From Chloroflexota bacterium (GTDB taxonomy: Bacteria; Chloroflexota; Anaerolineae; Anaerolineales; Villigracilaceae), in assembly GCA_016223135.1 (NCBI GenBank), contig JACRPQ010000015.1, forward strand, positions 248,001 to 312,000: 64,000 bases of DNA. Direction: 5' to 3'. Below, piece after piece: positions 1 through 64,000 of the stretch (positions are counted from its first letter, which is position 1; each line of letters starts with the position of its first letter). The notes beneath the pieces were generated by a model that worked only from the letters and a program-made list of their open reading frames with translations, did not search any database and was not told where the DNA came from. A program made the position numbers and the translations under genes.

Positions 1-43
1 GGTCATAGAGACTCCTGAATGAGCTGATGGTGGCATGTTTTGT

Positions 44-943
44 TCATGGCTGCGGCACGCTCCACTGTTCGGCGTACCAGCGGATGTATTCCTCCACATG
101 GGCAGACCAGTATTCCTCGGTGTGCGCGCCGCTGTACAGACGCCACTCGTGAATGAGTTCATTTTCGTTGAATTGCGCTTCAAGTGCGACAGCCATGCGC
201 CATTCCTGGTCTTTGTCGCCGATGTCCAAGAAGACGCTGGGGCGGTAGGCGGGAGGAATCTCGGCAATCCATTTTGAGATGTGGGAGGCATCGCCCTGAA
301 GGACGGCGGGGGAGTGTAAGCCAATGACGCCGAACAGGTCCCAGCGGGTGAGACCGAGGCGGAGCGCCCAGCCGCCTCCGCGTGAGAGACCGCCGATGGC
401 GCGATGGCTGCGGTCGGGGAGGGTGCGGTAGGCGGCGTCAATGTAGGGGATGAGGTCGTTCACCAGCCGCTGACCGAATCCCGCGCCGGGCGGGAGGTTC
501 CAATAGCGGTCGTCGGGGAAGACGATGATGAAGGGCTGCGCCTCGCTGTCGAGGAGGAGCGTATCGAGCGCATCGGTCGCGCCGAGGCGGATCCACTGGT
601 CGGCGGTGTAGGTCTGTCCGTGCAGGAGGTAGAGGACGGGGTAGCGCCGGTCTGGGTCTTCGTCATAGCAGGGCGGCAGGTAGATGAAATATGCCTGAGG
701 AGGCGTGGTGGTTTCGAGCAGTCCTTCCTCAATGCTGCCCGTCTGGCTGAGACAGGTCGGCGGGGTGGGGGTGGATGTTTGGGGAGGCGGGGAAGGGGTG
801 AAGGTGAGGGTCGGTTCGGGGGTGGATGTGGGAGGAAAAGGAGAGGGGGTGGAGCGAGGCGGTTCGGCGGGCGAGCAGGCGGAAAGTCCGAAGAGAAGCG
901 TGAGCAGGAAAACGCCATGCGCTGCCGCTTGACGGGTGTTCAT
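44..943 (-). CDS. Secreted esterase-like alpha/beta hydrolase lipoprotein
   Basis: Predicted esterase of the EstD/Fes-like family (putative esterase fold), 299 aa, anchored outside the membrane. The N-terminus has a hydrophobic segment and a lipobox LSAC with the lipidated Cys at residue 23. Residues about 25-63 are a Pro/Thr/Ser linker. The hydrolase domain follows: LLHG oxyanion region near 106, nucleophile elbow GLSRG with Ser187, candidate Asp at 243/245 and His274 in AHTEEYW. The frame is open further upstream, but that part is antisense to tRNA-Pro, so the start was set at 943, seven bases after a minus-strand TATAAT box. It stands alone. The substrate is unknown; S-formylglutathione hydrolase-like or carbohydrate esterase activity is possible. 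Confidence 0.85.
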   Translation of the reverse strand: MNTRQAAAHGVFLLTLLFGLSACSPAEPPRSTPSPFPPTSTPEPTLTFTPSPPPQTSTPTPPTCLSQTGSIEEGLLETTTPPQAYFIYLPPCYDEDPDRRYPVLYLLHGQTYTADQWIRLGATDALDTLLLDSEAQPFIIVFPDDRYWNLPPGAGFGQRLVNDLIPYIDAAYRTLPDRSHRAIGGLSRGGGWALRLGLTRWDLFGVIGLHSPAVLQGDASHISKWIAEIPPAYRPSVFLDIGDKDQEWRMAVALEAQFNENELIHEWRLYSGAHTEEYWSAHVEEYIRWYAEQWSVPQP

Positions 944-950
944 CCCAAGC

Positions 951-956
951 ATTATA
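951..956 (-). promoter_or_regulatory. -10 box TATAAT of the esterase gene
   Basis: A perfect minus-strand TATAAT ends 7 nt before the esterase ATG, so transcription should begin at or within a base or two of the start codon (leaderless mRNA). No clear -35 hexamer at 17 bp. Confidence 0.6.
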
Positions 957-975
957 CTCGCCGCACTCATCCTAT

Positions 976-1050
976 CGGGGCGTAGCGCAGCCCGGTTAGC
1001 GCGCTTGCTTTGGGAGCAAGAGGTCCCGGGTTCGAATCCCGGCGCCCCGA
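976..1050 (+). tRNA. tRNA-Pro (anticodon TGG)
   Basis: A complete cloverleaf can be folded by eye. The acceptor stem CGGGGCG pairs with CGCCCCG, followed by discriminator A. The D stem is GCGC/GCGC, the anticodon stem CTTGC/GCAAG has loop TTTGGGA (anticodon TGG), and the T loop is TTCGAAT. CCA is not encoded. The following GIY-YIG gene starts four bases after the tRNA ends. Confidence 0.95.
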
Positions 1051-1053
1051 CAG

Positions 1054-1294
1054 ATGTTTTATGTATATGTAATCTACAGTGAGCGTCTTCAACGTTATTA
1101 TGTTGGTTCGACGCAGGATGTTGAAAATCGCCTGCGAGAACATAATGCGGGGAAGTCCAAATCAACAATTGCAGGCTTGCCTTGGGAACTGGTTCATGTT
1201 GAAGAGTTTTTGACGCGATCCGAGGCGATGCTGCGCGAAAAAAGGATTAAGGCGCGTGGGATTGGACGGTATCTTTCTGATCTTGGGAAGATAG

Positions 1295-1305
<11 letters not shown>
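1054..1305 (+). CDS. Small GIY-YIG nuclease-domain protein embedded in a tRNA locus
   Basis: An 83-aa single-domain GIY-YIG protein of the UPF0213 type. The first strand YVYVIYS is followed by YYVGST (the GIY-YIG pair), then the Arg in NRLREHN and a Glu-containing helix SEAMLREKR, all expected for the family. Stand-alone members are thought to be structure-specific or homing-type nucleases; the substrate here is unknown. The ATG lies 3 nt after the tRNA-Pro discriminator base, and the TAG stop lies inside the GGTTAG of a tRNA-Thr D loop. Codons are less GC-rich than in neighbouring genes, suggesting a separate origin. It occupies the place where the 5' quarter of tRNA-Thr should be. Confidence 0.8.
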
Positions 1306-1359
<54 letters not shown>

Positions 1360-1440
1360 GTGACCAGCCGCAGAGACACGAAACACGAGGTGTTTTTGTG
1401 TCTTTGTTGTTTAATGCTAAAATTTGCGCGGAGAATAATT

Positions 1441-1743
1441 ATGGCAGAAAAAATCGACGGAATCATTGAAGCCGTCCGTTTCAAGAACGGACAAATTGTC
1501 CTGGCGCGCGTTTATGAACGCCGCGGAGCGTCGTTTTCGGATTGTATATTGATTGAACGCAAAGACCTGCTGGAACGAATCAAGAGCGGGAAGAAGTTCG
1601 TGACCGGTTCGCGCAAAGAGTTTTGGGGCGGCACATTCGAGGTGGGCAAGCCCGTGCGGGTCGTAACGCATGACGGCAAAGAGTTCCTTTCCACCCGCGA
1701 AGGGGCGGAACGCGACGAACTGGAAAACGTGCCGGTCTTCTAG
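1441..1743 (+). CDS. Hypothetical 100-aa protein
   Basis: A small, soluble, charged protein with no signal peptide or membrane segment and no family recognised. It opens MAEKIDGIIEAVRF, and the middle contains a basic stretch (IKSGKKFVTGSRKE) followed by beta-type sequence (GGTFEVGKPVRVVT). The frame is open upstream to 1309, but that part translates the tRNA-Thr remnant, so the ATG at 1441 was chosen; GGAGAAT lies about 8 nt before it. A gap of only 24 nt separates it from the glycosyltransferase, so the two may be co-transcribed. Confidence 0.7.
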   Translation: MAEKIDGIIEAVRFKNGQIVLARVYERRGASFSDCILIERKDLLERIKSGKKFVTGSRKEFWGGTFEVGKPVRVVTHDGKEFLSTREGAERDELENVPVF

Positions 1744-1767
1744 CCCGCTTTATCCTACAGGCATATC

Positions 1768-2493
1768 TTGTCCACTTTCTTATCTGTCGTTATTCCGGCG
1801 CACAACGAGGAGAACCGCCTGCCCGCTTCACTGGAGCAGGTGGCTGGCTTTCTGACGCGGCAGGCGTTTTCTTTTGAAATCATCATTGTCGAGAACGGCA
1901 GCGCCGACCGCACGCTCGAAGTGGCGCAGCAATTTGCAAAACAGCATGAACATGTCCGCGTGATTCAGAGCGAGCGCGGTAAGGGCGCGGCGGTGCGGCG
2001 CGGCATGCTCGAGGCGCGCGGCGAATACCGCTTCATGTGCGATGCCGACCTCTCCATGCCGGTGGAGGAGATTGTCAAGTTCATTCCGCCCGCGCTCGAA
2101 GGGTTCGATATTGCCATCGCCTCACGCGAAGCAAAAGGGGCGGTGCGCTACAACGAGCCCGCTTACCGTCACTTGGGCGGGCGCGGCATCAACTTTCTCA
2201 TTCAGGCGCTCATCCTGCCGGGCTTGAACGACACGCAGTGCGGCTTCAAATGTTTCCGCGCTGCAGTGGTGGAGGATATTTTTCGCCTGCAAACCCTGCC
2301 CGGCTGGTCGTTCGACATCGAACTGCTCTACATTGCGCGGCGGCGCGGCTACCGCATTCGCGAAGTCCCCATTCACTGGTATTACCACCCCGATACAAAA
2401 GTCAGCGCCCTGCGCGACGCGCTGCGTATGATTCAAGACATCTTCCGCATCCGCGCTAATGCCCGGCGCGGTTTGTACGACCATGCGCGCTGA
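1768..2493 (+). CDS. Family 2 glycosyltransferase, dolichyl-phosphate glucosyltransferase-like
   Basis: A 241-aa GT-A fold glycosyltransferase. It begins LSVVIPAHNEENRLP, the usual nucleotide-binding first strand of GT2. ENGSADRT, RGKGAAVRRGM and the DxD motif in CDADLSMP follow. The pattern resembles ALG5-type enzymes, which transfer glucose from a nucleotide sugar to a polyprenyl phosphate at the cytoplasmic membrane face. There is no membrane helix. The start appears to be TTG at 1768, directly before the conserved strand. Its last codons overlap the ATG of rnhB (2483), indicating translational coupling. Confidence 0.85.
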   Translation: MSTFLSVVIPAHNEENRLPASLEQVAGFLTRQAFSFEIIIVENGSADRTLEVAQQFAKQHEHVRVIQSERGKGAAVRRGMLEARGEYRFMCDADLSMPVEEIVKFIPPALEGFDIAIASREAKGAVRYNEPAYRHLGGRGINFLIQALILPGLNDTQCGFKCFRAAVVEDIFRLQTLPGWSFDIELLYIARRRGYRIREVPIHWYYHPDTKVSALRDALRMIQDIFRIRANARRGLYDHAR

Positions 2494-3115
2494 CCCCAGC
2501 CTCAACTTTGAAACGGAACTTTGGCAGAGCGGGCTGCTTCACATTGCAGGATTGGACGAAGCCGGGCGCGGCGCGTTGGCAGGACCGGTCTCCGTCGGTG
2601 CGGTCATTCTCCCCAACGATCCAACGCTGCTTTCCTCGACTTTGGAGGGGGCGCGTGATTCCAAGCAGATGACTCCCCTTGAGCGCGACGCCCTCGCCCC
2701 GCGCATCCGCGAAGTTGCCCTTGCCTGGGCGGTGGGCTTTGCCTCCGCCGAAGAGATAGACTCGCAAGGCATCGTCCGCGCTGTGCGGCTGGCTGCCATT
2801 CGCGCCCTGCATCAAATGACGCTTGCCCCTCAATACCTGCTGACCGACTTCCGCCTCGAACTCCCCCACATTGACCTTCCTCAACAATCCCTCGTCCGAG
2901 GCGACGCGCGCTGCTTGAGCATTGCGTGCGCCTCCATCCTTGCCAAGACCGAACGCGACGCCCTCATGCGCGAACTGGACGCGCAGTATCCCGGCTATGG
3001 GCTGGCGAAAAACAAAGGGTACGGCACTCAGGCGCATCGGTCTGCGATGGAGCGGTTGGGGTTATCGCCGATTCATCGCAGGTCGTTCCACCTCAAGGCG
3101 TGGGGGAAGGTGTAG
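2483..3115 (+). CDS. rnhB: Ribonuclease HII
   Basis: RNase HII cleaves the RNA strand of RNA:DNA hybrids and removes misincorporated ribonucleotides. The 210-aa product has the signature GLDEAGRG with the first catalytic Asp-Glu, then DSKQM, a later Asp in LLTDF, SIACASILAKTERD, and the C-terminal GYGLAKNKGYGT. These are the normal family blocks at normal spacing. An in-frame start at 2459 exists, but the ATG at 2483, overlapping the upstream stop, fits the family length better. The 3' end overlaps the convergent SH3-like lipoprotein gene by 23 nt. Confidence 0.95.
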   Translation: MRADPSLNFETELWQSGLLHIAGLDEAGRGALAGPVSVGAVILPNDPTLLSSTLEGARDSKQMTPLERDALAPRIREVALAWAVGFASAEEIDSQGIVRAVRLAAIRALHQMTLAPQYLLTDFRLELPHIDLPQQSLVRGDARCLSIACASILAKTERDALMRELDAQYPGYGLAKNKGYGTQAHRSAMERLGLSPIHRRSFHLKAWGKV

Positions 3116-3902
3116 CAGCGCTGTCGCTATGAGGGGGCCAGGGGATTTCCACCGGTCCGCCATAGCCGTGCTTTTCCTGCACGAAGACGCGCCCATGGGA
3201 GGGAACACCACAGCCGGGCTCATCGTTTTCCACCGTGATGAACGGAAAGTTCGTGCCGAGCGTTTCGAAGATGATTTCGCCATCTTCACAGCGCCAGACT
3301 TCGACGATGTACTGGTGCATGAACTCATCTGCGTATTTGCCGGGGCTGATAGGCACCGCCTCCCATGTGATTTCAACCTTGTTCCCGTTTCGAGTCGCCT
3401 TTGCCCAGCGGGGACCGGGGTAGTAGGGCGAAACAATCAACTTCAAGCCGGGATAGAGGATGGGAAGCGCCTTTGGGTCGCCCTGAATTTCGAGAAACTT
3501 GGCGTTGACCCAGCAGCGGGTGGGGGAATTTTCCACCAATACCCAGTGGTTGGCGTCGGTGCGCCCGACCAATTTGATATTGGCGCCGCCGTTCAAGGCG
3601 AAGAGATAGAGGTATTCCGCGCCGGGTCCGTAACGGCAGCTCAACTTGTCTGCGATGACTTTGGCTTTGAGGCTTTCAACCGTCGGGATGGGAGTCTGCG
3701 TGGGAGTTTGAGTGGGGAGCGGCGTGGGGGTGGCTGTGGAAGTTGGAGGAAGGGGGGTAAAGGTTGCGGGGAGGGAAAGGGTGGGGGAGGCAGGAGCAGG
3801 CTGAGGCGAGTCCGATGCGGGCGTCTCTGTTGTGGTTCCCAAAGCGCAGGCGGAGGTCGTCAGGATAATCAGGATGAGAATGGCTATCTTCGATTTTTTC
3901 AT
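3093..3902 (-). CDS. Lipoprotein with a bacterial SH3-like domain
   Basis: A 269-aa exported lipoprotein. Signal peptide MKKSKIAILILIILTTSAC gives lipidated Cys19. A long Pro/Thr/Ser linker (about residues 24-70) follows, then an SH3-like region around ADKLSCRYGPGAEYLYLFAL...GANIKLVGRTDANHWVLV and a C-terminal beta-rich part with several Cys. SH3b domains usually bind cell-wall peptides, but the binding partner here is unknown. The start is at 3902 because it follows a minus-strand TACAAT box by six bases; an upstream in-frame Met at 3938 would bury the signal peptide. Confidence 0.75.
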   Translation of the reverse strand: MKKSKIAILILIILTTSACALGTTTETPASDSPQPAPASPTLSLPATFTPLPPTSTATPTPLPTQTPTQTPIPTVESLKAKVIADKLSCRYGPGAEYLYLFALNGGANIKLVGRTDANHWVLVENSPTRCWVNAKFLEIQGDPKALPILYPGLKLIVSPYYPGPRWAKATRNGNKVEITWEAVPISPGKYADEFMHQYIVEVWRCEDGEIIFETLGTNFPFITVENDEPGCGVPSHGRVFVQEKHGYGGPVEIPWPPHSDSAATPSPTP

Positions 3903-3908
3903 AGCGCG

Positions 3909-3914
3909 ATTGTA
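3909..3914 (-). promoter_or_regulatory. -10 box TACAAT of the SH3-like lipoprotein
   Basis: Minus-strand TACAAT ends 6 nt before the ATG at 3902, another likely leaderless promoter. Confidence 0.5.
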
Positions 3915-4034
3915 CCCAAGTCCCTGTAAATGGTTCACCCCGGCCTGAGGGGGGCAGGTCGGGGTGAACTGTGCATATTTTACTCAATGTTTGAATTTTG
4001 GCAAGAGGCAATTTCTTAAATTTTCACTGCCCCC

Positions 4035-4075
4035 TCACTGATTACTGATCACTGATCACTGAATCACTGACCACT
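4035..4075. repeat. Heptamer tandem array TCACTGA/TTACTGA
   Basis: Five heptamer units alternate TCACTGA and TTACTGA, with one single-base insertion. The same heptamers form the array at 63793-63827, almost 60 kb away. The array overlaps the 3' end of the glycosyltransferase gene and its downstream spacer. It resembles the short tandemly repeated repetitive (STRR) sequences of cyanobacteria in size and position. Confidence 0.8.
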
Positions 4076-5002
4076 CTCCTCCGGCGCCTCGCGCACAATG
4101 TAGAGCGGTCTGTCTTTTGCTTCGTCGTAGAGACGCCCGATGTATTCGCCGAGGATGCCCAGCGAAATCAACTGCACGCCGCCGAGAAACAATACGGCAA
4201 TGAGCGTGGTGGCTTGACCGAAGAAAGCCTGTGAGCCGCTGGCGCGCAGGTAGATGACGACGGGAATCGCAAGGATGGCAATCCCTGCGGAGAAGAATCC
4301 GAAGAATGTGGCGACTTGCAAAGGGAAGTAGGAAAAACTCGTGATGGCGTTGAGCGCCAGGCGGAACATCTTGCGGAACGGATATTTCGTCTCGCCGGCT
4401 TTGCGCGCGGCGCGCTTGTATTCGATTCCGATTTGTTTGAAACCCACCCACGCCGACATGCCGCGCAGAAAACGATGCCGTTCGCGCATGGAATTCATCA
4501 CGTTCACCACCTTGCGGTCCATCAAACGGAAGTCGCCGGCATCGAGCGGAATCTTCACATCGGTGATGCGATAAATGAGACGGTAGAACAACGAGGCGGT
4601 CCACAATTTGAACCACGATTCGCCCTCGCGTTCGGCGCGGACGGCGTACACGACCTCATAACCTTCCTGCCATTTTTCCGCCATTTGGGGGATGAGTTCG
4701 GGCGGGTCTTGCAAATCGGCGTCAATGATGATGACGGCGTCGCCGCGCGAATAGTCGAGCCCGGCGGTCACAGCTAGTTGATGCCCAAAGTTGCGCGCAA
4801 AGATGACCGGGCGGACGTGCTCATCCTGCTTTGCGAGTTCGCGGATGAGTTCGGTGGAGCCATCGCTGGAGCCGTCATCCACGAGGATGAGTTCCCAGGT
4901 CTGCCCCATGGAGTTCATCACTTCGCTGACGCGGCGGTGAAGTTCGTGGAGGTTGTCTTTTTCGTTGTAGATGGGAGCAATGATGGAGTAGGTGATTTTC
5001 AT
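4064..5002 (-). CDS. Membrane family 2 glycosyltransferase (GtrB/DPM1-like)
   Basis: A 312-aa polyprenyl-phosphate glycosyltransferase. The cytosolic GT-A domain starts [14 protein letters not shown] and carries [10 protein letters not shown], the DxD motif in [11 protein letters not shown], and the catalytic-region motif [11 protein letters not shown]. Residues about 232-295 form two membrane helices separated by a short loop, as in GtrB and bacterial DPM-like enzymes that charge undecaprenyl phosphate with a sugar for later flipping. The downstream end runs into a heptamer array. It is separate from the other GT2 at 1768, and no flippase or acceptor enzyme lies beside it. Confidence 0.88.
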
Positions 5003-5083
5003 GTTTTCTTTGGGCAGGATTCGGTTTGGGCGGAGAATCGTTTTCTGAGGGCGCAGCAGGCGCCGGTCAGGGAAGAGGCGGGG

Positions 5084-6244
5084 TCATTGTCCCTTCGCCT
5101 TGCGGAGTTTGAGACGTCCGCGTTTGGGCGGGCTGGTCTGTTCGGGCGGGGCGATAAATTGCAAGCCGTCGTCCTCGGCAAAGGCAGGCAGTCCCAGAAT
5201 TTTGCGGCGCAGGTAGCGGATGATGACGGTCAGCGAGGCGACCACCGGCACCACCAGCAGCGCGCCCAGAATGCCCTCCAGGATGGTGGCAACGATGATG
5301 ACGATGAAGACCACGCCCTCGTTCATGTGAACGCTGCGCCCCATAATCAGCGGACGGAGGAAGACGTTTTTGATGCTGATCAGCACGAGGTATACTGCCA
5401 CGACGATTCCCGCCACCCAAAAATTGGAAAGCGGAATCCAGGTGGAGCCTTCGAGCAGCGCCACGCCTGCCGCCAGGATCACCGCCAGGAACGGACCGAC
5501 ATCCGGCACGAGGGTGAACAAGCCCGCCGCCATGCCCAGCACAAGCGCGCCGGGAATGCCCATAATGAGCCAGACGACGGTGAAGATGACGCCCACCACC
5601 AGCATCAGCACGATTTGACCGCGCAGGTATGCCATCCAAATGTTTTTGACGCGGCGGTAGAGTTCGTCCACTTCTGCGCGATAGGGAGGCAGGACAAAGG
5701 AAAAGAGATTGACGCGCATTTCGTGCCAGTGCATCAGCAGTAAATATACGCTGACGATGATGACAAGAAACCACAGCACGCCCACCGAGGTGGTTTCGAG
5801 CAGGGAGAGGAACTCTTCGGGCAGAGGGGTCAGGAAGGCATTTTCCAACTCTGTCAGACTGCGCCCCCAGCCTTCCAGATGAAAGACAAGGCTTCCAAAC
5901 TGCACCGGCTTCGAAAGGGTGGCGGCTAGTTGGCGCGAGAGATCGAGGAGGTCTTCCGCCACGATGCGCGCCTCGTCATAGAAGATGGGCGTCATGGCGG
6001 CTGGCACGCCCACCAGCAAAATCAGGGCGGAGAAAAACACCACATTGACCGCCGCCGGGTGCTTCATGTTGAAACGTGTGCGCAGAAAATCCACAGCGGG
6101 ATTCAGCAGATATGCCACAAAGCCGGCAATCACAAAATTCCGCACGACTTCGCCGGCGTAAAACGCAAAGGCGACAAAAGCGGCAAGCAATAAAATGCCT
6201 GCTACATAACGAAATGTCAGCGACCATTGATTTGTCTCGCTCAT
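5084..6244 (-). CDS. AI-2E family (UPF0118/PerM) membrane transporter
   Basis: A 386-aa polytopic protein with about eight membrane helices and the large central extramembrane segment typical of AI-2E exporters (formerly UPF0118). The conserved C-terminal half includes YLRGQIVLMLVVGVIF, LVPDVGPFLAVILAAGVALL and RPLIMGRSVHMNEG. Family members include an E. coli autoinducer-2 exporter and Na+/H+ antiporters, so the substrate cannot be assigned. Its ATG overlaps the stop of the threonine synthase gene (6241-6244), so the two form a transcription unit in which threonine synthase comes first. Confidence 0.88.
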   Translation of the reverse strand: MSETNQWSLTFRYVAGILLLAAFVAFAFYAGEVVRNFVIAGFVAYLLNPAVDFLRTRFNMKHPAAVNVVFFSALILLVGVPAAMTPIFYDEARIVAEDLLDLSRQLAATLSKPVQFGSLVFHLEGWGRSLTELENAFLTPLPEEFLSLLETTSVGVLWFLVIIVSVYLLLMHWHEMRVNLFSFVLPPYRAEVDELYRRVKNIWMAYLRGQIVLMLVVGVIFTVVWLIMGIPGALVLGMAAGLFTLVPDVGPFLAVILAAGVALLEGSTWIPLSNFWVAGIVVAVYLVLISIKNVFLRPLIMGRSVHMNEGVVFIVIIVATILEGILGALLVVPVVASLTVIIRYLRRKILGLPAFAEDDGLQFIAPPEQTSPPKRGRLKLRKAKGQ

Positions 6245-7509
6245 AGCAACTTCTTGACAGCCTCCAACGTGGGTTCAATGACGGGCGCATCCGCCACCGC
6301 CTGCATGGCGGCGCGGACGTCCTTGAGCCCGCTGCCGGTGTTCAACACCAGGATGGGGTCGTCGCCTCCGACTACGCCGGAGCCTGCCGCCCGCACCAAC
6401 CCGGCATACGCCGCCGCCCCGGCCGGTTCGGCAAAGATGCCAACCCGTCCCAGTTCGGCAATGGCGCGGAGGATGTCCTCGTCTGACACGGTGATGTATG
6501 TGCCGCCGGTTTCCTTGGCGGCGCGCACCGCTCGCACGCCGTCGCGCGGCAGGTCCACGGAGATGGAATCGGCGATGGTCTTTGCAGAGACGGGGGTGAT
6601 GGTTTCGGTGTTCCCGTGAAAGGCGTTTGCAATGGCGGCGGAGCCTTCCGCCTGCACACCGATGAGGCGCGGCATGCGCTCCAGCCAGCCGAGTTTGACC
6701 AGGTCTTTGAAGCCTTTGTGAAGACCGGAGATGATGTTGCCGTCTCCCACCGAGACGAAGATCGTCAGCGGATTATGATCCATGCCCTCGCCGATGCGCT
6801 TGTGAAATTCGGGATGCACTCCATGCCACCATTCCCAGATTTCGAAGGCGGCGGTCTTTTTGCCTTCCACCGTGAAAGGATTGTAGCCGGTGTTGCGGCA
6901 ATACCAGCCGAACTCATTGGCGCATTGAATGGTGAGGTCGAAGGCGTCGTCGTAGGTGCCGTCCACCAGAATGACTTTGGCTCCGAAAATGAGCAACTGC
7001 GCCACCTTTGCCGGCGGAGCGGACTTGGGCGCAAAGATGACGGCTTTCTGCCCCGCCGCGGCTGCCATGCCTGCCAGCGCCGCGCCGGCGTTGCCGGTGG
7101 AAGCCGTTACCACAACCCTGGCTTTGATTTCGCGCGCGCGCGCCACCACAATGGCGGAAGCGCGGTCTTTGAAGGAAGCCGTCGGGTTGCGCGATTCGTC
7201 CTTGAGCCACAAGTTTTGGAGGTCGAGTTTCGCGGCGAGGGAGGTCAGTTGGAAGACCGGGGTCCCGCCGGCGGCGTGGAGGGGAGTCGCTTCGCCCTGG
7301 GGGGCAGGGACGGGAATGAGGGGCGAGTAACGCCAGAGGGACGGGTCGTGCCGCGAGAAGATGTCTTCCGGGCGGTATTTATTTCGGATGGCGTTGTAGT
7401 CGAGCACAACGTCCAGGTTCCCGCCGTCTTGCGGGCAGGTGTAGGTGATTTGGGCGGGGGCGTATTCCGCGCCGCATAATGAACAGCGATAGCCGATGAA
7501 CTTACCCAT
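6241..7509 (-). CDS. thrC: Threonine synthase
   Basis: A PLP enzyme converting O-phosphohomoserine to threonine in the cytosol. The 422-aa product starts with a small Cys cluster (CSLCGAEY...CPQDGG), common in this clade. The PLP lysine is in NPTASFKDRAS, the phosphate-binding loop is STGNAGAALAG, and the C-terminal glycine-rich motif is LNTGSGLKD. The frame is open to 7764, but the conserved N-terminus begins at 7509, with AAGGAAAG upstream. No other thr genes are adjacent. A related fold-type II lyase cannot be fully excluded, but the match to thrC is good. Confidence 0.88.
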   Translation of the reverse strand: MGKFIGYRCSLCGAEYAPAQITYTCPQDGGNLDVVLDYNAIRNKYRPEDIFSRHDPSLWRYSPLIPVPAPQGEATPLHAAGGTPVFQLTSLAAKLDLQNLWLKDESRNPTASFKDRASAIVVARAREIKARVVVTASTGNAGAALAGMAAAAGQKAVIFAPKSAPPAKVAQLLIFGAKVILVDGTYDDAFDLTIQCANEFGWYCRNTGYNPFTVEGKKTAAFEIWEWWHGVHPEFHKRIGEGMDHNPLTIFVSVGDGNIISGLHKGFKDLVKLGWLERMPRLIGVQAEGSAAIANAFHGNTETITPVSAKTIADSISVDLPRDGVRAVRAAKETGGTYITVSDEDILRAIAELGRVGIFAEPAGAAAYAGLVRAAGSGVVGGDDPILVLNTGSGLKDVRAAMQAVADAPVIEPTLEAVKKLL

Positions 7510-7602
7510 GGATGCTTTCCTTTTGATTTCTCTAATTGTACCCCGATGGAGGCGGCGAAGCACGTCTCTTTTCACGCAATAGACGTTATCCGTAATGGGC
7601 AA

Positions 7603-7642
7603 AACGTCCCGAAGGCTGGCGGTATAGAACCTTCGGGACGTT
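7603..7642. repeat. Hairpin of the CGTCCCGAAGG type
   Basis: Perfect 13-bp arms AACGTCCCGAAGG and CCTTCGGGACGTT with a 14-nt loop. The same arm sequence recurs in elements at 14455-14535, 16511-16597 and in the terminator at 52045. Confidence 0.75.
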
Positions 7643-7697
7643 ATAACAAACACGAGGCTTGTCCCTGCTCTTGACGCCGCACGGGGATTAATCCCCA

Positions 7698-7763
7698 TGC
7701 TATTCCTGCCAAGTCCGCTCAAGCGGACTAGTCCCGCCTTGGCGGGGCTTTGTACGAATAGCA
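7698..7763. other. Three-way-junction palindrome
   Basis: Outer arms TGCTATTC/GAATAGCA enclose two perfect hairpins side by side: AGTCCGCT/AGCGGACT (7712-7729) and CCCGCC/GGCGGG (7733-7746). The fold resembles a cloverleaf but has no tRNA features. It could act at the RNA or DNA level; its function is unknown. Confidence 0.65.
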
Positions 7764-7842
7764 CGGACGCCTGCCCTGAGCATGCCGAAGGGTTTACGTC
7801 CGTGCGGGCTTTTGTTTTGGGACGCAGATGAACGCTGATTTA

Positions 7843-7926
7843 ACTCACCTTACGCAGTTTCTTCGTAGCGCGGGTCATGTCGCCCGAAAACGCGAGATAA
7901 ATCTCGCGCTACAGCGTAACATGAGT
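7843..7926 (+). mobile_element. Family B element nested in A, with 6-bp duplication
   Basis: Left end ACTCACCTTACGC and right end GCGTAACATGAGT are inverted repeats with two mismatches. GATTTA is present on both sides (7837-7842 and 7927-7932), and the intact A copy has this target only once. It is 84 bp and non-coding. Confidence 0.75.
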
Positions 7927-7939
7927 GATTTAAGTTTTT

Positions 7940-8045
7940 TTCTTTACCGTACACAGAAACCCTAAAGGTCTGCGTTCCCTTCGTGAATTTGAGAATTTCC
8001 AAAAAGACCTTTAGGGTTTTTCACGAGAGAAATGTACGGTAGAGA
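7940..8045 (+). mobile_element. Family C element, copy 1
   Basis: 106 bp starting TTCTTTACCGTACA and ending TGTACGGTAGAGA, with inner inverted arms AAACCCTAAAGGTC and GACCTTTAGGGTTT. Nearly identical copies lie at 48640 and 55902. It interrupts the family A sequence and has no coding capacity. Confidence 0.8.
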
Positions 8046-8159
8046 GGTTTTTTCTGCGTTTATCTGCGTTTTTCAGCGTCCCAGTTGAAACTGTCAGGTC
8101 GCTGGAAATCGAATATCGAATTGTCATTCTTTTTTCATCACTATTGGGTGGTTTGCGGA

Positions 8160-8165
8160 TATAAT
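8160..8165 (+). promoter_or_regulatory. Candidate -10 box TATAAT for the LacI-like histidine kinase
   Basis: A perfect TATAAT 29 nt before the chosen ATG, leaving a short leader with GGGAG. No convincing -35 hexamer was seen. Confidence 0.45.
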
Positions 8166-8194
8166 TTTTGCATCCTTCAGGGAGCCGCATATTC

Positions 8195-11100
8195 ATGTCT
8201 TCATCCAAAAGAATCACCATTGGTGTTTTCGCCTCGCAGGTGGGTCGCGCCTGGGGAGCGCAGTTTCTTGCCGGGGTGACGGATGCGGCGAAGGAATTGG
8301 ATGTAAATCTGGTGCATTTTATCGGGGGAAAACTTTCGCCCACGCCGAACGGCGGATCGAAACCCTCCTTCGGTTTGTACGACCTGGCAACGCCCATGCA
8401 GTTTCACGGTCTTTTGCTGACCGCCGATGTGGCGCACGGCGTAAGCGCAGCGGATTTGGAAACGTTCCGCGCTTCTTACGGCGACATCCCGATGGTGACT
8501 CAATCTGTGCCGCTGGCGGGAGCGACGATGTTCATCCCCGACAATGTGCAGGGAATGAGCGCCCTCATCCGCCATTTGATCGAGCATCACGGCTACAAGC
8601 GCATCGCCTTCATTCGCGGGCTGGCGGGGCAGATCGATGCGGAACAGCGCTTTCAGGCGTACCGTGATGAACTCAAGGCGCACAACCTGCGCTTCGATGA
8701 AAGACTGGTGGTGGACGGCGACTTCACGCCGGAGAGCGGGCGCGAGGCAGTGCGCGTGCTTCTGGATGAACGCGGGATTCGTTTCCAGGCGGTGGCGGCG
8801 GCGAATGACCGCATGGCGTTTGGCGCGCTGGAGGCGCTGCAACAGCGCGGCATGCGCGTGCCGGACCATGTGGCTGTGACCGGTTTCGACGACCAGCGCG
8901 AGGCGCAGGCGTTGGGCGCGCCGCTGACGACGGTACGGCAGTCGTTTTACACGGCAGGGAAGAATGCCCTGCAAACGCTGGTCAGCCGCATTCGCGGCAA
9001 TACTGTTCAGCGGCAGGTGGTGACGCCCACCCAATTGCTCATCCGTTGGTCGTGCGGATGCCTGCCGGAAAATGTTCGTCAGGCGGCGGTGCCTCCGCGC
9101 GAAGTTGCCAAGACCGGCAAACTGGAAAACAAACGCGAAGCCGCCATGCGCGCCCTGCTGAACTCGGCTGGCATCACCGAACAGGACCCCGCTCTGCCGC
9201 AGGTTCGTCAGGCATTTGGGCGCGCCTGGGATGCCTTTCTGCTGGCTCTGCACGAAAAAGCGACCAACGATGACTTTTTGAAAATCATCAATGCCATGAT
9301 CGAAGTGCTGCAGGCGCAGAATCTCCCGCCGCTGATTTGGCATAACGTCCTCTCGATGATGCGCAAATACGCGCTGGGCGGCATCACCAACCCGATGGTC
9401 ATGCTGCACGCGGAGAATCTCTTCCAACAGGCGCGCCTGCTCACCAGCGAACTCTCCCAGCGCTGGCAGGCGTATCAGCGGCTGGCGCTGGAACAGCAGG
9501 AGGATCTCCTGCAAAACTTCAGTTTTTCGATGGCGCCCGCCATGAGCGTTGACGAGATTGGCGCGGCAATTTCCAAGCACTTTCCAGAAATGGGCATCGA
9601 GCGCTGGTATGTGATGTTCTACAGCGACGTGAGCGCGCCGCAATCCATCACCGCGCCGGCGCCGGAAAGTTACCGCCTGCTCTTTCAGTACGAGAACGCA
9701 AAGTTCGAGGTCCCGCGTCAGCCCGTTGCGTTGGGCACCGGTCAACTTGTGCCGCGCGGCAAGACCCCTGCCGACCACCGCTACACCGCCGTCGTCATGC
9801 CGTTGACTCTGGCAAAGAACCGCTTCGGCTTCATGTGGGTGGAAATGGGACCGCCGGACTGGGAAGTGTATGTCCGCATCCGCAACCTGGTCAGCAGCGC
9901 CCTGCTCCGCACCATGCTGGTCTCGCAAAAGGAGCAGGCGCAGAAACAGGTGGAACAGTTGCTGGCAGAAGCGCGCGAGCGGGCGCAGGAACTGGCGCTT
10001 GCCAAGGAATTTGCCGAAAGCATCGCGGCGGAAAACGCCAAACTCTATTCGAGCGAACAGGCGCGCCGCCGCGCGGCGGAGGCGCTCAGCCGCGCCTCGC
10101 GGCAGTTGTCGTCGTTGGCTACCGAGGCGGAGGTCCCTCAGCAGATCGTCGCGCAATTGACGCAAATCATTCCGGTCAACCGCTGTGCGCTGTTCCTGGA
10201 GGATGTCAACGGCGTGCCGCGTCTGCGCGGGCATATCGGTTTGCCTCAATATGTCCCGGTGGAAGACCTGTTTTACGAGGCGGGCGGAAAGAACCTGTAT
10301 TACACCGTCGCGCGGCAGGGCGAACATTTGCTCGTTGGCGACGTAAAAACCATGCCGGATTGGAAACAGCCCGAATGGCTGACGCTGGATCGCTCCTGGC
10401 TGGGCATTCCGCTGTTTGCCAAAAACAAAGTGGTTGGCTTGCTGACCATGAGCCGCAGCGAGCCGGATGCCTTCAACTCAGACGAAATCCTGCTTGCCGA
10501 TACCTTTGCCGTGCAGGCATCCATCGCGCTCGATAACGCCCGTCTGTATGACAACCTCAACCGCTTCAATCAAATGCTCGAGCGCATGGTGGAACAGCGT
10601 GTGGACGAACTCAACAAGGTCATCAGCCGCCTCGAAAAACTCGACAAAAACAAAAGCGACTTCATTCAGGTGGCGGCGCACGAACTGCGCACCCCGCTCA
10701 CGGTCATCAAAGGCTATATGGGCATGCTCAAAGCCGCCGCCGCCATCCAAAACGACCCCACGCTGAAACTCGCCATGGACGGCGTTCTGCAGGGCGCCGA
10801 CCGTCTGCATCAGGTGGTCAACAACATGCTCGATGTGGCGCGGCTCGAGAATCAGGTGTTGACGCCGCACTTCGAAAAGGTGAACCTCGGCACGCTCCTG
10901 CGCCTCATTCAAAAAGACTACGCCCAAGACTTGCAAACGCGTCAACTCACGCTCGAGCTGGATCCTGCCATCAATGCTCTCCCCCCGCTGCGGGCTGATT
11001 CTGAACTCCTGCTCAAAGCGCTGGATAACGTGGTGGTCAACGCCATCAAGTTCACGCCCGACGGCGGCTCGATTCACATCAGCGCCTCCATTGTCAACGA

Positions 11101-11383
11101 GGAACGCGGCGGGATGTGCGAAATCCGCATCCGCGATACCGGCATCGGCATCAATGATTCCGACAAGGAAATGATCTTCGAAAAACTCTATCAGGTGGGC
11201 AAGGTGGAACTGCACTCCTCCGGCAAGACCAAATTCAAAGGCGGGGGACCGGGTTTAGGTCTCGCCATTGCGGCGGGCATCGTCAAGGCGCATCATGGAA
11301 AGATTTGGGTGGAAAGCCCCGGCTGTGACGAGGTAAAACTGCCGGGCAGTACGTTCTTCATCCACATCCCCCTGGCGAATTAG
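8195..11383 (+). CDS. Cytosolic hybrid sensor: LacI-like ligand domain, GAF, histidine kinase
   Basis: A 1062-aa sensor kinase with no signal peptide or membrane helix. Residues about 8-290 resemble the sugar-binding core of LacI/PurR regulators (GVFASQVGRAWGAQFLAGV, VAAANDRMAFGALEAL, VAVTGFDDQREA) but lack the HTH. A linker domain, a long coiled coil (about 585-645) and a GAF domain (about 650-790) follow. The HisKA box has His829 in AAHELRTPLT, and the HATPase part has DNVVVNAIKF, RDTGIGI and GPGLGLAI. It probably senses a soluble cytoplasmic ligand, perhaps a sugar, and signals to an unlinked response regulator. The start at 8195 has GGGAG upstream; a TTG at 8168 is less likely. Confidence 0.88.
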   Translation: MSSSKRITIGVFASQVGRAWGAQFLAGVTDAAKELDVNLVHFIGGKLSPTPNGGSKPSFGLYDLATPMQFHGLLLTADVAHGVSAADLETFRASYGDIPMVTQSVPLAGATMFIPDNVQGMSALIRHLIEHHGYKRIAFIRGLAGQIDAEQRFQAYRDELKAHNLRFDERLVVDGDFTPESGREAVRVLLDERGIRFQAVAAANDRMAFGALEALQQRGMRVPDHVAVTGFDDQREAQALGAPLTTVRQSFYTAGKNALQTLVSRIRGNTVQRQVVTPTQLLIRWSCGCLPENVRQAAVPPREVAKTGKLENKREAAMRALLNSAGITEQDPALPQVRQAFGRAWDAFLLALHEKATNDDFLKIINAMIEVLQAQNLPPLIWHNVLSMMRKYALGGITNPMVMLHAENLFQQARLLTSELSQRWQAYQRLALEQQEDLLQNFSFSMAPAMSVDEIGAAISKHFPEMGIERWYVMFYSDVSAPQSITAPAPESYRLLFQYENAKFEVPRQPVALGTGQLVPRGKTPADHRYTAVVMPLTLAKNRFGFMWVEMGPPDWEVYVRIRNLVSSALLRTMLVSQKEQAQKQVEQLLAEARERAQELALAKEFAESIAAENAKLYSSEQARRRAAEALSRASRQLSSLATEAEVPQQIVAQLTQIIPVNRCALFLEDVNGVPRLRGHIGLPQYVPVEDLFYEAGGKNLYYTVARQGEHLLVGDVKTMPDWKQPEWLTLDRSWLGIPLFAKNKVVGLLTMSRSEPDAFNSDEILLADTFAVQASIALDNARLYDNLNRFNQMLERMVEQRVDELNKVISRLEKLDKNKSDFIQVAAHELRTPLTVIKGYMGMLKAAAAIQNDPTLKLAMDGVLQGADRLHQVVNNMLDVARLENQVLTPHFEKVNLGTLLRLIQKDYAQDLQTRQLTLELDPAINALPPLRADSELLLKALDNVVVNAIKFTPDGGSIHISASIVNEERGGMCEIRIRDTGIGINDSDKEMIFEKLYQVGKVELHSSGKTKFKGGGPGLGLAIAAGIVKAHHGKIWVESPGCDEVKLPGSTFFIHIPLAN

Positions 11384-11429
11384 GGTATGAACGCTCATGT
11401 CTGCTTGTCCGGGCGCATATCTGACCGCC

Positions 11430-11485
11430 GCGTACCCCCCCTGCCAGCCTGCCCCGTTTTGCCTTTGCCCGCGAGGGGGGTACGC
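11430..11485 (+). terminator. Inverted repeat after the histidine kinase gene
   Basis: Perfect 11-bp arms GCGTACCCCCC and GGGGGGTACGC about 47 nt after the stop codon. There is no T-run, so this is a possible rather than classical terminator. Confidence 0.45.
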
Positions 11486-11613
11486 AGACCCGCATTGGGG
11501 CTGTCCATTCGGCAGGCAGTGGAGGCTTTGAATGCAAATTCGGAAATTTTGCAGTATAATCCGGGCAATTCTTTTCAGAAAACAGCCGGTTTTATGCTGG
11601 TGAAGAATTAGGG
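11486..11613 (+). promoter_or_regulatory. Putative CRISPR leader
   Basis: The 128 bp before the first repeat become AT-rich toward the array and contain TATAAT at 11555-11560, 54 nt upstream of repeat 1. The repeat's 3' end (ATTAAGAC) resembles the usual crRNA 5' handle, which supports plus-strand transcription from this side. Confidence 0.5.
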
Positions 11614-13437
11614 GTCAGAATCAATAAATGCCCGTCAGGGCATTAAGACAAGAGGGGAGGCGAGCGATATTCACTTGGTAAGGTGCGGTCAGAATCAATA
11701 AATGCCCGTCAGGGCATTAAGACTATGTGAGTGCTTTCATCCAGCACTCGCCACACAGCGTGAGTCAGAATCAATAAATGCCCGTCAGGGCATTAAGACT
11801 CGCCGTCTCCTGTGCGCGTCACCCCGGCAATGGTCAAGTCAGAATCAATAAATGCCCGTCAGGGCATTAAGACTGTCGCCACTGTGCGAAGGATTTGCTC
11901 TAATTGTGTAGGGTCAGAATCAATAAATGCCCGTCAGGGCATTAAGACTTGATTCGGATGTTCATTTTAGACTCCTTGATTTTTGGTCAGAATCAATAAA
12001 TGCCCGTCAGGGCATTAAGACCATTACATCTGCCCAATCAGCGGATTGCCCCTCGCTCAGTTTTTGTCAGAATCAATAAATGCCCGTCAGGGCATTAAGA
12101 CCTAACATATAACATTATCGCGTTCATGACCGCAGGTCAGAATCAATAAATGCCCGTCAGGGCATTAAGACCATACCCGGCGATCATAGCATTATTTTGC
12201 ACAATTGCATTGTCAGAATCAATAAATGCCCGTCAGGGCATTAAGACTCGCAAGTAACGTGCGAACCTAACGTACAATACCACTGCAGTCAGAATCAATA
12301 AATGCCCGTCAGGGCATTAAGACAAACTTTGACCGCGTTCTTGATTGACTGACCGAGTTCGCGGTCAGAATCAATAAATGCCCGTCAGGGCATTAAGACT
12401 CGCATTTGCCTGCTTCGCATTTGCCTGCCGTGCAAGCAGTGTCAGAATCAATAAATGCCCGTCAGGGCATTAAGACCCCTTGGGGCTTTCCCCTGCTCCG
12501 ATTAATTCCCAGGGTCAGAATCAATAAATGCCCGTCAGGGCATTAAGACGTGATATTTGATATTTTATCCATTCGTTTCCTTTTGTCAGAATCAATAAAT
12601 GCCCGTCAGGGCATTAAGACTGCGTTCCCCGCGTTCTGCACATTTCGCGGGGCACGGTCAGAATCAATAAATGCCCGTCAGGGCATTAAGACCCGTCGCT
12701 TTGGTACATCCTTCCCTGCATGGATGGTTCAGTCAGAATCAATAAATGCCCGTCAGGGCATTAAGACCCTAAATAATTTCCAGTTTTTCTTAACATTGGT
12801 TTCCGTCAGAATCAATAAATGCCCGTCAGGGCATTAAGACACGTCCTTGCGGCTCTCTAGATATATCCAGCTCTCATCGAGTCAGAATCAATAAATGCCC
12901 GTCAGGGCATTAAGACAGTCTGGCATGTATACTGCCAGTTGCATCCCGAGAGAGGTGGTCAGAATCAATAAATGCCCGTCAGGGCATTAAGACTGGCTTT
13001 CGTTGATTATGAGGATTTTCATTCTTCTACTGGTCAGAATCAATAAATGCCCGTCAGGGCATTAAGACATTTCGACTTCAAGAAGAATCCCGGCCGCCTC
13101 GTCGGGTCAGAATCAATAAATGCCCGTCAGGGCATTAAGACCCGCCGTCGTCGGCGTAACTGTCGTCACGGTCACACCACGTCAGAATCAATAAATGCCC
13201 GTCAGGGCATTAAGACCCTTGCACCGTCGAGAACTTCAGCACCGTATACTTTGTCAGAATCAATAAATGCCCGTCAGGGCATTAAGACTTTCATACGACC
13301 ACCTCGTTTGCCAGTTTTCCGAACGGTCAGAATCAATAAATGCCCGTCAGGGCATTAAGACTCATTTTCATCTCCATCAGTCCACAGCCATTCCCACGCG
13401 GGTCAGAATCAATAAATGCCCGTCAGGGCATTAAGAC
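11614..13437 (+). CRISPR. CRISPR array, 25 repeats and 24 spacers
   Basis: Twenty-five copies of a 36-bp repeat, identical on reading, start at 11614 and the last ends at 13437. The repeat begins GTCAGAATCAAT, contains a 7-bp hairpin AATGCCC/GGGCATT with loop GTCA, and ends ATTAAGAC. The 24 spacers are all different and 34-44 bp long, mostly 36-41. The spacer at 12400-12440 contains an internal repeat of CGCATTTGCCTGC. The hairpin plus an 8-nt 3' tag suggests a Cas6-processed type I or III repeat. No cas1, cas2, effector or cas6 gene occurs in the window. Confidence 0.98.
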
Positions 13438-13472
13438 GCGTAGAGCAAGTCTATAGACTTGCTCTACGTGTC
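13435..13472. terminator. Palindrome closing the CRISPR array
   Basis: Arms of 17 bp, beginning with the last three bases of the final repeat (GACGCGTAGAGCAAGTC) and mirrored by GACTTGCTCTACGTGTC with one mismatch and a 4-bp TATA centre. It could terminate the crRNA precursor, although no T-run follows. Confidence 0.5.
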
Positions 13473-13552
13473 TATCTCGGAATCACCGCTTGCCACAAGG
13501 GCAGTGAAAAATGCCGTCAGCGGGGGGGCGGTTTTATTGAAACAAAAGCAGG

Positions 13553-14251
13553 CTAATCGGGAGTCCGCATCGAAGTGCTGTTGCGGTCGAAGTAATTGGT
13601 CAGGCGCATTCGTAATGGGTCGAGCAAACCGATGTGCGCCAGCATCAAAATCGAAAAAGCAGACATCCCAAACAGGAAAAACAGGTCGCCCAGGATATAA
13701 ATGGACTTCCCGCCCGCAAACACATAGCGGAACACAATCAGCCCCAATTGAATCAGATTGGTCACCAGCAAAGGAATCGCAAACGGACGCAGATTGTGTC
13801 CTTCCACGATCAAGTGCAGACCCACCAGCGCTGTCAGCGCCGCGAGCATGACCATCACATACTTCCAGAACCGCCAGAAATCGTACTGCTGCATATACAG
13901 GCGCTCCAGAATTTCGACATAGAGATAGCAGATTCCCGCCAGGCATACCCACATGAGCCAGTTGACCAGAAGCGGCAAAATCAAATTCCCATACACGCGA
14001 ATCGCCAGCATTGCCGCCAGCCAGCCAACAAGATACGCGATTCCCAGCGCCGTCACCGCCGCAAACAAGCCGGGGGTACTTCCACGGGCGGGTCCAAGGA
14101 TGTCATACGCCAGTTTTGCTCCTCCGAGCATTGCAATGCCCAGCGCCCCCAGGCTGATGAGCAGCATGACCAGACTTAACATCCCTCTCTGCGAAACATG
14201 ACCATTGCGGGGCTTTGTCGGTGAAGGCGACGTACTCTTGCGGTCGTTCAT
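13553..14251 (-). CDS. Polytopic membrane protein of unknown function
   Basis: A 232-aa protein with a charged Ser/Pro N-terminal tail (about 25 residues) and roughly six hydrophobic helices: MLSLVMLLISLGALGIAML, LFAAVTALGIAYLVGWLAAM, ILPLLVNWLMWVCLAGICYL, then YVMVMLAALTALVGLHLIVEG, FAIPLLVTNLIQLGLIVFRY and a last helix near LGDLFFLFGMSAFSILML. No catalytic motif is visible. The ATG follows GGAGGTCAGT, a strong ribosome binding site. It is a single gene between the CRISPR array and lpdA, and its product cannot be assigned to a known family by eye. Confidence 0.75.
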   Translation of the reverse strand: MNDRKSTSPSPTKPRNGHVSQRGMLSLVMLLISLGALGIAMLGGAKLAYDILGPARGSTPGLFAAVTALGIAYLVGWLAAMLAIRVYGNLILPLLVNWLMWVCLAGICYLYVEILERLYMQQYDFWRFWKYVMVMLAALTALVGLHLIVEGHNLRPFAIPLLVTNLIQLGLIVFRYVFAGGKSIYILGDLFFLFGMSAFSILMLAHIGLLDPLRMRLTNYFDRNSTSMRTPD

Positions 14252-14404
14252 ACTGACCTCCTACCCTGATGCGATAAATTCTTCTCAAATTGAAAGACGG
14301 AATGTCATTATACTCATAAGACTGCGAGCAGACAGATGAAGTTCCCGCATCGTTCTTAACTGGAGTTTGCTCCCGTCCAATGAGCCTTTTCCCCCCATAA
14401 AAAG

Positions 14405-14435
14405 ACTTCCGAAGTCTTCAAGACTTCGGAAGTCT
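14405..14435 (-). terminator. Terminator-like hairpin downstream of lpdA
   Basis: Perfect 15-bp arms GACTTCCGAAGTCTT and AAGACTTCGGAAGTC with a single-base centre. On the minus strand it is followed by TTTTTATGG, as expected for intrinsic termination of transcripts coming from lpdA. Confidence 0.65.
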
Positions 14436-14441
14436 GCCTCT

Positions 14442-14535
14442 AAATAACGTCAGTTCGAGATAAGCGTCCCGAAGGCTGATTCTGCTCTCGAACCCGCTGT
14501 GTAAAAAGCCTTCGGGACGATTCAAAAGCCTTATT
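14442..14535 (+). repeat. Family D palindromic element, copy 1
   Basis: Near-identical in reverse complement to 16511-16610. It contains AGCGTCCCGAAGGC, GAACCCGCTG and GCCTTCGGGACG, and is cut at its right end, where CCTTAT meets the family A target sequence. Non-coding. Confidence 0.75.
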
Positions 14536-14539
14536 AAAT

Positions 14540-14661
14540 CTAGCGACCTGACAGTTTCAAATGGGACGCTGAAAAACGCAGATAAACGCAGAAAAAAACA
14601 ACTTAAATCAGCGTAAATCAGCGTTCATCTGCGTCCCAAAACAAAAGTGTCGGGTGGCTAG
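14540..14661 (-). mobile_element. Family A element, intact copy with 8-bp target duplication
   Basis: 122 bp bounded by CTAGCGACCTGACA and TGTCGGGTGGCTAG, 14-bp inverted repeats with two mismatches. TATTAAAT occurs exactly on both sides (14532-14539 and 14662-14669). The right duplication overlaps the lpdA stop codon, so the element landed at the very end of that gene. The interior consists of imperfect repeats of AACGCAGATAAACGCAG and AAATCAGCGT. There is no ORF, so movement would require an outside transposase. Confidence 0.85.
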
Positions 14662-14663
14662 TA

Positions 14664-16088
14664 TTAAATATGTATCGGGCTTCCCGCCGCCCCGTGCGCC
14701 GCTTCCATCAACACCTCCGAAAGCGTCGGGTGGGCATGGACATTGCGCGCAATCTCATGCGGCGTCAATTCCATCATGCGCGCCAGCGTGAGTTCGGGCA
14801 GGAGTTCGGTCACTTCGGGACCGATCATGTGCGCGCCCAAAATCTCGCCGTACTTCTCGTCCACCACAATTTTCACGAAGCCGCCGTAATCGCCCAGCCC
14901 CAGCGCCTTGCCGTTCGCCTGGAAGGGGAAGCGCCCAATCTTGATGTTGTAGCCGCGTTCCTTCGCCTGCGCTTCGGTCAACCCGAACGAAGCGATTTGC
15001 GGCTGGCAATACGTGGCGCGCGGCATCATCTCGTAATCGAGCGTCACCGTCTCCACGCCCGCAATGACCTCCGCCGCCACAATCCCCATCGCCGAGCCGA
15101 CGTGCGCCAGCATCAGTTTGCCCGTCACATCGCCGATGGCGTAGATGTTCGGCACGCTGGTCTGCATCTTCTCATTGATTTCGACAAAGCCGCGCTCGTT
15201 GATTTTGACGCCAACCTCCTCCAGCCCCAAGCCTTTGGAATTCGGGCGGAAGCCGATGGCGACCAGCGCCTGCTCCGCTTCGAGGGTGGTCTGCTTGCCG
15301 CCTGCACTGAGCGACGTCGAAGTGCCTGCTGAAACCACCACCTTCACGCCCGTCTTCGTCGCCTCAACCGACTCGACCTTATGCCCCGTCAGCGACTTGA
15401 TGCCGCGCTTCTTGAACTCCTTCTCGAGTTCCTTCGAGATTTCCTCGTCTTCGAGCGGTACCAGCCGCGGCAGCATCTCGACGATGGTCACGTCCACGCC
15501 GTAGGCATTCCACACCGTCGAGAACTCCACGCCGATCGCGCCCGAACCGATCACAATCACCGACTTGGGCAGTTTCTCCTGAAGGATCGCCTCCCGATAG
15601 GTGACGACCTTCTCGCCGTCCACTTTCCACGCGGCAGGCGCCGCCGCGCTCGCGCCTGTGGCGACGATGATGTTCTTCGCGTTCAACTCTGTCGTTTTGC
15701 CGTCTTTATCGGTAACGGTGACAGCCGTCGGCTTGGTCAGACGCGCCTCGCCCATGAAGACCGCGATATTGTTCTTGCGCATCAGGAATCCGACGCCCTT
15801 CGTCAGCCGGTCCGAATTCTGACGCGAGCGTTTGACCGCCACGCTGTAATCCAGTTTGAGATTTTCGAACGAGAAGCCGAAGTCTTTGCCGCGTTCACGC
15901 AGGGTGTGCGCCACTTCGGCATTCTTGAGCAGCGACTTGGAAGGGATGCAGCCTACGTTCAGACACACACCGCCCAGCCATTGCTTGTCCACGATGGCGA
16001 CCTTTTGCTTCAATTGCGCGGCGCGAATCGCGGCGACGTATCCCGCCGGTCCCGCGCCAATGACAACGACATCGAAATTTTCTGTCAT
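14664..16088 (-). CDS. lpdA: Dihydrolipoyl dehydrogenase
   Basis: A flavoprotein disulfide reductase that reoxidises dihydrolipoamide of 2-oxoacid dehydrogenase or glycine cleavage complexes, passing electrons to NAD+. The 474-aa product has the FAD-binding GAGPAGYVAAIRAAQ, the redox-active disulfide CLNVGCIPSKSLL, the NAD-binding GSGAIGVEF, the second FAD motif YAIGDV, and the catalytic His-Glu region in HAHPTLSEVLMEA. The start follows GGAGTTAAAAAT. No E1/E2 or gcv genes are adjacent. The gene is bracketed on both sides by inverted copies of repeat families D and A, and its stop codon lies within an element target duplication. Confidence 0.95.
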   Translation of the reverse strand: MTENFDVVVIGAGPAGYVAAIRAAQLKQKVAIVDKQWLGGVCLNVGCIPSKSLLKNAEVAHTLRERGKDFGFSFENLKLDYSVAVKRSRQNSDRLTKGVGFLMRKNNIAVFMGEARLTKPTAVTVTDKDGKTTELNAKNIIVATGASAAAPAAWKVDGEKVVTYREAILQEKLPKSVIVIGSGAIGVEFSTVWNAYGVDVTIVEMLPRLVPLEDEEISKELEKEFKKRGIKSLTGHKVESVEATKTGVKVVVSAGTSTSLSAGGKQTTLEAEQALVAIGFRPNSKGLGLEEVGVKINERGFVEINEKMQTSVPNIYAIGDVTGKLMLAHVGSAMGIVAAEVIAGVETVTLDYEMMPRATYCQPQIASFGLTEAQAKERGYNIKIGRFPFQANGKALGLGDYGGFVKIVVDEKYGEILGAHMIGPEVTELLPELTLARMMELTPHEIARNVHAHPTLSEVLMEAAHGAAGSPIHI

Positions 16089-16120
16089 ATTTTTAACTCC
16101 AATAAGCGAATGAGATTGGT

Positions 16121-16186
16121 ATTACAGTACAAAGTACGACGCCAGAGAGCGCAGGCAAACGTTCTCTGGCGTCCCCATGCTGTAAT
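16121..16186. repeat. Nested stem-loop before lpdA
   Basis: Outer arms ATTACAG/CTGTAAT and inner arms GACGCCAGAG/CTCTGGCGTC (16138-16147 and 16164-16173). Because it lies upstream of lpdA, it could be either a small element or a 5' leader structure. Confidence 0.5.
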
Positions 16187-16249
16187 GTTAGAGAGCGCCT
16201 GCCAATTTTACTACTCTCTGCCCTCCCGCCATCCATCATCTGGCTGCGC

Positions 16250-16303
16250 CCGCCCGACACTTTTGCTTTGGGACGCAGATGAACGCTGATTTACGCTGAT
16301 TTA
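16250..16303 (+). mobile_element. Family A element, left-half remnant
   Basis: CCGACACTTTTGCTTTGGG and the following GACGCAGATGAACGCTGATTTA match the left half of family A. The sequence then switches to family B at 16304, at the same internal position where B is inserted in the copy at 7812. The right half of A is not found after it. Confidence 0.6.
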
Positions 16304-16395
16304 ACTCACCTTACGCGGCAGCGCGAGATTTATCTCGCGTTTTCGGGCGACATAGCCCCCCTTCGGGGACGATGTGTCGCGCTGCGAAGGAACTG
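16304..16395 (+). mobile_element. Family B element, right end lost
   Basis: Starts ACTCACCTTACGC and shares GCGCGAGATTTATCTCGCG and GGGCGACAT with the intact copy at 50631. The right terminal repeat is absent, and a small CCCCTTCGGGG hairpin sits in the distal part. Confidence 0.6.
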
Positions 16396-16499
16396 TACAC
16401 GGGTGACACGGATTTCATGGCTTCGCACGGAAAAAACTAAAAAATCCGTGCAATCCGTGTACAAAAGTTTTTTAACCACAACGATTCCCAATGAGCCTA
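16395..16499 (+). repeat. Family F repeat, copy 1
   Basis: TTCGCACGGAAAAAACTAAA, CAATCCGTGTACAAAAG and CCCAATGAGCCT recur almost unchanged at 48540-48625. Internally it contains repeated AATCCGTG words. Boundaries are uncertain. Confidence 0.55.
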
Positions 16500-16510
16500 T
16501 TTAACCTGAA

Positions 16511-16610
16511 TTCGGGATAAGGCTTTTGAATCGTCCCGAAGGCTTTTGACGCAGCGGGTTCGAGAGCAGAATCAGCCTTCGGGACGCTTATCCCGAACTG
16601 ACGTTATTTA
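16511..16610 (-). repeat. Family D palindromic element, copy 2
   Basis: Terminal arms TTCGGGATAAG and CTTATCCCGAA (16511-16521 and 16587-16597) with inner arms TCGTCCCGAAGGC and GCCTTCGGGACG. It is the reverse complement of 14442-14535, and the shared sequence continues to the stop codon of the downstream Fe-S oxidoreductase at 16608. Confidence 0.75.
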
Positions 16611-18590
16611 CTTCATCCGCTCTGCCACGAGTTCCGCCACATCCTTGACCTGAACCTCGCCGCCGTCCGCCTTCGAGGCGTCGCTCATCATCGTCAGACA
16701 GAACGGACAACCGACGGCGATGGTGTTTGCGCCTGTGGACTTTGCCTCCTTGAACCGCGCTTCATTCACGCGACCTGAACCCGCCTCCTCCTCCTTCCAC
16801 ATTTGCGCCCCGCCCGCGCCGCAGCAGAAGGACTTGGCGCCATGCCGCGGCATCTCGATGGTCGTCACGCCCGTGGATTTCAACGCCTCGCGCGGCGCAT
16901 CGAATTCCTTGTTGTGGCGTCCCAAATAACACGGGTCATGGAACGTCACCGATAACTGGTCACTGGTCACTTCCAAACTGATCTTCCCCGCTCCCACCAA
17001 CTCGTTAATCAACTGCGTATGATGAATCACCGTGTAATTCCCGCCAAAGGCAGGGTACTCGTTCTTGATGGTATGCAGACAATGCGGACAGGTCGTCACA
17101 ATCCGCTTCGGCTTGACCTCGTTGAGGATTTCCACATTTTGCGTTGCCAGCCCGAAGAAAATATCCTCGCGCCCGGCGCGCCGCGCCGAATCGCCTGTGC
17201 AGGATTCGCTTTTGCCAAGCACCGCATAGTTGACTCCTGCCGCGTTCAAAATCTTCGCAAAGGCTTGAGCGGTCTTTTGCGCGCGGGCGTCGGTGGCGGG
17301 AGCGCACCCCACCCACCAGAGAATCTCAGGCTCGGGGTTTTGCTCGATGGTCGGCACGTTCAATCCATCCGCCCACTTCATGCGGTCCGCCTGCGAGACG
17401 TTCCACGGGTTCATGTTGCGTTCCATGCCCTTGAACGCCGTCTCCAACTGCTTGGGGAAGGCGCTCTCCATCATCGAAAGGTTGCGGCGGATGTCGAGGA
17501 TGTCGCGCATCGGTTCGTTGCCGACAGGGCAAATATCCACGCATGCGCCGCAGCTGGTGCAAGCCCACACCGCCTCTTCGGGAATCAACTGCGTGAGCGG
17601 CACATCGGTCCCGCCGCCGAAGTTCAGGTGATAGCGCTTGTTGATTTCCAGCGCGGCAGGCGAAAGCAGTTTGCCCGTGTTATAGGCAGGGCAAACCTCC
17701 TGACAGCGGAAACACATGATGCAGGCGTAACTGTCCATGATTTGTTCCCAGCCCAGGTCTTTCATGGTTGCCGCGCCAAACTGCTCGATGGACTGGTCGT
17801 CGAGATTGATGTAACTCAATTCGCCGATGGACCTGCGCTCCGGCTTCAATGCAAAATTGAGGGGCGCAAAGAACAGATGAATGTGCTTGGAATACGGGAA
17901 GTAGGGGAGGAATGCCACCACCGCGCCGATGGACAGCCAGAACATGATTCGCTCGCCGATGAGCAGTGTCCCCGCATCTGCCCCGGACCATAAGCCTGCC
18001 ACCGCCGAAATGAACGGCTGCCAGCGGTCATAGCCTTTTTCCGCCACGTAGAACGATTCGCCCAGCAGCCGCGCCGTGTTATGCGTCAGAATGAACAGCG
18101 CCACGATGGCAGAGTCGCGCAGGATGCCGAAACGCGCTTTGGGATGCAGAAGAGTCGTCTCGCGCGTGGAGAGAGTCGCAGGTCGAAGAATGAAGCGGCG
18201 CGCCACCAGGGCAAGCATGCCGACGAGAATCGCCACGTTCGCCACGTCTGCAAGCAGGCGGTACAAATCTCCTGCAACGCCGAGATGTTCGAGTAATTTG
18301 TAATTGGTAAATGCGTAGATCAGGTCTGCGAGGTTGATGAGGAGAAAAGAGAGAAAACCCCAGCCGATGAATGCGTGCAGGAGACTCGTCCAGAGACGGA
18401 AGCGGAAGACGGGCTGAAACAAGCCTACTTTGACGATGAGTTCGCCGAGGCGTTTCCAGAGGAGATTCCAATCGGGCTTGCCCTGCCCACTGGCGATGTG
18501 GGCGATGATGCGCTTTACGCCTTTATAGGTGAAATAGAGCGATGCGGCGGTCGCAAGGACGAAGAGGATTTTTTCGGTGAACGAGAGCAT
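16608..18590 (-). CDS. Membrane-bound Fe-S oxidoreductase, HdrD/FadF-like with NarI-type domain
   Basis: A 660-aa fusion. Residues 1 to about 255 have five or six helices resembling the cytochrome b subunit of nitrate reductase (NarI), with candidate heme His ligands. Two 4Fe-4S clusters follow: CIMCFRCQEVCP and CTSCGACVDICP. The C-terminus has two CCG-type domains with CPHCLHT, DPCYLGRHN, CCGAGGAQM and GCPFCLTM. This layout matches HdrDE-like and ETF:menaquinone oxidoreductase (EMO/FadF) proteins, which move electrons between a soluble donor and menaquinone. No etfAB or acyl-CoA dehydrogenase gene is adjacent, so the donor is open. The start follows AGGAGGAACC. Confidence 0.85.
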   Translation of the reverse strand: MLSFTEKILFVLATAASLYFTYKGVKRIIAHIASGQGKPDWNLLWKRLGELIVKVGLFQPVFRFRLWTSLLHAFIGWGFLSFLLINLADLIYAFTNYKLLEHLGVAGDLYRLLADVANVAILVGMLALVARRFILRPATLSTRETTLLHPKARFGILRDSAIVALFILTHNTARLLGESFYVAEKGYDRWQPFISAVAGLWSGADAGTLLIGERIMFWLSIGAVVAFLPYFPYSKHIHLFFAPLNFALKPERRSIGELSYINLDDQSIEQFGAATMKDLGWEQIMDSYACIMCFRCQEVCPAYNTGKLLSPAALEINKRYHLNFGGGTDVPLTQLIPEEAVWACTSCGACVDICPVGNEPMRDILDIRRNLSMMESAFPKQLETAFKGMERNMNPWNVSQADRMKWADGLNVPTIEQNPEPEILWWVGCAPATDARAQKTAQAFAKILNAAGVNYAVLGKSESCTGDSARRAGREDIFFGLATQNVEILNEVKPKRIVTTCPHCLHTIKNEYPAFGGNYTVIHHTQLINELVGAGKISLEVTSDQLSVTFHDPCYLGRHNKEFDAPREALKSTGVTTIEMPRHGAKSFCCGAGGAQMWKEEEAGSGRVNEARFKEAKSTGANTIAVGCPFCLTMMSDASKADGGEVQVKDVAELVAERMK

Positions 18591-18613
18591 GGTTCCTCCT
18601 GAAGTGAAAATAA

Positions 18614-18649
18614 AGCGAAGCCAAACCTCTTGGATGGGTTTGCTTCGCT
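18614..18649 (-). terminator. Terminator of the lysR-type gene
   Basis: Arms AGCGAAG-CAAACC and GGTTTG-CTTCGCT with one bulged base, followed on the minus strand by TTTATTTT. It lies between the LysR-type regulator and the Fe-S oxidoreductase, so these two are probably separate units. Confidence 0.65.
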
Positions 18650-18730
18650 GTGAGTTAAGCGCTGGCGGCAGAGTCGGGTGGCTGCGGCGTCATGGCTTTA
18701 GTGTAGCATATCTACCTGCAGGCGGCAACT

Positions 18731-19678
18731 TCAGGCTGGCGGTTCGAAACGCACGAGGCTGTCCCACAGTTCATTGTTGATTTTTTCATATTGCGATTTG
18801 ACAAAATCCCAAAAGAGGGTCTGCGTCTGCGTGAACGGCAGACCGATATGACGCGCCATATAGATTTTGCGGCGCAATTCCATTCCTTCCACTTCGACCT
18901 TTTTGAGCCGCCCGAGCGCCAAACCGCGCGCCGCCACCATTTCGGAGACGAAAGCGATGCCGACGCCGCGCTCCACTGTCATTGCCACCGCTTCTGTGCT
19001 GCCGAGTTCCATGACGATGTTGAGGGCATCCATGCTGATTTGATGTTGTTTCAACCCTTCCATGATGGTTTCACAGGTGCCTGTCGTTTCTTCACACTTG
19101 ATGATGGGTTGATCGAGCAGGTCGGCTGGCAGGGCGTGACCGTAGGCTGCCCAGGGATGATTGGGATTGACAATGAGAACAATGCGGTCTTCAAAGAAGG
19201 GGGTGCAAACAATGTCGCGGTGTTCGATGAATTTGCTGGAAACGCCAATGGGAATGATGCGGTTGAGAAGCCGTTCCACCACACCATCGCGGCTCATCAC
19301 TTTAACGCGCGGATACACGGCAGGATAATTTTGTCGAAACTCGGCAAGCAGCAGGGGGAGCAGGTATCGCCCTGCAGAAGTGGAGCAGCCGATGAGCAGT
19401 TCGCCGCCGATTTGATTGTTGATTTCCTGCAGGCTGTCTTCGAGCAAACGCGCGGCAAGCAGGACCTCGCGCACCATCGGCAGGATGGTCTGCCCTGCCT
19501 CGCTCAATTCGACCGACCGCCCGCTGCGGATGAAAAGTTCGGCGTGGCAGGCGCGTTCCAATGCCTGAATGCTCTGGCTGACCGCCGACTGTGACATGTG
19601 CAGACGCTTCGCGGCTTGACTGAAGTTTTTTTCCTCCGCGGCTGTCAGGAAGACCCGCAAGTGGGATAGCTCGAACAT
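18731..19678 (-). CDS. LysR-type transcriptional regulator
   Basis: A 315-aa LTTR. The N-terminal winged HTH is clear: LSHLRVFLTAAEEKNFSQAA, then RLHMSQSAVSQSIQALE. The rest is a two-lobed effector domain, including GELLIGCSTSAGRYLLP at its start, CysB/CbbR-like. The effector is unknown. It is divergent from the octaheme cytochrome c gene; 207 nt separate the two starts and contain a clean dyad at 19745, the usual arrangement of an LTTR with its target. Control of the cytochrome gene and of its own promoter is therefore inferred. Confidence 0.92.
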   Translation of the reverse strand: MFELSHLRVFLTAAEEKNFSQAAKRLHMSQSAVSQSIQALERACHAELFIRSGRSVELSEAGQTILPMVREVLLAARLLEDSLQEINNQIGGELLIGCSTSAGRYLLPLLLAEFRQNYPAVYPRVKVMSRDGVVERLLNRIIPIGVSSKFIEHRDIVCTPFFEDRIVLIVNPNHPWAAYGHALPADLLDQPIIKCEETTGTCETIMEGLKQHQISMDALNIVMELGSTEAVAMTVERGVGIAFVSEMVAARGLALGRLKKVEVEGMELRRKIYMARHIGLPFTQTQTLFWDFVKSQYEKINNELWDSLVRFEPPA

Positions 19679-19744
19679 AAGACACTTCCTATTTTTTGTT
19701 TTGGCATAACGTGTACGGGCTGATGCTCTATAAACGGCAGTAAA

Positions 19745-19763
19745 GATTAACTATCAGTTAATC
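19745..19763. promoter_or_regulatory. Candidate LysR-type operator
   Basis: A perfect dyad GATTAACT-ATC-AGTTAATC (8-bp arms, 3-bp centre) in the divergent intergenic region, 67 bp before the regulator start and 122 bp before the cytochrome start. It contains a T-N11-A LTTR box. Confidence 0.6.
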
Positions 19764-19885
19764 AAATAAGTTGCTGTGATGTTCGTTACTATAAATAATA
19801 AGCCAATTTAATGATAATAGATAGTGACTTTTGTCACAATCGACAAGGCTTCATCTTCAGGGAACCCAGAAAGGAGAATGTGCAA

Positions 19886-21283
19886 ATGAACAAGAAGAAA
19901 ATTGCTTTAATGCTGCTGGGAATTGGGTTACTGGGGCTGATTGTAGCGGCGTGCGGCGCAAAAAGCGCTGAGACGCCTGCCCCGCCCACCCCAATCACCG
20001 TGACGAAAATTGTGGAGGTGACGAAAGAGGTGCCGGTGACGGTAGAACCTCCCGACCCTGCCGAGCAAGCCAGGGAATGGCTGCCCACCTCGCTGCATGG
20101 AACCGCTGCCGGTAAGGCATTCTGGTACGCGAAGGAAAACGGCGGGATGGAAAATCTGACCGGCATTCCCTTTGATCAACTGCCCTGTAAAAATTGCCAT
20201 ACCCTGTACAATAAAGTGGAAGACAAAAAGGGACAACCGCGCTGCGAGTCCTGCCATATCAACGACAAGTACGCGCCGGTGCAAGCCATTGTCAAACTGC
20301 CGCAATTCCCCGATGACGGCCGTGCCCAAGGGTGCCTTTCCTGCCATGGACGCCAGCGCTTTGAGTATGGCGCGACCAAGCCGCGCCTCGACCCGAACAC
20401 GGGCGATCCTGTGGCAGACCCGGTTACCGGACAAATCATGACAGAGCCGCTCGTCACAGATGTGCATCGCAGCCCCGCGCCCTACGGCAAGGGCTTGGGC
20501 TTTACCTGCGTCAACTGTCACGGCGTGGAGGATACGCACGGCGATGGGAACACCTATCGTTCCCTGCTCGAATCGCCCAACACCCAATGCACCGACTGCC
20601 ACGCGGTTGAAAAACTGAGCCAGACGCCCGGTCACACCATTCACGGCGAGAACATGAGTTGCGCGGCTTGCCACGCCCAGACGGTCGTCTCCTGCCAGGG
20701 CTGTCACATCAATGGCGTCATGGCGGGATTGCCCGAATATCCAAACGCCCGTGTCATCGGCTGGAAATTCCTGATTGTCAACGATGAGGGGAAGTACGAC
20801 CTCGGCAATATAATGGCGGCAACCTATACAACCGATACTGGCGAGGCAAAATCCTTCGTGGCTATCGGACGCTACTACGATCACAGCATTGGCAAACCCA
20901 AGACGCGCGAAGATAAAGTCGCTCTGTGCGCCTCCTGTCACGCCAGCAATGTCGTCAAACAGTATGAAGAAACGGGAGTGATTACCCTCAGCAAATGGGA
21001 TGAGGCAGAAGGCAAGATGGTCTATCCCACCAAGGGCGTAATCCCGGTGCCAGCCAACTATCAGGAATCCTTCAAACTGGCATTCCCGATCATCACCAAC
21101 ATTGACGAGGTTTTGCAAGCCTGGAAGAATGGCACGCCGCAGGCTGAAGTGGAAAAGATGACCAAATGGGCGCTGGGGAAGGACACCGTAGATTTGTGGC
21201 AAATGCTCTTTGCCAAACCGCTGGATAAAATGCCCACACAAATGCTCATCGAGCAAATTGAAGCGTTCTTCCCTGCTCAGTGA
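19886..21283 (+). CDS. Octaheme cytochrome c lipoprotein
   Basis: A 465-aa multiheme cytochrome. The signal peptide ends in lipobox VAAC, so it should be membrane-anchored on the outer face. Eight CxxCH motifs are present in order: CKNCH, CESCH, CLSCH, CVNCH, CTDCH, CAACH, CQGCH, CASCH. There is no CxxCK motif, so it is not an NrfA/hydroxylamine-oxidoreductase-type active site as written; relatives of octaheme tetrathionate reductase or a simple electron conduit are possible. The true start is the ATG at 19886 after AAGGAGAATG. The ccm genes at 23-32 kb can supply heme attachment. The upstream LysR gene is its likely regulator. Confidence 0.88.
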   Translation: MNKKKIALMLLGIGLLGLIVAACGAKSAETPAPPTPITVTKIVEVTKEVPVTVEPPDPAEQAREWLPTSLHGTAAGKAFWYAKENGGMENLTGIPFDQLPCKNCHTLYNKVEDKKGQPRCESCHINDKYAPVQAIVKLPQFPDDGRAQGCLSCHGRQRFEYGATKPRLDPNTGDPVADPVTGQIMTEPLVTDVHRSPAPYGKGLGFTCVNCHGVEDTHGDGNTYRSLLESPNTQCTDCHAVEKLSQTPGHTIHGENMSCAACHAQTVVSCQGCHINGVMAGLPEYPNARVIGWKFLIVNDEGKYDLGNIMAATYTTDTGEAKSFVAIGRYYDHSIGKPKTREDKVALCASCHASNVVKQYEETGVITLSKWDEAEGKMVYPTKGVIPVPANYQESFKLAFPIITNIDEVLQAWKNGTPQAEVEKMTKWALGKDTVDLWQMLFAKPLDKMPTQMLIEQIEAFFPAQ

Positions 21284-21318
21284 GCGGCGTTAGAATCCTC
21301 CCTTTCCCTGAAGAGCAA

Positions 21319-21347
21319 CAGACCCGCTTGCAAGCGGGTCTGTTTTT
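21319..21347. terminator. Bidirectional terminator between convergent genes
   Basis: Self-complementary CAGACCCGCTTGCAAGCGGGTCTG followed by TTTTT on the plus strand, ending the octaheme cytochrome unit. It also abuts the stop codon of the convergent SLT-like gene. Confidence 0.85.
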
Positions 21348-22998
21348 ATGGCTGGGCTATGTCGTTGACGTATTCAACCGCGCCCTGGCAGGCGGGCGCA
21401 AGGAACGGCGAAATGCCCTCAAAAGTGAGCGGCGCGTTCTCTTCGCTGGCAGCCTCAAAGGCGCTGGCAAGGCAGCCGCCGCCGGCGTTATAGTTGACCA
21501 GCGTGAACTTCCACATATCCTCATAGGAAATGCCCAATTGAGCGGGGGTCTTCCTGCCGTTGTAATTCCAAACCACCTGCGAAGTTTGCCCGCAGTTTGC
21601 CGTGAGGGCATGCGCGAATACGCTGATGCTGAATTTTGCCCGTTCCAAGTCAATCCCCAGCGGACAGGTCTCGCATGTGGCGTTAACCGCATGAATCAGC
21701 GCCAGCCGCAGGTAGGAGCGGTTGTCCTCTCCCATGTATAAGTATCCCTTGCTGCATGTCTCCGAATCCATCACCAGCGGGCAAAATTGACGGAAGAACG
21801 GCGGGTTCCACATCAGCGTTGTATCCGCCCCTTGTTCCGTCAATTGACCGAGTCCCACGTCCGCCTTCCCGCCAATCCCCGGCCAGAACTGGCTTTCGAT
21901 GGCGAACAGATTCTTGAGCAGGTTGGCTGGCACGCCCGTATCTTTTGCCACATTCAAAATAATTTCATCGAACTGATTCTGCCAGGCATTGACCGCCTCG
22001 CGCGCCGCCTCCTGCCCGCAGGCGGAAGCGCCGCCGTCCGTCAGAAGACCTCCGTCGGGACAGGCGCGCACATCCACCGCGCCGCCGCGGATGAGCTGCG
22101 CGGCGAGGTAGTTATAGGGGATTTGCGTGCCAAGCGTCTCGCTTTGAGGCGGCGTGCTCAACCATTTTGGCGGACCGCCCACCGGCGGCAGGACGCCCCA
22201 CGCCTCCACGCAGGTCGCCACCGGCACACCCGCCCATTGACTGCTCAACACGTCCACGAACCAGTAGGCAGGCTGGTCGGGGTTTCCCAAATCGGTGACT
22301 GCCACGCGGATCTGCGCTTGGAACGCCTCGCTGCTGTCGCCGTAACTGGAATACGCCCAGAACTGAAGCGTGAATAAATTCTCTCCGGTTACCGGCAAAC
22401 GCAGGCGGCAGACGGGTCCGCAGGTGAAACTCTGGTCGCCATACAGCCCCTCGATGCCGGTAATCGCATAGCCCGGCAGCGGCTCGATGCCGGTCAACAC
22501 CATGATGGGTTCCGACTCGCAAATGCTGGTGGACGATGAATACACCGGGTTGCAATTTTCGAGCGTCACCTGCACAATGGGCGGCTGGAGTTTTGTGGAA
22601 ATTTTCTTCTGCGCCGGCTTTTGATCCACCAGCACCACATAAAAACCCTTGCAGCGATTGACATCCGCCTCTCGGCAGGGTTGTTGGTTAATCCATTTTT
22701 CGTAAATTTCCTTGCCGCAATCCACATAAATATCCCCCGGCGTGGGCATTCCCTCATGATCCACTTCGATGTAGCAAGCCACATCGTTTTCTCCCCAGCG
22801 CACCAGCCACCAAAAGTATTGGGTGTAATCCACCACTGTGACGGCGTAGCGGTCGGGACCGGGTGGCGAAGCGGCTTGGGACGACGCGGCAGCCCCTCGG
22901 GAGGGAGACGCGAAAACGCTTCCCGCCAGGACGAGGAGCAGGCTCCACGTCAGAAGCCTGGTCCTCCGCCGAATCCGAATCCCGTCATCCTGTTTCAT
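21346..22998 (-). CDS. Exported protein with a lytic-transglycosylase-like domain
   Basis: A 550-aa secreted protein. Signal peptide MKQDDGIRIRRRTRLLTWSL and the following hydrophobic run precede a Cys-rich beta domain of unknown type (residues about 50-330). The C-terminal part has the SLT signature: LLKNLFAIESQFWPG with the expected catalytic Glu, then VGLGQLTEQGAD and VVWNYNG. Such domains cleave the peptidoglycan glycan strand. The many Cys pairs fit an extracytoplasmic protein. A Met at 23037 is upstream, but 22998 gives the best signal peptide. A minus-strand TATAAT lies about 25 nt before it. It is last in the minus-strand series after the ccm genes. Confidence 0.75.
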   Translation of the reverse strand: MKQDDGIRIRRRTRLLTWSLLLVLAGSVFASPSRGAAASSQAASPPGPDRYAVTVVDYTQYFWWLVRWGENDVACYIEVDHEGMPTPGDIYVDCGKEIYEKWINQQPCREADVNRCKGFYVVLVDQKPAQKKISTKLQPPIVQVTLENCNPVYSSSTSICESEPIMVLTGIEPLPGYAITGIEGLYGDQSFTCGPVCRLRLPVTGENLFTLQFWAYSSYGDSSEAFQAQIRVAVTDLGNPDQPAYWFVDVLSSQWAGVPVATCVEAWGVLPPVGGPPKWLSTPPQSETLGTQIPYNYLAAQLIRGGAVDVRACPDGGLLTDGGASACGQEAAREAVNAWQNQFDEIILNVAKDTGVPANLLKNLFAIESQFWPGIGGKADVGLGQLTEQGADTTLMWNPPFFRQFCPLVMDSETCSKGYLYMGEDNRSYLRLALIHAVNATCETCPLGIDLERAKFSISVFAHALTANCGQTSQVVWNYNGRKTPAQLGISYEDMWKFTLVNYNAGGGCLASAFEAASEENAPLTFEGISPFLAPACQGAVEYVNDIAQP

Positions 22999-23060
22999 AT
23001 AGCAAGAGAGCCCGCTAGCATTATAGCGGACTCTCATCTCTTCGGGGAGTTTTTCGTTTG

Positions 23061-23240
23061 CTATTTGGTTACAGTTTTACGCTGGGCGGCGTCCAGTTCC
23101 TCGAGTATTTCGCGGTCGCGCTGGAGGTTGCGGCTGCGCAGGTAGAGACTGGCGGCGTATAAGCCCATGACGACGAATGCGATAACGAACCCGGCAATCA
23201 TGTAGCCGGAGGTATTGGCGGTGGCGGTTTGAAATAACAT
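23061..23240 (-). CDS. ccmD: CcmD-like heme export small membrane protein
   Basis: A 59-aa reading frame starting MLFQTATANTSGYMIAGFVI, with one membrane helix (about residues 14-32) followed by a basic Arg-rich tail (YLRSRNLQRDREILEEL). This is the shape of CcmD, which stabilises CcmC-CcmE in System I and promotes release of holo-CcmE. It directly follows ccmC, the expected position, on the same strand. It is so short that gene finders may miss it. Confidence 0.8.
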   Translation of the reverse strand: MLFQTATANTSGYMIAGFVIAFVVMGLYAASLYLRSRNLQRDREILEELDAAQRKTVTK

Positions 23241-23342
23241 CAGGTCTCCTTTGTTAGTCGTTGGTCATAAGTTGTTGGAAATTCTTGCGCGTACTCGGCG
23301 TTCTCTTACGCCGAGGAGGATGTGACACCTTCGGCAGACTAC
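23241..23342. other. ccmC-ccmD spacer with hairpin
   Basis: 102 bp without a gene. It contains the hairpin CTCGGCG/CGCCGAG around 23296-23318, using the GCGTTCTCT word also found in the paired hairpins at 33248 and 46193. Confidence 0.5.
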
Positions 23343-24041
23343 TTACATTGTCACCTTCAACTTCAACTGCTCAACCTGATCCTGCAATTCGCCCAGGCGG
23401 ATGCGGTTCCAGTACAGGTCAATGAAGATGATGGTGAAGGCGAAGAGGGCAAAGAAGAACGCCACGCGCATATCGGCAGTCATGGCGAAACCGCCCTGGG
23501 CTTCGGCGTTGGCGCCGCCGATGACCACCGGGTGGATGGTGCGGAAGAGACGGATGGCAAAGAAGGTGATAGGAGCGCTCAACCCGCCGATGAGAGCATA
23601 GACCGCGCCGAAACGGGCGCGCCGTTCGGGGTCGTCAATGCCTTGGCGGAGCATGAAGTAGGCGATGTAGATGAGTTCGGTGATGGCGGCGGTGGTCAGA
23701 CGCGGGTCCCACGTCCACCACGTGTTCCAGACGGGGCGCGCCCAAATGGTGCCAAGCACAATCGTCAGGAAGAAGAAGACCAGGCTGACCTCGATGGCGG
23801 CGACCTGGTAACGGTCCCATTTCAGGTTTTTGGTGACGAGGTAGGCGACGCTGAAAACTGCCGCCAGAATGAAGCCCATCAGCGCCGTCCACGCGGTGCC
23901 GATGTGAAAATAGAAGACGCGCTGCACATCTCCCATCACTCGTTCGGTGGGGGCGAAGAACAGGGCAAGGTAGGTGGAGATGCCCAGCACGATGATGGAG
24001 AGGACATCCAGAATGGTGAGCGTTAAGGGTTTGGATTGCAT
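23343..24041 (-). CDS. ccmC: Heme handling protein CcmC
   Basis: CcmC loads heme onto CcmE on the outer side of the membrane. The 232-aa protein has six helices and the tryptophan-rich WWTWDPRLT motif that contacts heme, flanked by conserved His in YFHIGTAW and RTIHPVVIGG. The ATG at 24041 starts MQSKPLTLTILDVL; frame extension to 24212 runs through a heptamer array and is rejected. It lies between ccmB and ccmD in the usual order. Confidence 0.93.
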   Translation of the reverse strand: MQSKPLTLTILDVLSIIVLGISTYLALFFAPTERVMGDVQRVFYFHIGTAWTALMGFILAAVFSVAYLVTKNLKWDRYQVAAIEVSLVFFFLTIVLGTIWARPVWNTWWTWDPRLTTAAITELIYIAYFMLRQGIDDPERRARFGAVYALIGGLSAPITFFAIRLFRTIHPVVIGGANAEAQGGFAMTADMRVAFFFALFAFTIIFIDLYWNRIRLGELQDQVEQLKLKVTM

Positions 24042-24057
24042 GGAAACTCCTTGATGA

Positions 24058-24096
24058 GATTTGCGATTTGCGATTTCCGATTTACGATTTGCGATT
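24058..24096. repeat. Heptamer array GATTTGC
   Basis: Five and a half tandem heptamers (GATTTGC, GATTTGC, GATTTCC, GATTTAC, GATTTGC, GATT) in the 73-bp spacer between ccmB and ccmC. Non-coding. Confidence 0.85.
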
Positions 24097-24114
24097 GATG
24101 GATGTTCTGCGGAG

Positions 24115-24828
24115 TTATTCCTCCACAACATTATCGAACACCATGAATGCGACAGCGATAAAGATAAGGTCGTAGGCGATGAGCAGGCTGAGCGGGGAGA
24201 GGATTTCCTCAAAGGGCAGCCCTTCGAGATACCCTCCGCTGGCTTTGACCGCCGACAGGATAACCGGTATCACCACCGGGAAGAGCAGGATGGGAAGCAG
24301 AATGTCGCGCGTCCGCGTTTGGACCGACATGGCGGAAAGCAGAGTCCCGACTCCGGCGTAGCCGATGGAACCAAGCAGGATGACCAGCAGCAATCCCGGC
24401 TGGAAGAGGTTGATGCTGTACAGCACGCTATAGACCGGCAGGACGATGACCTCCACAATGAGCATGAACGTCAGGTTGCTGATGACCTTGCCGAAGTAGA
24501 TGGCGGAGCGATCCACCGGCGCGAGCAGCAGACCGTCCATGCAGCCGCGGTCTTTTTCGATTGCCATCGAGCGGTTGAGCCCCAGGGTGCCGGCAAAGGC
24601 AAAGGTTGCCCACAGCACACCCGAGGTCACGGACTGACGCGTTTTGATGTCCAGTTCGAGGGCGAAGTTGAAGATGAGGATGATGAGCAGGGAGAAGACC
24701 AGCATCGCCGAGAAGAGTTCGCGCGAACGAAATTCGGCTTGCAGGTCCTTCCACACCACGGCGGAGACGGCTTTGACGAAACTGCCCTGCAGCGGCTGTG
24801 AGGTGGGGCGCGGTTCGGTTTTGTTCAT
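24115..24828 (-). CDS. ccmB: Heme exporter membrane subunit CcmB
   Basis: The membrane subunit of the CcmABCD complex that uses ATP to release holo-CcmE. 237 aa with six predicted helices; WKDLQAEFRSRELFSAMLVF near the N-terminus and the first-loop segment GTLGLNRSMAIEKDRGCMDGLLLAP are typical of CcmB. Its start overlaps the ccmA stop by four bases (ATGA), so the two are translationally coupled. Confidence 0.93.
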   Translation of the reverse strand: MNKTEPRPTSQPLQGSFVKAVSAVVWKDLQAEFRSRELFSAMLVFSLLIILIFNFALELDIKTRQSVTSGVLWATFAFAGTLGLNRSMAIEKDRGCMDGLLLAPVDRSAIYFGKVISNLTFMLIVEVIVLPVYSVLYSINLFQPGLLLVILLGSIGYAGVGTLLSAMSVQTRTRDILLPILLFPVVIPVILSAVKASGGYLEGLPFEEILSPLSLLIAYDLIFIAVAFMVFDNVVEE

Positions 24829-25523
24829 GCGGCAAGCGCCTCTTTGTAGAAGGAAAGCAGGTTGCTGTTTTGCAATTCTTCGTGCTTGGCAGAAGCCGCG
24901 ATGACGCCCCGCGAGAGGATGTCGAAGCGGGTGGCGAGGTCTTCGGCGCGGGCGAGGTCGTGCGAGGTCATGACGACGGTGCGCCCTTTGGCGGCGACGG
25001 TCTTCAGCACTTCGTCCAGCATCGCGGAGGCGTCCTGGTCGAGCCCGGTATAGGGTTCGTCGAAGAGTATCACCTCGGGGTCGTGCAATACCGCCCGCCC
25101 AATGGCGAGACGCTGCTGCATACCGCGCGAAAAGGTGCGGACGAGGTCATGGCGGCGGTTTTCCAGCCCGACCATTTCAAGAACTTCGGTAATTCGGGCT
25201 TGGAAATTGGTGATGCCGTACATGCGCGCGTAGAAACGCAGGTTTTCCTCAGCGGTCAGATCGCCGTAGAGCAGGGGCAGGTGCGAGACCACACCCAGCC
25301 GGGCGCGGACGGCGGCGGCTTCGTGCGGCAGTTGATGCCCCGCCACCGTCACCTGACCCAGCGAGGGGCGTGAGAGCGAAGCGAGGATGCGCAGGAAGGT
25401 CGTCTTGCCGGCGCCGTTGGGTCCCAGCAGGGCGACGAATTCGCCCGGCTGAACCTCGAAATCCACGCCGCGCAGGACGGTTTTCAATCCAAAACGTTTG
25501 ACCAGTTTTTTGACAGTAATCAT
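24825..25523 (-). CDS. ccmA: Heme exporter ATPase CcmA
   Basis: The ABC ATPase subunit of CcmAB, 232 aa. Walker A is GPNGAGKTT (about residues 34-42), the signature motif is FSRGMQQR, Walker B is VILFDEPYTGLD, and the switch His is in MTSHDL. It provides energy for releasing heme-loaded CcmE from CcmC. It overlaps ccmB by four bases. The preceding 93 bp contain a short interspersed repeat rather than a clear promoter. Confidence 0.92.
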   Translation of the reverse strand: MITVKKLVKRFGLKTVLRGVDFEVQPGEFVALLGPNGAGKTTFLRILASLSRPSLGQVTVAGHQLPHEAAAVRARLGVVSHLPLLYGDLTAEENLRFYARMYGITNFQARITEVLEMVGLENRRHDLVRTFSRGMQQRLAIGRAVLHDPEVILFDEPYTGLDQDASAMLDEVLKTVAAKGRTVVMTSHDLARAEDLATRFDILSRGVIAASAKHEELQNSNLLSFYKEALAA

Positions 25524-25536
25524 GAATATTCACCCG

Positions 25537-25600
25537 TCATTGCGAGCGCAGCGTGGGGGAAGCAATCTACACACTGAGGGGATTGCCTCGGGCTGACGTC
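25537..25600. repeat. Interspersed GTCATTGCGAGC repeat
   Basis: CGTCATTGCGAGCGCAGCG, then GAAGCAATCT, mirrored by GGATTGCCTCGGGCTGACG. This resembles a REP-like sequence seen in the intergenic DNA of many unrelated bacteria. It lies between the cytochrome c gene and ccmA. Confidence 0.6.
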
Positions 25601-25616
25601 CTCGCAGCGGCATGGG

Positions 25617-27515
25617 TCACATTATTTCCTTCAAAATTTCTTTCAATTCGGCGCGGCGCTTCTGGTATGCCTCGTCCGAAATCTTTTTGGCGCGGTGCAG
25701 GTCGTCGAGGGCGATGATGGCGTCCATCACATCTTCGGAGGACTCGAATTCCTCCTCGTCGTCTTCTTCCTCTGCCTCCGCCTCATCATCCTCTTCCGTC
25801 CGTTTGCGGTCGCGCAAGTAGAGCCACGCGCCCGCCAGGATGAGCGCCACGCCCAGCCCGCCCGCACCGATGAGCAGGGTGGTGTTGCGTGTGGATGCGG
25901 TATCAGCGCTGGAGGCGGTCTTCGGCGCGCCGGAGAGGGTAAATTCGAGCATGCTGCCTGCCGGCAAGCCGCCTGCTGTGTATGCCTGATAGTTCATCCC
26001 CTGAATGTTCTGGGCGGCGTCTTTCGTGATGCCCTCTCCCTTGACCTCCATGCCTTCCGGCACGAAGATGCGCACGGTATCCACCGCCAGCGCCAGCGGC
26101 TGAGCGAGGGAAATTTCCTTGGCAGGCGTCACCGAGGAGAAGGCGAGCAAGCCATACGGCTGTTCGCTGGGCGGCATGGCAAAGCCATCGGCGGTGCCGA
26201 TGAAGCGGGCGCTGTCCTGCATGGCTTCGTAGCCGAGTCCCTCCGCGCCGATGGGGAACTTCAGGAAGGGAATTTCCTGCTGGGAGCCCATTGAGACCGC
26301 AACGATTTTCTCGCTTGGGTTGCGGAAGGTGTACATCGCAAGGATTTGATACGCCGTCTGGTTTTCCGCACTCAGGAATATATTCAGTTCGTCCAGCGCC
26401 AGCACGGAGGTGTCGTCCGTAACCTCATACAACACCAACGGCGGCAGCTGCACGGAGGTCTGCCCTGCCTGCACGATGGCAAACTCGGAACTCAGTTCGA
26501 TGCCGCCATAGGTCACCTCTGCCAGGAAGATGCGGTTTTCGGGCATTTCCACATTCTCGAAGGCAAACGTACCGTCGGATGCCACCGTGCCTTCGAGGGT
26601 GATCACTTCTTGGGTGCCGGCGTTGGGATTGGCGAAATCGTGTTCGTAGCCGCGCAGGGTGACGGTCATGCCTTCGGGGAGGTCGGCGCCGGTGCGGTTC
26701 TCGATGGAGCCGCTGACTGTGCCAAAACCTTCGATGACGACGGGCGTCGCTTCGGGCGTGACTGGAGCCTGGTCGGTCCCTTCGGGCGTTCCCTCGGCTG
26801 AGGGCGTACCTGCCTCAGCGGCGGCGAGAGTCAGGGTGGGCGGGACAGGCGTCGGCGCGGTTTGAACCGTCTGCGTCTGGGTGGTGTAAGTCAGCGAGCG
26901 GAGGTATTCCGCCACCGCCCACATTTCTTCATCGGAGAGATTTTCCCCAAAGGCGGGAATCTGCTCGTTGCCCAGCCGCACGATGCGCGCCAGCGCCACC
27001 GTGCTTAAGCCAGCCATGCGCGCCGGGTCTTTGAAGTAGTCGAGGGAGCAGTCGGCGCAGTTGGCTTCAAAGAGTTCTTTGCCTTTGGCAATTTCCTCTT
27101 CGGATGTGTGCATGGTCATGATGTAGGCGACCACGTCCCAGCGTTCCTGATCGTTGAGGCTGGTGAAGGGCGGCATGAAGCGTTCGAGCCGTCCGCGCGT
27201 GACGACGGTGTACCAGGCGGCGGGCGAGGCGGGGCGGGCAACTTCGGGCAGCGCAAAGGCAGGGACGGTGACGCCCAGTTGTATGCCGGAGGGACCATCG
27301 CCCATGCCGGTGGCGCCGTGACAGGCGGCACATTTTTCCATGTAGATGGCGGCGCCGTTGGCAGCGTTGGGCGTCTGCGGCGGGACGAGCACCAGCGTGG
27401 GCATGGGAGTCGGCGGGATGTAGCCGGGCGGCGGCGTCACGTCCTCGGCGAGGCTCATGTTGCAGGCGGCAAGGAGCGTGGTGAGCAGAAGAAGGGTGGC
27501 GATGCGTAATTTCAT
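25617..27515 (-). CDS. Cytochrome c lipoprotein with one live and one dead heme domain, within the ccm cluster
   Basis: A 632-aa lipoprotein (lipobox LAAC, Cys18). The first class I cytochrome c domain has CAACH (Cys62, Cys65, His66) and a Met ligand in RFMPP. A second domain (about 140-210) keeps the fold but reads CADCS, with Ser157 for His and IPAFG where MPAFG is expected, so it should not bind heme normally. A Pro/Thr linker, beta-sandwich domains, one C-terminal membrane helix, an acidic stretch and a SHOCT-like terminal helix pair follow. Its place between ccmI and ccmA suggests a role as a maturation substrate or electron donor. Confidence 0.82.
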   Translation of the reverse strand: MKLRIATLLLLTTLLAACNMSLAEDVTPPPGYIPPTPMPTLVLVPPQTPNAANGAAIYMEKCAACHGATGMGDGPSGIQLGVTVPAFALPEVARPASPAAWYTVVTRGRLERFMPPFTSLNDQERWDVVAYIMTMHTSEEEIAKGKELFEANCADCSLDYFKDPARMAGLSTVALARIVRLGNEQIPAFGENLSDEEMWAVAEYLRSLTYTTQTQTVQTAPTPVPPTLTLAAAEAGTPSAEGTPEGTDQAPVTPEATPVVIEGFGTVSGSIENRTGADLPEGMTVTLRGYEHDFANPNAGTQEVITLEGTVASDGTFAFENVEMPENRIFLAEVTYGGIELSSEFAIVQAGQTSVQLPPLVLYEVTDDTSVLALDELNIFLSAENQTAYQILAMYTFRNPSEKIVAVSMGSQQEIPFLKFPIGAEGLGYEAMQDSARFIGTADGFAMPPSEQPYGLLAFSSVTPAKEISLAQPLALAVDTVRIFVPEGMEVKGEGITKDAAQNIQGMNYQAYTAGGLPAGSMLEFTLSGAPKTASSADTASTRNTTLLIGAGGLGVALILAGAWLYLRDRKRTEEDDEAEAEEEDDEEEFESSEDVMDAIIALDDLHRAKKISDEAYQKRRAELKEILKEIM

Positions 27516-27532
27516 GAATGGGTATCCATATT

Positions 27533-27730
27533 AATGTCATCCTGGGCGCAGCGAAGGGTTTCTATAACTGGACTTATGCAAATTGCTTTCCCGTCCGCTA
27601 TCGGCGCCAGTCTTCGCGAATTTTGAACGAGCTAGCGCAGATTAGCGAAGATTGGTGGATAAATTCAGGTTTTGTGTAAGTCAAGCATAAAAACCGCGGA
27701 GATTCTTCGCTTCGCTCAGAATGACAGGTT
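27533..27730. repeat. GTCATTCTGAGCGAAG-type repeat, split by a family E element
   Basis: The left part TGTCATCCTGGGCGCAGCGAA and the right part GAGATTCTTCGCTTCGCTCA with AGAATGACAG are inverted halves of a widespread REP-like sequence. The family E element at 27568-27685 lies between them. Confidence 0.6.
27568..27685 (-). mobile_element. Family E element, copy 2
   Basis: 118 bp starting CTGGACTTATGCAAATTG and ending TTTTGTGTAAGTCAAG; the ends are inverted repeats. It matches the element at 55690 in reverse complement. The flanks TATAA and CATAA are a probable, slightly decayed 5-bp target duplication. Confidence 0.7.
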
Positions 27731-28260
27731 TAACTCAGCGACTTTCCGCACGAGGGACAGAATTTATCGGAGGCAAGCACGGGCTTACCGCACTTGGGGC
27801 AGAAGCCTGCAGATTTGGTTTTGCGGGCTTTGCGGCGGGCGGCAATCAGCGATTCGAGGTCGTCGTCCGTGAGTTCACGGGGTTGGGCAGATGCGTCGGC
27901 GCGGCGGGCGGCAACAGCTTTTTCGATGCGCGCTTCAACATCCGTCTCTCCTCTCCCATTGGAAGAGGGAGCGGAGGTAAGGGCAGAGAACGAATCGATT
28001 TTCCGCAGGATGTCTGCGCCTTTTTGCAGCAGGGCGGCGCGCTGGAGGGGGTAATCTTCTTCGGGGATTTTGCCCAGTTTGAAATCGAAGTCCAGTTCCT
28101 GCAGGGCGTTGACCACACGGTCGCGCTCGGCGAGCAGGGAGGAAAGTTCGTGTTCTTCCACCGTGACGCGGCGTCCGTGTCCTTCGAGCAGGGGGGAATA
28201 CAAATACAAACCGACGAGGATGGCAATTCCGGAGGTGAGTAAAATGGCGGCGATTTCCAT
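27730..28260 (-). CDS. CcmI-like protein with C-terminal zinc ribbon
   Basis: A 176-aa protein with one N-terminal helix (residues 4-22), then a coiled region LLAERDRVVNALQELDFDFKLGKI that matches the conserved N-terminus of CcmI/CycH, the apocytochrome chaperone. In place of the TPR domain of proteobacterial CcmI it ends in a zinc ribbon, CPKCGKPVLASDKFCPSCGK. It lies seven bases after ccmG in the same operon. Whether it performs the CcmI chaperone role is an inference from position and the first 80 residues. Confidence 0.75.
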   Translation of the reverse strand: MEIAAILLTSGIAILVGLYLYSPLLEGHGRRVTVEEHELSSLLAERDRVVNALQELDFDFKLGKIPEEDYPLQRAALLQKGADILRKIDSFSALTSAPSSNGRGETDVEARIEKAVAARRADASAQPRELTDDDLESLIAARRKARKTKSAGFCPKCGKPVLASDKFCPSCGKSLS

Positions 28261-28267
28261 GCGTCCT

Positions 28268-28852
28268 CTATTCGGAGAGCAGCGGGTCTATGATGTTTTG
28301 GATTTGTTGGAGCGAGGTGAACGGTCCCACCTGCACATAGCGCAGGACGCCTTCGCGGTCAATGAAGTAAGTCTCCGGCACACCCTTGATGCGGAAGTAT
28401 TGCGAGATGCGCGTGGCGAGGTCGGGTCCGTTGGGGAAGGTGATGCCGAACTTTTTCAGATACACGCGCGCTTGGGGTTCGGTATCCACGTAATCCACGC
28501 CGAGGAAAACCACCTCACCGGTTGGCTCATACTGTTCCCAGGCGCTCTGCAATTCGGCGGCTTCCTGCTCGCACGGCTTGCACCACGAAGCCCAGAAGTT
28601 GATGACCACTATCTTACCGCGCAACTCCGAAAGTTTCACCTCGCTGGCGCCCTGGTATTCGTAGCCGCTATACAAGGGCAGGGTGAAATCGTCCACGGCA
28701 TGACCCGGCTGGATGGTTCCCTGCTGAGCGCGGTTCAGTCCCATTGCCACGATACCCAGCAGCCCCGCCAGAAACACCCAAATGATGACCTGTACCCAAA
28801 GGGGGACGCCTTTTCGCGCGGGCGCGATATTGGTTGATTCTGTCATCTGCAT
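28268..28852 (-). CDS. ccmG: Thiol:disulfide interchange protein CcmG/ResA-like
   Basis: A membrane-anchored thioredoxin-fold protein that keeps apocytochrome c cysteines reduced for heme ligation. 194 aa: one N-terminal helix (about residues 17-38), then the thioredoxin domain with WASWCKPCEQE (CKPC active site), GVDYVDTEPQAR, and the cis-Pro region IKGVPETYFID. It overlaps the ccmH stop by one base (TAATG), so co-translation is likely. ResA and CcmG are hard to separate by sequence; context favours CcmG. Confidence 0.9.
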   Translation of the reverse strand: MQMTESTNIAPARKGVPLWVQVIIWVFLAGLLGIVAMGLNRAQQGTIQPGHAVDDFTLPLYSGYEYQGASEVKLSELRGKIVVINFWASWCKPCEQEAAELQSAWEQYEPTGEVVFLGVDYVDTEPQARVYLKKFGITFPNGPDLATRISQYFRIKGVPETYFIDREGVLRYVQVGPFTSLQQIQNIIDPLLSE

Positions 28853-29352
28853 TACTTCCTTTTCTTCAATTCTTCTTCCATGCGGCGGATGTACTCATCC
28901 TGCGGGAACGCCTCCGCATCTTCCGTCGGGACGGCGGATTCGACCGCCAGCGGCTTGAGCCACATACGGAAGCCTCTAAAGAGCAGGAACGCGCCTGCCA
29001 GGAAGGCGAGCGCCGGCACGAGGTACGAAGCGAGGCGGTTGGGCGGCTCGCTCAGCACGCGTGCGCCGTAATACGTCACAAAGTATTGCTTGATTTCCTC
29101 TTCGCTCTTTCCCTCCGCCAACTGCTGACGGATCAATTCGCGCCACTGGCGGCACGCCTCGGTCGGACACACGTCCAGCGGGGTGCTTTCGCACACGGGG
29201 CAGTACAGATCCTTGGCGATTTTGTTCACCTCATCGTCGGTGGGCATGTCGTCCTGTGCGAGGGCGGTCATGACAAAGAGGAGCGAGACCGCCAGCGCAG
29301 CAAGGAGCGCCAATGGCAATGCGTAATTTCGTAATTTTGCTCTGTTCAACAT
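28852..29352 (-). CDS. ccmH: Cytochrome c maturation protein CcmH
   Basis: A 166-aa exported redox protein that handles apocytochrome thiols together with CcmG and CcmF. A signal-anchor (about residues 10-30) is followed by the CcmH helical domain, with LYCPVCESTPLDVCPTEAC in place of the usual LRCxxC region, so two more Cys than normal, then EEIKQYFVTYYGARVL and a second helix with LVPALAFLAGAFLLF. The start at 29352 has GAGAGA upstream; in-frame Met codons at 29364 and 29388 are alternatives. Confidence 0.88.
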   Translation of the reverse strand: MLNRAKLRNYALPLALLAALAVSLLFVMTALAQDDMPTDDEVNKIAKDLYCPVCESTPLDVCPTEACRQWRELIRQQLAEGKSEEEIKQYFVTYYGARVLSEPPNRLASYLVPALAFLAGAFLLFRGFRMWLKPLAVESAVPTEDAEAFPQDEYIRRMEEELKKRK

Positions 29353-29402
29353 GTCGTCTCTCATCAATTCCCATTCACTATTCACCACTTACCAACCGCC
29401 AC

Positions 29403-31469
29403 CTAATCCGCCGCGCTGGCTTGGTGAGCGCGCTTCCCCGTGCGGACGGTCACGCGCTCCGCGTCCCTCTCGGGCCAGGCGGCAATGAGCACGCCCACAA
29501 AGAAGAGCAGGCTTCCCAGCCACAGCCAGTTGACCAGCGGGTTGACGAAGATTTTGAAGGTGGTGCTTTCCTGGTTGATGGGTTCCCAGTCAATCAGCAG
29601 AACGTACACCTCATCCTTGAGCGAAGCCAGTTGACCGGGGATGGTCATGGGCTGCTGGGTGTCGAAGTAGAAGTCCTTGCGCGGGTGCAGGTTGCCGAGC
29701 AGGTTGCCGTTGGCGTCGTACACTTCGACGACGGCGCGCGTATAGTTGACGCCCGCGCCGGGGTTATCCCACGATGCGACTTCCTTGTACTTGATGGTGT
29801 AACCGGAAAGTTCCAGCGAATCGCCGATGGCAATGGTCCCCTGTGTTTCCACCTGGAAGAGTTCGATGCCGAGAATGCCGATTGCCATCAGCATCATACT
29901 GATGTGAATGATGTATCCGCCATAGCGGCGGCGGTTGCGCCCGGTCAGGTTCCAGAAGGCAAGGAAGATATTCTCACCCTGGCTGCGCTGACGCGCCAGC
30001 GCGCCGCGTCCATACTCGTAGAGCGTGACAAGGATGACCAGCGCGATGAGGAAGAAGCCAACCAGCGCAATGACGTTTTGCGTGTAGGTGAAGGCGAGAA
30101 TGGCAGTGATAATCCCTGCGCCGACGGCCGGTTTCCAAATGGCGCGCCCCAGCGTCTTGAGGGTGGAGTGCCCCCAGGCGGAGAGCGGCGCGATGCCCAT
30201 CAGCAGCAGGAGGGCGGCAAACAGCGGGGATGTGGCGCGCTCATAGAACGGCGGTCCCACGGTCACTTTTTGACCGGTGAATAGTTCCGAAATCAGCGGG
30301 TAGATGACGCCCCAGAAGCAAATCACCAGGATGCCCATGAACAGCAGATTGTTGAACAGGAACAGCGCCTCGCGCGAGAGCATGGAGGTCATCTTCGTTT
30401 CGGACTTGAGCATGTCCCAGCGATAGAGGATGAGTCCAGCCGAAGTAATCAGCGTAATGCCGATGAAGGCGAAGAACGCCGGCCCGATGGCGCTCTGAGC
30501 AAAGGAATGCACGGAAGAAAGCACGCCGGAGCGCGTCAGGAACGTGCCGAAGATGACCAGGTCGTAGGTCAGGACGATGAGCAGCATGTTCCAGTATTTG
30601 AACAAGCCGCGCTTTTCCTGAATCATGACCGAGTGCAGAAAGGCGGTGCCGGTCAGCCAGGGCATAAACGCCGCAATCTCGACCGGGTCCCAGCCCCAGT
30701 AACCGCCCCAGCCCAGCACGTCGTATGCCCAGCGTCCGCCCAGCACAAGACCGGCGGAGAGGAACAGCCACGCCCACAACGTCCAGCGGCGGGTGATGCG
30801 AATCCAGCGGTCATCGGTGCGTCCGGTAATCAGCGCCGCCATGGCGAAGGCGTAGGGGATGACGAAGGAGACAAAGCCGAGATACAGCATGGGGGGGTGG
30901 ATGATCATGCCCGGGTGGCGCAGAAGCGGGTTCAAGCCGCGCCCGTCGGAGGGGGTGAAGAGGATGCTGTTCGCCGGCTGAATGGTGTAGGCGGCAATAT
31001 TTCCGTTGAAAGTCTGGTAGAGTTTGGCAAACGGATTCTCAAAGAAGACGTTCATGCCGATGAAGAACGCCATCGTCACGCCGCCCACCGCGATGACCCA
31101 GGGCAGGAACTCGCGGTCACGGTCCCATTTGCGCAGGGTGACCAGCGAGGTGAACGCCGCCATCAGCCACGACCAGAACAACAGCGACCCCGCCTGCCCG
31201 CCCCACCAGGCGGTCACTTTGAGGTAAAGGGGCATCGAGCGGCTGGTCACTTCGTACACAAACTGCACCTCGTAATGATCATTGACCAGCAGGTATATCA
31301 ACATACCTGCGGCGAGCGTGAGCAGGGGCCACGTCAGCAGCATGGCGCGGCGGGCGCTTTCCACCAGAGGGGGATTCTTCTTCAACTCGCCGTAAACCGC
31401 CGCGTACACGCTGTAGAGCGCCGTTAAAAACGCTACGACTAAAACGCCATATCCGAAATCTGCAATCAT
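29403..31469 (-). CDS. ccmF: Heme lyase subunit CcmF
   Basis: The heme ligation protein of System I, 688 aa with about fifteen membrane helices. The WWD-type motif WGGYWGWDPVE sits near residue 250, and flanking conserved His occur in HPPMLYLGF and FLHSVMIQEKR. CcmF accepts heme from CcmE and, with CcmH/CcmI, attaches it to CxxCH motifs. The length is normal. It is separated from ccmE by 58 bp that contain a strong hairpin, so its level relative to ccmE may be tuned there. Confidence 0.95.
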   Translation of the reverse strand: MIADFGYGVLVVAFLTALYSVYAAVYGELKKNPPLVESARRAMLLTWPLLTLAAGMLIYLLVNDHYEVQFVYEVTSRSMPLYLKVTAWWGGQAGSLLFWSWLMAAFTSLVTLRKWDRDREFLPWVIAVGGVTMAFFIGMNVFFENPFAKLYQTFNGNIAAYTIQPANSILFTPSDGRGLNPLLRHPGMIIHPPMLYLGFVSFVIPYAFAMAALITGRTDDRWIRITRRWTLWAWLFLSAGLVLGGRWAYDVLGWGGYWGWDPVEIAAFMPWLTGTAFLHSVMIQEKRGLFKYWNMLLIVLTYDLVIFGTFLTRSGVLSSVHSFAQSAIGPAFFAFIGITLITSAGLILYRWDMLKSETKMTSMLSREALFLFNNLLFMGILVICFWGVIYPLISELFTGQKVTVGPPFYERATSPLFAALLLLMGIAPLSAWGHSTLKTLGRAIWKPAVGAGIITAILAFTYTQNVIALVGFFLIALVILVTLYEYGRGALARQRSQGENIFLAFWNLTGRNRRRYGGYIIHISMMLMAIGILGIELFQVETQGTIAIGDSLELSGYTIKYKEVASWDNPGAGVNYTRAVVEVYDANGNLLGNLHPRKDFYFDTQQPMTIPGQLASLKDEVYVLLIDWEPINQESTTFKIFVNPLVNWLWLGSLLFFVGVLIAAWPERDAERVTVRTGKRAHQASAAD

Positions 31470-31488
31470 AAAGTCTCCCGTCGAATGA

Positions 31489-31521
31489 AAACCCTAAAGG
31501 TTTCCACGACCTTTAGGGTTT
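31489..31521 (-). promoter_or_regulatory. Hairpin between ccmE and ccmF
   Basis: Perfect 13-bp arms AAACCCTAAAGGT and ACCTTTAGGGTTT with a 7-nt loop, inside the operon. The arms equal those inside family C elements. It may be an attenuator or mRNA-stability hairpin. Confidence 0.6.
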
Positions 31522-31527
31522 GTTGAT

Positions 31528-32010
31528 CTACTTGCTTGCCGCCTGCTCCGGCACAGCCTCTTCGTATTTGGTCGGGCATTTGAGCAGGAGTTCATCGGCG
31601 TAGAAGATGCCGTCCTCGCCAAGTTTGCCTGTCACGATTGCCTGCGCTTCATGGCGCAGCAGGTCGGGCTTGGGACCGACATAGACGATCTTGAGCCGTG
31701 AACGAGCCGGGTCGAGCACTGCCTGATGCAGCGCCTCCGCCAAGCCGCCTTCATCTTCGATCAAAGCCTGGTCGCCGGGGACGTGCGCCACCTCGAAGGT
31801 CAGCGTCAGAGTTTGCGGGTCGTATTGAATCGTCTCGCCGATGACCGCTCCGGAAACCCGCAGATTCCTGCCCACAATATCGGACCCTTTTGCCTTGAGT
31901 TCATCCACGGTCAGGAAATATTCTGAAGCCGACACAGTAGATGACCAGATAAGGAAAACCACGGCTGCCAAAATCAACAGGCCGCCGATAACAAACTTAT
32001 TGACTTTCAT
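31528..32010 (-). CDS. ccmE: Heme chaperone CcmE, CxxxY variant
   Basis: CcmE carries heme covalently from CcmC to CcmF. The 160-aa protein has an N-terminal membrane anchor and the OB-fold beta barrel (GRNLRVSGAVIGETIQYD, LTFEVAHVPGD, LKIVYVGPKPDLLR). The heme-binding position reads LLLKCPTKYEE: Cys145 replaces the classical His, with Tyr149 at the normal spacing (CxxxY instead of HxxxY). Such variants are known from archaea and Desulfovibrio. It is the first gene of the minus-strand ccm series and follows a GGAGGCGTTCT ribosome binding site. Confidence 0.92.
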   Translation of the reverse strand: MKVNKFVIGGLLILAAVVFLIWSSTVSASEYFLTVDELKAKGSDIVGRNLRVSGAVIGETIQYDPQTLTLTFEVAHVPGDQALIEDEGGLAEALHQAVLDPARSRLKIVYVGPKPDLLRHEAQAIVTGKLGEDGIFYADELLLKCPTKYEEAVPEQAASK

Positions 32011-32156
32011 AGAACGCCTCCAAGCGTACGGTCATGTGATTGTTAGGACTGTTATGTATTTTCACATGATGAGATTAATTACCTGTGAGAAGGGCTTACG
32101 ATGAATGTCATAAAATCATCCCCCCTTTGGATTTATCAAGCATTACGTTTGAAAAC

Positions 32157-32212
32157 AAAACGGCGGGCGAGCCCGCGCCTTTCCAGACGTTTCGCCCGCC
32201 CGCCGCCGTTTT
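32157..32212 (-). terminator. Terminator of the aldo/keto reductase gene
   Basis: Long GC-rich hairpin with outer arms AAAACGGCGGGCGA and its near mirror ending CCGCCGTTTT, followed on the minus strand by TTTTGTTTTC. It lies 13 bases after the stop codon. Confidence 0.8.
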
Positions 32213-32224
32213 CCGCTTCAAAGC

Positions 32225-33208
32225 CTACTCGTCTTCCTCTTCCTTTTTCCCGCCGAAGATGGCGTCAATGCGCGCCAGAATCTCGGGCGTCAGTTTCGGC
32301 GCAATTTCCGCCGCTTTCATGTTTTCGTGCACCTGCGCCACGCGGCTCGCACCAGTGATGACCGTGCTGACGAACGGATTCTTCAAACACCACGCAATGG
32401 ACAACTGCGCCAGCGTACAGCCCAGTTCCTGGGCAATCGACTCCAGCGCCTGCACCTTTGCCAGCCTGGCTTTATCCGTCAGGCGTTCCTTCAGCCACTC
32501 GTAGCCTTTCAGCGCGGCGCGGCTGTCTTGTGGAATGCCTTTGAGATACTTGCCGCTCAACAGCCCCGAAGCCAGCGGACTCCACGTCGTGGCGCCATAG
32601 CCGTAATCGCGGTAGAAGCGTTCATACTCTCCCGAAAAACGATGGCGCTCGAACAGGTTATAGACCGGCTGTTCCGTCACCGGCTTGTGGAGGTGGTGTC
32701 GTTCCGCAACCTCGATTGCCTGCACAATCTCCGCCGCCGACCACTCCGACGTGCCCCAATACATTGCCTTGCCCCACTCGATGATGTTGTGCATCGCCCA
32801 CACCGTCTCTTCGATGGGGGTGGTATGGTCTGGGCGGTGGCAGTACAACACGTCCACATACTCCAGTCCCAAGCGCTGCAGCGAACCGTTGATGCCCTCG
32901 ATCAGCCGCTTGCGGTTGAGCGTGTTTTTCTCGTTGACGCCGTCGTGCAGACCCCAGTAGATTTTGGTCGTCACCAGATAACTGCCCCTGCGCCACTTCA
33001 ACTTTTTGAGCGCCGACCCCATCACCTCTTCCGATCTGCCTCCTGCATACGCCTCGGCGTTATCGAAAAAATTCACCCCTGCGTCGTATGCCGCCGCCAT
33101 CATCTCTGCCGCCGCATCCACATCTGCCTGGGTGTGAAACGTGACCCATGACCCAAACGACAACTCGCTGACGCGAATCCCCGTCCGCCCCAAATGACGA
33201 TACTCCAT
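32225..33208 (-). CDS. Aldo/keto reductase, Kv-beta-like group
   Basis: An NADPH-dependent oxidoreductase with a TIM barrel, 327 aa. The catalytic tetrad is visible: Asp and Tyr in [18 protein letters not shown], Lys in YLVTTKIYW, His in [12 protein letters not shown]. Cofactor-binding blocks include [11 protein letters not shown] and the C-terminal [15 protein letters not shown]. Closest in feel to the YghZ/Kv-beta subgroup; the natural substrate is unknown. It stands alone, with ribosome binding site GGAGGTAG and its own terminator. Confidence 0.92.
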
Positions 33209-33247
33209 TTTCTACCTCCGTGAATAGATGAGGACCTACGCATAATC

Positions 33248-33294
33248 GGCGTTCTCTAACGCCGCCTGTACCTCCAGCGCGTTAGAGAACGCGC
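33248..33294. repeat. Paired hairpins GGCGTT-CTCT-AACGCC and GCGCGTT-AGAG-AACGCGC
   Basis: Two perfect stem-loops 13 bp apart, with complementary tetraloops CTCT and AGAG. A similar pair occurs at 46193-46245. It lies upstream of the LysM lipoprotein gene and is not coding. Confidence 0.65.
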
Positions 33295-33335
33295 TCTACG
33301 CAGGGTTTTGCGTAAGCCTTGGATGTGGAAACAAT

Positions 33336-33341
33336 TATAAT
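33336..33341 (+). promoter_or_regulatory. -10 box TATAAT of the LysM lipoprotein
   Basis: A perfect TATAAT ends 6 nt before the ATG at 33348, implying a leaderless transcript. Confidence 0.6.
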
Positions 33342-33347
33342 CTTCCC

Positions 33348-34286
33348 ATGCGCCGCTTCCTCCTTATTTCAGCCTTCATCCTTTTGATGATTGCCTGCGC
33401 CCCTCAACCGACGGACTCCATCCCCCAGCCTCCTGACCTCCTCCCCTACCTTACCTCCACCCCCGTCACCCCGCTTCGGACTCCCCCCAGCCTGATCGCC
33501 CCCGAAACGCCTCTCCCCACGCCGACGCCTTTTCCCTACACCGTCCAGCAGGGCGAGACCATCAGCAGCATTGCCCTCAAATTCGGCATATCCGTTGACG
33601 AACTGCTCGCCGCCAACCCGCAGGTGAATCCCAGCATTATGTCCATCGGGACGGTGCTTCAAATCCCCAGCAAACCTCAAAACCTCTCCGGCGAAGCGAC
33701 GCCCAGTCCGGCGCCCTTCACGGTGGAACAAGTGGAATGCTATCCCACTTCCAATCGGGGGATGTGGTGCTTCGTCCTCGCGCACAACGACTCGCCGGAC
33801 TTCATGGAAAACATCAGCGCACAAATAACGCTGGTGGATTCCAATGGAGCGTTGATTGTCACACAAACCGCTCTCCTGCCGCTCAACATTCTGCCGCCAA
33901 ACACCTCTCTGCCGCTGGCGGCGTACTTTCCTCCCGAAATTCCGCTGAATGCCGAGCCGCGCATCCAAGTGCTGACCGCCATCCGCCTGCTGCCCGGCGA
34001 TACACGTTACCTGCCCGCCACGCTCCACGATACGCTTGTGGAGGTGGGGGCAGGCGGGCATTTTGCTCACGTCAGCGGGGAGGTGCGTTTGCCAGCCGAA
34101 TCCATCCCTGCGGCGCAGGTGTGGGTGGCGGCGGTGGCTTATGACGAACAAGGGCGCGTGGTCGGAGTCCGCCGCTGGGAGGGAGGCGGGATTCAGCCAG
34201 GGGGGAGTCTTAGGTTCGAGATGACGGTGGCAAGCCTCGGCGGAGTGGTGAGGCGGGTGGAGTTTGCGGTGGAAGCGCGCCCCTAA
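33348..34286 (+). CDS. LysM-domain lipoprotein
   Basis: A 312-aa exported lipoprotein: hydrophobic N-terminus with lipobox MIAC (Cys17), a Pro/Thr linker, one LysM domain (about residues 64-108: YTVQQGETISSIALKFGISV, then ELLAANP and VLQIP), and a C-terminal beta-rich region of about 170 residues of no recognised family. LysM binds N-acetylglucosamine-containing glycans such as peptidoglycan. No ribosome binding site precedes the ATG, which instead follows a -10 box directly. The role is probably envelope-associated; no catalytic motif is seen. Confidence 0.82.
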   Translation: MRRFLLISAFILLMIACAPQPTDSIPQPPDLLPYLTSTPVTPLRTPPSLIAPETPLPTPTPFPYTVQQGETISSIALKFGISVDELLAANPQVNPSIMSIGTVLQIPSKPQNLSGEATPSPAPFTVEQVECYPTSNRGMWCFVLAHNDSPDFMENISAQITLVDSNGALIVTQTALLPLNILPPNTSLPLAAYFPPEIPLNAEPRIQVLTAIRLLPGDTRYLPATLHDTLVEVGAGGHFAHVSGEVRLPAESIPAAQVWVAAVAYDEQGRVVGVRRWEGGGIQPGGSLRFEMTVASLGGVVRRVEFAVEARP

Positions 34287-34378
34287 CCCCCACCCCCTCC
34301 GTCCCGCCAAGGCGGGACACATCCCCCAACATCCGACTGGGGTTCGTGGGATGTTGGAGGAGGCTGGGTGGGGGCGGT
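34285..34378. terminator. Convergent spacer with stacked hairpins
   Basis: Contains GTCCCGCC-AA-GGCGGGAC (34301-34318) and CCAACATCC/GGGATGTTGG, enclosed by CCCCCACC/GGTGGGGG. It probably separates transcripts of the two convergent genes. Confidence 0.55.
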
Positions 34379-35989
34379 CTATTTTCCTTCCAGCCACATG
34401 TAACGCTCGATGGGGATATCTATCGGCGTCAGCACATAGCCTTTGACGTAGGGTTTGACCAGTTCAAAATTGAGGTAGTGGACGGTGAAGAGAGCGGCGG
34501 CGTCATCCACAATCATTTGCTCGGCTTGCTGATACATGGCGATCCGCTTCGTCACGTCTGGCTCGACGCGGGCGGCTTCGAGCAGGGCGTCGAGTTCGGG
34601 GTTGGAGTAGCCGCCGTTGTTTTGCGCGGAACCGCTGTGGAAGAGTACGTCGGCGAAGTTTTCAGGGTCGGGGTAATCGGCGCACCAGCCGCCGCTGAAG
34701 AGTTGACCGTGATTGTTGGAGTAAATCTGGTCGTAGTAGAAGTTCGGTTCGAGGTTTTCGATGGTGATGGTGACGCCGAGGTTTTTCTTCCACATATCCG
34801 CCATGGCGGCAACGTCGGGGCTGATGTCGCTGCCGATGCCGGCGTCGGTGAAGACGATGGGCGGCAGGTTCAGCCCGTATTTGGATTGTTTGAGGAGTTC
34901 GCGCGCCTGTTCGGGGTCGTAGGGCAAGCCGCGCAGGGAGATGTTGAAGCCGGGCAGTCCGGGCGGATATAAGCCGATGGCAGGCAGGGCGCGGTCGGGG
35001 AAGATGACCTCGATGAACTGCTGGCGGTTGAACGCCATGCTAAACGCCTTGCGGACGTTGGCGTCGTCGAAGGGCGGCTGGGTCGAGTCGAAGACGACGT
35101 AGCCGGTGCAGAGCGAGACGCCGGTACGCAGTTCGTTATGGAGCGGCTCGGTGGGGTCGGTGAAGCGTTCGATGGAGTACACGCCGGCGATGTCCACGTC
35201 GCCGGTTTCGTAGAGGCGCTGGCTGTCGCCGCTGTAGAGATTGACCACAATGTAGGGGATGGCTGGCGCGCCGAGGTAGAAGTCGGCGTTGGCTTGATAG
35301 ACGATGCGCTCGAAGGGCTTCCACTCAATCAGGCGATAGGGTCCCGTGCCGTTGGGACGGCGATACCAGTCGTCGCCGCTTTCCACGTTTGCCTTGTCCA
35401 CCACGAAGGCGGTGGGGTAGGTAAGTTTGAGGAGGAAGTATGGCTTGGGGGCGTCAATGGTCACTTGCAGGGTGTGATCGTCCAGCGCCTGAATACCGGC
35501 GATATGGTCTGCCTGCCCGGCGGCATATTCTTGAATGCCCACAATGTCGCCGAGGTAGGTGAGGGCGGTGTCGGAGGCGAGGGCGGGGCTGGCGGCGCGC
35601 TCCCACGAATAGACGACATCCTGCGCGGTGACGGGGCGCCCATCATGGAATTTGGCGTTTTGGCGCAGTTTGAAGGTGTAGGTCATGCCGTCGGCGCTCA
35701 ACTCCCAACTTTCGGCGAGGTCGGGCGTCAGGTTCAATTGCGGGTCGAAGGAGACCAGCCCGCTGAAGACGCGCTTGTCGCCGGAGCCGTAAGTGGTGTG
35801 GGGGTCATACTGGCGCGGATTGGTGGATTCGCCTCCTTCCAGGACGAGTGCCTGATTCAACGGAACGTCGGTTTGCCACGCTGACGCATTTTTCTGCCAC
35901 GCCGAGGCATCCTGCACGCTGACCGATGCAATGCTGGAAAGCAGGAGGGTCAAAACGATCAAGAGCATTAGGGTAGTCTTTTTATTCAT
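34379..35989 (-). CDS. Peptide/oligopeptide ABC transporter substrate-binding protein
   Basis: A family 5 extracellular solute-binding protein (DppA/OppA type), 536 aa. Signal peptide MNKKTTLMLLIVLTLLLSS, then conserved blocks LVSFDPQLNLTPDLAESWE, FKLRQNAKFHDGRPVTAQDV, VRKAFSMAFNRQ and PDPENFADVLFH. No lipobox Cys is evident. It delivers peptides or similar solutes to an ABC permease, but no permease or ATPase gene is adjacent. The start at 35989 overlaps the stop of the upstream metalloprotease gene by eight bases, so protease and binding protein are co-expressed, fitting peptide scavenging. Confidence 0.9.
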   Translation of the reverse strand: MNKKTTLMLLIVLTLLLSSIASVSVQDASAWQKNASAWQTDVPLNQALVLEGGESTNPRQYDPHTTYGSGDKRVFSGLVSFDPQLNLTPDLAESWELSADGMTYTFKLRQNAKFHDGRPVTAQDVVYSWERAASPALASDTALTYLGDIVGIQEYAAGQADHIAGIQALDDHTLQVTIDAPKPYFLLKLTYPTAFVVDKANVESGDDWYRRPNGTGPYRLIEWKPFERIVYQANADFYLGAPAIPYIVVNLYSGDSQRLYETGDVDIAGVYSIERFTDPTEPLHNELRTGVSLCTGYVVFDSTQPPFDDANVRKAFSMAFNRQQFIEVIFPDRALPAIGLYPPGLPGFNISLRGLPYDPEQARELLKQSKYGLNLPPIVFTDAGIGSDISPDVAAMADMWKKNLGVTITIENLEPNFYYDQIYSNNHGQLFSGGWCADYPDPENFADVLFHSGSAQNNGGYSNPELDALLEAARVEPDVTKRIAMYQQAEQMIVDDAAALFTVHYLNFELVKPYVKGYVLTPIDIPIERYMWLEGK

Positions 35990-37364
35990 GGCTGCCTCCT
36001 TTGCGCTTTTGGGCGCGGATGAAGATGCCGAGCGCGACAACAAAGAGGATGAGCAGGAGCACGCAGCACGCGCCCAGCAGGGCAAGCGTCAGCGCGAGGG
36101 GCGGTCCACTGCGGACGGGCGGAGATGGCTCTGAGGTTGGCTCGCCGAATGTGGAGGTCGGAACGGGTAGCGGTGTGGCGGCTTGTTGTGCCAGCGGCGC
36201 GCCGGAGATGGGGACGATGGTGGGGACGTAGGTAGGGGTAGGCTGCGCGGTCGGCTGGGCAGAGACCGTGCGCGGCTTGGCTTGAATCGCCGCCCGCCAG
36301 GCATCCTCCAGTCCTTCCACGTCGAAGCCATAGACTTGTCTGAGGGCATCGTCAATCACAGCGCCGTCGCGCAGGGAGGTGAGCAGGGCGGTCATCTTTG
36401 CCTGCCCGTAGGTTTCGATGAGGAATTTGACGATGCTGTACGACTGGCTGTAGGAGAGGTATGCCTTGCTCGGCACTTCAGAGAAACCGGCGCTCAACGA
36501 GCGGACGGAGAGCAGGGTGTCGTTTTTGATGGCGTCGTCGAGTTGTTTTTGGGAGGCGGAGTCCAAGCCGCCTTCGCTGTACACGGCAAGCCCCTCGTTG
36601 AGCCAGGTGGGAACGCCGCCCAGGCAGGAGAAGGTGAGATGTCCCACGAGGACGTGGGTGATTTCGTGGACGATGGCGTCGCGTCCCCAGTCCAGTTCGG
36701 ATTCGGAGATGCCGAGGATAACGATGTCGTGGTCGGGAAATGCCTGCCCGCCCGTCCAGGAGGGTTCGTAGAGGATGGCGTCGCGCAGGTCGTTGGTGCT
36801 GGCGTAGATGTAGAGGTCAATGGGCGCTTCGGCGTCGAGACCGGCTTTGGTGCGGTTGAAGTCGAGTCCGGCTTTGGCGGCGTTAAGCAGTTCCTGCGCG
36901 AATGCCTGCGTGCCGGAATAATAATGAAGGTTGAGTTTATCGGCTTTGAGGGTTTTCCACTTGTGAACCGAATCGAGCCAGGTGACGGTCTGCTGGGCGG
37001 AAACGGACTCTTTGCCGGTCGAGTCGGTGTAGCGCCAGCGCCACCAGATGGTTGCGCCCGGTGGAAGGGAACCGCTCTGCCGCATTTCCCACGTCCATTC
37101 GACATTGACGGTTTTGTCGGGACGGAATTGCGGGAAGGCTTTGGCAATCACTTCACCGCAGGTCAACTGGTCTGTGCCGTATTCGAGGACGACGGAGGCA
37201 ATATCGGCATCCGCGCTGATGGTGGCGCTGAAGGTGACGGCGATGGGAAAGTTAATGACGGCGCGGTCATTCGTCACGCCTGCCGGGGTGGAGGCAAAGG
37301 CAGGTCGCGGCAGGAGCAGGCTGGGGAGGAGAAGAAGCGTGAAAAGGGTGAGAATTCGTCTCAT
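35982..37364 (-). CDS. Exported, membrane-anchored metalloprotease (peptidase MA-like)
   Basis: A 460-aa protein with signal peptide (MRRILTLFTLLLLPSLLL), a beta-sandwich domain (about 30-130), a gluzincin-type protease domain with HEITH (His233, Glu234, His237) and the downstream ligand Glu257 in WLNEGLAVY, a Pro/Thr stalk, and a C-terminal membrane helix (about 425-447) with a short basic tail. The active site should face outside. Its start follows AGGAGAGCC. The overlap with the peptide-binding protein gene suggests that peptides it releases are captured by that protein; this is inferred from context. Confidence 0.85.
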   Translation of the reverse strand: MRRILTLFTLLLLPSLLLPRPAFASTPAGVTNDRAVINFPIAVTFSATISADADIASVVLEYGTDQLTCGEVIAKAFPQFRPDKTVNVEWTWEMRQSGSLPPGATIWWRWRYTDSTGKESVSAQQTVTWLDSVHKWKTLKADKLNLHYYSGTQAFAQELLNAAKAGLDFNRTKAGLDAEAPIDLYIYASTNDLRDAILYEPSWTGGQAFPDHDIVILGISESELDWGRDAIVHEITHVLVGHLTFSCLGGVPTWLNEGLAVYSEGGLDSASQKQLDDAIKNDTLLSVRSLSAGFSEVPSKAYLSYSQSYSIVKFLIETYGQAKMTALLTSLRDGAVIDDALRQVYGFDVEGLEDAWRAAIQAKPRTVSAQPTAQPTPTYVPTIVPISGAPLAQQAATPLPVPTSTFGEPTSEPSPPVRSGPPLALTLALLGACCVLLLILFVVALGIFIRAQKRKGGSHE

Positions 37365-37447
37365 GATGGCTCTCCTGAGGTGGTTTCGGGTGAGTGTATC
37401 ACGTTGCGGCGTCACCTTCCAGACTCGTTGGGTGGATGTCCCTTTGT

Positions 37448-37476
37448 TTGACGCATGTATACCTTGCAAGTATAAT
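37448..37476 (+). promoter_or_regulatory. Sigma-70-type promoter of the DUF4388/GTPase group
   Basis: TTGACG (37448-37453), a 17-bp spacer and TATAAT (37471-37476), the best canonical promoter in the window. It is followed by a small CTCCCA/TGGGAG stem-loop in the 5' leader and the ATG at 37520. Confidence 0.85.
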
Positions 37477-37519
37477 CTTTTTGTTCCTCCCAGTTTTGGG
37501 AGATTTTGTTGAGGCATCC

Positions 37520-38326
37520 ATGGCTCTTCGCGGAAATTTACGAGATTTTACAATCACCCAACTGCTCAATTTGATTAACCTGGCGCGCAAGACCGGCACA
37601 CTGGTTGTGGACGGTCCGAGCGAACAGGCGTTTCTTTCATTCCGCGAAGGGAAACTGGCATACGCGCGGGTGGGGCAGGAGGACGGGTCGCTGGCGACGG
37701 TGCTGCACAAGGCAAACCGGCTGACGGTGAATCAATATCGCGCCATTGTGGAGCGCGCCGGGCGCATCACGGACAAGGAACTCGGTTTGCTGCTGATTAA
37801 CGCCGGCTACCTGACGCAGGAAGAGATCCTCGCCCACCTGCAAAGTTATTTTACGGGAATCGTGCGGCGTCTCTTCACATGGGTGGAGGGCTTCTTTCGC
37901 TTCGAGGCGGATATGCCGCCGCCCGCCGACCGCATCAACGTGCGGATTGACCTGGAAAACATCATCATCGAAGGCTCCCGTCAACTGCGTGAATGGGAAC
38001 AACTCTCCGATGAAATTCCCAGCCTGGACATGGCGTTGAAGTTCACCGACCGCCCGCTGAAGAACGTAAACCTGAGCGTGGAGGAATGGCGGGTGGTATC
38101 GTTCATCAATCCCAAGAACACCATGCGGCAGATTGCGCAGACGAATAAAATGAACGACCTCGAAATCCGCAGAATTGTGTACGGCTTGCTGCAAGCGGGG
38201 CTGGTGGAAATCGTCCGCCCGGAGGGAGCGGTTGTTCCGCAAAGCCCAAAGATGTTCCCAACGCAGGTGAAGGAAGAACAAAAATCGCTGGTCAACAAAT
38301 TGATCGGGCGTATCAAATCGCTTTAG
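37520..38326 (+). CDS. DUF4388 (PATAN-type) regulatory protein
   Basis: A 268-aa cytosolic protein. It begins MALRGNLRDFTITQLLNLIN and continues TGTLVVDGPSEQAFLSFREG, the standard opening of DUF4388/PATAN domains found in bacterial signalling systems. The middle has a second helical unit (LGLLLINAGYLTQEEILAHL), and the C-terminal half looks like a winged-helix (VVSFINPKNTMRQIAQTNKM). DUF4388 proteins often sit beside small GTPases and roadblock proteins, and a GTPase gene follows here. The exact activity is unknown; an adaptor or effector role for the GTPase is likely. It is expressed from the promoter at 37448. Confidence 0.82.
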   Translation: MALRGNLRDFTITQLLNLINLARKTGTLVVDGPSEQAFLSFREGKLAYARVGQEDGSLATVLHKANRLTVNQYRAIVERAGRITDKELGLLLINAGYLTQEEILAHLQSYFTGIVRRLFTWVEGFFRFEADMPPPADRINVRIDLENIIIEGSRQLREWEQLSDEIPSLDMALKFTDRPLKNVNLSVEEWRVVSFINPKNTMRQIAQTNKMNDLEIRRIVYGLLQAGLVEIVRPEGAVVPQSPKMFPTQVKEEQKSLVNKLIGRIKSL

Positions 38327-38486
38327 AGAATGTTTTGAAATTCATTTTCCAACCACAGATGAACACAGATAAATTGGATTTAAGGACGATTTCATCACTT
38401 TTTTTCATCAAAATCAGCGTTCATTCGCGTTTATCTGTAGTACATCTCGATTGATAAAACACTCTCGGCGGAAGGATTGAGAAATC

Positions 38487-39017
38487 ATGCAAACAGTCAA
38501 AATGGTTGTGACAGGTCCGTTCGGCGCCGGTAAAACCGAGTTCATCCAGTCGGTCAGCGAAATTGACGTCGTCTCGACCGAGCGCAAGATTTCCAACAAG
38601 GCGGAAGCGGCAGTCAAGGAAGCCACCACCGTCGCGATGGATTTTGGGCGCATCACAGTGGATGAAGACCTGGTGCTTTACCTGTTCGGCACGCCGGGAC
38701 AAAAACGCTTCGATTTCATGTGGGAAATCCTTTCGGAAGGCATGTTGGGCTTCATCGTCATGGTGGACAGCACCCGCCCTGAAACCTTCCGCGAAGCGCG
38801 CTCGATTCTTGAAACTTTCCGCGCCTATGCTCCCACGCCTTACGTGGTCGCCGCGAACAAACAGGACAGGGAAGATGCCTGGGATATGGAAGACATGCGT
38901 CACGCCCTGCGGCTCGACGACAAGGTTAAATTCCTGCCCTGCGTCGCCACCGACAAAAGCACAGTGAAAACCGTTTTACTCGAATTGTTGTACAGTATCC
39001 TGGCTGAAATGGAATAG
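38487..39017 (+). CDS. Small Ras-like GTPase
   Basis: A 176-aa stand-alone GTPase. P-loop GPFGAGKTEF (residues 9-18), switch I region with conserved Thr (KEATTVAMDFG), G3 motif FGTPGQKRF in place of DxxG, and G4 NKQD. The TPGQ-type G3 is typical of the Gtr/Rag-like and MglA-like bacterial small GTPases, whose activators are usually roadblock/LC7 proteins; none is encoded nearby. It follows the DUF4388 gene by 160 bp and precedes the hydrolase by 26 bp. Possible roles are polarity or signalling control, not shown here. Confidence 0.9.
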   Translation: MQTVKMVVTGPFGAGKTEFIQSVSEIDVVSTERKISNKAEAAVKEATTVAMDFGRITVDEDLVLYLFGTPGQKRFDFMWEILSEGMLGFIVMVDSTRPETFREARSILETFRAYAPTPYVVAANKQDREDAWDMEDMRHALRLDDKVKFLPCVATDKSTVKTVLLELLYSILAEME

Positions 39018-39043
39018 CGGAAATATCTTTCCGGCAGGCAGTT

Positions 39044-39904
39044 GTGTCATCCATTACCACCGATCAGGGCATTGTTCATTACGAAGTGTACGGGCGCGGT
39101 AAGCCCGTCATCCTCCTGCACGGCTGGCTGGGTTCATGGGGGTTGTGGCAGGAGACGATGAGTTTTCTGGGCAGGTACTACCGCACCTATGCCCTCGATT
39201 TTTGGGGGTTCGGCGAATCCGGCAAAAAGCGCGATACCTACGCCGTGCAGGATTTCGTCAGCCTGGTGGATCAATTCATGGAACAGTTGGGCATCGTGCG
39301 CGCGCCGCTGGTCGGTCACAGCATGGGCGGCACAGTCAGCCTCTCGGTTGCCATCCGTTACCCTCAGCGGGTCAGCAAGGTGGTGGTGGTGGGGTCGCCC
39401 ATTGTCGGTTCCTCGCTGGCGTTCCCGCTGAAACTGGCGGGAATGCGCCCGATTGCCTTCCTGCTTTTCAACATGATGAGCGCCTTTCGTCTGGGCTTAC
39501 GCATCGCCTCGCCGTTCATCTGCCGCGATGAACGCTTCGCCGACATGATGGACCGCGACCTTTCGCGCACGACCCTCGAATCCTTCCTGCTTTCGATTGC
39601 CTCGCTTCGCCGAACCGACCTGCGCCCCATGCTCGACCAAATCAAAGTTCCCGCCATGGGCATCTATGGCGACCGCGACAACATCGTCCATCCGAAGCAA
39701 TGGCAGCCTATGCTGAAGGGCATCCCTCATGCGCAAATCGAGCGCTTTCCCCTTGCGGGGCATTTCCCCATGCTGGAAGAGCCGGAGACCTTTGCGCAAA
39801 AACTCAAAGCCTTTCTCGACCAGGAAGCGTCCCCCGCGCCTGCCGCCCAGTCTCAGCCCTCGCCTCTGAACACATCCGCCACTTCTGTTACACTCGCTCC
39901 ATGA
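39044..39904 (+). CDS. Alpha/beta fold hydrolase
   Basis: A 286-aa serine hydrolase. The oxyanion region is VILLHGWLGSWGLW, the nucleophile elbow is VGHSMGGT, the acid is probably the Asp in GIYGDRDNIV and the base is His in LAGHFPMLEEP. The substrate is unknown; the fold covers esterases, lipases and C-C hydrolases. The start is GTG at 39044. Its stop overlaps the ATG of the V4R-like gene, so they share an mRNA. A -10-like TACACT within its last codons may also drive the downstream gene. Confidence 0.88.
   Translation: MSSITTDQGIVHYEVYGRGKPVILLHGWLGSWGLWQETMSFLGRYYRTYALDFWGFGESGKKRDTYAVQDFVSLVDQFMEQLGIVRAPLVGHSMGGTVSLSVAIRYPQRVSKVVVVGSPIVGSSLAFPLKLAGMRPIAFLLFNMMSAFRLGLRIASPFICRDERFADMMDRDLSRTTLESFLLSIASLRRTDLRPMLDQIKVPAMGIYGDRDNIVHPKQWQPMLKGIPHAQIERFPLAGHFPMLEEPETFAQKLKAFLDQEASPAPAAQSQPSPLNTSATSVTLAP
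39889..39894 (+). promoter_or_regulatory. -10-like TACACT before the V4R gene
   Basis: TACACT ends 6 nt before the ATG at 39901, the same spacing as at other leaderless starts in this window. It lies inside the upstream coding sequence and may be coincidental. Confidence 0.3.
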
Positions 39905-40527
39905 CCGAACCTCAGGAATTCTTCTACCCCAACCGCATGGGAAGAATCATCCTCCTTTCCATGGAAGAGGTGATGGGCAAAAACGGGGTGCATGCCCTTT
40001 TGAAACTTGCCTCCCTGCATTCTCTTCTTGACCATTATCCCGCCGATACCGCAGAGCGAGCCTTTCCCTTTTCCACCGTCAGCAGTCTGAGCGCCACGCT
40101 GGAGCAGCTCTACGGTCCGCATGGCGGGCGCGGGCTGGCGCTGCGCATTGGACGTGCCTGCTTCAATCACGGAATCCGCCCCTATGGCGGGCAAATAGGT
40201 ATTACCGAAACCGCCTTCCGTCTTTTGCCGCTGCCTGCCAAAATCAGCGCCGGCGCAAAAGCCTTTGCCGGCTTGTTCAACGCCTTCACCGACCAGAAGG
40301 TCCGCATCGAAGAGGACAACGGCGCCCTCTTGTGGCATATCGAACGGTGTCCCTTGTGTTGGGGGCGGCACACCCATGAGCCGGTCTGTCACCTGGCGGT
40401 GGGACTGCTTCAGGAAGCCCTCTACTGGCTGAGCGGCGGGAAAGTGTTCAACGTGGAAGAAAAGACCTGCATTGCGGCGGGGGATGATACCTGCACCATT
40501 GTGATTGACCAAACGCCAATCTTCTGA
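39901..40527 (+). CDS. V4R-domain-like small-molecule-binding protein
   Basis: A 208-aa protein with the shape of 4-vinyl-reductase (V4R) domains: a helical N-terminal part with GGRGLALRIGRACF, and a C-terminal metal-binding part with CPLCWG, EPVCHLAVGLLQEALYWLSG and KTCIAAGDDTCTIVI. These Cys could bind zinc or a cluster. V4R domains sense hydrocarbons or tetrapyrrole intermediates in other bacteria; the ligand here is not known. It overlaps the hydrolase stop by four bases and belongs to the DUF4388/GTPase group. Confidence 0.78.
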   Translation: MTEPQEFFYPNRMGRIILLSMEEVMGKNGVHALLKLASLHSLLDHYPADTAERAFPFSTVSSLSATLEQLYGPHGGRGLALRIGRACFNHGIRPYGGQIGITETAFRLLPLPAKISAGAKAFAGLFNAFTDQKVRIEEDNGALLWHIERCPLCWGRHTHEPVCHLAVGLLQEALYWLSGGKVFNVEEKTCIAAGDDTCTIVIDQTPIF

Positions 40528-40557
40528 TTGACCTCATCCCCCTTTTTGGATTTGCTC

Positions 40558-41223
40558 ATGCTCAAAGCCCTCATCTTTGACTTCGACGGACTCATCCTCG
40601 ATACCGAAACCCCCGAAGTGGATATTTGGACGCGCATCTACGCCGAACATGGATACGACTTCCCCTTCCATGACTGGGCGCAGACGGTGGGCGGATACGG
40701 CATCTCGAACTTCGACGCGGCGGAACATCTTGCGCTTCTTTCTCAGGGACGGCTGGATCCTGTTTCCCTGCGGGCTCGTCACCACTCTGAGAGTTCCGCC
40801 GTCATCGAGCGCTCCTCCGTTCTGCCCGGCGTGCTGGACATGATCCACGCCGCGAAACAACACGGACTCAAACTGGCAATCGCCTCCAGCTCGCGCCATC
40901 AATGGGTGGACGGGCACGCCAAACGCCTCGGCATCTTTGATCTCTTCGACCATATCGTCTGCGCGGACGACGTGGGGGTTGGCAGGACCAAGCCCAACCC
41001 GGATTTGTTTTTGTTGGCGTTGAATCGGTTACAAGTCCAGAACAACGAGGCGGTGGTCTTCGAGGATTCTCCAAACGGGGTGTTGGCGGCAAGGCGGGCG
41101 GGCATCTTTGTCGTGGCGGTTCTCAATCCGCTTACCGCCAGGCTGAAGGTTGAAGGGGCAAATGTGGTTGTGAAATCTTTCTCAGATTTACCTTTTCTGG
41201 AGCTGCTGGCTAAAGTACAATAA
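40558..41223 (+). CDS. HAD-IA hydrolase, beta-phosphoglucomutase-like
   Basis: A 221-aa haloacid dehalogenase superfamily phosphatase or mutase. Motif I is DFDGLILDTE with both Asp, motif II is the Ser in AIASSSRHQW, motif III Lys is in GRTKPNPDLF, and motif IV is VFEDSPNGVLAARRAG. The helical cap between motifs I and II places it with phosphoglycolate phosphatase and beta-phosphoglucomutase relatives; the substrate cannot be read from sequence. The start was set at ATG 40558, since the upstream TTG at 40528 adds ten atypical residues. Confidence 0.9.
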   Translation: MLKALIFDFDGLILDTETPEVDIWTRIYAEHGYDFPFHDWAQTVGGYGISNFDAAEHLALLSQGRLDPVSLRARHHSESSAVIERSSVLPGVLDMIHAAKQHGLKLAIASSSRHQWVDGHAKRLGIFDLFDHIVCADDVGVGRTKPNPDLFLLALNRLQVQNNEAVVFEDSPNGVLAARRAGIFVVAVLNPLTARLKVEGANVVVKSFSDLPFLELLAKVQ

Positions 41224-41248
41224 TTGAGTTGATATTCGGAGGTTCCTT

Positions 41249-42256
41249 ATGTCAACTCAAAAATTCAAATGGCAGACCCTGACTGCACAGTATGCCTTTC
41301 CTGATACGCGCCGCAGTGTGTGGCAGGTGGTGAATACGGTCATCCCGTTCTTTGTCCTTTGGTATCTCGCCTATCGAAGCCTGGCGGTGGGCTACTGGTT
41401 GACCCTTCTGCTGGCTGTTTTCGCGGCGGGATTCATGGTGCGAATCTTCATCATCTTTCACGATTGTTGTCACGGGGCGTTTTTTAAGAGCCCGGAGGCA
41501 AACAACAAACTTGGGATGATGTTGGGGGTGCTGGTGTGGACGCCTTTCCATGAATGGAAACATAATCATGCCATCCACCATGCGACGGCGGGCGACCTGG
41601 ATCGCCGCGGCGTGGGCGATGTGTACACGATGACGGTGGATGAGTACCTGGCAGCGCCCTGGCACAAAAAAGCAGCCTACCGCATCATGCGCAATCCGCT
41701 CATTATGTTCACGATAGGTTCATTCCTGGTGTTTACCGTCTTCCATCGTTTCTGGGGACCGCGGGCGGGTAAACGCGAGAAGTACAGCGTGCTCTGGACG
41801 AACCTGGCGCTGGCTGTGGTGGTGGGCGGACTGATGGCGCTGATCGGCTGGAAAGAATTTCTGCTGGTGGAGGTGCCCGTCCTGTTGGTTGCCACTTCAA
41901 CGGGGGTGTGGCTGTTTTATGTGCAGCACAACTTTGAGTCAACCTATTGGGAACGCCACGCAAACTGGGACTTCTTCCGCGCAGCCATGGAGGGCAGTTC
42001 GTTCTACAAACTGCCGAAAGTTCTGCAGTGGTTTACGGGCAACATTGGTTTTCATCACATCCACCACCTCAGCCCGAAAATCCCCAATTACAAACTGGAG
42101 CAGTGCTACAACGATAATCCCGAGCTGCAGGTGCCGCCGTTGACGTTCCGCAAGAGTTTGAGGTCGCTGTTCCTCCGTCTGTGGGATGAAAAAGAGCGCA
42201 AGATGGTGGGATGGAGCGCCTTGAAGAAATACAAGTCACAGCCTGCCGGGGCGTAG
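41249..42256 (+). CDS. Membrane fatty acid desaturase
   Basis: A di-iron integral membrane desaturase, 335 aa. The three His boxes are present: HDCCHG (residues about 71-76), HNHAIHH (about 108-114) and HHIHH near 270, with four helices between them. This arrangement resembles acyl-lipid omega-6/delta-12 desaturases, which introduce cis double bonds using O2 and reduced ferredoxin or cytochrome. Its presence implies at least occasional exposure to oxygen. The start follows GGAGGTTCCTT. Single gene. Confidence 0.9.
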   Translation: MSTQKFKWQTLTAQYAFPDTRRSVWQVVNTVIPFFVLWYLAYRSLAVGYWLTLLLAVFAAGFMVRIFIIFHDCCHGAFFKSPEANNKLGMMLGVLVWTPFHEWKHNHAIHHATAGDLDRRGVGDVYTMTVDEYLAAPWHKKAAYRIMRNPLIMFTIGSFLVFTVFHRFWGPRAGKREKYSVLWTNLALAVVVGGLMALIGWKEFLLVEVPVLLVATSTGVWLFYVQHNFESTYWERHANWDFFRAAMEGSSFYKLPKVLQWFTGNIGFHHIHHLSPKIPNYKLEQCYNDNPELQVPPLTFRKSLRSLFLRLWDEKERKMVGWSALKKYKSQPAGA

Positions 42257-42314
42257 AGGTGTGCTGGTAGAATAGGCGGGTAAATTATCAGCATTGACTC
42301 TCAGGATGGAATTC

Positions 42315-42644
42315 ATGGAATTTAACGACTACCAAACCAAATCGCGCAAGACGGCAGGGTATCCCGCCATCGGGCACCCTGTGATTTACCCTGTGTTAGG
42401 TCTAGCCAATGAAGCCGGCGAAGTGGCAGGCAAAGTCAAAAAGGTGTTCCGCGACAAGGACGGTCACATCAACGAGGAGACGCGCCAGGCGCTCAAAGCC
42501 GAACTCGGCGATGTGTTGTGGTATCTCGCGCAGGTCGCCGCCGAATTGGATTTGTCACTCGACGAGATTGCTGAATACAATATCGCCAAGTTATACGATC
42601 GTTTGGAGCGGGGAAAAATTCGAGGGGATGGGGATAATAGGTAG
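42315..42644 (+). CDS. MazG-like nucleotide pyrophosphohydrolase
   Basis: A 109-aa member of the all-alpha NTP pyrophosphatase superfamily. Metal-binding residues are in GLANEAGEVAGKVKK (ExxE) and LKAELGDVLWYLAQVA (ExxD). These enzymes hydrolyse non-canonical or excess NTPs. There are two possible starts: ATG 42306 and 42315; the second is spaced better from AGGA. The 3' end runs into an octamer tandem array that forms part of the spacer to the convergent nth gene. Confidence 0.85.
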   Translation: MEFNDYQTKSRKTAGYPAIGHPVIYPVLGLANEAGEVAGKVKKVFRDKDGHINEETRQALKAELGDVLWYLAQVAAELDLSLDEIAEYNIAKLYDRLERGKIRGDGDNR

Positions 42645-42753
42645 TCTGATAGTCTGATAGTCTGATAGTCCGATAGTCTCATAGTCGAATAGTTCAATTT
42701 GACTATGAGACTATTCGACTCCCTGACTATTCGACTCTCTGACTATTTGACTC
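42642..42753. repeat. Two inverted octamer tandem arrays (TAGTCTGA / CTATTCGA)
   Basis: Six and a half octamers of the TAGTCTGA type (42642-42693), a short spacer, then about six octamers of the CTATTCGA/CTCTCTGA type in opposite sense (42703-42753). RNA across it could fold into a long imperfect hairpin, ending both convergent transcripts. The right array encodes the last residues of endonuclease III. Confidence 0.85.
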
Positions 42754-43408
42754 TTTTCCCATAATCACATAACTTCACGAGCGGGCACTTCTCACACATG
42801 GCTTTGCGGGCGGTGCAGATTTCGCGTCCCAGGCGAATGAGGTTCAGGTGCGCGGCGTAGTATGTTTCGGGAGGAAACAAAGCCTCCAGATGAGGATGCG
42901 CCTGTTCGACGGTCATCCGCTGCGGGCGGAGTCCGAGGCGTCCCGTCACGCGGTAGATGTGGGTATCCACAGGGAAGGCGGGTTTGTTCAGCGAAAAGCA
43001 CAGCACGATGGCGGCGGTCTTCGGTCCCACGCCGTTGAATTGGGTCAGCCAGGCGCGGGCGTCTTCCACGCTCATTTCGGACAGGAAAGACAAATCCAGA
43101 TTGCCGCGTTCTTTTGTGATGGCTTTCAACACCTGCTGAATGCGCGGACCTTTTTGGTTTGCCAGCCCGGCGGGTCGAATGACTTCGATGACGTCCTTTT
43201 CCTTTGCATCGCGCACCGCCTCCCATGTGGGAAATTTGGCGCGCAGGGCGTCGAAGGCGCGGTCGCGGTTGAGGTCGTTGGTATTCTGCGAAAGGATGGT
43301 GGAGACCAGTTCGTCGAGCGCGGGCAGAGGGTTGCGCCAGGTGGGTTCGCCGTAGAAGGCGAGCAGGGTTTCGTGAATCTTGAGGGCGCGTTGTGCAAGG
43401 CGGTTCAT
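42743..43408 (-). CDS. nth: Endonuclease III
   Basis: A DNA glycosylase/AP lyase that removes oxidised pyrimidines. 221 aa with the helix-hairpin-helix FNGVGPKTAAIVL (catalytic Lys), the catalytic Asp in PVDTHIYRV, and the 4Fe-4S loop CTARKAMCEKCPLVKLC (C-x6-C-x2-C-x5-C). The first residues LSQNTNDLNRDRAF match the family. Its start overlaps the stop of the nucleotidyltransferase gene by four bases. The last codons fall in an octamer array, so the C-terminus may differ between strains. Confidence 0.95.
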   Translation of the reverse strand: MNRLAQRALKIHETLLAFYGEPTWRNPLPALDELVSTILSQNTNDLNRDRAFDALRAKFPTWEAVRDAKEKDVIEVIRPAGLANQKGPRIQQVLKAITKERGNLDLSFLSEMSVEDARAWLTQFNGVGPKTAAIVLCFSLNKPAFPVDTHIYRVTGRLGLRPQRMTVEQAHPHLEALFPPETYYAAHLNLIRLGREICTARKAMCEKCPLVKLCDYGKRVK

Positions 43409-44184
43409 GCGTAGCCAGCCTCCTTGATGAGACGAATCGTGCGGTTTACCACCTCGCGGTGCTTTTCAGGGATCAGCCTGTCGAACATCGTCACAGTGAG
43501 GCGGTACAGCATCAGCGCCGCCGCGCCGCGTGTTTGATATTGGGAAGAGGTGGAATCCATCCCCCATGCCGAACGAAAGGCGCTGACCCATTTCGTATCG
43601 CGTCCCACCGCATCCTGAATCAAATCGAAATAGCGATTCTCACTGACAATCAGGATGCCGCGTTGAACCGCCACCGCTTCGAGCATGTTTTTCACCAATC
43701 CCCATGTGGCATAAAGCACGGTGGACTCATGCCCCACCGCAAGACCGTTCAATATTTTGTGGACTTCCTCGGCGCTGCCCGTCACCTCTTCCGCCGCAAA
43801 CTCATCTGCGGCAGGCTGGAGGGGCGACCAATCGAAATTCTGCGCCAGGGTCTGTAATTCTGCCAGCGAACCATCCCTGTCAAGGACAATCTGCATACCC
43901 CGCAACCCCGGCACCGCCCAGATGGCGCGGCGCGGGTTGCTCAATGCCGCCTTTTCGTCTTCCAGCAGGATATATTTCAGGCTGACCAGTTTCCCTCCCC
44001 AATAGCGCAGGGTGTAGCGGTCATATTCGCGCTCTGGCAGTATGCGGACAAAAATATCGAAATCCACGTCGCTGTATTTCGCTTCCTGCCCGCGTGCGAA
44101 ACTGCCGACCACGCTAACACCAATTACATCGGGCGAGTCTATTTTTTCAAGGACAGATTGAATGAAAGGGTCTGATAGGGTCAT
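43405..44184 (-). CDS. Nucleotidyltransferase-fold protein
   Basis: A 259-aa protein with the pol-beta-type signature near the N-terminus: VVGSFARGQEAKYSDVDFDIFV (GS-x-D-x-D), then a helical C-terminal domain. This is similar to aminoglycoside adenylyltransferase or MNT-type proteins, but the substrate is unknown. The start is the ATG at 44184; upstream in-frame residues come from the end of recF. It lies between recF and nth with only a 5-bp gap and a 4-bp overlap, so these three genes form one unit. Confidence 0.82.
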   Translation of the reverse strand: MTLSDPFIQSVLEKIDSPDVIGVSVVGSFARGQEAKYSDVDFDIFVRILPEREYDRYTLRYWGGKLVSLKYILLEDEKAALSNPRRAIWAVPGLRGMQIVLDRDGSLAELQTLAQNFDWSPLQPAADEFAAEEVTGSAEEVHKILNGLAVGHESTVLYATWGLVKNMLEAVAVQRGILIVSENRYFDLIQDAVGRDTKWVSAFRSAWGMDSTSSQYQTRGAAALMLYRLTVTMFDRLIPEKHREVVNRTIRLIKEAGYA

Positions 44185-44189
44185 GTTAC

Positions 44190-45395
44190 TTATTTTTCCA
44201 CTCTTCCATTTTCCACCCTCCACACTTCAGCCTTTTGCACAAAGCCCGGCTCGAAGAGATTCAAATCGGTCGTTGTGAACAGCGCCTGCTCGCTGCCGCC
44301 TATATACTTTAGCAAATCGGCGCGGCGCTGCAGGTCGAGTTCCGCCATCACTTCATCGAGCAGGATGACGGGCCACTCGCCGGAGCGTTCCTTCAGCCAG
44401 TTTACTTCCGCGAGTTTGAGCGAAAGCAGCGCCGTGCGAATCTGTCCGCGCGAGCCGTAATCGCCGAGGTCGAAATCGTTGGCGAGGAAGCGCAGTTCGT
44501 CGCGGTGCGGACCGATGGTGGTCACGCCGCGCGCAATCTCCTCATTCCGCAGTTCCCTCAGGCGGGCGCGGAAGCCGCGTTGAATTTCGTCGAGTTCGAG
44601 GTGCGAGCGATCTACTACGGTGTTCATGCGCAATCCCAACTGTCCATTCGGTTTGGGGAGGGGGTCGTAGGCAGGTTCATAAGAGAGGCGCAGGATTTCA
44701 GTTCCGTGAGTCAGTTCGTGATGAACGCGCGCGGCGAGATGTTCGATGCGCTGAACGGCGCCGATGCGCCACAGGATGAGTTGCGCCCCCAGGCGGCTCA
44801 ACGCTTCATCCCAGACCTCCAACTGGTCGCGGTTTCCTCCATTTTCCCCCAACGCCTTGAGCAGCGCATTGCGCTGCGTGAGCGCCTGGTTGTATTCGCT
44901 CAGCACACGCGCATACGCCGGCGCCGACTGCGCCAGCGCGAGGTTGAGATAACGGCGGCGGTCTTCGGGCGATCCTTCGATGATTTGCGACATTTGCGGC
45001 GCAAAGATGACCGCGTTGAACTGACCGACTACATCGCCGGCGGGTTTCTTCACGCCGTCGAGCAGAATCTCCTTGCGCAGGCGCTGACCGTTCAACACGC
45101 CGACCGGTTCGAGGATGAGCCGCACTTCGAGGCGGCGCTTGCGTCTCTCGCGTTGAAATTCCGCCACCAGGCGCGTGACGGTGAGCGCGCCTTTCTTCGC
45201 CTCTTCCACATTGACGATTTGGCGGTCGGCGTGGGTTTGAAAGGAAGTGAATGCCGCCAGAAAATAAATGGCTTCGAGCAGCGTGGTCTTTCCCTGTGCG
45301 TTGCCGCCCGTCAGCAAAAGCACACCCTGCGGCAGGTCAATATCCAGGCGGGTGAATTTGCGGAAGTTGGTGAGGGAGAGGTGTTTGAGGTACAC
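44190..45395 (-). CDS. recF: DNA replication and repair protein RecF
   Basis: An SMC-like ATPase that loads RecA at gaps, about 401 aa. It begins VYLKHLSLTNFRKFTRLDID, Walker A is GGNAQGKTT, the signature region and Walker B (VILLDEVMAELD) follow, and IGPHRDEL is a family block. GTG at 45395 is the best start. The frame remains open for 44 more codons through an octamer repeat, giving a Cys/Tyr/Leu-rich repetitive peptide that is unlikely to be made. It lacks its usual neighbours dnaA/dnaN/gyrB and sits with nth instead. Confidence 0.9.
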   Translation of the reverse strand: MYLKHLSLTNFRKFTRLDIDLPQGVLLLTGGNAQGKTTLLEAIYFLAAFTSFQTHADRQIVNVEEAKKGALTVTRLVAEFQRERRKRRLEVRLILEPVGVLNGQRLRKEILLDGVKKPAGDVVGQFNAVIFAPQMSQIIEGSPEDRRRYLNLALAQSAPAYARVLSEYNQALTQRNALLKALGENGGNRDQLEVWDEALSRLGAQLILWRIGAVQRIEHLAARVHHELTHGTEILRLSYEPAYDPLPKPNGQLGLRMNTVVDRSHLELDEIQRGFRARLRELRNEEIARGVTTIGPHRDELRFLANDFDLGDYGSRGQIRTALLSLKLAEVNWLKERSGEWPVILLDEVMAELDLQRRADLLKYIGGSEQALFTTTDLNLFEPGFVQKAEVWRVENGRVEK

Positions 45396-45424
45396 GGAGT
45401 TCAGATTTACGGTTGAAATGTAAG

Positions 45425-45575
45425 CAGGTACACAGGTAAACAGGTACACAGGTAAACAAGTACACAGGTAAATAGGTACACAGGTAAATAGGTACACAGG
45501 TAAACAAGTACACAGGTAGACACGCACACAAGTTCGAGCGAAACGTGTGTACGTGTCTACTTGTGTACTTGATAC
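45425..45575. repeat. Octamer array CAGGTACA/CAGGTAAA with inverted tail
   Basis: About thirteen octamers alternate CAGGTACA and CAGGTAAA, with CAAGTACA and TAGGTACA variants (45425-45532), upstream of recF. They are followed by reverse-sense words such as GTGTACGTG and CTTGTGTACTTG up to about 45575. Related words reappear at 61915-61957. Confidence 0.85.
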
Positions 45576-45619
45576 TACAACATCATCTCCAACCCGATCT
45601 CATCGCGCGTGGACGTCCA

Positions 45620-46141
45620 TCAGACGCGGTCTTCTTCCTCTTCGGGCGTTTGCGGCTGCCAGACGCGCACGGCGCGGTCGGGGAACAGGACGCCGTTCAG
45701 ATGGTCAATCTCGTGCTGGAAGATGCGCGCCAGCCAGCCCTTGGCTTTGATTTTCATCGGCTTGCCGTGACGGTTCAACCCGCGCACATGCACCTCGGCA
45801 TGCCGTTCCACCTCGCCGAGCAAGCCGGGGATGGAAAGGCAGCCCTCCACGCCCATCAAGGTCTCTGCGGAGGCTTTGACGATTTCAGGATTGATGACCG
45901 CCCAAACCTTCTTGGGAGCGTCTTCGTTTTCTTCGTCTTCTTCGCGTTCGTAATATTCGACCACGATCAGGCGTTCCGAAAGACCGATCTGCGGCGCGGC
46001 AAGACCGACGCCCGGCGCTTCACGCATGGTCTCCACCATGTCGTCAATCAGCGTTTGGAGGTCTTTATCGAATTTGGTGACGGGACGGGCTTTTCGCCGC
46101 AGGACGGGATCGGGCAGGGTGACAATCTTGCGAAGGGTCAT
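45620..46141 (-). CDS. def: Peptide deformylase
   Basis: A metalloenzyme removing the N-formyl group from nascent proteins. 173 aa with all three motifs: GVGLAAPQIG, EGCLSIPG (metal Cys) and HEIDHLNG. An acidic insert (YYEREEDEENEDAPKK) lies between motifs 1 and 2. The ATG at 46141 (MTLRKIVTLPDPVLRRKA) is the family start; 14 extra upstream codons are possible but not conserved in type. No fmt gene is adjacent. Confidence 0.95.
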   Translation of the reverse strand: MTLRKIVTLPDPVLRRKARPVTKFDKDLQTLIDDMVETMREAPGVGLAAPQIGLSERLIVVEYYEREEDEENEDAPKKVWAVINPEIVKASAETLMGVEGCLSIPGLLGEVERHAEVHVRGLNRHGKPMKIKAKGWLARIFQHEIDHLNGVLFPDRAVRVWQPQTPEEEEDRV

Positions 46142-46192
46142 TCTTTCGTTACCTTTATTCTTTGGATAATTGACCTCTTGCATAAGTCAACC

Positions 46193-46245
46193 GACGTTGG
46201 AGAACGTCTCTTACGCAAAGGCGTATTGTGCGCTCTCTAGCGCAC
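46193..46245. repeat. Paired hairpins with GGAG and CTCT tetraloops
   Basis: GACGTT-GGAG-AACGTC (46193-46208) and GTGCGCT-CTCT-AGCGCAC (46228-46245), the same design as the pair at 33248-33294. It lies upstream of def. Confidence 0.6.
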
Positions 46246-46274
46246 GTTTGCAAGAAGCCTAATGACGCCGAATT

Positions 46275-47975
46275 TTACTCCGGTTTTGTGTTGCGGCGTT
46301 CCTCTTCCTTGAAAGTCTCCGCATTGCGGTGATAGGTGGCGAGCCACTCTGCCATACGTTCGCGCTCTGCGGCGACTTTGGCGGCGGCTTGAGCGGCGGA
46401 ACGCGCCATGCGGCGGCGGTCAATATCCGATTGCACGGCGGCGGGGTCTATCACATCTTCAAAGGCGAGTTTGGTCCCGCCGACGGTGATATAGACGGTG
46501 CCATAGTTGAACAGATTGCCGAGAATGCCTTTGCGGATGTAATTCGTCCCCAGAATGCTTTCCAATTGGGCGGCATTGCGCGACTCGGTGCCGAAGGGCT
46601 TGCGGTCTATGTCAATGATTTGTTCGTTGGTGACTTCGTATTTGTCGTTGCTCCAGTCTATGATTTCGTAAACGAGCCAGGCGGCAAACGGGAAGAAGGA
46701 AAGGAAGAACACCACCAGCCAGGTATCGGGCGTCCAGCGGTCGGGGTGGGGAAACAGAGGCAGAGCAGGATTGAAGATGATTCGAAAGAGACGGAAGAGG
46801 AAAGCCAGCAGCAAAACGAGCGTGCCGGCAAACGGCGCCCACGCCTGAAAAATGAGCACCACCCAATGCTTGCGATAGATCACATGGTCGCCGAATTCGT
46901 AACGCAGTTTGAGCGTGTTGGCGCCAAGCAGACGGAGGAAGGCGCTGGCTGTCCGCGGTTTGGAGGGAGCGGCGGCTGGGGTCGGGGCGGCAGGTTTCGG
47001 CGTAGACGGAAGCGGCAGTCCCAGATGTTTGCGGATGGCGTTCTTCATCGCTTCCTTTTCGAGGCTTACGGCTTGCGCCTTGGTGCGGTTCCAGTATTCC
47101 TCGATCATGTGCTGTGCCTGTTCGGGATGGCTGACGTTGCTGAAAACGATTTTGCCGACGAAGGTGCGAATGACGACATTGCCAAAATCGAGGATGCGCC
47201 CTGTTTGGGTGGTTTCCACGCCCACCGAAAGGATGGTGCTGAGCGGCGATTCCTGACGGCTGTCGTAGATGCCAACGACTTTTTCAAGCCAGACCACGCG
47301 CTGGTTGGTGACGATGTAGTAGTCGTTGCCCCAGTCCACGATGTTCCAGGCAATCCAGCCAATGGAGAAAAGCAGGGCAAGGGTGGCGGCAAACGCTACA
47401 ATGAAAGAATCGACAATCGCTATATGGGCGTAAAACAAAACCAGCGGCAGCCCCAGCGAGAGTACAGGCAGGGTGAGTTTTTGATACAAGATAATGGGGT
47501 GCTTGCGCGCCAGGAAATAAATCACCTCATCCTCTCGCAGCCATTTGAACTGGAGTGTGCGCGCCAGTTTGCGGCTGCGCACTGCCACGTCCAGGTTGAG
47601 CCGCAATAGGGCAGAGCGTTTGTACAGGCTCTCGAAGTTTTCGCGGGATAACACCAAAAGAAGGGTGTCGCTGGTGGCAGTGACGGTGCCGGAACGTTTG
47701 CGGCGGTGAATCAACCCCATCTCACCGAAATAGTCGTTGGCGACCAGCACTGCCAGCTGAATTTCTTTCCGCTCGTGCTTGCGGACGATGCGGACGCTCC
47801 CCTTGTAAATCATGTAAAAGTAGTCCGACTTGCCGCCCTGCTGGAAGATCACCTGCCCGCTGGCGTACGAAACCTCCTCCAACTGGCTGGCGATGGTTTC
47901 GAGTTCGCTTTCGTCCAAGCCATAAAAAAGGTGGATTTTTCTGAGAAAGGCAACGCGGGCGGGGATTTCGATCAC
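46275..47975 (-). CDS. Cyclic-nucleotide-binding-domain protein with two membrane PH-like modules
   Basis: A 566-aa protein. Residues about 10-130 form a cNMP-binding domain (GQVIFQQGGKSDYFYMIYKG, YFGEMGLIHRRKRSGTV). Two copies of a module follow, each with a pair of membrane helices and a bacterial PH-like domain: helices near 165-210 with VDWGNDYYIVTNQRVVWLEK, then helices near 385-440 with IDWSNDKYEVTNEQIIDIDR. The end is basic. Cyclic nucleotide binding may regulate a membrane or lipid-linked function. The GTG start lies six bases after a minus-strand TAGAAT. Confidence 0.85.
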   Translation of the reverse strand: MIEIPARVAFLRKIHLFYGLDESELETIASQLEEVSYASGQVIFQQGGKSDYFYMIYKGSVRIVRKHERKEIQLAVLVANDYFGEMGLIHRRKRSGTVTATSDTLLLVLSRENFESLYKRSALLRLNLDVAVRSRKLARTLQFKWLREDEVIYFLARKHPIILYQKLTLPVLSLGLPLVLFYAHIAIVDSFIVAFAATLALLFSIGWIAWNIVDWGNDYYIVTNQRVVWLEKVVGIYDSRQESPLSTILSVGVETTQTGRILDFGNVVIRTFVGKIVFSNVSHPEQAQHMIEEYWNRTKAQAVSLEKEAMKNAIRKHLGLPLPSTPKPAAPTPAAAPSKPRTASAFLRLLGANTLKLRYEFGDHVIYRKHWVVLIFQAWAPFAGTLVLLLAFLFRLFRIIFNPALPLFPHPDRWTPDTWLVVFFLSFFPFAAWLVYEIIDWSNDKYEVTNEQIIDIDRKPFGTESRNAAQLESILGTNYIRKGILGNLFNYGTVYITVGGTKLAFEDVIDPAAVQSDIDRRRMARSAAQAAAKVAAERERMAEWLATYHRNAETFKEEERRNTKPE

Positions 47976-47981
47976 GGTTTG

Positions 47982-47987
47982 ATTCTA
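47982..47987 (-). promoter_or_regulatory. -10 box TAGAAT of the cNMP-binding gene
   Basis: Minus-strand TAGAAT ends 6 nt before the GTG at 47975. It lies between this gene and the redoxin gene stop. Confidence 0.45.
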
Positions 47988-48491
47988 TCAAATTTCGCGC
48001 ACGATGGCGCAGCCATAAGCGGGCGTTTCGGGAAGAGCGGGCAGACGTCCCTCCAGCAAAGCCTCCACCGCCTCTTCGAGGTAAAACCGCGTCGCTGTGC
48101 GGTGTCGAAAAGTGACGTCGTCCACTGCGCCGCGATAGCGCAGGATGCCCTGCCGGTCCACGACGAAGACATGCGGAGTAGCGACCGCCTCATAGAGGTC
48201 CGCCACGACATGCTCCGCATCTCTCAGGACCCTGGGCAGGCGGCGGCTTCGAGCGGCTTCTTCTAACGCCTGAAGCGATTCGTTCCGATTCGAGGCGATG
48301 GGCAGCAGTTCCACCTCTCCTCCCCACTGCACGAGAGATGCCATCAGCGAGCGGTCGGCGCGTTCCGAATGCGGGCATTCCGCCGACCAGAAATTGACGA
48401 TGACAATCTTGCCGCGATAATCGCTCAATCGGTGCGGACGTCCGTGCAAATCGGGTAATTCAAAATCAGGCGCGGGTTGGTTGATTTGCAT
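47988..48491 (-). CDS. Redoxin/thioredoxin-like protein with a CPHS site
   Basis: A 167-aa AhpC/TSA-type thioredoxin-fold protein: MQINQPAPDFELPDLHGRP opening, IVIVNFWSAECPHSERAD active site, and the cis-Pro region EAVATPHVFVVDRQG. The active site has CPHS instead of CxxC, so disulfide exchange by a vicinal pair is excluded; one-Cys peroxidase-type chemistry or use of the C-terminal Cys (PAYGCAIVREI) is possible. No signal peptide is present. The ATG at 48491 follows a minus-strand TATAAT by seven bases. Confidence 0.82.
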   Translation of the reverse strand: MQINQPAPDFELPDLHGRPHRLSDYRGKIVIVNFWSAECPHSERADRSLMASLVQWGGEVELLPIASNRNESLQALEEAARSRRLPRVLRDAEHVVADLYEAVATPHVFVVDRQGILRYRGAVDDVTFRHRTATRFYLEEAVEALLEGRLPALPETPAYGCAIVREI

Positions 48492-48498
48492 GACTGGG

Positions 48499-48504
48499 AT
48501 TATA
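48499..48504 (-). promoter_or_regulatory. -10 box TATAAT of the redoxin gene
   Basis: Minus-strand TATAAT ends 7 nt before the ATG at 48491; likely leaderless. Confidence 0.6.
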
Positions 48505-48539
48505 GCCGCAACTTTTGTTCCACTGGTGAATCCGTTTTC

Positions 48540-48625
48540 CTGGATTCGCACGGAAAAAGCTAAACAATCCGTGTAATCCGTGTACAAAAGGTTTTTGACC
48601 ACAGCGATTTCCAATGAGCCTGAAG
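48540..48625 (+). repeat. Family F repeat, copy 2
   Basis: ATTCGCACGGAAAAAGCTAA, AATCCGTGTACAAAAG and CCAATGAGCCT match 16430-16498 at about nine bases in ten. Boundaries are uncertain. Confidence 0.55.
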
Positions 48626-48639
48626 GTTTTGGTCAAAAT

Positions 48640-48745
48640 TTCTTTATCGTACACAGAAACCCTAAAGGTCTGCTTTCCCTTCGTGAATTTGAGAATTTCC
48701 CAAAAGACCTTTAGGGTTTTTCACGAGAGAAATGTACGGTAGAGA
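48640..48745 (+). mobile_element. Family C element, copy 2, with 9-bp target duplication
   Basis: 106 bp from TTCTTTATCGTACA to TGTACGGTAGAGA with inner arms AAACCCTAAAGGTC/GACCTTTAGGGTTT. GGTCAAAAT flanks it exactly on both sides (48631-48639 and 48746-48754). Near-identical to 7940-8045 and 55902-56007. Confidence 0.85.
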
Positions 48746-48788
48746 GGTCAAAATCAAGATCAAACCCAAGGAACCTTCGGGACGTTTT

Positions 48789-48801
48789 GCGTAAGGTGAG
48801 T
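48789..48801 (+). mobile_element. Family B right-end remnant
   Basis: GCGTAAGGTGAGT, identical to the right terminal repeat of the intact B element at 50631, stands alone after a CCTTCGGGACGTTTT fragment of the family D type. Confidence 0.5.
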
Positions 48802-48864
48802 TAAAAACTTTGTGCCCTTCGTGGAAGAAAAGTTTTTTTTCAGTGCAGTCACTGGCGCTTCTGG

Positions 48865-48870
48865 TACAAT
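48865..48870 (+). promoter_or_regulatory. -10 box TACAAT of the flippase-like gene
   Basis: TACAAT with an upstream TGG (extended -10 form) ends 7 nt before the ATG at 48878. Confidence 0.5.
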
Positions 48871-48877
48871 CCGCCGC

Positions 48878-49900
48878 ATGAAAAAATGGCAATTTTGGCT
48901 TGGGGCGCTGATCAGCGTCCTATTTTTATGGCTTGCCCTGCGAGGGCTGCATTTGGGTGATTTTTGGAGCGTGGTGACCAAAGCCAACTACCTGTGGATT
49001 CTGCCCGGCGTTGCCGTGTATTTCATCGGCGTTTGGGTGCGGGCGTGGAGGTGGCATTACCTGTTGGCGCCCATCAAAAAGATACCCACAAAGACCATGT
49101 TCCCTGTGACCGCCATCGGCTACATGGGCAATAACGTCTATCCGGCGCGCGCCGGTGAGGTGCTGCGGGCGGTCATCCTCAAGCGGCGGGAGGGGGTGTC
49201 GGTTTCGGCTTCGCTGGCGACCATCATCGTCGAGCGTATCTTTGACGGCGTGGTGATGCTGGCATTCGTCTTCGTCAACCTGCCCGAACTGGCAAAGTTG
49301 ACGGGGTCTTCCGGCTTTGTGGGCAACATTCAGCAGGCGGCAGTGATTGGCACGGGCGTCTTTTTGGGAGCGCTGGTGGTCTTTCTCCTCGCCGCCATGT
49401 TCCCGCACCGCACGGCAAAGAGCGGCAGATGGGTCATCGAACATATCCTGCCGCGGCGTTTCCATGAGCGGGTGATCCGCCTGATGGACAAATTCCTCGG
49501 CGGGTTGGAGTCGCTGCGCTCGCCGTTCAACGTGTTGATGGTCTTTTTCACTTCGATCATCATCTGGCTGTTGGAGACGGGGAAATACTGGTTTGTGATG
49601 CACGCTTTCGACTTCAGCGTATCGTTCTTCGCGCTGATGCTGATGAACGGTATTGTCAACCTGGCAACGACCATCCCCTCCGCGCCGGGCTACATCGGCA
49701 CATTCGACGCGCCCGGCATTGCCGTTCTCACCGCCTATGGCGTGGAACAGGCGGTGGCGGCTGGCTACACCCTCGTCCTGCATGTCGCTTTGTGGCTGCC
49801 AATCACCCTGCTGGGTGCGTATTACCTGGCGCGGGAGGGAATCCGCTGGAGCGACGACATCCGCAAGGAGTTGGGAGAGCAGGCTCAAGGTCAAGAGTGA
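48878..49900 (+). CDS. Flippase-like membrane protein (UPF0104, AglD2/MprF transmembrane type)
   Basis: A 340-aa polytopic protein with about eight helices of the lysylphosphatidylglycerol synthetase transmembrane family (UPF0104). Typical blocks are RAWRWHYLLAP, VTAIGYMGNNVYPARAGEVLRA, ERIFDGVVML and the later TTIPSAPGYIGTFDAPG. Relatives flip lipids or lipid-linked sugars. No aminoacyl-transferase domain is attached. The ATG at 48878 is directly after a -10 box; extension to 48812 is unlikely. Confidence 0.88.
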   Translation: MKKWQFWLGALISVLFLWLALRGLHLGDFWSVVTKANYLWILPGVAVYFIGVWVRAWRWHYLLAPIKKIPTKTMFPVTAIGYMGNNVYPARAGEVLRAVILKRREGVSVSASLATIIVERIFDGVVMLAFVFVNLPELAKLTGSSGFVGNIQQAAVIGTGVFLGALVVFLLAAMFPHRTAKSGRWVIEHILPRRFHERVIRLMDKFLGGLESLRSPFNVLMVFFTSIIIWLLETGKYWFVMHAFDFSVSFFALMLMNGIVNLATTIPSAPGYIGTFDAPGIAVLTAYGVEQAVAAGYTLVLHVALWLPITLLGAYYLAREGIRWSDDIRKELGEQAQGQE

Positions 49901-49980
49901 GGCGAGGTGGAAGCGGCTTGCGTTATACTTGAGTAATCACCGCTCGAGTTTCGACCATCTGCGGAAGGCAAGGTGTCCCC

Positions 49981-50631
49981 ATGTCTCAGTCTGAAGGACA
50001 ACCGAGCAGGAAAATGAGGACGCTCATCGCTGATGACGTTCAGGAGACGCGCCGCAACACCCGCCTGATGCTGGCAACCATGGACGATGTGGAGGTGGTT
50101 GCCATTGCCTCCAACGGCGTGCAAGCCGTGCAACTGGCGAAGGAGCATCGCCCCGATATAGTTTTGCTCGACATCAACATGCCTGAAATGGACGGGCTGA
50201 CCGCTTACAAGGAGATTCTGAAGGCTCGCCCCGACACGGGATGCATCATCATCTCCGCCGAAAAAGACCCGGCAACACTGCGCGCCGCCATGTCCCTTGG
50301 TGTGCAGGAATATCTCATCAAGCCGTTTACGGTGGATGAGTTGGAAGCCGCCATTCAGCGGGTGCGGGAGCGGCTGACGCAGGTGCGCCTGCAATTGAGG
50401 CAGACGGCTCAACTTCAACGCCAGCGCGAAGCCTATCTTTTGCGGTTGGCGGCGGAGTATGCCAAGTCCCGCCGCACGGACGACCCGGCAATGGAGGTCT
50501 TCGAGCAATTGGCGGAGAATCCCTACTGTGAGATACGCTGGCTGCAACACCTGGCGATGATTTATGTGGTGCGGCAAAAGTGGGAGCGGTTGAAAATCCT
50601 TGCCGAAAAAATTGAGAAGAGAAGTAAATAA
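49981..50631 (+). CDS. CheY-like response regulator with a helical output
   Basis: A 216-aa protein. Receiver domain at residues 12-130: RTLIADDVQETRR (acidic pair), phosphoacceptor Asp in VLLDINMPEMDG, Thr/Ser in IIISAEKDP and Lys in YLIKPFTVDEL. The remaining 85 residues are a coiled-coil and helical tail (RERLTQVRLQLRQTAQLQRQ) without a recognised DNA-binding domain, so output may be by protein contact. No histidine kinase is adjacent. The stop codon overlaps the target duplication of a family B element. Confidence 0.88.
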   Translation: MSQSEGQPSRKMRTLIADDVQETRRNTRLMLATMDDVEVVAIASNGVQAVQLAKEHRPDIVLLDINMPEMDGLTAYKEILKARPDTGCIIISAEKDPATLRAAMSLGVQEYLIKPFTVDELEAAIQRVRERLTQVRLQLRQTAQLQRQREAYLLRLAAEYAKSRRTDDPAMEVFEQLAENPYCEIRWLQHLAMIYVVRQKWERLKILAEKIEKRSK

Positions 50632-50716
50632 CTCACCTTACGCGGTAGCGCGAGATTTATCTCGCGTTTTTGGGCGACATGAATATCGCCCTACGAAGAA
50701 ATTGCGTAAGGTGAGT
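50631..50716 (+). mobile_element. Family B element, intact copy
   Basis: 86 bp bounded by perfect 13-bp inverted repeats ACTCACCTTACGC and GCGTAAGGTGAGT, with AAATA (TAAATA if the last T is shared) on both sides. Inside is the palindrome CGCGAGATTTATCTCGCG. It sits at the stop codon of the response regulator gene. Non-coding. Confidence 0.85.
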
Positions 50717-50744
50717 AAATAACTCATTGTTGGAGTTTCTTTCA

Positions 50745-52037
50745 ATGAAGACAGCCATCATCGGCGCCGGGTTTGGCGGCATGGCAGCCGCGTATGATTT
50801 ACGAAAAGCGGGTCACGATGTGACCATTTTTGAATCTGCTGATTATGTCGGCGGGCTGGCAAGCGGATTCAAGGAGCCGCACTGGGACTGGTCGGTGGAA
50901 AAGTTCTACCATCACTGGTTTCAAACCGACAAGCACATGCTTGGTTTGATCGAAGAGCTGGGCTGGATGGACAAAGTCATCTTCCCTCGTCCGTTGACGG
51001 TGATGTATCACGACGGGAAGTTCTACCCCTTCGATTCGATTCTCAAGGCGCTTCTCTTTCCCGGACTGGGGTTTGGTCTGAACAAAATCCGCTTTGGTCT
51101 TGTCGGACTCTTTCTCCGCCTGACGAACGACTGGCGGTCGCTGGAGAAGGTCACGGCAGACGAGTGGATGACGAAGTGGGCTGGGAAGCAGGTCTATGAG
51201 CAGATGTGGAAGCCGCTGCTGGTCGGCAAGTTCGGTCCGTTTTATAAAGAGGTCAACATGGCGTGGATGTGGGCGCGCATCAAGGCGCGCACGACGCGGC
51301 TGGGCACATTCGATGGAGGCTTTCAGCGCTTTGCGGATATGTTCGCGGAGCGATTGCGCGGGATGGGTGTGGAGATTCGGCTGGGGGTGAGGGTCGAATC
51401 GATTCAACGGGAACAGGCTCAATGGTCGGTGCGAAGCGAGGGAAAGTCCGAAGCGTTCGATCGGGTTTTGGTCACCACGTCTCCGAATCTGATGGCGAAA
51501 CTATGTCCCGATCTGCCGGCAGATTATTTACGCGGTCTGCTTGAGTTGAAGTCCATGGGGGCGGTGGTGATGGTGCTGTCGCTCAAACATCAGTTGTCAA
51601 GGGAAGGTTATTACTGGTACAACCTGCCCAAGGAGGCGGGCTATCCGTTTTTGGCGCTGGTGGAGCATACGAATTTTGTTTCAGCGGAGCATTTCGGCGG
51701 CGACCATATTGTGTACGCGGGCGATTATTTGGAATTGGGTCACGAGTATTTTGCGTTGAGCGATGAGGATCTGCTGGAGCGTTTTCTGCCCGCGCTGAAA
51801 AAAATCAACCCCGCCTTCGAGCGGGATTGGGTGAAGAAGGTTTGGGTGAACAAAACGAATTACGCCCAACCTGTGCCGCTGGTGAATCATTCGAGAAATA
51901 TTCCCGCCGTTCAAACGCCGATTGCAGGCTTGTATTTCGCTTCGATGAGCCAGGTCTATCCGTGGGATCGCGGGACGAACTTTGCGGTGGAGATTGGGCG
52001 GCGCGCGGCAAGGTTGATGATGGGAGAGTTGGAGTAA
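50745..52037 (+). CDS. FAD-dependent oxidoreductase, protoporphyrinogen oxidase/amine oxidase-like
   Basis: A 430-aa flavoprotein. The dinucleotide-binding motif MKTAIIGAGFGGMAAAYDLR starts the protein, followed by FESADYVGGLASGF, and the C-terminal FAD motif PIAGLYFASMSQVYPWDRG. The fold belongs with protoporphyrinogen oxidase, phytoene desaturase and UDP-galactopyranose mutase relatives; proteins of this type often work in glycan or polyprenyl pathways. The substrate is unknown. The start was placed at 50745 with TTGGAG upstream. A strong terminator follows. Confidence 0.87.
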   Translation: MKTAIIGAGFGGMAAAYDLRKAGHDVTIFESADYVGGLASGFKEPHWDWSVEKFYHHWFQTDKHMLGLIEELGWMDKVIFPRPLTVMYHDGKFYPFDSILKALLFPGLGFGLNKIRFGLVGLFLRLTNDWRSLEKVTADEWMTKWAGKQVYEQMWKPLLVGKFGPFYKEVNMAWMWARIKARTTRLGTFDGGFQRFADMFAERLRGMGVEIRLGVRVESIQREQAQWSVRSEGKSEAFDRVLVTTSPNLMAKLCPDLPADYLRGLLELKSMGAVVMVLSLKHQLSREGYYWYNLPKEAGYPFLALVEHTNFVSAEHFGGDHIVYAGDYLELGHEYFALSDEDLLERFLPALKKINPAFERDWVKKVWVNKTNYAQPVPLVNHSRNIPAVQTPIAGLYFASMSQVYPWDRGTNFAVEIGRRAARLMMGELE

Positions 52038-52044
52038 ATCCAAC

Positions 52045-52090
52045 ACGTCCCGAAGGTTTTATGAATGCCCTCGGGACGTTTCTTTGTTTT
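52045..52090 (+). terminator. Intrinsic terminator after the FAD oxidoreductase
   Basis: Arms ACGTCCCGA and TCGGGACGT (52045-52053, 52071-52079) followed by TTCTTTGTTTT. It lies between convergent genes and uses the family D arm sequence. Confidence 0.8.
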
Positions 52091-52625
52091 ACCGCTTTTC
52101 AAACCACATGCGGGCGAACAGGTTTTCCTTGCGGATAATCTGGTGATACAACGCCGCGCCGATGTGCAGCGCAATGAGCAGGACGAGCAGGGTTGAAAAC
52201 AGTCCATGACCGAGGCGCGAGGGGTAGGCGAAGAAATCCGGGTAGGGAGTTTCGCCGTTGAAGACGGCGGGCAGATCCGCCTGCTGGAACATCCCCAGTC
52301 CGCTGACCGCCATGCCAATCAGCAGAACGTAGAGCAGGAAGTGCACTGCCCGCGCGGCGAAGTTGAGGAAGGCATTGCCGGCATCGGCAGGGGCGGGGCG
52401 TTTGGTGGTGAAGAGCAAAGTCAAGCGGACGATCAGCAGAACGGTGATGAATGCGCCCACGTACGCATGAATCTGCAGCATGGACGGTTTCTGCGGGTCA
52501 TCAGCCGGCACGCTGGGGAGGATAAACTTCCCCATGCCGAGCATTGCAACAACAAGCAGGAACATCAACCAGTGGACGGCAACGTGGATGGGGTGATAAC
52601 GGGCGGGAGCGGTTTCTGTGGTCAT
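52089..52625 (-). CDS. Cytochrome b561-type membrane protein
   Basis: A 178-aa four-helix di-heme b protein of the bacterial b561 group (YodB/CybB-like). Candidate heme His residues are in RYHPIHVAVHWLMFLLV, QIHAYVGAF, ARAVHFLLYVLL and LIALHIGAALYHQI. These proteins oxidise quinol or pass electrons, for example to superoxide, on the outer side. The ATG follows a full ribosome binding site (GGAGGAGAAA). It is divergent from ssb. Confidence 0.88.
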   Translation of the reverse strand: MTTETAPARYHPIHVAVHWLMFLLVVAMLGMGKFILPSVPADDPQKPSMLQIHAYVGAFITVLLIVRLTLLFTTKRPAPADAGNAFLNFAARAVHFLLYVLLIGMAVSGLGMFQQADLPAVFNGETPYPDFFAYPSRLGHGLFSTLLVLLIALHIGAALYHQIIRKENLFARMWFEKR

Positions 52626-52812
52626 TTTCTCCTCCAAATGGCAAATGGGTTTGCCGGGTTTGACGACATAGGCGGCGGCTATTCTTACGCCGCGAGCATG
52701 AAAAAACGCCGCGCTCATCTCTAGGTGAACGGAGCAGGTTGGAGTAAAATGAATTCATCATGTTTGCCCCCGCCGGAAGCGGCGGGTACCTGAATCTCAA
52801 GGAGACTATCTC

Positions 52813-53238
52813 ATGTATCACACGCTTATCATTGTTGGCAACGTGGGGAAGGACCCCGAAATGCGTTACACGCCCTCCGGGCAGGCTGTCACATCCTTTT
52901 CCGTTGCTAGTAACCGTCAATATACTGCCGGCAACGGGGAACAGGTGAAAGAAACAACCTGGTTTCGGGTGACCACGTGGGGGAAACAGGCTGAAATCTG
53001 CAACCAGTATGTCAAGAAAGGAATGAAGGTTCTGGTGGAGGGACGCTTAACCCCCGATAAAACCACCGGCGGACCGCGCGTGTGGACCAAGCAGGATGGC
53101 ACCGCCGGCGCATCCTTCGAAGTGACTGCCAACACGGTTCGCTTCTTATCCTCGCGCACCGAAAGCGGCGATGCTCCCATCCAGGGCGGCGGCTTCGAGA
53201 TGGCTGAAATGCCGCCCGAAGACGACATCCCCTTCTAA
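52813..53238 (+). CDS. ssb: Single-stranded DNA-binding protein
   Basis: OB-fold SSB, 141 aa. It starts MYHTLIIVGNVGKDPEMRYT and contains SFSVASNRQYT, TTWFRVTTWGKQAEIC, YVKKGMKVLVEGRL, and a short tail ending EMPPEDDIPF, the acidic tip that recruits repair proteins. It binds single-stranded DNA in replication and repair. GGAGACT lies before the ATG. A very strong terminator follows, so it is probably monocistronic. Confidence 0.96.
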   Translation: MYHTLIIVGNVGKDPEMRYTPSGQAVTSFSVASNRQYTAGNGEQVKETTWFRVTTWGKQAEICNQYVKKGMKVLVEGRLTPDKTTGGPRVWTKQDGTAGASFEVTANTVRFLSSRTESGDAPIQGGGFEMAEMPPEDDIPF

Positions 53239-53249
53239 GCCTGCTATGC

Positions 53250-53297
53250 ACAGGTCTAATGAAACAGGGATGTCCTGTTTGATTAGACCTGTTTTTT
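53250..53297 (+). terminator. Strong intrinsic terminator of ssb
   Basis: 19-bp arms (ACAGGTCTAATGAAACAGG and its mirror, one mismatch) with a five-base loop and a TTTTTT tail, starting 12 nt after the ssb stop. Confidence 0.92.
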
Positions 53298-53309
53298 ACG
53301 GATCGTCCC

Positions 53310-53642
53310 ATGACCACTCCATCCCCCCAACCCCCGCCGCCGGGTCCGCGCTTGGAAATTCCCGAAGGACTCAAACCGCTCTACACCAACCTGGCGCGGA
53401 TTGCCCACTCCCCCGCCGACATCGTCATAGACTTTGCCCAAATCCTGCCGGGCGATGCCAAAGCCGCTGTGCAGGCGCGCATCCTCATGTCTCCGCTCAG
53501 CGCCAAACTGCTCCTGCGCGCCCTGCAGGAAAACCTGGCGCGTTACGAAGCCGCCTTTGGTGAAATCACCGTTCCGCACGCCAGCACGTTGGCAGATAAT
53601 CTCTTCAAGGGCATTCAGCCGCCCGAACCTCCCAAAGAATAG
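53310..53642 (+). CDS. DUF3467 protein
   Basis: A 110-aa protein with a Pro-rich N-terminal tail, then LKPLYTNLARIAHSPADIVI and DFAQILPGDAKAAVQARILM, SPLSAKLLLRALQENLARYE. This is the DUF3467 layout: a short beta region followed by helices. The function of the family is not established. It is 11 bp upstream of the translin-like gene and begins a four-gene group (53310-55385). Confidence 0.8.
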   Translation: MTTPSPQPPPPGPRLEIPEGLKPLYTNLARIAHSPADIVIDFAQILPGDAKAAVQARILMSPLSAKLLLRALQENLARYEAAFGEITVPHASTLADNLFKGIQPPEPPKE

Positions 53643-53653
53643 CAAAGGTCATC

Positions 53654-54343
53654 ATGTATAAACTTGAAAAAATCGCCGAACAAATCCGTCAGAGCCTTGA
53701 GCAGCGCAACTCCATCCGCGAAGAGGCGCTCAAGCAGGCACGCCAGTTGACTCGCGCCTGTTCGCTTGCCATCCGCGCTGTGCATCGCAACGAATTCGAT
53801 GTCATGGAAGACTGCCTGGCGGAAGCGCAAACGCTTGCCGACAAACTGCGGAACGGACTGCGGGATTACCCGGACCTGTACTACGCCGGCTACTCGCAGG
53901 ATGCCCTCAAGGAATACGTCGAAGCCAACGTGACCTGCGCCCTGATCCAAAACCAGGCGCTTCAAACTCCCGAAGACCTGGGGGTGGAATACACCACCTA
54001 TCTCAACGGTCTGGCTGAAGTCGTCGGCGAATTGCGCCGCCGCATTCTCGATATTCTCCGTTCAGGGTACTCGCAAGAAGCGGAGCGCCTGCTCAGCCAC
54101 ATGGACGACATCTACTCCGTGCTGGTCACCATGGATTACCCGGATGCCATCACCAACGGTCTGCGCCGGCAAACCGATAACGTGCGCGGCATCATCGAGA
54201 AAACCCGCGGCGACGTTACCTTCAGCCTGCGCGGCGAAGACCTGACCCAAGCCATCAGCCGCCTGGAAAGGCAATTGAGCACCAACCACATTGAAGTTGA
54301 GGAAAGAAGCGGGGTAGCCTTTCACGTAAACGACGAAGAGTAA
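53654..54343 (+). CDS. Translin-family protein
   Basis: A 229-aa all-helical protein matching the translin family (COG2178 type): LEKIAEQIRQSLEQRNSIRE at the N-terminus, ALKQARQLTRACSLAIRAVH, the conserved ALKEYVEANVTCALIQNQ, and YTTYLNGLAEVVGELRRRIL. Eukaryotic translin/TRAX is a nucleic-acid-binding ring with RNase activity in TRAX; archaeal homologues are known and bacterial ones are uncommon. The C-terminal 45 residues (SFSLRGEDLTQAISRLERQL) are an extra tail. It lies between the DUF3467 and membrane-protein genes. Confidence 0.82.
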   Translation: MYKLEKIAEQIRQSLEQRNSIREEALKQARQLTRACSLAIRAVHRNEFDVMEDCLAEAQTLADKLRNGLRDYPDLYYAGYSQDALKEYVEANVTCALIQNQALQTPEDLGVEYTTYLNGLAEVVGELRRRILDILRSGYSQEAERLLSHMDDIYSVLVTMDYPDAITNGLRRQTDNVRGIIEKTRGDVTFSLRGEDLTQAISRLERQLSTNHIEVEERSGVAFHVNDEE

Positions 54344-54351
54344 GCAGGAAC

Positions 54352-54972
54352 ATGGCGCGCGGCGGCCGCAAATATCCACTCATCGTCTATCGCCATCTGC
54401 TCAACCGTTGGTGGACGCCAATGGTTGCCATTGGATTGGTGATGGTTTTGCTGGCGTATGGCGAATATGCCGACCCTGTGGGAAGAATTTTGAAGCGCTG
54501 GCAATTCCTCGCCGTCGTTGGTGTTCTGGCAATCCTGACGGGCATCTTCTTTCTGGTCATTCGGCAGATTGCCTACGTCCAACCGTTTCGAGGTCATCTC
54601 AAAGTCGTCACGCCGTTCCTGCGTTTCAACATTTCTTACAAACGCATCCTCAAAACCACCACTGTCGAGATGCGCCAACTTTTTCCGCCCCGCAGCATGT
54701 CTGGCTGGATGCGGGACATCTTCGAGCCGCTCGCCCCTCAAACCGCGCTCGTCCTCGAGCTGAAGTCGCATCCCTTGCCGCCCTGGGCGCTGCGCCTGTT
54801 CCTCTCGCGTTTTTTCTTCAAAGACAAAACGCCTCACCTGGTTTTGCTGGTAAAAGACTGGATGGGGCTAAGTACAGAGATTGACAGTTTTCGCACGGCA
54901 GATGGCGCCCTGCCCAAGCCCGAGGAGGGACGCAGGCGGGACACCCTGCTTTCGAGATTGCCCAAAAAATGA
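54352..54972 (+). CDS. Membrane protein of unknown function
   Basis: A 206-aa protein with a basic N-terminus, two membrane helices (about residues 23-40 and 51-71), and a cytosolic beta-type region of about 130 residues (VQPFRGHLKVVTPFLRFNIS...HLVLLVKDWMGLSTEIDSF) that could be a PH-like fold. No motif was recognised. It starts eight bases after the translin gene and overlaps the next gene by four bases. Confidence 0.75.
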   Translation: MARGGRKYPLIVYRHLLNRWWTPMVAIGLVMVLLAYGEYADPVGRILKRWQFLAVVGVLAILTGIFFLVIRQIAYVQPFRGHLKVVTPFLRFNISYKRILKTTTVEMRQLFPPRSMSGWMRDIFEPLAPQTALVLELKSHPLPPWALRLFLSRFFFKDKTPHLVLLVKDWMGLSTEIDSFRTADGALPKPEEGRRRDTLLSRLPKK

Positions 54973-55385
54973 ACATCTATTTTGCCTGTTCCATTACCGG
55001 CGGACGCGAATTCGAAGCGGTTTATCAAGTGATGGTCCATGCGCTGGTGAAGGCAGGACATGAGGTGCCGACGGCTCATTTGGTTGAGGCAGATGTGGGG
55101 ATGCGTGAAGCGGCGTTGAGTCCGCAGGAAGTGTATGCGCGCGATACGGCATGGATCCGCGCCTGCGATGCGTTGATTGCAGAGGTCAGCGTCCCATCGC
55201 ACGGCGTTGGCTATGAAATAGGGTTCGCACTTGGGATGGGGAAGCCCGTGCTGGCTGTATATCAGGAGGGACGCCGGCTCTCGAAGATGATCAGCGGCAA
55301 CCCCGCTTCTTCCCTGACCGTGAAAACGTATCACACACCCGAGGAGGCGATTCAAGTCATCGAACGCTTTCTCTCCTCTCTATGA
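54969..55385 (+). CDS. DNPH1/RCL-like 2'-deoxynucleoside 5'-phosphate N-hydrolase
   Basis: A 138-aa protein of the nucleoside 2-deoxyribosyltransferase superfamily. It starts MNIYFACSITGGREFEAVY and carries ALIAEVSVPSHGVGYEIGFA, where the catalytic Glu of deoxyribosyltransferase relatives lies, and GKPVLAVYQ. The SxGVGYE pattern resembles DNPH1 (RCL), which cleaves the N-glycosidic bond of deoxynucleotides. It is last in the DUF3467-translin group, joined by an ATGA overlap, suggesting nucleotide or nucleic-acid turnover for the group. Confidence 0.83.
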   Translation: MNIYFACSITGGREFEAVYQVMVHALVKAGHEVPTAHLVEADVGMREAALSPQEVYARDTAWIRACDALIAEVSVPSHGVGYEIGFALGMGKPVLAVYQEGRRLSKMISGNPASSLTVKTYHTPEEAIQVIERFLSSL

Positions 55386-55540
55386 TATAAACGCCGTCTC
55401 AGGGTGGGAATCCTGCCTAATGTCACCGGCGATTGGTTATTTTTTGCATGGCAAAATAAAAAACAGGTGGGGTATGATGGAAATGGAGACAACACAAAGA
55501 CACCTCCAAATGCTCCTCATTGTCTCCTCCTTTGGCGAAA

Positions 55541-55580
55541 GCCGCCGCCGGGCAAATCACCCGGCGGCGGCATTGCTTTT
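55541..55580 (+). terminator. GC-rich hairpin after the translin group
   Basis: Perfect 12-bp arms GCCGCCGCCGGG and CCCGGCGGCGGC with a 7-nt loop, followed by ATTGCTTTT. It lies 155 nt after the last stop codon of the group. Confidence 0.75.
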
Positions 55581-55627
55581 GGTGGGATAAAGAAGGCTGT
55601 TAGCAGAATGCCAGTGTCTTGCAATGA

Positions 55628-55873
55628 CTAGCCACCCGACACTTTTGCTTTAGGACGCAGATGAACGCTGACTTACGCTGATTTAAGTTCTTGACTTACG
55701 CAAAACCTGAATTTAATCCACCAAGCTTGACTGGCCTGCGCTAATTCGTTCAAAATTCACGAAGATTGGCGTAGATTAGCGGACAAGAAAGCCATTTTGC
55801 GTAAGTCCAGAAGTTTTTTATCTGCGTTTATCTGCGTTTTTCAGCGCCCCGTTTGAAACTGTCAGGTCGCTAG
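55628..55873 (+). mobile_element. Family A element with nested E element and 8-bp target duplication
   Basis: Ends CTAGCCACCCGACA and TGTCAGGTCGCTAG. TGCAATGA is repeated exactly on both sides (55620-55627 and 55874-55881). The core is interrupted by a family E element at 55690-55810; without it the element would be about 120 bp, like the copy at 14540. Confidence 0.88.
55690..55810 (+). mobile_element. Family E element, copy 1, with 5-bp target duplication
   Basis: 121 bp from CTTGACTTACGCAAAA to TTTTGCGTAAGTCCAG, 16-bp inverted ends with one mismatch. AAGTT flanks both sides (55685-55689 and 55811-55815); this target occurs once in the uninterrupted family A copy. Non-coding. Confidence 0.85.
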
Positions 55874-55901
55874 TGCAATGACATCGAGATTTATTGCGGA
55901 T

Positions 55902-56007
55902 TTCTTTACCGTACATAGAAACCCTAAAGGTCTGCTTTCCCTTCGTGAATTTGAGAATTTCCAAAAAGACCTTTAGGGTTTTTCACGAAAGAAATGTACG
56001 GTAGAGA
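55902..56007 (+). mobile_element. Family C element, copy 3
   Basis: 106 bp, TTCTTTACCGTACA to TGTACGGTAGAGA, nearly identical to copies 1 and 2. No target duplication is visible here. Its right end is 17 bp from the stop codon of the histidine kinase gene. Confidence 0.8.
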
Positions 56008-56024
56008 GTTACGGGTACTGCCTT

Positions 56025-57497
56025 TTATTTTTTTCCAACGGGGATGGTGGGACTTTGGATTGGCAGGACGATGAAAAAAGTGCTCCCCTGTCCCACATTG
56101 GATTCGACCCAAATGCGCCCCTGGTGAGCGTCCACAATACTTTTGACGATTGCCAGCCCCAAGCCTGTGCCTTCCTGGTCGTTGATGTTCCGCCCGCGGT
56201 AGAACTTGTCGAAGATGTGCGCCTGGTCTTGAATGGGAATGCCGGGACCGTTATCCGAAACCTGGATGATGACCTGATCGCCTTCGGGGCGGATGGAAAT
56301 TTTGACCTCGCCCTCACGATTCGAATATTTGATGGCGTTCCCGACCACATTATCGAGCACTTGGCGCAGGCGGACCGGGTTTGCCCGCAAGGGAGGCAGA
56401 GGGGAGGCAATTTCGGTTTGTACTTTGATTTGTTTGGCTTTGATTTGTCCCTGGAGCATGTCGAGGGTGTAGCGCAGAAGACCGTCCAACTGCACCCATT
56501 CCCGACGGGTGTCGAGCCCGGCTTCGATGCTGCCGATGTCCAGCAGATCGTTGATCAGGGCGGTGATATGCTGGACGCTTTCCTGAATGCGTTTGAGAAA
56601 ATCTTTCTGGCTTTCATTGAGGGGACCTGCGCGGGCAATCAATTCGGTGTATCCGATGACAGAGGTCAGGGGCGAACGCAGGTCGTGGGAAACGGTATGC
56701 ACCATTTCGTTGCGGACGCGGTCCACTTCCTTCAGGTAGGTAATATCCTGCATGGTAATGACGTAACCGATTTCGGGGATGGCAGTATATTGTGCGCTTG
56801 CCACCCTGCCATCGGGGAAATTGACTTCATGATATTGCAGCGGGTCATCGCTGTGATTGCTGGTAATCAGGGCGCGCAAGTCGGGATGTTGAATGACATC
56901 CAGCACGGGCTTTCCGATAACCGCCTGCCCGTCCAGCCCAAAAGATGCGCACATGGCGGGGTTGACCAGCAAAATCACGTTGTCTTCATCCAAAATCATC
57001 ACGTTGTCGTGAATGCTGTTGATGACGGTTTCCAGGCGGGAGCGCTCCGCCTCCGAAATTTGGGCGCGTTTTTTGAGAGAAGAGGTGGTCCGTTTCACCT
57101 CGCGGCGCAGCCAGTCGCCGACGCGGTGGGCGTGTTTGAGCGCTCCCTCCACGATGCCCACGATGTCGTCCGTGCGCAGGGGCGGGGCAAGGTAACCATT
57201 AATTCCTAATTTGAAGACCCGTTTGGCGAATTCTGGCGTTGCTTTTTCGGTATAGACGAGGAAAGGCAGGGTTGGAAAACGTTCAAGCAGTTCTGCGATA
57301 ATCTCCAGCCCGTCGTGCCCGTCGAAACGTTCACCCACCATCAAAAGAGCCGGCATGGTTTCCTGCAGCAGACGGCTCAACGCCTTTGTATCCGCCGCAA
57401 TTGCCGTCTCATAATTGACGGCTTGCAAAGCACGATCCATTAACTTTAATGTGTGCGAACCGTCAAGCGCCAGCAGGATAAGGTCTTTTTTGGGCAT
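56025..57497 (-). CDS. Histidine kinase with degenerate receiver and PAS domain
   Basis: A 490-aa soluble sensor kinase. Residues 1-120 have a receiver fold but lack key residues: Gly55 stands where the phosphoacceptor Asp should be (ALLMVGERFDG), and the conserved Lys is replaced (GYLAPP). A PAS domain (about 155-255) is followed by HisKA with His271 in TVSHDLRSPLTSV, and the HATPase region with DNVVGNAIKYSN, VSDNGPGI and GTGLGLAI. The pseudo-receiver may act as a docking domain. The response regulator/GAF gene lies 17 bp upstream and could be its partner. Confidence 0.9.
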   Translation of the reverse strand: MPKKDLILLALDGSHTLKLMDRALQAVNYETAIAADTKALSRLLQETMPALLMVGERFDGHDGLEIIAELLERFPTLPFLVYTEKATPEFAKRVFKLGINGYLAPPLRTDDIVGIVEGALKHAHRVGDWLRREVKRTTSSLKKRAQISEAERSRLETVINSIHDNVMILDEDNVILLVNPAMCASFGLDGQAVIGKPVLDVIQHPDLRALITSNHSDDPLQYHEVNFPDGRVASAQYTAIPEIGYVITMQDITYLKEVDRVRNEMVHTVSHDLRSPLTSVIGYTELIARAGPLNESQKDFLKRIQESVQHITALINDLLDIGSIEAGLDTRREWVQLDGLLRYTLDMLQGQIKAKQIKVQTEIASPLPPLRANPVRLRQVLDNVVGNAIKYSNREGEVKISIRPEGDQVIIQVSDNGPGIPIQDQAHIFDKFYRGRNINDQEGTGLGLAIVKSIVDAHQGRIWVESNVGQGSTFFIVLPIQSPTIPVGKK

Positions 57498-57514
57498 GGA
57501 TTTCCGCGAAGATT

Positions 57515-58687
57515 TTACTTTGTTTTCTGTGACATGGGTACGGCGGGCATGGTCTTTTCTGCCGCAGCAGATAACCGCTGCAGGGCGGCGCGGGCGGTTT
57601 GCAATGCCTGCCGCTGATCGTTGGTCAGTGCGCCGGGCATCTCCGTCAACAACAAATCCACCGATTGAATTGCTGCACGCACTTCATCCATCACCACGCG
57701 GCGGGTGTTTTCCAGGGTGAGGTACTGTCGTTTTTGGGCTTCACGGGCAGACTGAACCGCCTCATTCAAGGCGCGGAACAGGCGGGCATTGACGAGCGAA
57801 ATGGATGCGTAATCGGCAACCGCCTCCAGCAGAGTTTGTTCGGATGCGGTGAACGGTTTCACCTCCCGCCGCACGACGACCAACATGCCGATGACCTCCA
57901 ACTGCACCTTGATCGGCACCACGCAGACCGATTTCCCCAAACTGGAAATTCGAAACTTGGAGAGCGGGTCGCCTTCCATTGCCAGCGTCTCGCCGGAAAG
58001 CGCCACCAGTGCGCTGATGCCGTCATCCAGCGGCATATTCATGTACTTTGCCCAGGCTGGCGGCAAACCGTGCTGGGCAGAAAGCAGAAACGTCTTGCCT
58101 TCCCGTTCGCGGATGAGCAGCCAGGCGATATCCGCGCCGGTGACCTGCGCCGCCCCGTCCACAATTTTTTGAAACAGAATGCGCTGATCGGTAATGGATG
58201 TGACCGCCTTGCCTAGCCCGATGATGGCAGTCAACTCGCGCACTTTGCGCTGTAACTGTTCGTTCATCTCGGCGACCTGGCGGTCGAGCCGCTGGTTTTC
58301 GCGTTCGCTCCGCACGCGGGCGAGCACGCGCTCCACTGCCGAAAGCACTTCAGCGTCGCGGGCGGGCCACAGGATGTAATCCGCCGCTCCCAGCCGGAAC
58401 GCCTGAATAATGTCCTGCTCCTGTCCTTTGTTGGCGATTACCAGCAGCGGCGTATCCACGCCCTGCGACGCCAGCGCCACCAGCAAGTCTTTGGTGCTTA
58501 AGCCGGGCAAGTTCAGGTCGGCAATGATCAAATCGGGGGGAGAGTGGAGCGCCTTCTTGATGGCGGAGGACGCGTCGGTAACAACCTCCACCTGATAGCC
58601 CACGAAATTGAGCGTCTGGCGGGCAATGAGGTCGCTGATCTTTGGGTCGTCTTCGACGAGAAGGATGCGATCCCCGGTGTTTGGCAT
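57515..58687 (-). CDS. Response regulator with GAF domain
   Basis: A 390-aa protein. The receiver (residues 6-125) has the acidic pair in LLVEDDPKISDL and phosphoacceptor Asp57 in LIIADLNLPG, but the usual KP is WP (YILWPARD). A coiled coil (RSERENQRLDRQVAEMNEQL) leads to a GAF domain (about 165-310), and the last 75 residues are helical. No DNA-binding or kinase domain. The 17-bp spacing to the downstream histidine kinase gene suggests one signalling unit, with this gene first. Confidence 0.87.
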   Translation of the reverse strand: MPNTGDRILLVEDDPKISDLIARQTLNFVGYQVEVVTDASSAIKKALHSPPDLIIADLNLPGLSTKDLLVALASQGVDTPLLVIANKGQEQDIIQAFRLGAADYILWPARDAEVLSAVERVLARVRSERENQRLDRQVAEMNEQLQRKVRELTAIIGLGKAVTSITDQRILFQKIVDGAAQVTGADIAWLLIREREGKTFLLSAQHGLPPAWAKYMNMPLDDGISALVALSGETLAMEGDPLSKFRISSLGKSVCVVPIKVQLEVIGMLVVVRREVKPFTASEQTLLEAVADYASISLVNARLFRALNEAVQSAREAQKRQYLTLENTRRVVMDEVRAAIQSVDLLLTEMPGALTNDQRQALQTARAALQRLSAAAEKTMPAVPMSQKTK

Positions 58688-58782
58688 GATGTCTCTCAAT
58701 CTGAAAGTACGCTATAGCCATTGTAACACCCTTGCCGCAAATCGTGAGCGGAGGGGTGTTGCAACAGTCTTTCAAAAGAAAC

Positions 58783-59841
58783 TTATAGGGAAAAGACCGG
58801 CTGCGCCAGACCGGTTTGAATTCCACGATAATTGTGGAGGGACTTCACGGGTCCAAACCGACCGAGCGCCTGTTCCTGCTTCGACGACAGGGCGCCCAAC
58901 TGACGCAGAATCTCCAAAGTCACAGCCGGGCGGACGCGGGCGCTCCATTCATAGTGGAGGTTCATCCGCGCCGCGTCGCCATCGGAGACTTTGAACGCAA
59001 TGCCCACGCCGGGCGCATCCTTCCCCAGCGCACCGGGCATAAGACCGATGATTTGGTAGCCTTCCGCGCCGCGCTTGCAGACGATGCGCCCCTCGCCCGC
59101 CCGCATCAACTCACAGTCGAATTCGCCGTCCGCGCTGACCATTTCGGGATGGGAGGTCATGGCGGAGGTGATTTTGCGGCAGGCTTCGGCGCGTTGGGCT
59201 GGCAGGTCGTGCGGGTCGCACAGACGCGCCATGCCGAGGGCGGCGTTGTAGAGCGGCATGGCGAAGTTCGGCGCGGAGCAGCCGTCAATGCCGAGGTGAA
59301 TGTTTTCGGACGGAATCCGGCACAGGTCCGAAAGAGAGGCGAGGATGTCCTGTTGAATCGGGTGCGCGATGTCGAGGTAGGTCTCCAGCGGCAGGCCGCG
59401 CATTTTGGCGTGGGCAAGCATGGCGGTGTGTTTGCCGGAGCAGTTGTTGTAGAGGGGCGTGGGGGATTTGTCCTGGAGAATGAGCGCTTTGAAGGCTTCC
59501 GCATCGCCGGGCAGGTGTGCGCCGCATTGCAGGTAACTTTCGTCAATGCCAATTTTGATTTGCATTTCTCGGACGGTTTGCAGATGCAGGGCGCTCCCCT
59601 CGTGTGAAGCGCAGGCGATGGCGAGTTCGCGCAGGGTGAGGTGGAAATGTTCCACGCCGCCGCGCTCGACGAATGGGAGCGCCTGAAAGGGTTTGGCGCT
59701 GGAACGCAAAAAGGCAATGTGATGAGGGTCGCCGAGGGAGGCAAGCAGTTTACCGTTCGAGTCCACTACGGCAATGTCGCCATAGTGGACGGATTCGGTG
59801 ATGCCGCCGCGGGTGGTTTCAAAGAGAGGTTGGGGGGGCAT
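58783..59841 (-). CDS. L-asparaginase II family protein
   Basis: A 352-aa protein of the asparaginase II family (COG4448; Rhizobium etli type), distinct from the E. coli enzyme. Blocks: TRGGITESVHYGDIAVVDSNG, FLRSSAKPFQALPFVE, ACASHEGS, YNNCSGKHTAMLAHAK, GIDGCSAPNFAMPLY and KRGAEGYQIIGLMPGALGKD. The Ser-x-x-Lys in SSAKP and the Cys-Ser-Gly-Lys motif are expected for the active site. It should hydrolyse asparagine to aspartate and ammonia. It overlaps the MBL-fold gene stop by one base. Confidence 0.9.
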   Translation of the reverse strand: MPPQPLFETTRGGITESVHYGDIAVVDSNGKLLASLGDPHHIAFLRSSAKPFQALPFVERGGVEHFHLTLRELAIACASHEGSALHLQTVREMQIKIGIDESYLQCGAHLPGDAEAFKALILQDKSPTPLYNNCSGKHTAMLAHAKMRGLPLETYLDIAHPIQQDILASLSDLCRIPSENIHLGIDGCSAPNFAMPLYNAALGMARLCDPHDLPAQRAEACRKITSAMTSHPEMVSADGEFDCELMRAGEGRIVCKRGAEGYQIIGLMPGALGKDAPGVGIAFKVSDGDAARMNLHYEWSARVRPAVTLEILRQLGALSSKQEQALGRFGPVKSLHNYRGIQTGLAQPVFSL

Positions 59842-60704
59842 TATTCGTCTATGGCATTGAAGGCGGCGGAGGGATAGTGACGCGCGAAGTAATTGCGCAA
59901 GCCAAAGCGCAGGCGGTGCAGATATTGTCTTTGCCGTGCGGCGGGAGCCTTGAATTCCTGCAGGAGCGTTTCGGCGAGTTTATCCGTTTGCGCCGGCGTG
60001 ACGGAACGCTTTTCGCTTAGTTTTTCGATCTTTGCCTGAATCTTCTTGAGCAGGTCGGCTTGTGCGCGGACGGCTTGTATATTGACCACGCCGCCGCGCC
60101 CGCTGACGATGGTGTAGCCTTTGAATTCGGCGCTTTGCAGATGGTCGAGCGTTTCGAGCCAGGCGGGGATGTCGGCATGGGCGAGGAAGGGCGGCTGACC
60201 TTTGACGACAGCATCGCCGACGAAGACGATTTTTTCTGCCGGCAGGATGACCCAAATGGCGCCGCTGGCGGGACCGGGATGACTCTCGAGGATGACCGGC
60301 GTGTCGCTCCAGTGCAGGGACATGCGGCTTACGAAGGAGATTTCCGGCGGCGCCCAACGCACGCTTCCCAGACCGGGGATGGATTCCCAGTTGGCGCCGG
60401 TCTCATCGCCTTGCGCTTTGAAGGTGTTGGGACGGTTCTGGAAGGCGCGCGCGGTTTGTTCGTGCGCGATGACGGTGCAGTCCATCATGCGGACGCCCAG
60501 CGTGCGGTCGGGGTGGGAGTCGAGGTTGATGAGGACGCGTTCGTGTCCGTTGCCCATGCCCATTAATGCCGCGCGCCAAACGCGCCCGTCTTCGGGGGCG
60601 GGCGGCGCGTCAATTTGGATCAGCCCGCGCGTTTGGACGATGACGCCCAGCGTCACGCCGGGGAAGCGGTCTTCGATATAGACGTTTTTTGCAATGGAAT
60701 CCAT
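59841..60704 (-). CDS. MBL-fold protein with incomplete metal site
   Basis: A 287-aa metallo-beta-lactamase-fold protein. The strand before the metal site reads RVLINLDSHPDRTLGVRMMD, where THxHxDH is normal, so two His appear lost. Later parts are closer to type: ILESHPGPASGAIWVILPAEKIVFVGDAVV and a final helical region (KIQAKIEKLSEKRSV). It may bind one metal or none. The ATG at 60704 follows AGGAGATTACATTCA. The stop/start overlap with the asparaginase gene indicates co-translation. Confidence 0.78.
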   Translation of the reverse strand: MDSIAKNVYIEDRFPGVTLGVIVQTRGLIQIDAPPAPEDGRVWRAALMGMGNGHERVLINLDSHPDRTLGVRMMDCTVIAHEQTARAFQNRPNTFKAQGDETGANWESIPGLGSVRWAPPEISFVSRMSLHWSDTPVILESHPGPASGAIWVILPAEKIVFVGDAVVKGQPPFLAHADIPAWLETLDHLQSAEFKGYTIVSGRGGVVNIQAVRAQADLLKKIQAKIEKLSEKRSVTPAQTDKLAETLLQEFKAPAARQRQYLHRLRFGLRNYFARHYPSAAFNAIDE

Positions 60705-60766
60705 TGAATGTAATCTCCTGAAGTGCGCTGGTGGCAATATCTTATCACCTTTCGGCTGAGGGAATT

Positions 60767-60799
60767 ATAACGCCCATGCGGCTGCAACATGGGCGTTAT
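60767..60799 (-). terminator. Hairpin between the LLM and MBL genes
   Basis: Perfect 12-bp arms ATAACGCCCATG/CATGGGCGTTAT with a 9-nt loop. On the minus strand it ends in a TATAAT (60764-60769), so terminator and promoter functions for the two flanking genes may overlap. Confidence 0.55.
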
Positions 60800-60859
60800 G
60801 ACCTCACCTGCGGATATGACGATGAACATCCAGCCTGCTGTGCAATCTGGCTTTTGCGT

Positions 60860-61897
60860 TTATGCCGGCTGGTTAAATCGAGAAGCCACCTGTTTCCACC
60901 ACGCATCCTTCTCGCCCGGCACGAAGGGGGTGTAGAGAGTCAGCCGGTCGGCAATGCCCTCGTAGCGTTTCTGGAGGTCGTCTGCCAGTTTTGTCTCTTC
61001 GGTGACCAGGCAGAACTCGCCCAGCATCTCGTCGTTGATGAGCATGGGCATCTCCGCCCATTCGCCTTTCGCCGCGTGCGCCGAAAGCTGCTCTGCAATG
61101 CCGCTCCAGCCGTGCAAGTCCATGACTGGACGATAGGAGGGGGTGGATGCGTAGAACGCCACTTGCGCCCGCGCGAAGTTCATCTCTTCGGGGGTGGTTG
61201 CAATGAAGGCGGTCACTGAAACGCTGACATCTTTCCGCTTTCTACCTGCTTTTTCGGCTCCTTCTTCCATTGCAGGCAGTATCACCTCCCTCAAATACCT
61301 GACGCTATGAAAAGGATGGACATGAAAGCCCTCGCACAATTCGCCTGCCAGTTTGGCAAGTCCCGTGTTGACGCCGGCGATGTAAATTGGAATTTTTCCC
61401 TCCCCCCCATCCCCTCTCCCCACGGGAGAGGGGGGCAGGGGCGGGGGTTGAAAAAACGGCGACATCAACGTAATCTTGTAATACTCGCCGCGATAGTTCA
61501 ACTTTGTACCGTTCTGCCAGCAGTCCCAAAAGGCGCGGATGACCTCGATCTGCTCGCGCAGTTTCTTCACCGGCGATTCGGGCCACGGCTGACCGAAGCG
61601 GCGCTCGATATGCGCCTTGACCTGCGTGCCAAGCCCCAGGATGAATCGTCCGCCGGATTGGGCGGCGAGGTCCCAGGCGGTGTAAGCCAGGTTGGCAGGC
61701 GAACGCGCAAAGGAAACCGCAATCGCCGTCCCGAAGTTGAGACGCGCCGTATGTTCGGCGATCAACGCGCAGGGCAGGAAGGGGTCGTGTTGAGTCTCCT
61801 GAGTCCACAGCGCGTCGAATCCAATCTCCTCCGCGGCTTGGGCAATCGCAGGGACATCTTTCAAACCGACAATGGGAAGTGCAGCGTCGAATTTCAT
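60860..61897 (-). CDS. LLM-class flavin/F420-dependent oxidoreductase
   Basis: A 345-aa bacterial luciferase-like TIM-barrel protein. It starts MKFDAALPIVGLKDVPAIAQ and contains GFDALWTQETQHDPFLPCAL, LNFGTAIAVSFARSPANLA, SGGRFILGLGTQ and IPIYIAGVNTGLAKLAGELC. These blocks match LLM oxidoreductases that use F420 or FMN. A Pro-rich insert near residue 180 (QPPPLPPSPVGRGDGG) comes from a GC-rich repeat-like stretch in the DNA. The substrate is unknown. The inverted repeat at 61915 lies just upstream. Confidence 0.87.
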   Translation of the reverse strand: MKFDAALPIVGLKDVPAIAQAAEEIGFDALWTQETQHDPFLPCALIAEHTARLNFGTAIAVSFARSPANLAYTAWDLAAQSGGRFILGLGTQVKAHIERRFGQPWPESPVKKLREQIEVIRAFWDCWQNGTKLNYRGEYYKITLMSPFFQPPPLPPSPVGRGDGGEGKIPIYIAGVNTGLAKLAGELCEGFHVHPFHSVRYLREVILPAMEEGAEKAGRKRKDVSVSVTAFIATTPEEMNFARAQVAFYASTPSYRPVMDLHGWSGIAEQLSAHAAKGEWAEMPMLINDEMLGEFCLVTEETKLADDLQKRYEGIADRLTLYTPFVPGEKDAWWKQVASRFNQPA

Positions 61898-61914
61898 GAG
61901 GGTGGCATAACGGC

Positions 61915-61957
61915 ACACACGTAAACGGGCGTTCCCTGTGTACTTGTTTACGTGTGT
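61915..61957. repeat. Inverted repeat ACACACGTAAAC/GTTTACGTGTGT
   Basis: 12-bp arms (61915-61926 and 61946-61957) made of the same words as the octamer array upstream of recF (GTACACAGGTAAAC, CTTGTGTACTTG). It sits between the LLM and M42 genes. Confidence 0.65.
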
Positions 61958-61968
61958 ACCTCTCCTTT

Positions 61969-63018
61969 CTATTCGCTCAAAAGATACGCCATGATCCAAT
62001 TGGTCGTGGCGTTCAGTCCATCCATGTGGGCGCGTTCATAGTTGTGGGAGGCGTCAATGCCGGGACCGATCAACGCCACCGCCACGTCGCCGCCCGCGCG
62101 CCAGAACGCTTCGCCGTCTGAACCGTAGAGTGGATACACATCGGTCTTGTACGGAATGCCGTGTTTCTCCGCCAGCGCGCGCAGCTTTTTATTCAAGCCT
62201 TCGTGATACACGCCGCCGCTGTCCTTGATGCACAGTGTAGCGTGAAACTCGTCCGATTCCTGCCCCTCGCCCACCACCGCCATATCCACCGTGACCAGTT
62301 CTACGACATCGGATGGGATGCCCGCCGATGCGCCATGACCCACCTCCTCATAGTTGGAGATGTGGAAATAAACGGTTCTTACCGGACTTTGGCCCGATTC
62401 TGCCAAAGACTTGATCGCCGCGACGAGATTTGCCACACACGCCTTATCGTCGAGAAAGCGCGAGCGGACGAAGCCGTTCCTCACTTCCACGCGCGGATCG
62501 AACGCCACGCAATCGCCGATGTTGATTCCTAGCGCGCGTGTTTCTTTTTCGCTGGTTGTTCGCGCATCCAAACGGACTTCCATGTGGTCTTCATCGCGCG
62601 GCGTTCTTCCTCCCTCGCCGCCGTAAATATGTCCCGACGCCTTGTCAATCAGCACGGAACCGCGGATTTTTTCTCCCGTTGAAGTGAGCACCCACACGCC
62701 CTCGGTCTCCACGCTGTTCCATTGAAGTCCGCCGATGCGGCTCAACTTCAACCGCCCGTTCGGTTTGATTTCCTTAACCACCGCGCCGAGCGTGTCCACG
62801 TGGGCGGTTAAAGCGGCGGGAGGCAGGTCGCTTTCGACTTTCCACTTTGCAACGAGCGCGCCTTTTCTCGTTCTCGATAATTCCAATTGCTTGAACTGCG
62901 ACAGTTCCTTTTCCACAAACGCAATCGCAGGCTCGGCAAAGCCAGTGGGGGAGGGGATGTTGAGCAGCTTGACGAGAAAGTCAATGAAGTAATCCTGGTT
63001 GATGGCTGGTAATGACAT
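61969..63018 (-). CDS. M42-family metallopeptidase
   Basis: A 349-aa di-metal aminopeptidase of the M42 (glutamyl aminopeptidase/TET) family. Metal ligands are visible: His in LTAHVDTLGA, bridging Asp in RSRFLDDKA, general base and ligand Glu in NYEEVGHGA, Asp in TVDMAVVG, and His in ASHNYERAH. It cleaves N-terminal residues from peptides in the cytosol, often as large dodecamers. The normal family length is about 350. It ends 71 bp upstream of the LLM gene on the same strand. Confidence 0.93.
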   Translation of the reverse strand: MSLPAINQDYFIDFLVKLLNIPSPTGFAEPAIAFVEKELSQFKQLELSRTRKGALVAKWKVESDLPPAALTAHVDTLGAVVKEIKPNGRLKLSRIGGLQWNSVETEGVWVLTSTGEKIRGSVLIDKASGHIYGGEGGRTPRDEDHMEVRLDARTTSEKETRALGINIGDCVAFDPRVEVRNGFVRSRFLDDKACVANLVAAIKSLAESGQSPVRTVYFHISNYEEVGHGASAGIPSDVVELVTVDMAVVGEGQESDEFHATLCIKDSGGVYHEGLNKKLRALAEKHGIPYKTDVYPLYGSDGEAFWRAGGDVAVALIGPGIDASHNYERAHMDGLNATTNWIMAYLLSE

Positions 63019-63067
63019 GGTTCTCCTCTTTGGGTCGGCTGGTTTACAGGTTGACAGGTTACAACGT

Positions 63068-63493
63068 TCAAACTTTCAAACCTTCGAAATCCATAATTTT
63101 CTCCCTCCATTCCTGTGGGATGGCGATTGTCTTTCCCTGACGGTAGTCATACGTCACCATGACCACTTCGCCTTTCGAAAGCACCCTGCCTGAATCTGCA
63201 TCCACGATGTTCTGTTCCCACGTCATGGACTTGTTCCCCAGTTTTGCCGCGCGCACTCCGACCTTGATATTCTGCCCGAAATAGATCGGTTCATGATAGG
63301 TGATGTGTACATCTGCAAGGATGATGCCAATTTCCATGAAAGACTGCTCTTTGGTGAACAGCCCCAGTTCGATCATGTAGGCGATGCGTCCCTGCTCAAA
63401 GTAGGTGAGATGCTTGGCGTTGTTGACGTGCCCCTGCGGGTCCAAATCCCCATAGCGGACTTCGATGGGATGATAGAAATGAAAATCGTTCAT
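63068..63493 (-). CDS. Acyl-CoA thioesterase, 4HBT hotdog family
   Basis: A 141-aa hotdog-fold thioesterase (YbgC/4-hydroxybenzoyl-CoA thioesterase group). The signature RYGDLDPQGHVNNAKHLTYF includes the catalytic Asp, followed by EQGRIAYMIELG. It hydrolyses acyl-CoA or related thioesters; the chain specificity is unknown. The ATG at 63493 is seven bases after a minus-strand TATAAT, so it is probably leaderless. It is divergent from the Cas4-like half gene. Confidence 0.92.
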   Translation of the reverse strand: MNDFHFYHPIEVRYGDLDPQGHVNNAKHLTYFEQGRIAYMIELGLFTKEQSFMEIGIILADVHITYHEPIYFGQNIKVGVRAAKLGNKSMTWEQNIVDADSGRVLSKGEVVMVTYDYRQGKTIAIPQEWREKIMDFEGLKV

Positions 63494-63500
63494 AAAAACA

Positions 63501-63506
63501 ATTATA
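63501..63506 (-). promoter_or_regulatory. -10 box TATAAT of the thioesterase gene
   Basis: Minus-strand TATAAT ends 7 nt before the ATG at 63493. Confidence 0.6.
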
Positions 63507-63535
63507 CCTTGCCGCCGACTTTAGAAAATTTGTGC

Positions 63536-63541
63536 TATACT
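63536..63541 (+). promoter_or_regulatory. -10 box TATACT of the small Cas4-like gene
   Basis: TATACT ends 6 nt before the GTG at 63548, back to back with the thioesterase promoter. Confidence 0.5.
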
Positions 63542-63547
63542 CCAGCC

Positions 63548-63784
63548 GTGCCACTCATCCGCTCCTCTGAGATTGGAACTTACCTGTACTGCCGCCGCGC
63601 CTGGTGGTATCGAAAGCAGGGTGTCGAGCCGGCAAACCAGGCGGAGCTGGCGGCTGGAACCGAACTTCACCGCAGGCATGGGCGTCAGGCGCTGGCATCC
63701 GCGCTCACACGCACGGTCGGATTGATTTTGCTGATGATTGCGCTCGTAATGCTGGTGGCGTACTGTTCGGCGCAGGTTCTTTAG
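63548..63784 (+). CDS. Small membrane protein resembling the N-terminal Cys motif of Cas4/Dna2-type nucleases
   Basis: A 78-aa protein starting with GTG: PLIRSSEIGTYLYCRRAWWY followed by RKQGVEPANQ, a polar helix with HRRHGRQAL, and one C-terminal membrane helix (VGLILLMIALVMLVAYCSA). The opening SEIxxYLYCxRAWW closely resembles the start of Cas4-like and related PD-(D/E)XK proteins, which place an Fe-S Cys there. The catalytic part is missing. The next gene, 47 bp on, looks like the following part of the same family. The assignment rests on a short motif. Confidence 0.55.
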   Translation: MPLIRSSEIGTYLYCRRAWWYRKQGVEPANQAELAAGTELHRRHGRQALASALTRTVGLILLMIALVMLVAYCSAQVL

Positions 63785-63792
63785 CCACGCAT

Positions 63793-63827
63793 CACACTGA
63801 TCACTGATTACTGATCACTGATTACTA
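63793..63827. repeat. Heptamer array TCACTGA/TTACTGA
   Basis: Four to five heptamers identical to those at 4035-4075, in the spacer between the two Cas4-like pieces. Confidence 0.8.
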
Positions 63828-63831
63828 TTTT

Positions 63832-64000
63832 ATGCTCTACTTCGCTCTCGTTCTTCTCTTCATCGCCTTCCTCTTCTTCTGGCAATCAAGCCGCCAGCGA
63901 AAAGCCGCCGGTCTGCCTGGCGGGCGCATCATCTACACCGACACCGGCGGGTGGAACAAACTGGAGAAGCCACTCTATTACGCCGCCCTCGAACTGACCG
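63832..64000 (+). CDS. Start of a membrane-anchored Cas4/Dna2-like (PD-(D/E)XK) protein, cut by the window end
   Basis: 56 codons are visible. It begins with a signal-anchor helix (MLYFALVLLFIAFLFFWQSS), a short basic stretch, and then GGRIIYTDTGGWNKLEKPLY followed by YAALELT. The pattern of IIYxDxG, a charged loop and LxLT resembles the strand region just before the GxPD metal motif of Cas4/Dna2-like nucleases. The catalytic residues lie outside the window. Together with the preceding 78-aa gene it may make a two-part membrane nuclease. Confidence 0.5.
   Translation, partial: MLYFALVLLFIAFLFFWQSSRQRKAAGLPGGRIIYTDTGGWNKLEKPLYYAALELT

Follow-up and report, generated by a model that had tools for sequence, protein, structure and literature searches.

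Two roles have been reported for translin and TRAX: binding of single-stranded nucleic acid with a link to genome stability, the latter also for yeast translin, and action as an RNase of RNA interference. The acidic catalytic residues of human TRAX include E126, E129 and D193. Bacterial translins were already known, and the title of a 2012 paper by Gupta et al. names the translins of eubacteria. In eukaryotic-type C3PO, translin and TRAX are separate subunits, and one source assigns human Trax E197 to the catalytic set and gives it as the only residue of that set found in translin (PMC9246224). Archaeal C3PO is built from a single translin-superfamily subunit with an all-alpha fold, as in AfTRAX of Archaeoglobus fulgidus (3zc0, 3zc1) and in NeC3PO (NEQ131; 5jr9, 5jrc, 5jre). 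In this line, another source reports RNA degradation by a single-subunit archaeal relative, the "Trax alone" of Nanoarchaeum equitans (PMC9051087). A search of the open-access literature on bacterial or Chloroflexi translin, DUF3467 and DNPH1 found no paper on the gene cluster described below; for DUF3467 it yielded a proteomics paper.

The window, that is, the whole stretch of 64,000 nucleotides that was analysed, carries a gene of this superfamily in the following setting:

52813..53238, + strand: ssb (141 aa; PF00436, 108.8 bits; C-terminal tip EDDIPF)
53250..53298, + strand: terminator-like hairpin with T run in the ssb-DUF3467 gap (dG -29.3, z -5.7)
53310..53642, + strand: DUF3467 protein (110 aa; PF11950, 70.1 bits, cut-off 25)
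53654..54343, + strand: TRAX-type translin-superfamily protein (229 aa; PF01997 over cut-off; acidic set E87, E90, E122, E126)
54352..54972, + strand: membrane protein assigned to no known family (206 aa)
54969..55385, + strand: DNPH1/RCL-like nucleotide N-hydrolase (138 aa; PF05014, 60.7 bits, cut-off 28.8; triad Y4, D59, E83)
55541..55571, + strand: terminator-like hairpin downstream of the gene group (12-pair all-GC stem, weak T tail)
63548..63784, + strand: Cas4-like nuclease split in two, N-terminal half, which carries a hydrophobic tail (78 aa; GTG start picked by eye)
63832..64000, + strand: the matching C-terminal half, continuing beyond the window edge (311832-312344 of contig C12, including the stop)

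The four open reading frames from DUF3467 to the DNPH1-like gene were found on the + strand exactly where the initial annotation had placed them, and its spacing was reproduced by measurement: 11 bp between DUF3467 and translin, 8 bp between translin and the membrane gene, and a 4-bp overlap of the latter with the DNPH1-like gene. The hairpin at 55541..55571 is not significant by itself, since the terminator scan returned 2 sites in 5 kb, where shuffled sequence would give 5.8.

The translin-like protein passes the PF01997 cut-off of 25.9 with 27.4 bits (27.9 bits in the genome search), and its closest solved structure by sequence is the archaeal AfTRAX (E 8.8e-24). Its predicted model (mean pLDDT 95.5) adopts, as a single chain, the all-alpha translin/TRAX fold, matching AfC3PO with Z 23.1 (rmsd 1.5 over 188 residues, 34% identity), NeC3PO with Z 21.8 (1.8 over 186, 22%) and chain J of human C3PO, which is named TRAX, with Z 19.9 (2.4 over 202). 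Entries for translin itself scored Z 11.9 to 17.2, and unrelated helical proteins at most 9.3. Altogether, sequence and predicted structure argue strongly for a TRAX-type protein nearest to archaeal C3PO. Two other labels were discarded: the best NCBIfam model, "haloacid dehalogenase superfamily protein", stays at 267 bits below its cut-off of 291 and disagrees with the fold, and the Pfam BMFP match on the N-terminal helix (25.7 bits, cut-off 37.2) was taken as coiled-coil likeness. This is the only translin-superfamily match in the window's genome, unlike eukaryotic-type C3PO with its two kinds of subunit, and a homomer is therefore expected rather than a translin-TRAX hetero-oligomer.

A search of the alignment for catalytic Glu/Asp of the TRAX type found all four acidic positions, E87, E90, E122 and E126, invariant in 141/141 Chloroflexota sequences, which are relatives and not independent samples. 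Eleven Arg, Lys or His positions are likewise invariant in all 141, and R34 is present in 140; in alignments A2 and A3 the starts were set by rule, so that some rows extend upstream beyond the real start. The protein thus resembles eukaryotic C3PO in its fold and in the catalytic positions of the TRAX subunit, and AfTRAX and NEQ131 in the acidic and partly in the basic positions. It differs from both archaeal proteins at position 122, where they have Asp and every Chloroflexota member has Glu; at the matching position an Asp to Ala change distinguishes 3zc0 (AfC3PO-duplex RNA) from 3zc1. This replacement of a catalytic Asp weighs against an active enzyme and would suit a translin-like ring that assists SSB by binding, but not cutting, single-stranded nucleic acid. 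Such a ring would also fit the crystallisation of NeC3PO with ssDNA, according to the title of 5jre, and the binding of both ssRNA and ssDNA described for human translin (PMC3834833). We nevertheless regard a non-catalytic ring as improbable, because the four acidic positions are all invariant here, whereas translin keeps only the Glu197 equivalent of the Trax catalytic set (PMC9246224), and because Glu can replace Asp as a metal ligand. The product of 53654-54343 would accordingly be read as a homomeric ribonuclease like archaeal C3PO, its subunits probably closing into a ring or barrel that encloses the acidic metal site, and short or single-stranded RNA as the likely substrate.

The initial annotation had described translins as mostly eukaryotic and archaeal. 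This agrees with the control genomes, where translin occurred in 3/14, all three archaea; it does not hold for the class Anaerolineae, where TRAX is a core gene, present in 122 of 131 good genomes and in 180/199 genomes overall. Across the phylum Chloroflexota it was counted in 168/284 genomes, and in 221/400 in a wider count. On the TRAX tree five labels needed 7 changes, the least possible being 4 and the shuffled mean 32.4, which suggests that the gene has mostly been inherited along the species tree. A tree rooted on archaeal TRAX was uninformative, as both archaeal rows lie on branches of length 10. A mobile-element origin was set aside, no translin match having been found in the plasmid and phage collections or on viral contigs. 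Anti-phage defence was likewise rejected: among the four proteins, PADLOC gave translin a marginal Cas12f match (13.2 bits, E 0.0071) and the other three nothing at E 0.1. A PHROGs match of translin was at chance level (E 0.014).

Gene order was compared in 80 named loci of the window's family, with flanks of at most 8 kb, in 38 loci at order level and in 32 loci from other classes; a crude gene caller chose antisense ORFs in GC-rich loci, and its clusters served for profiles only, not for counts. At family level, ssb was in place in 78/79 covered loci, DUF3467 in 79/79, the membrane gene in 74/79 covered loci and the DNPH1-like gene in 49/78, against 24/77 and 3/73 for the two genes upstream of ssb used as a local control, so that gene order in the family is kept well above that control. 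Relatives of the second control gene were often found farther away.

The tight spacing, and the presence of ssb with all four genes in 44/75 fully covered family-level loci, agree with the proposal that TRAX and the DNPH1-like protein share one nucleotide-turnover pathway in which they are partnered by DUF3467 and the membrane protein. In this regard, the closest solved structure by sequence for the DNPH1-like protein is mammalian RCL/DNPH1 (E 2e-20), and its catalytic triad is retained, Y4, D59 and E83 being Tyr, Asp and Glu in 49, 48 and 48 of 49 sequences; the positions of His56 and Ser98 of human/rat DNPH1/RCL are also kept, in 46/49 and 48/49. PHROGs placed it with nucleoside deoxyribosyltransferase families (best E 1.8e-5). 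However, the position of human E55, reported as the water-activating residue of human DNPH1, is occupied by Ala36 in the window; across the 49 sequences it is Ala in 21, Ser in 27 and Phe in 1. In addition, deoxynucleoside monophosphates are not a product of RNA endonucleases. The DNPH1-like gene is missing from 29/78 covered family-level loci, and neither it nor the membrane gene was found in any of the 38 order-level loci; both were found in the window's family only and look like later additions. The undescribed four-gene turnover system suggested by the initial annotation is therefore not supported, and we regard a common pathway as very improbable. As for the membrane protein, no Pfam family passed its cut-off in the window, the best Pfam match among 15 members had E 0.0055 in a single one, and no PDB entry matched under E 0.97; a PH-domain idea was dropped for want of support in both searches. 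One hydrophobic segment was detected by scan and a second, weaker one by eye.

At order level the cluster takes a different form. Among covered loci, ssb precedes TRAX in 37/37 and DUF3467 is present in 31/36, followed by the N-half (28/38) and C-half (25/36 covered) of a Cas4-like nuclease, NAD kinase (23/36) and RecN (19/34). The constant part is thus ssb-(DUF3467)-TRAX, often continued by Cas4-like, NAD kinase and RecN genes; the Cas4 N-half and RecN are missing from their expected place in 10/38 and 15/34 loci, respectively. The linkage of translin to DUF3467 is accordingly conserved within the class and the chain is predicted to have the translin fold, whereas the outcome that would have sunk the proposal was a non-conserved neighbourhood together with a non-translin structure. 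What survives of the conserved group is ssb-(DUF3467)-TRAX, and not the framing with four genes. Within the window's family the continuation is broken, Cas4, NAD kinase and RecN being found in none of the 80 named loci within the flanks, which reach 8 kb at most. In the window the two Cas4 halves are encoded 9 kb downstream, and elsewhere in the family the Cas4 gene is up to hundreds of kb away. The N-half covers positions 3-44 of the 160 of PF01930 with 17.6 bits, below the cut-off of 22.7, and matches an order-level profile with E 6.6e-28; the C-half reaches 77.7 bits with TIGR00372 cas4 (cut-off 65) and 42.9 bits with positions 53-158 of PF01930, over the same cut-off of 22.7. The two halves tile the PF01930 model without overlap, and no single ORF with both was found among the loci searched. 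Unlike the Cas4 family nucleases of TIGR00372 and PF01930, this enzyme comes as two ORFs predicted to be membrane-anchored, each carrying a hydrophobic segment by eye.

A strong terminator had been proposed between ssb and the rest of the group, and this part is borne out: the 71-nt gap folds at -29.3 kcal/mol (z -5.7; 0/200 shuffles equal it) into a hairpin with 18 pairs and a T run behind it, a credible terminator even though it is absent from the list of a simple terminator scan. The CAGGTCTA..TAGACCTG hairpin occurs once within the window and in 11 copies in 11 of the 80 named loci, all at the identical place. A strict hairpin-plus-T-run rule was passed by 14/78 ssb-DUF3467 gaps and a cruder one by 13/78, and stems scoring at least 10 were present in 33/78 gaps versus 5/390 control stretches. 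The further claim that the terminator sets ssb apart from the group was not supported, ssb being the most constant partner of TRAX at order level. Five SSB-like places were found in the window's genome, including the ssb upstream of DUF3467, and 4 to 6 SSB matches per genome in three genomes of the family, whereas in the one-contig genome G097 the SSB adjoining TRAX is the only one found.

DUF3467 has no PDB sequence relative and no Foldseek match at E <=0.001. Its model (mean pLDDT 87.8), predicted as beta-beta-beta-alpha, matches weakly Borrelia Pur-alpha (Z 5.1, 62 residues, rmsd 5.7) and PC4 (Z 4.9, 58 residues, rmsd 5.1), scores that do not exceed that of COMMD (Z 6.2, 59 residues, rmsd 4.0); viral matches were weak as well (best E 0.0086), and PHROGs gave one unnamed family (E 1.1e-8). 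The gene adjoins ssb without TRAX in one locus (L220) and lies next to radC or to ribonucleotide reductase in other Chloroflexota. Outside them the family occurs, without translin, near rpoC or directly before rpsL in Bacteroidales plasmid records, and in one Staphylococcus phage. A possible role of this small beta3-alpha protein is the binding of SSB or of single-stranded nucleic acid.

Outside Anaerolineae, no ssb, DUF3467, Cas4, NAD kinase or RecN gene was found next to TRAX in the 32 other-class loci, and TRAX therefore does not need those partners. Its neighbours there include a CCA-adding enzyme (L179), AlaX-like editing proteins (L174, L185), thiamin genes or pyrophosphatase. In archaea, as two sources report, TRAX genes adjoin SepRS and endonuclease V (PMC5424206, PMC8762117), unlike the SSB, Cas4-like and RecN genes found here. 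A further source describes Neurospora C3PO as clearing pre-tRNA (tRNA 5' leader) fragments (PMC3834833). Together with the wide occurrence of TRAX in the phylum, these tRNA-related neighbours would fit the same RNase engaged in ordinary RNA turnover, for instance of tRNA 5' leader fragments, with the repair genes as neighbours through shared housekeeping expression. We consider this a real possibility, though short of an even chance, as by itself it leaves unexplained why SSB so constantly precedes TRAX at order level and why the sole SSB found in G097 lies beside it.

The reading that we prefer, and hold to be evenly balanced between right and wrong, is that in Anaerolineae TRAX acts as a homomeric RNase alongside SSB, during replication or repair. 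In this class, chiefly in the window's order, TRAX would belong to a gene cluster devoted to DNA repair and to the handling of single-stranded nucleic acid, together with SSB, DUF3467, the Cas4-like nuclease in its two membrane-anchored halves, NAD kinase and RecN, and the enzyme may clear obstructing RNA during copying or repair of SSB-coated DNA. In the window's family this cluster would have been split after TRAX, with gain of the membrane protein and, optionally, of the DNPH1-like nucleotide-pool enzyme. Against it stand the restriction of the neighbourhood to Anaerolineae, its rupture in the window's own family, the several SSBs and the hairpin found there, the Glu at position 122 and the low PC4/PUR scores of DUF3467. 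Family, single-chain fold, active-site residues, core status in the class and gene order come directly from the computation, and the enzyme assignment is strong; ring assembly, RNase activity, the SSB partnership and the repair role are what we infer. A narrower version, in which the ring is the SSB-coupled RNase of a repair module made up of SSB, DUF3467, TRAX, the membrane-anchored split Cas4-like nuclease and RecN, and strips RNA from R-loops or broken SSB-coated DNA, seems to us unlikely.

Since TRAX is kept beside SSB, often with Cas4-like and RecN genes, the link to SSB and repair is directly testable, and a class with a core, single, acid-complete TRAX gene, adjoining SSB in one order, offers a simple system. 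The ssb-TRAX context also provides a functional lead for DUF3467, and the cluster brings to attention an odd split Cas4-like nuclease with predicted membrane anchors. If the SSB-coupled repair reading is true, the Anaerolineae would hold a bacterial counterpart, independent of RNA interference, to the genome-stability role of yeast translin.

The translin-superfamily protein of the window (TRAX, 229 residues) barely exceeds the cut-off of the Pfam Translin family (27.4 bits vs 25.9). At the sequence level, archaeal proteins match it far better than this score suggests, and the comparison with AfTRAX of Archaeoglobus fulgidus gave an E-value of 8.8e-24, or 1.4e-37 with a 53-row profile. The nearest NCBIfam models, those of the PRK14562 group, carry the name 'haloacid dehalogenase superfamily protein', an assignment that was rejected, as the matches stay below the models' own cut-offs and the translin fold does not fit it; the name itself looks like a naming slip. 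Computation places both the family and the chain fold with TRAX: the AlphaFold2 model (mean pLDDT 95.5) superimposes on AfC3PO of A. fulgidus with a Z of 23.1 and an rmsd of 1.5 over 188 residues (34% identity), on NeC3PO of Nanoarchaeum equitans with a Z of 21.8 and on chain J of human C3PO, a TRAX chain, with a Z of 19.9, whilst translin entries range from 11.9 to 17.2 and unrelated helical chains begin at 9.3.

The active-site set was likewise defined by computation. A search for TRAX-type catalytic acids, advised in the initial annotation, found E87, E90, E122 and E126 in all 141 Chloroflexota sequences aligned (140 loci plus the window). Both archaeal proteins carry Asp where the window's TRAX has E122, and this residue changes from Asp in 3zc1 to Ala in 3zc0, the RNA complex, and was therefore taken as an active-site position; the fixed exchange of Asp for Glu marks the Chloroflexota lineage. 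According to PMC9246224, Glu197 of human Trax is the only catalytic residue that translin has in common with Trax, whereas the Chloroflexota proteins, which are of the TRAX type, keep all four acidic positions. Eleven basic residues (R22, R30, R41, H44, R45, K86, R128, R129, R171, R172 and R178) are also invariant in the 141 sequences, and R34 is kept in 140.

TRAX was found in 92 of the 101 genomes that the first search covered (the window's included), in 180/199 genomes of the class (122 of the 131 good ones), where it is a core gene by computation, and in 221/400 of the phylum (168/284 of the good ones). The window comes from a Chloroflexota assembly; among the matches listed, the closest named relative belongs to an Anaerolinea sp. 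assembly (93% identity). The Pfam translin family occurs in three of 14 control genomes, all archaea, and the plasmid and phage collections gave no TRAX match. In a tree of 69 rows, whose archaeal members are too distant for placement, the taxonomic groups need seven label changes, against a minimum of 4 and a mean of 32.4 after shuffling, in keeping with largely vertical descent inside the phylum.

The four open reading frames of the group and their spacing, as first annotated downstream of ssb, match exactly on rechecking the sequence:

53251-53291, + strand: hairpin CAGGTCTA..TAGACCTG between ssb and DUF3467
53310-53642, + strand: DUF3467
53654-54343, + strand: TRAX
54352-54972, + strand: membrane protein
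54969-55385, + strand: DNPH1-like protein

Pfam assigns three of the four proteins, namely DUF3467 (70.1 bits), Translin and the nucleoside deoxyribosyltransferase family (60.7 bits for the DNPH1-like protein). The membrane protein has no Pfam family above cut-off, and its 15 relatives gave only scattered weak matches, the best with an E-value of 0.0055 in one member. The terminator proposed between ssb and DUF3467 is credible, because the intergenic stretch folds to -29.3 kcal/mol (z -5.7) and has a T run at its end. The hairpin seems not to be a dispersed repeat: its 11 copies in the 80 named loci of the window's family (1.12 Mb) all lie at the ssb-DUF3467 place, and no copy was found in 38 loci from elsewhere in the order. 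Separately, the window holds four palindromes ACCCTAAAGG..CCTTTAGGGT (at 7959, 31491, 48659 and 55921), three of them nearly identical 59-base copies, with four more copies in the 80 named loci.

The linkage of translin to DUF3467 behind ssb, pointed out in the initial annotation, holds in both samples. The family-level sample consisted of 80 named loci, the best of 188 confirmed; among those covered, ssb occupies its expected position in 78/79, DUF3467 in 79/79, the membrane gene in 74/79 and the DNPH1-like gene in 49/78. Two genes upstream of ssb, taken as a local control, occupy theirs in 24/77 and 3/73, relatives of the second being frequently farther off. The order-level sample comprised 38 loci, 36 from the first search and two from the phylum search, with neighbours named from representatives by Pfam and NCBIfam. 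Here ssb is present in 37/37 covered loci and DUF3467 in 31/36, no DUF3467 being detected between ssb and TRAX in the other five, and the two halves of a Cas4-like nuclease (N-half 28/38, C-half 25/36), NAD kinase (23/36), a B-box-like membrane protein (22/36) and RecN (19/34) follow. Two RecN representatives scored 547 and 531 bits with TIGR00634 (cut-off 408). From these counts, the gene order computed for much of the order is ssb-DUF3467-TRAX-Cas4N-Cas4C-NADK-x-RecN, and by hand count 10 of the 13 order-level families yielding TRAX have at least one locus continuous to RecN. The window's membrane and DNPH1-like genes were found in none of the 38 loci, some of them stopping shortly downstream of TRAX.

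Parts of this row were located in the window's own genome, the C-half running beyond the window's edge:

63548-63784 (locus L229, 549-785), same strand as TRAX: Cas4 N-half
63832-64000 and beyond (L229, 833-1345), same strand as TRAX: Cas4 C-half
L230, 129-3513 (start of contig C5): NAD kinase, B-box-like membrane protein and RecN

The two Cas4 frames, each with a hydrophobic segment, tile the Pfam model (positions 3-44 and 53-158 of 160); TIGR00372 cas4 gave 78 bits (cut-off 65), the N-half alone staying below its cut-off, and no single frame with both halves was found in the order-level loci. The contig ends about 220 bases past the pair, and the gene order at the start of C5 is that found downstream of the pair in relatives, so that the two contig ends may adjoin. 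The C-half is kept in all 12 genomes searched from the family. In the window's genome and its near relatives G006 and G008, about 9 to 10 kb separate it from TRAX; in G015 the distance is 16 kb and the C-half is on the opposite strand, in five genomes the distance ranges from 78 to 849 kb, and in three the C-half is on a separate contig. The cluster was thus broken in the family.

The model of DUF3467 (mean pLDDT 87.8) has a beta-beta-beta-alpha arrangement, and its closest structures, COMMD (Z 6.2), Borrelia Pur-alpha (5.1) and PC4 (4.9), are all within the tool's stated noise. The protein occurs in 28/151 phylum genomes and 3/14 controls. Without translin, it adjoins ssb in L220 (SSB 54% identical to the window's), radC in three loci (identified by Pfam in L214 and by eye in L215 and L216) and ribonucleotide reductase in L219, and in Bacteroidales plasmid records (L224, L226) it stands near rpoC or directly before rpsL. 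A putative role in the handling of single strands or nucleotides would fit. The DNPH1-like protein is probably a nucleotide-pool enzyme joined to the group in the window's family. Nearly all of 49 sequences retain the catalytic triad and the equivalents of His56 and Ser98; human DNPH1 has E55, reported as the water-activating residue in PMC10603095, whereas the window's protein has Ala there and its relatives Ala, Ser or Phe.

Of eight further loci in the class but outside the order, four have DUF3467 (one of them 2 kb away), two the Cas4 halves, one ssb, and one NAD kinase with RecN. In 32 loci from other classes, neither ssb nor DUF3467, Cas4, NAD kinase or RecN was found within a few kb on each side, and TRAX neighbours outside Anaerolineae vary, among them a CCA-adding enzyme and AlaX-like proteins as well as ThiD2-ThiE and a membrane pyrophosphatase (L174, L179, L185, L196). 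As the SSB link is missing outside the class, a TRAX devoted to plain RNA turnover stays nearly as likely as one acting at single-stranded DNA. In N. equitans, RNA degradation has been reported for TRAX without a translin partner (PMC9051087), and archaeal TRAX genes adjoin SepRS and endonuclease V (PMC5424206 and PMC8762117). Literature searches on bacterial or Chloroflexi translin and on DUF3467 found no report in which TRAX is associated with ssb, DUF3467, a split Cas4-like nuclease and RecN. A 2012 paper names translin proteins of eubacteria in its title.

In the mechanism proposed, TRAX subunits would assemble into a ring, would cut RNA and would partner SSB. We prefer a function of TRAX in replication or repair, at single-stranded DNA, to one in plain RNA turnover, because the link with SSB is constant (in genome G097 the sole SSB found is the one linked to TRAX) and RecN and the Cas4-like nuclease often stand behind.
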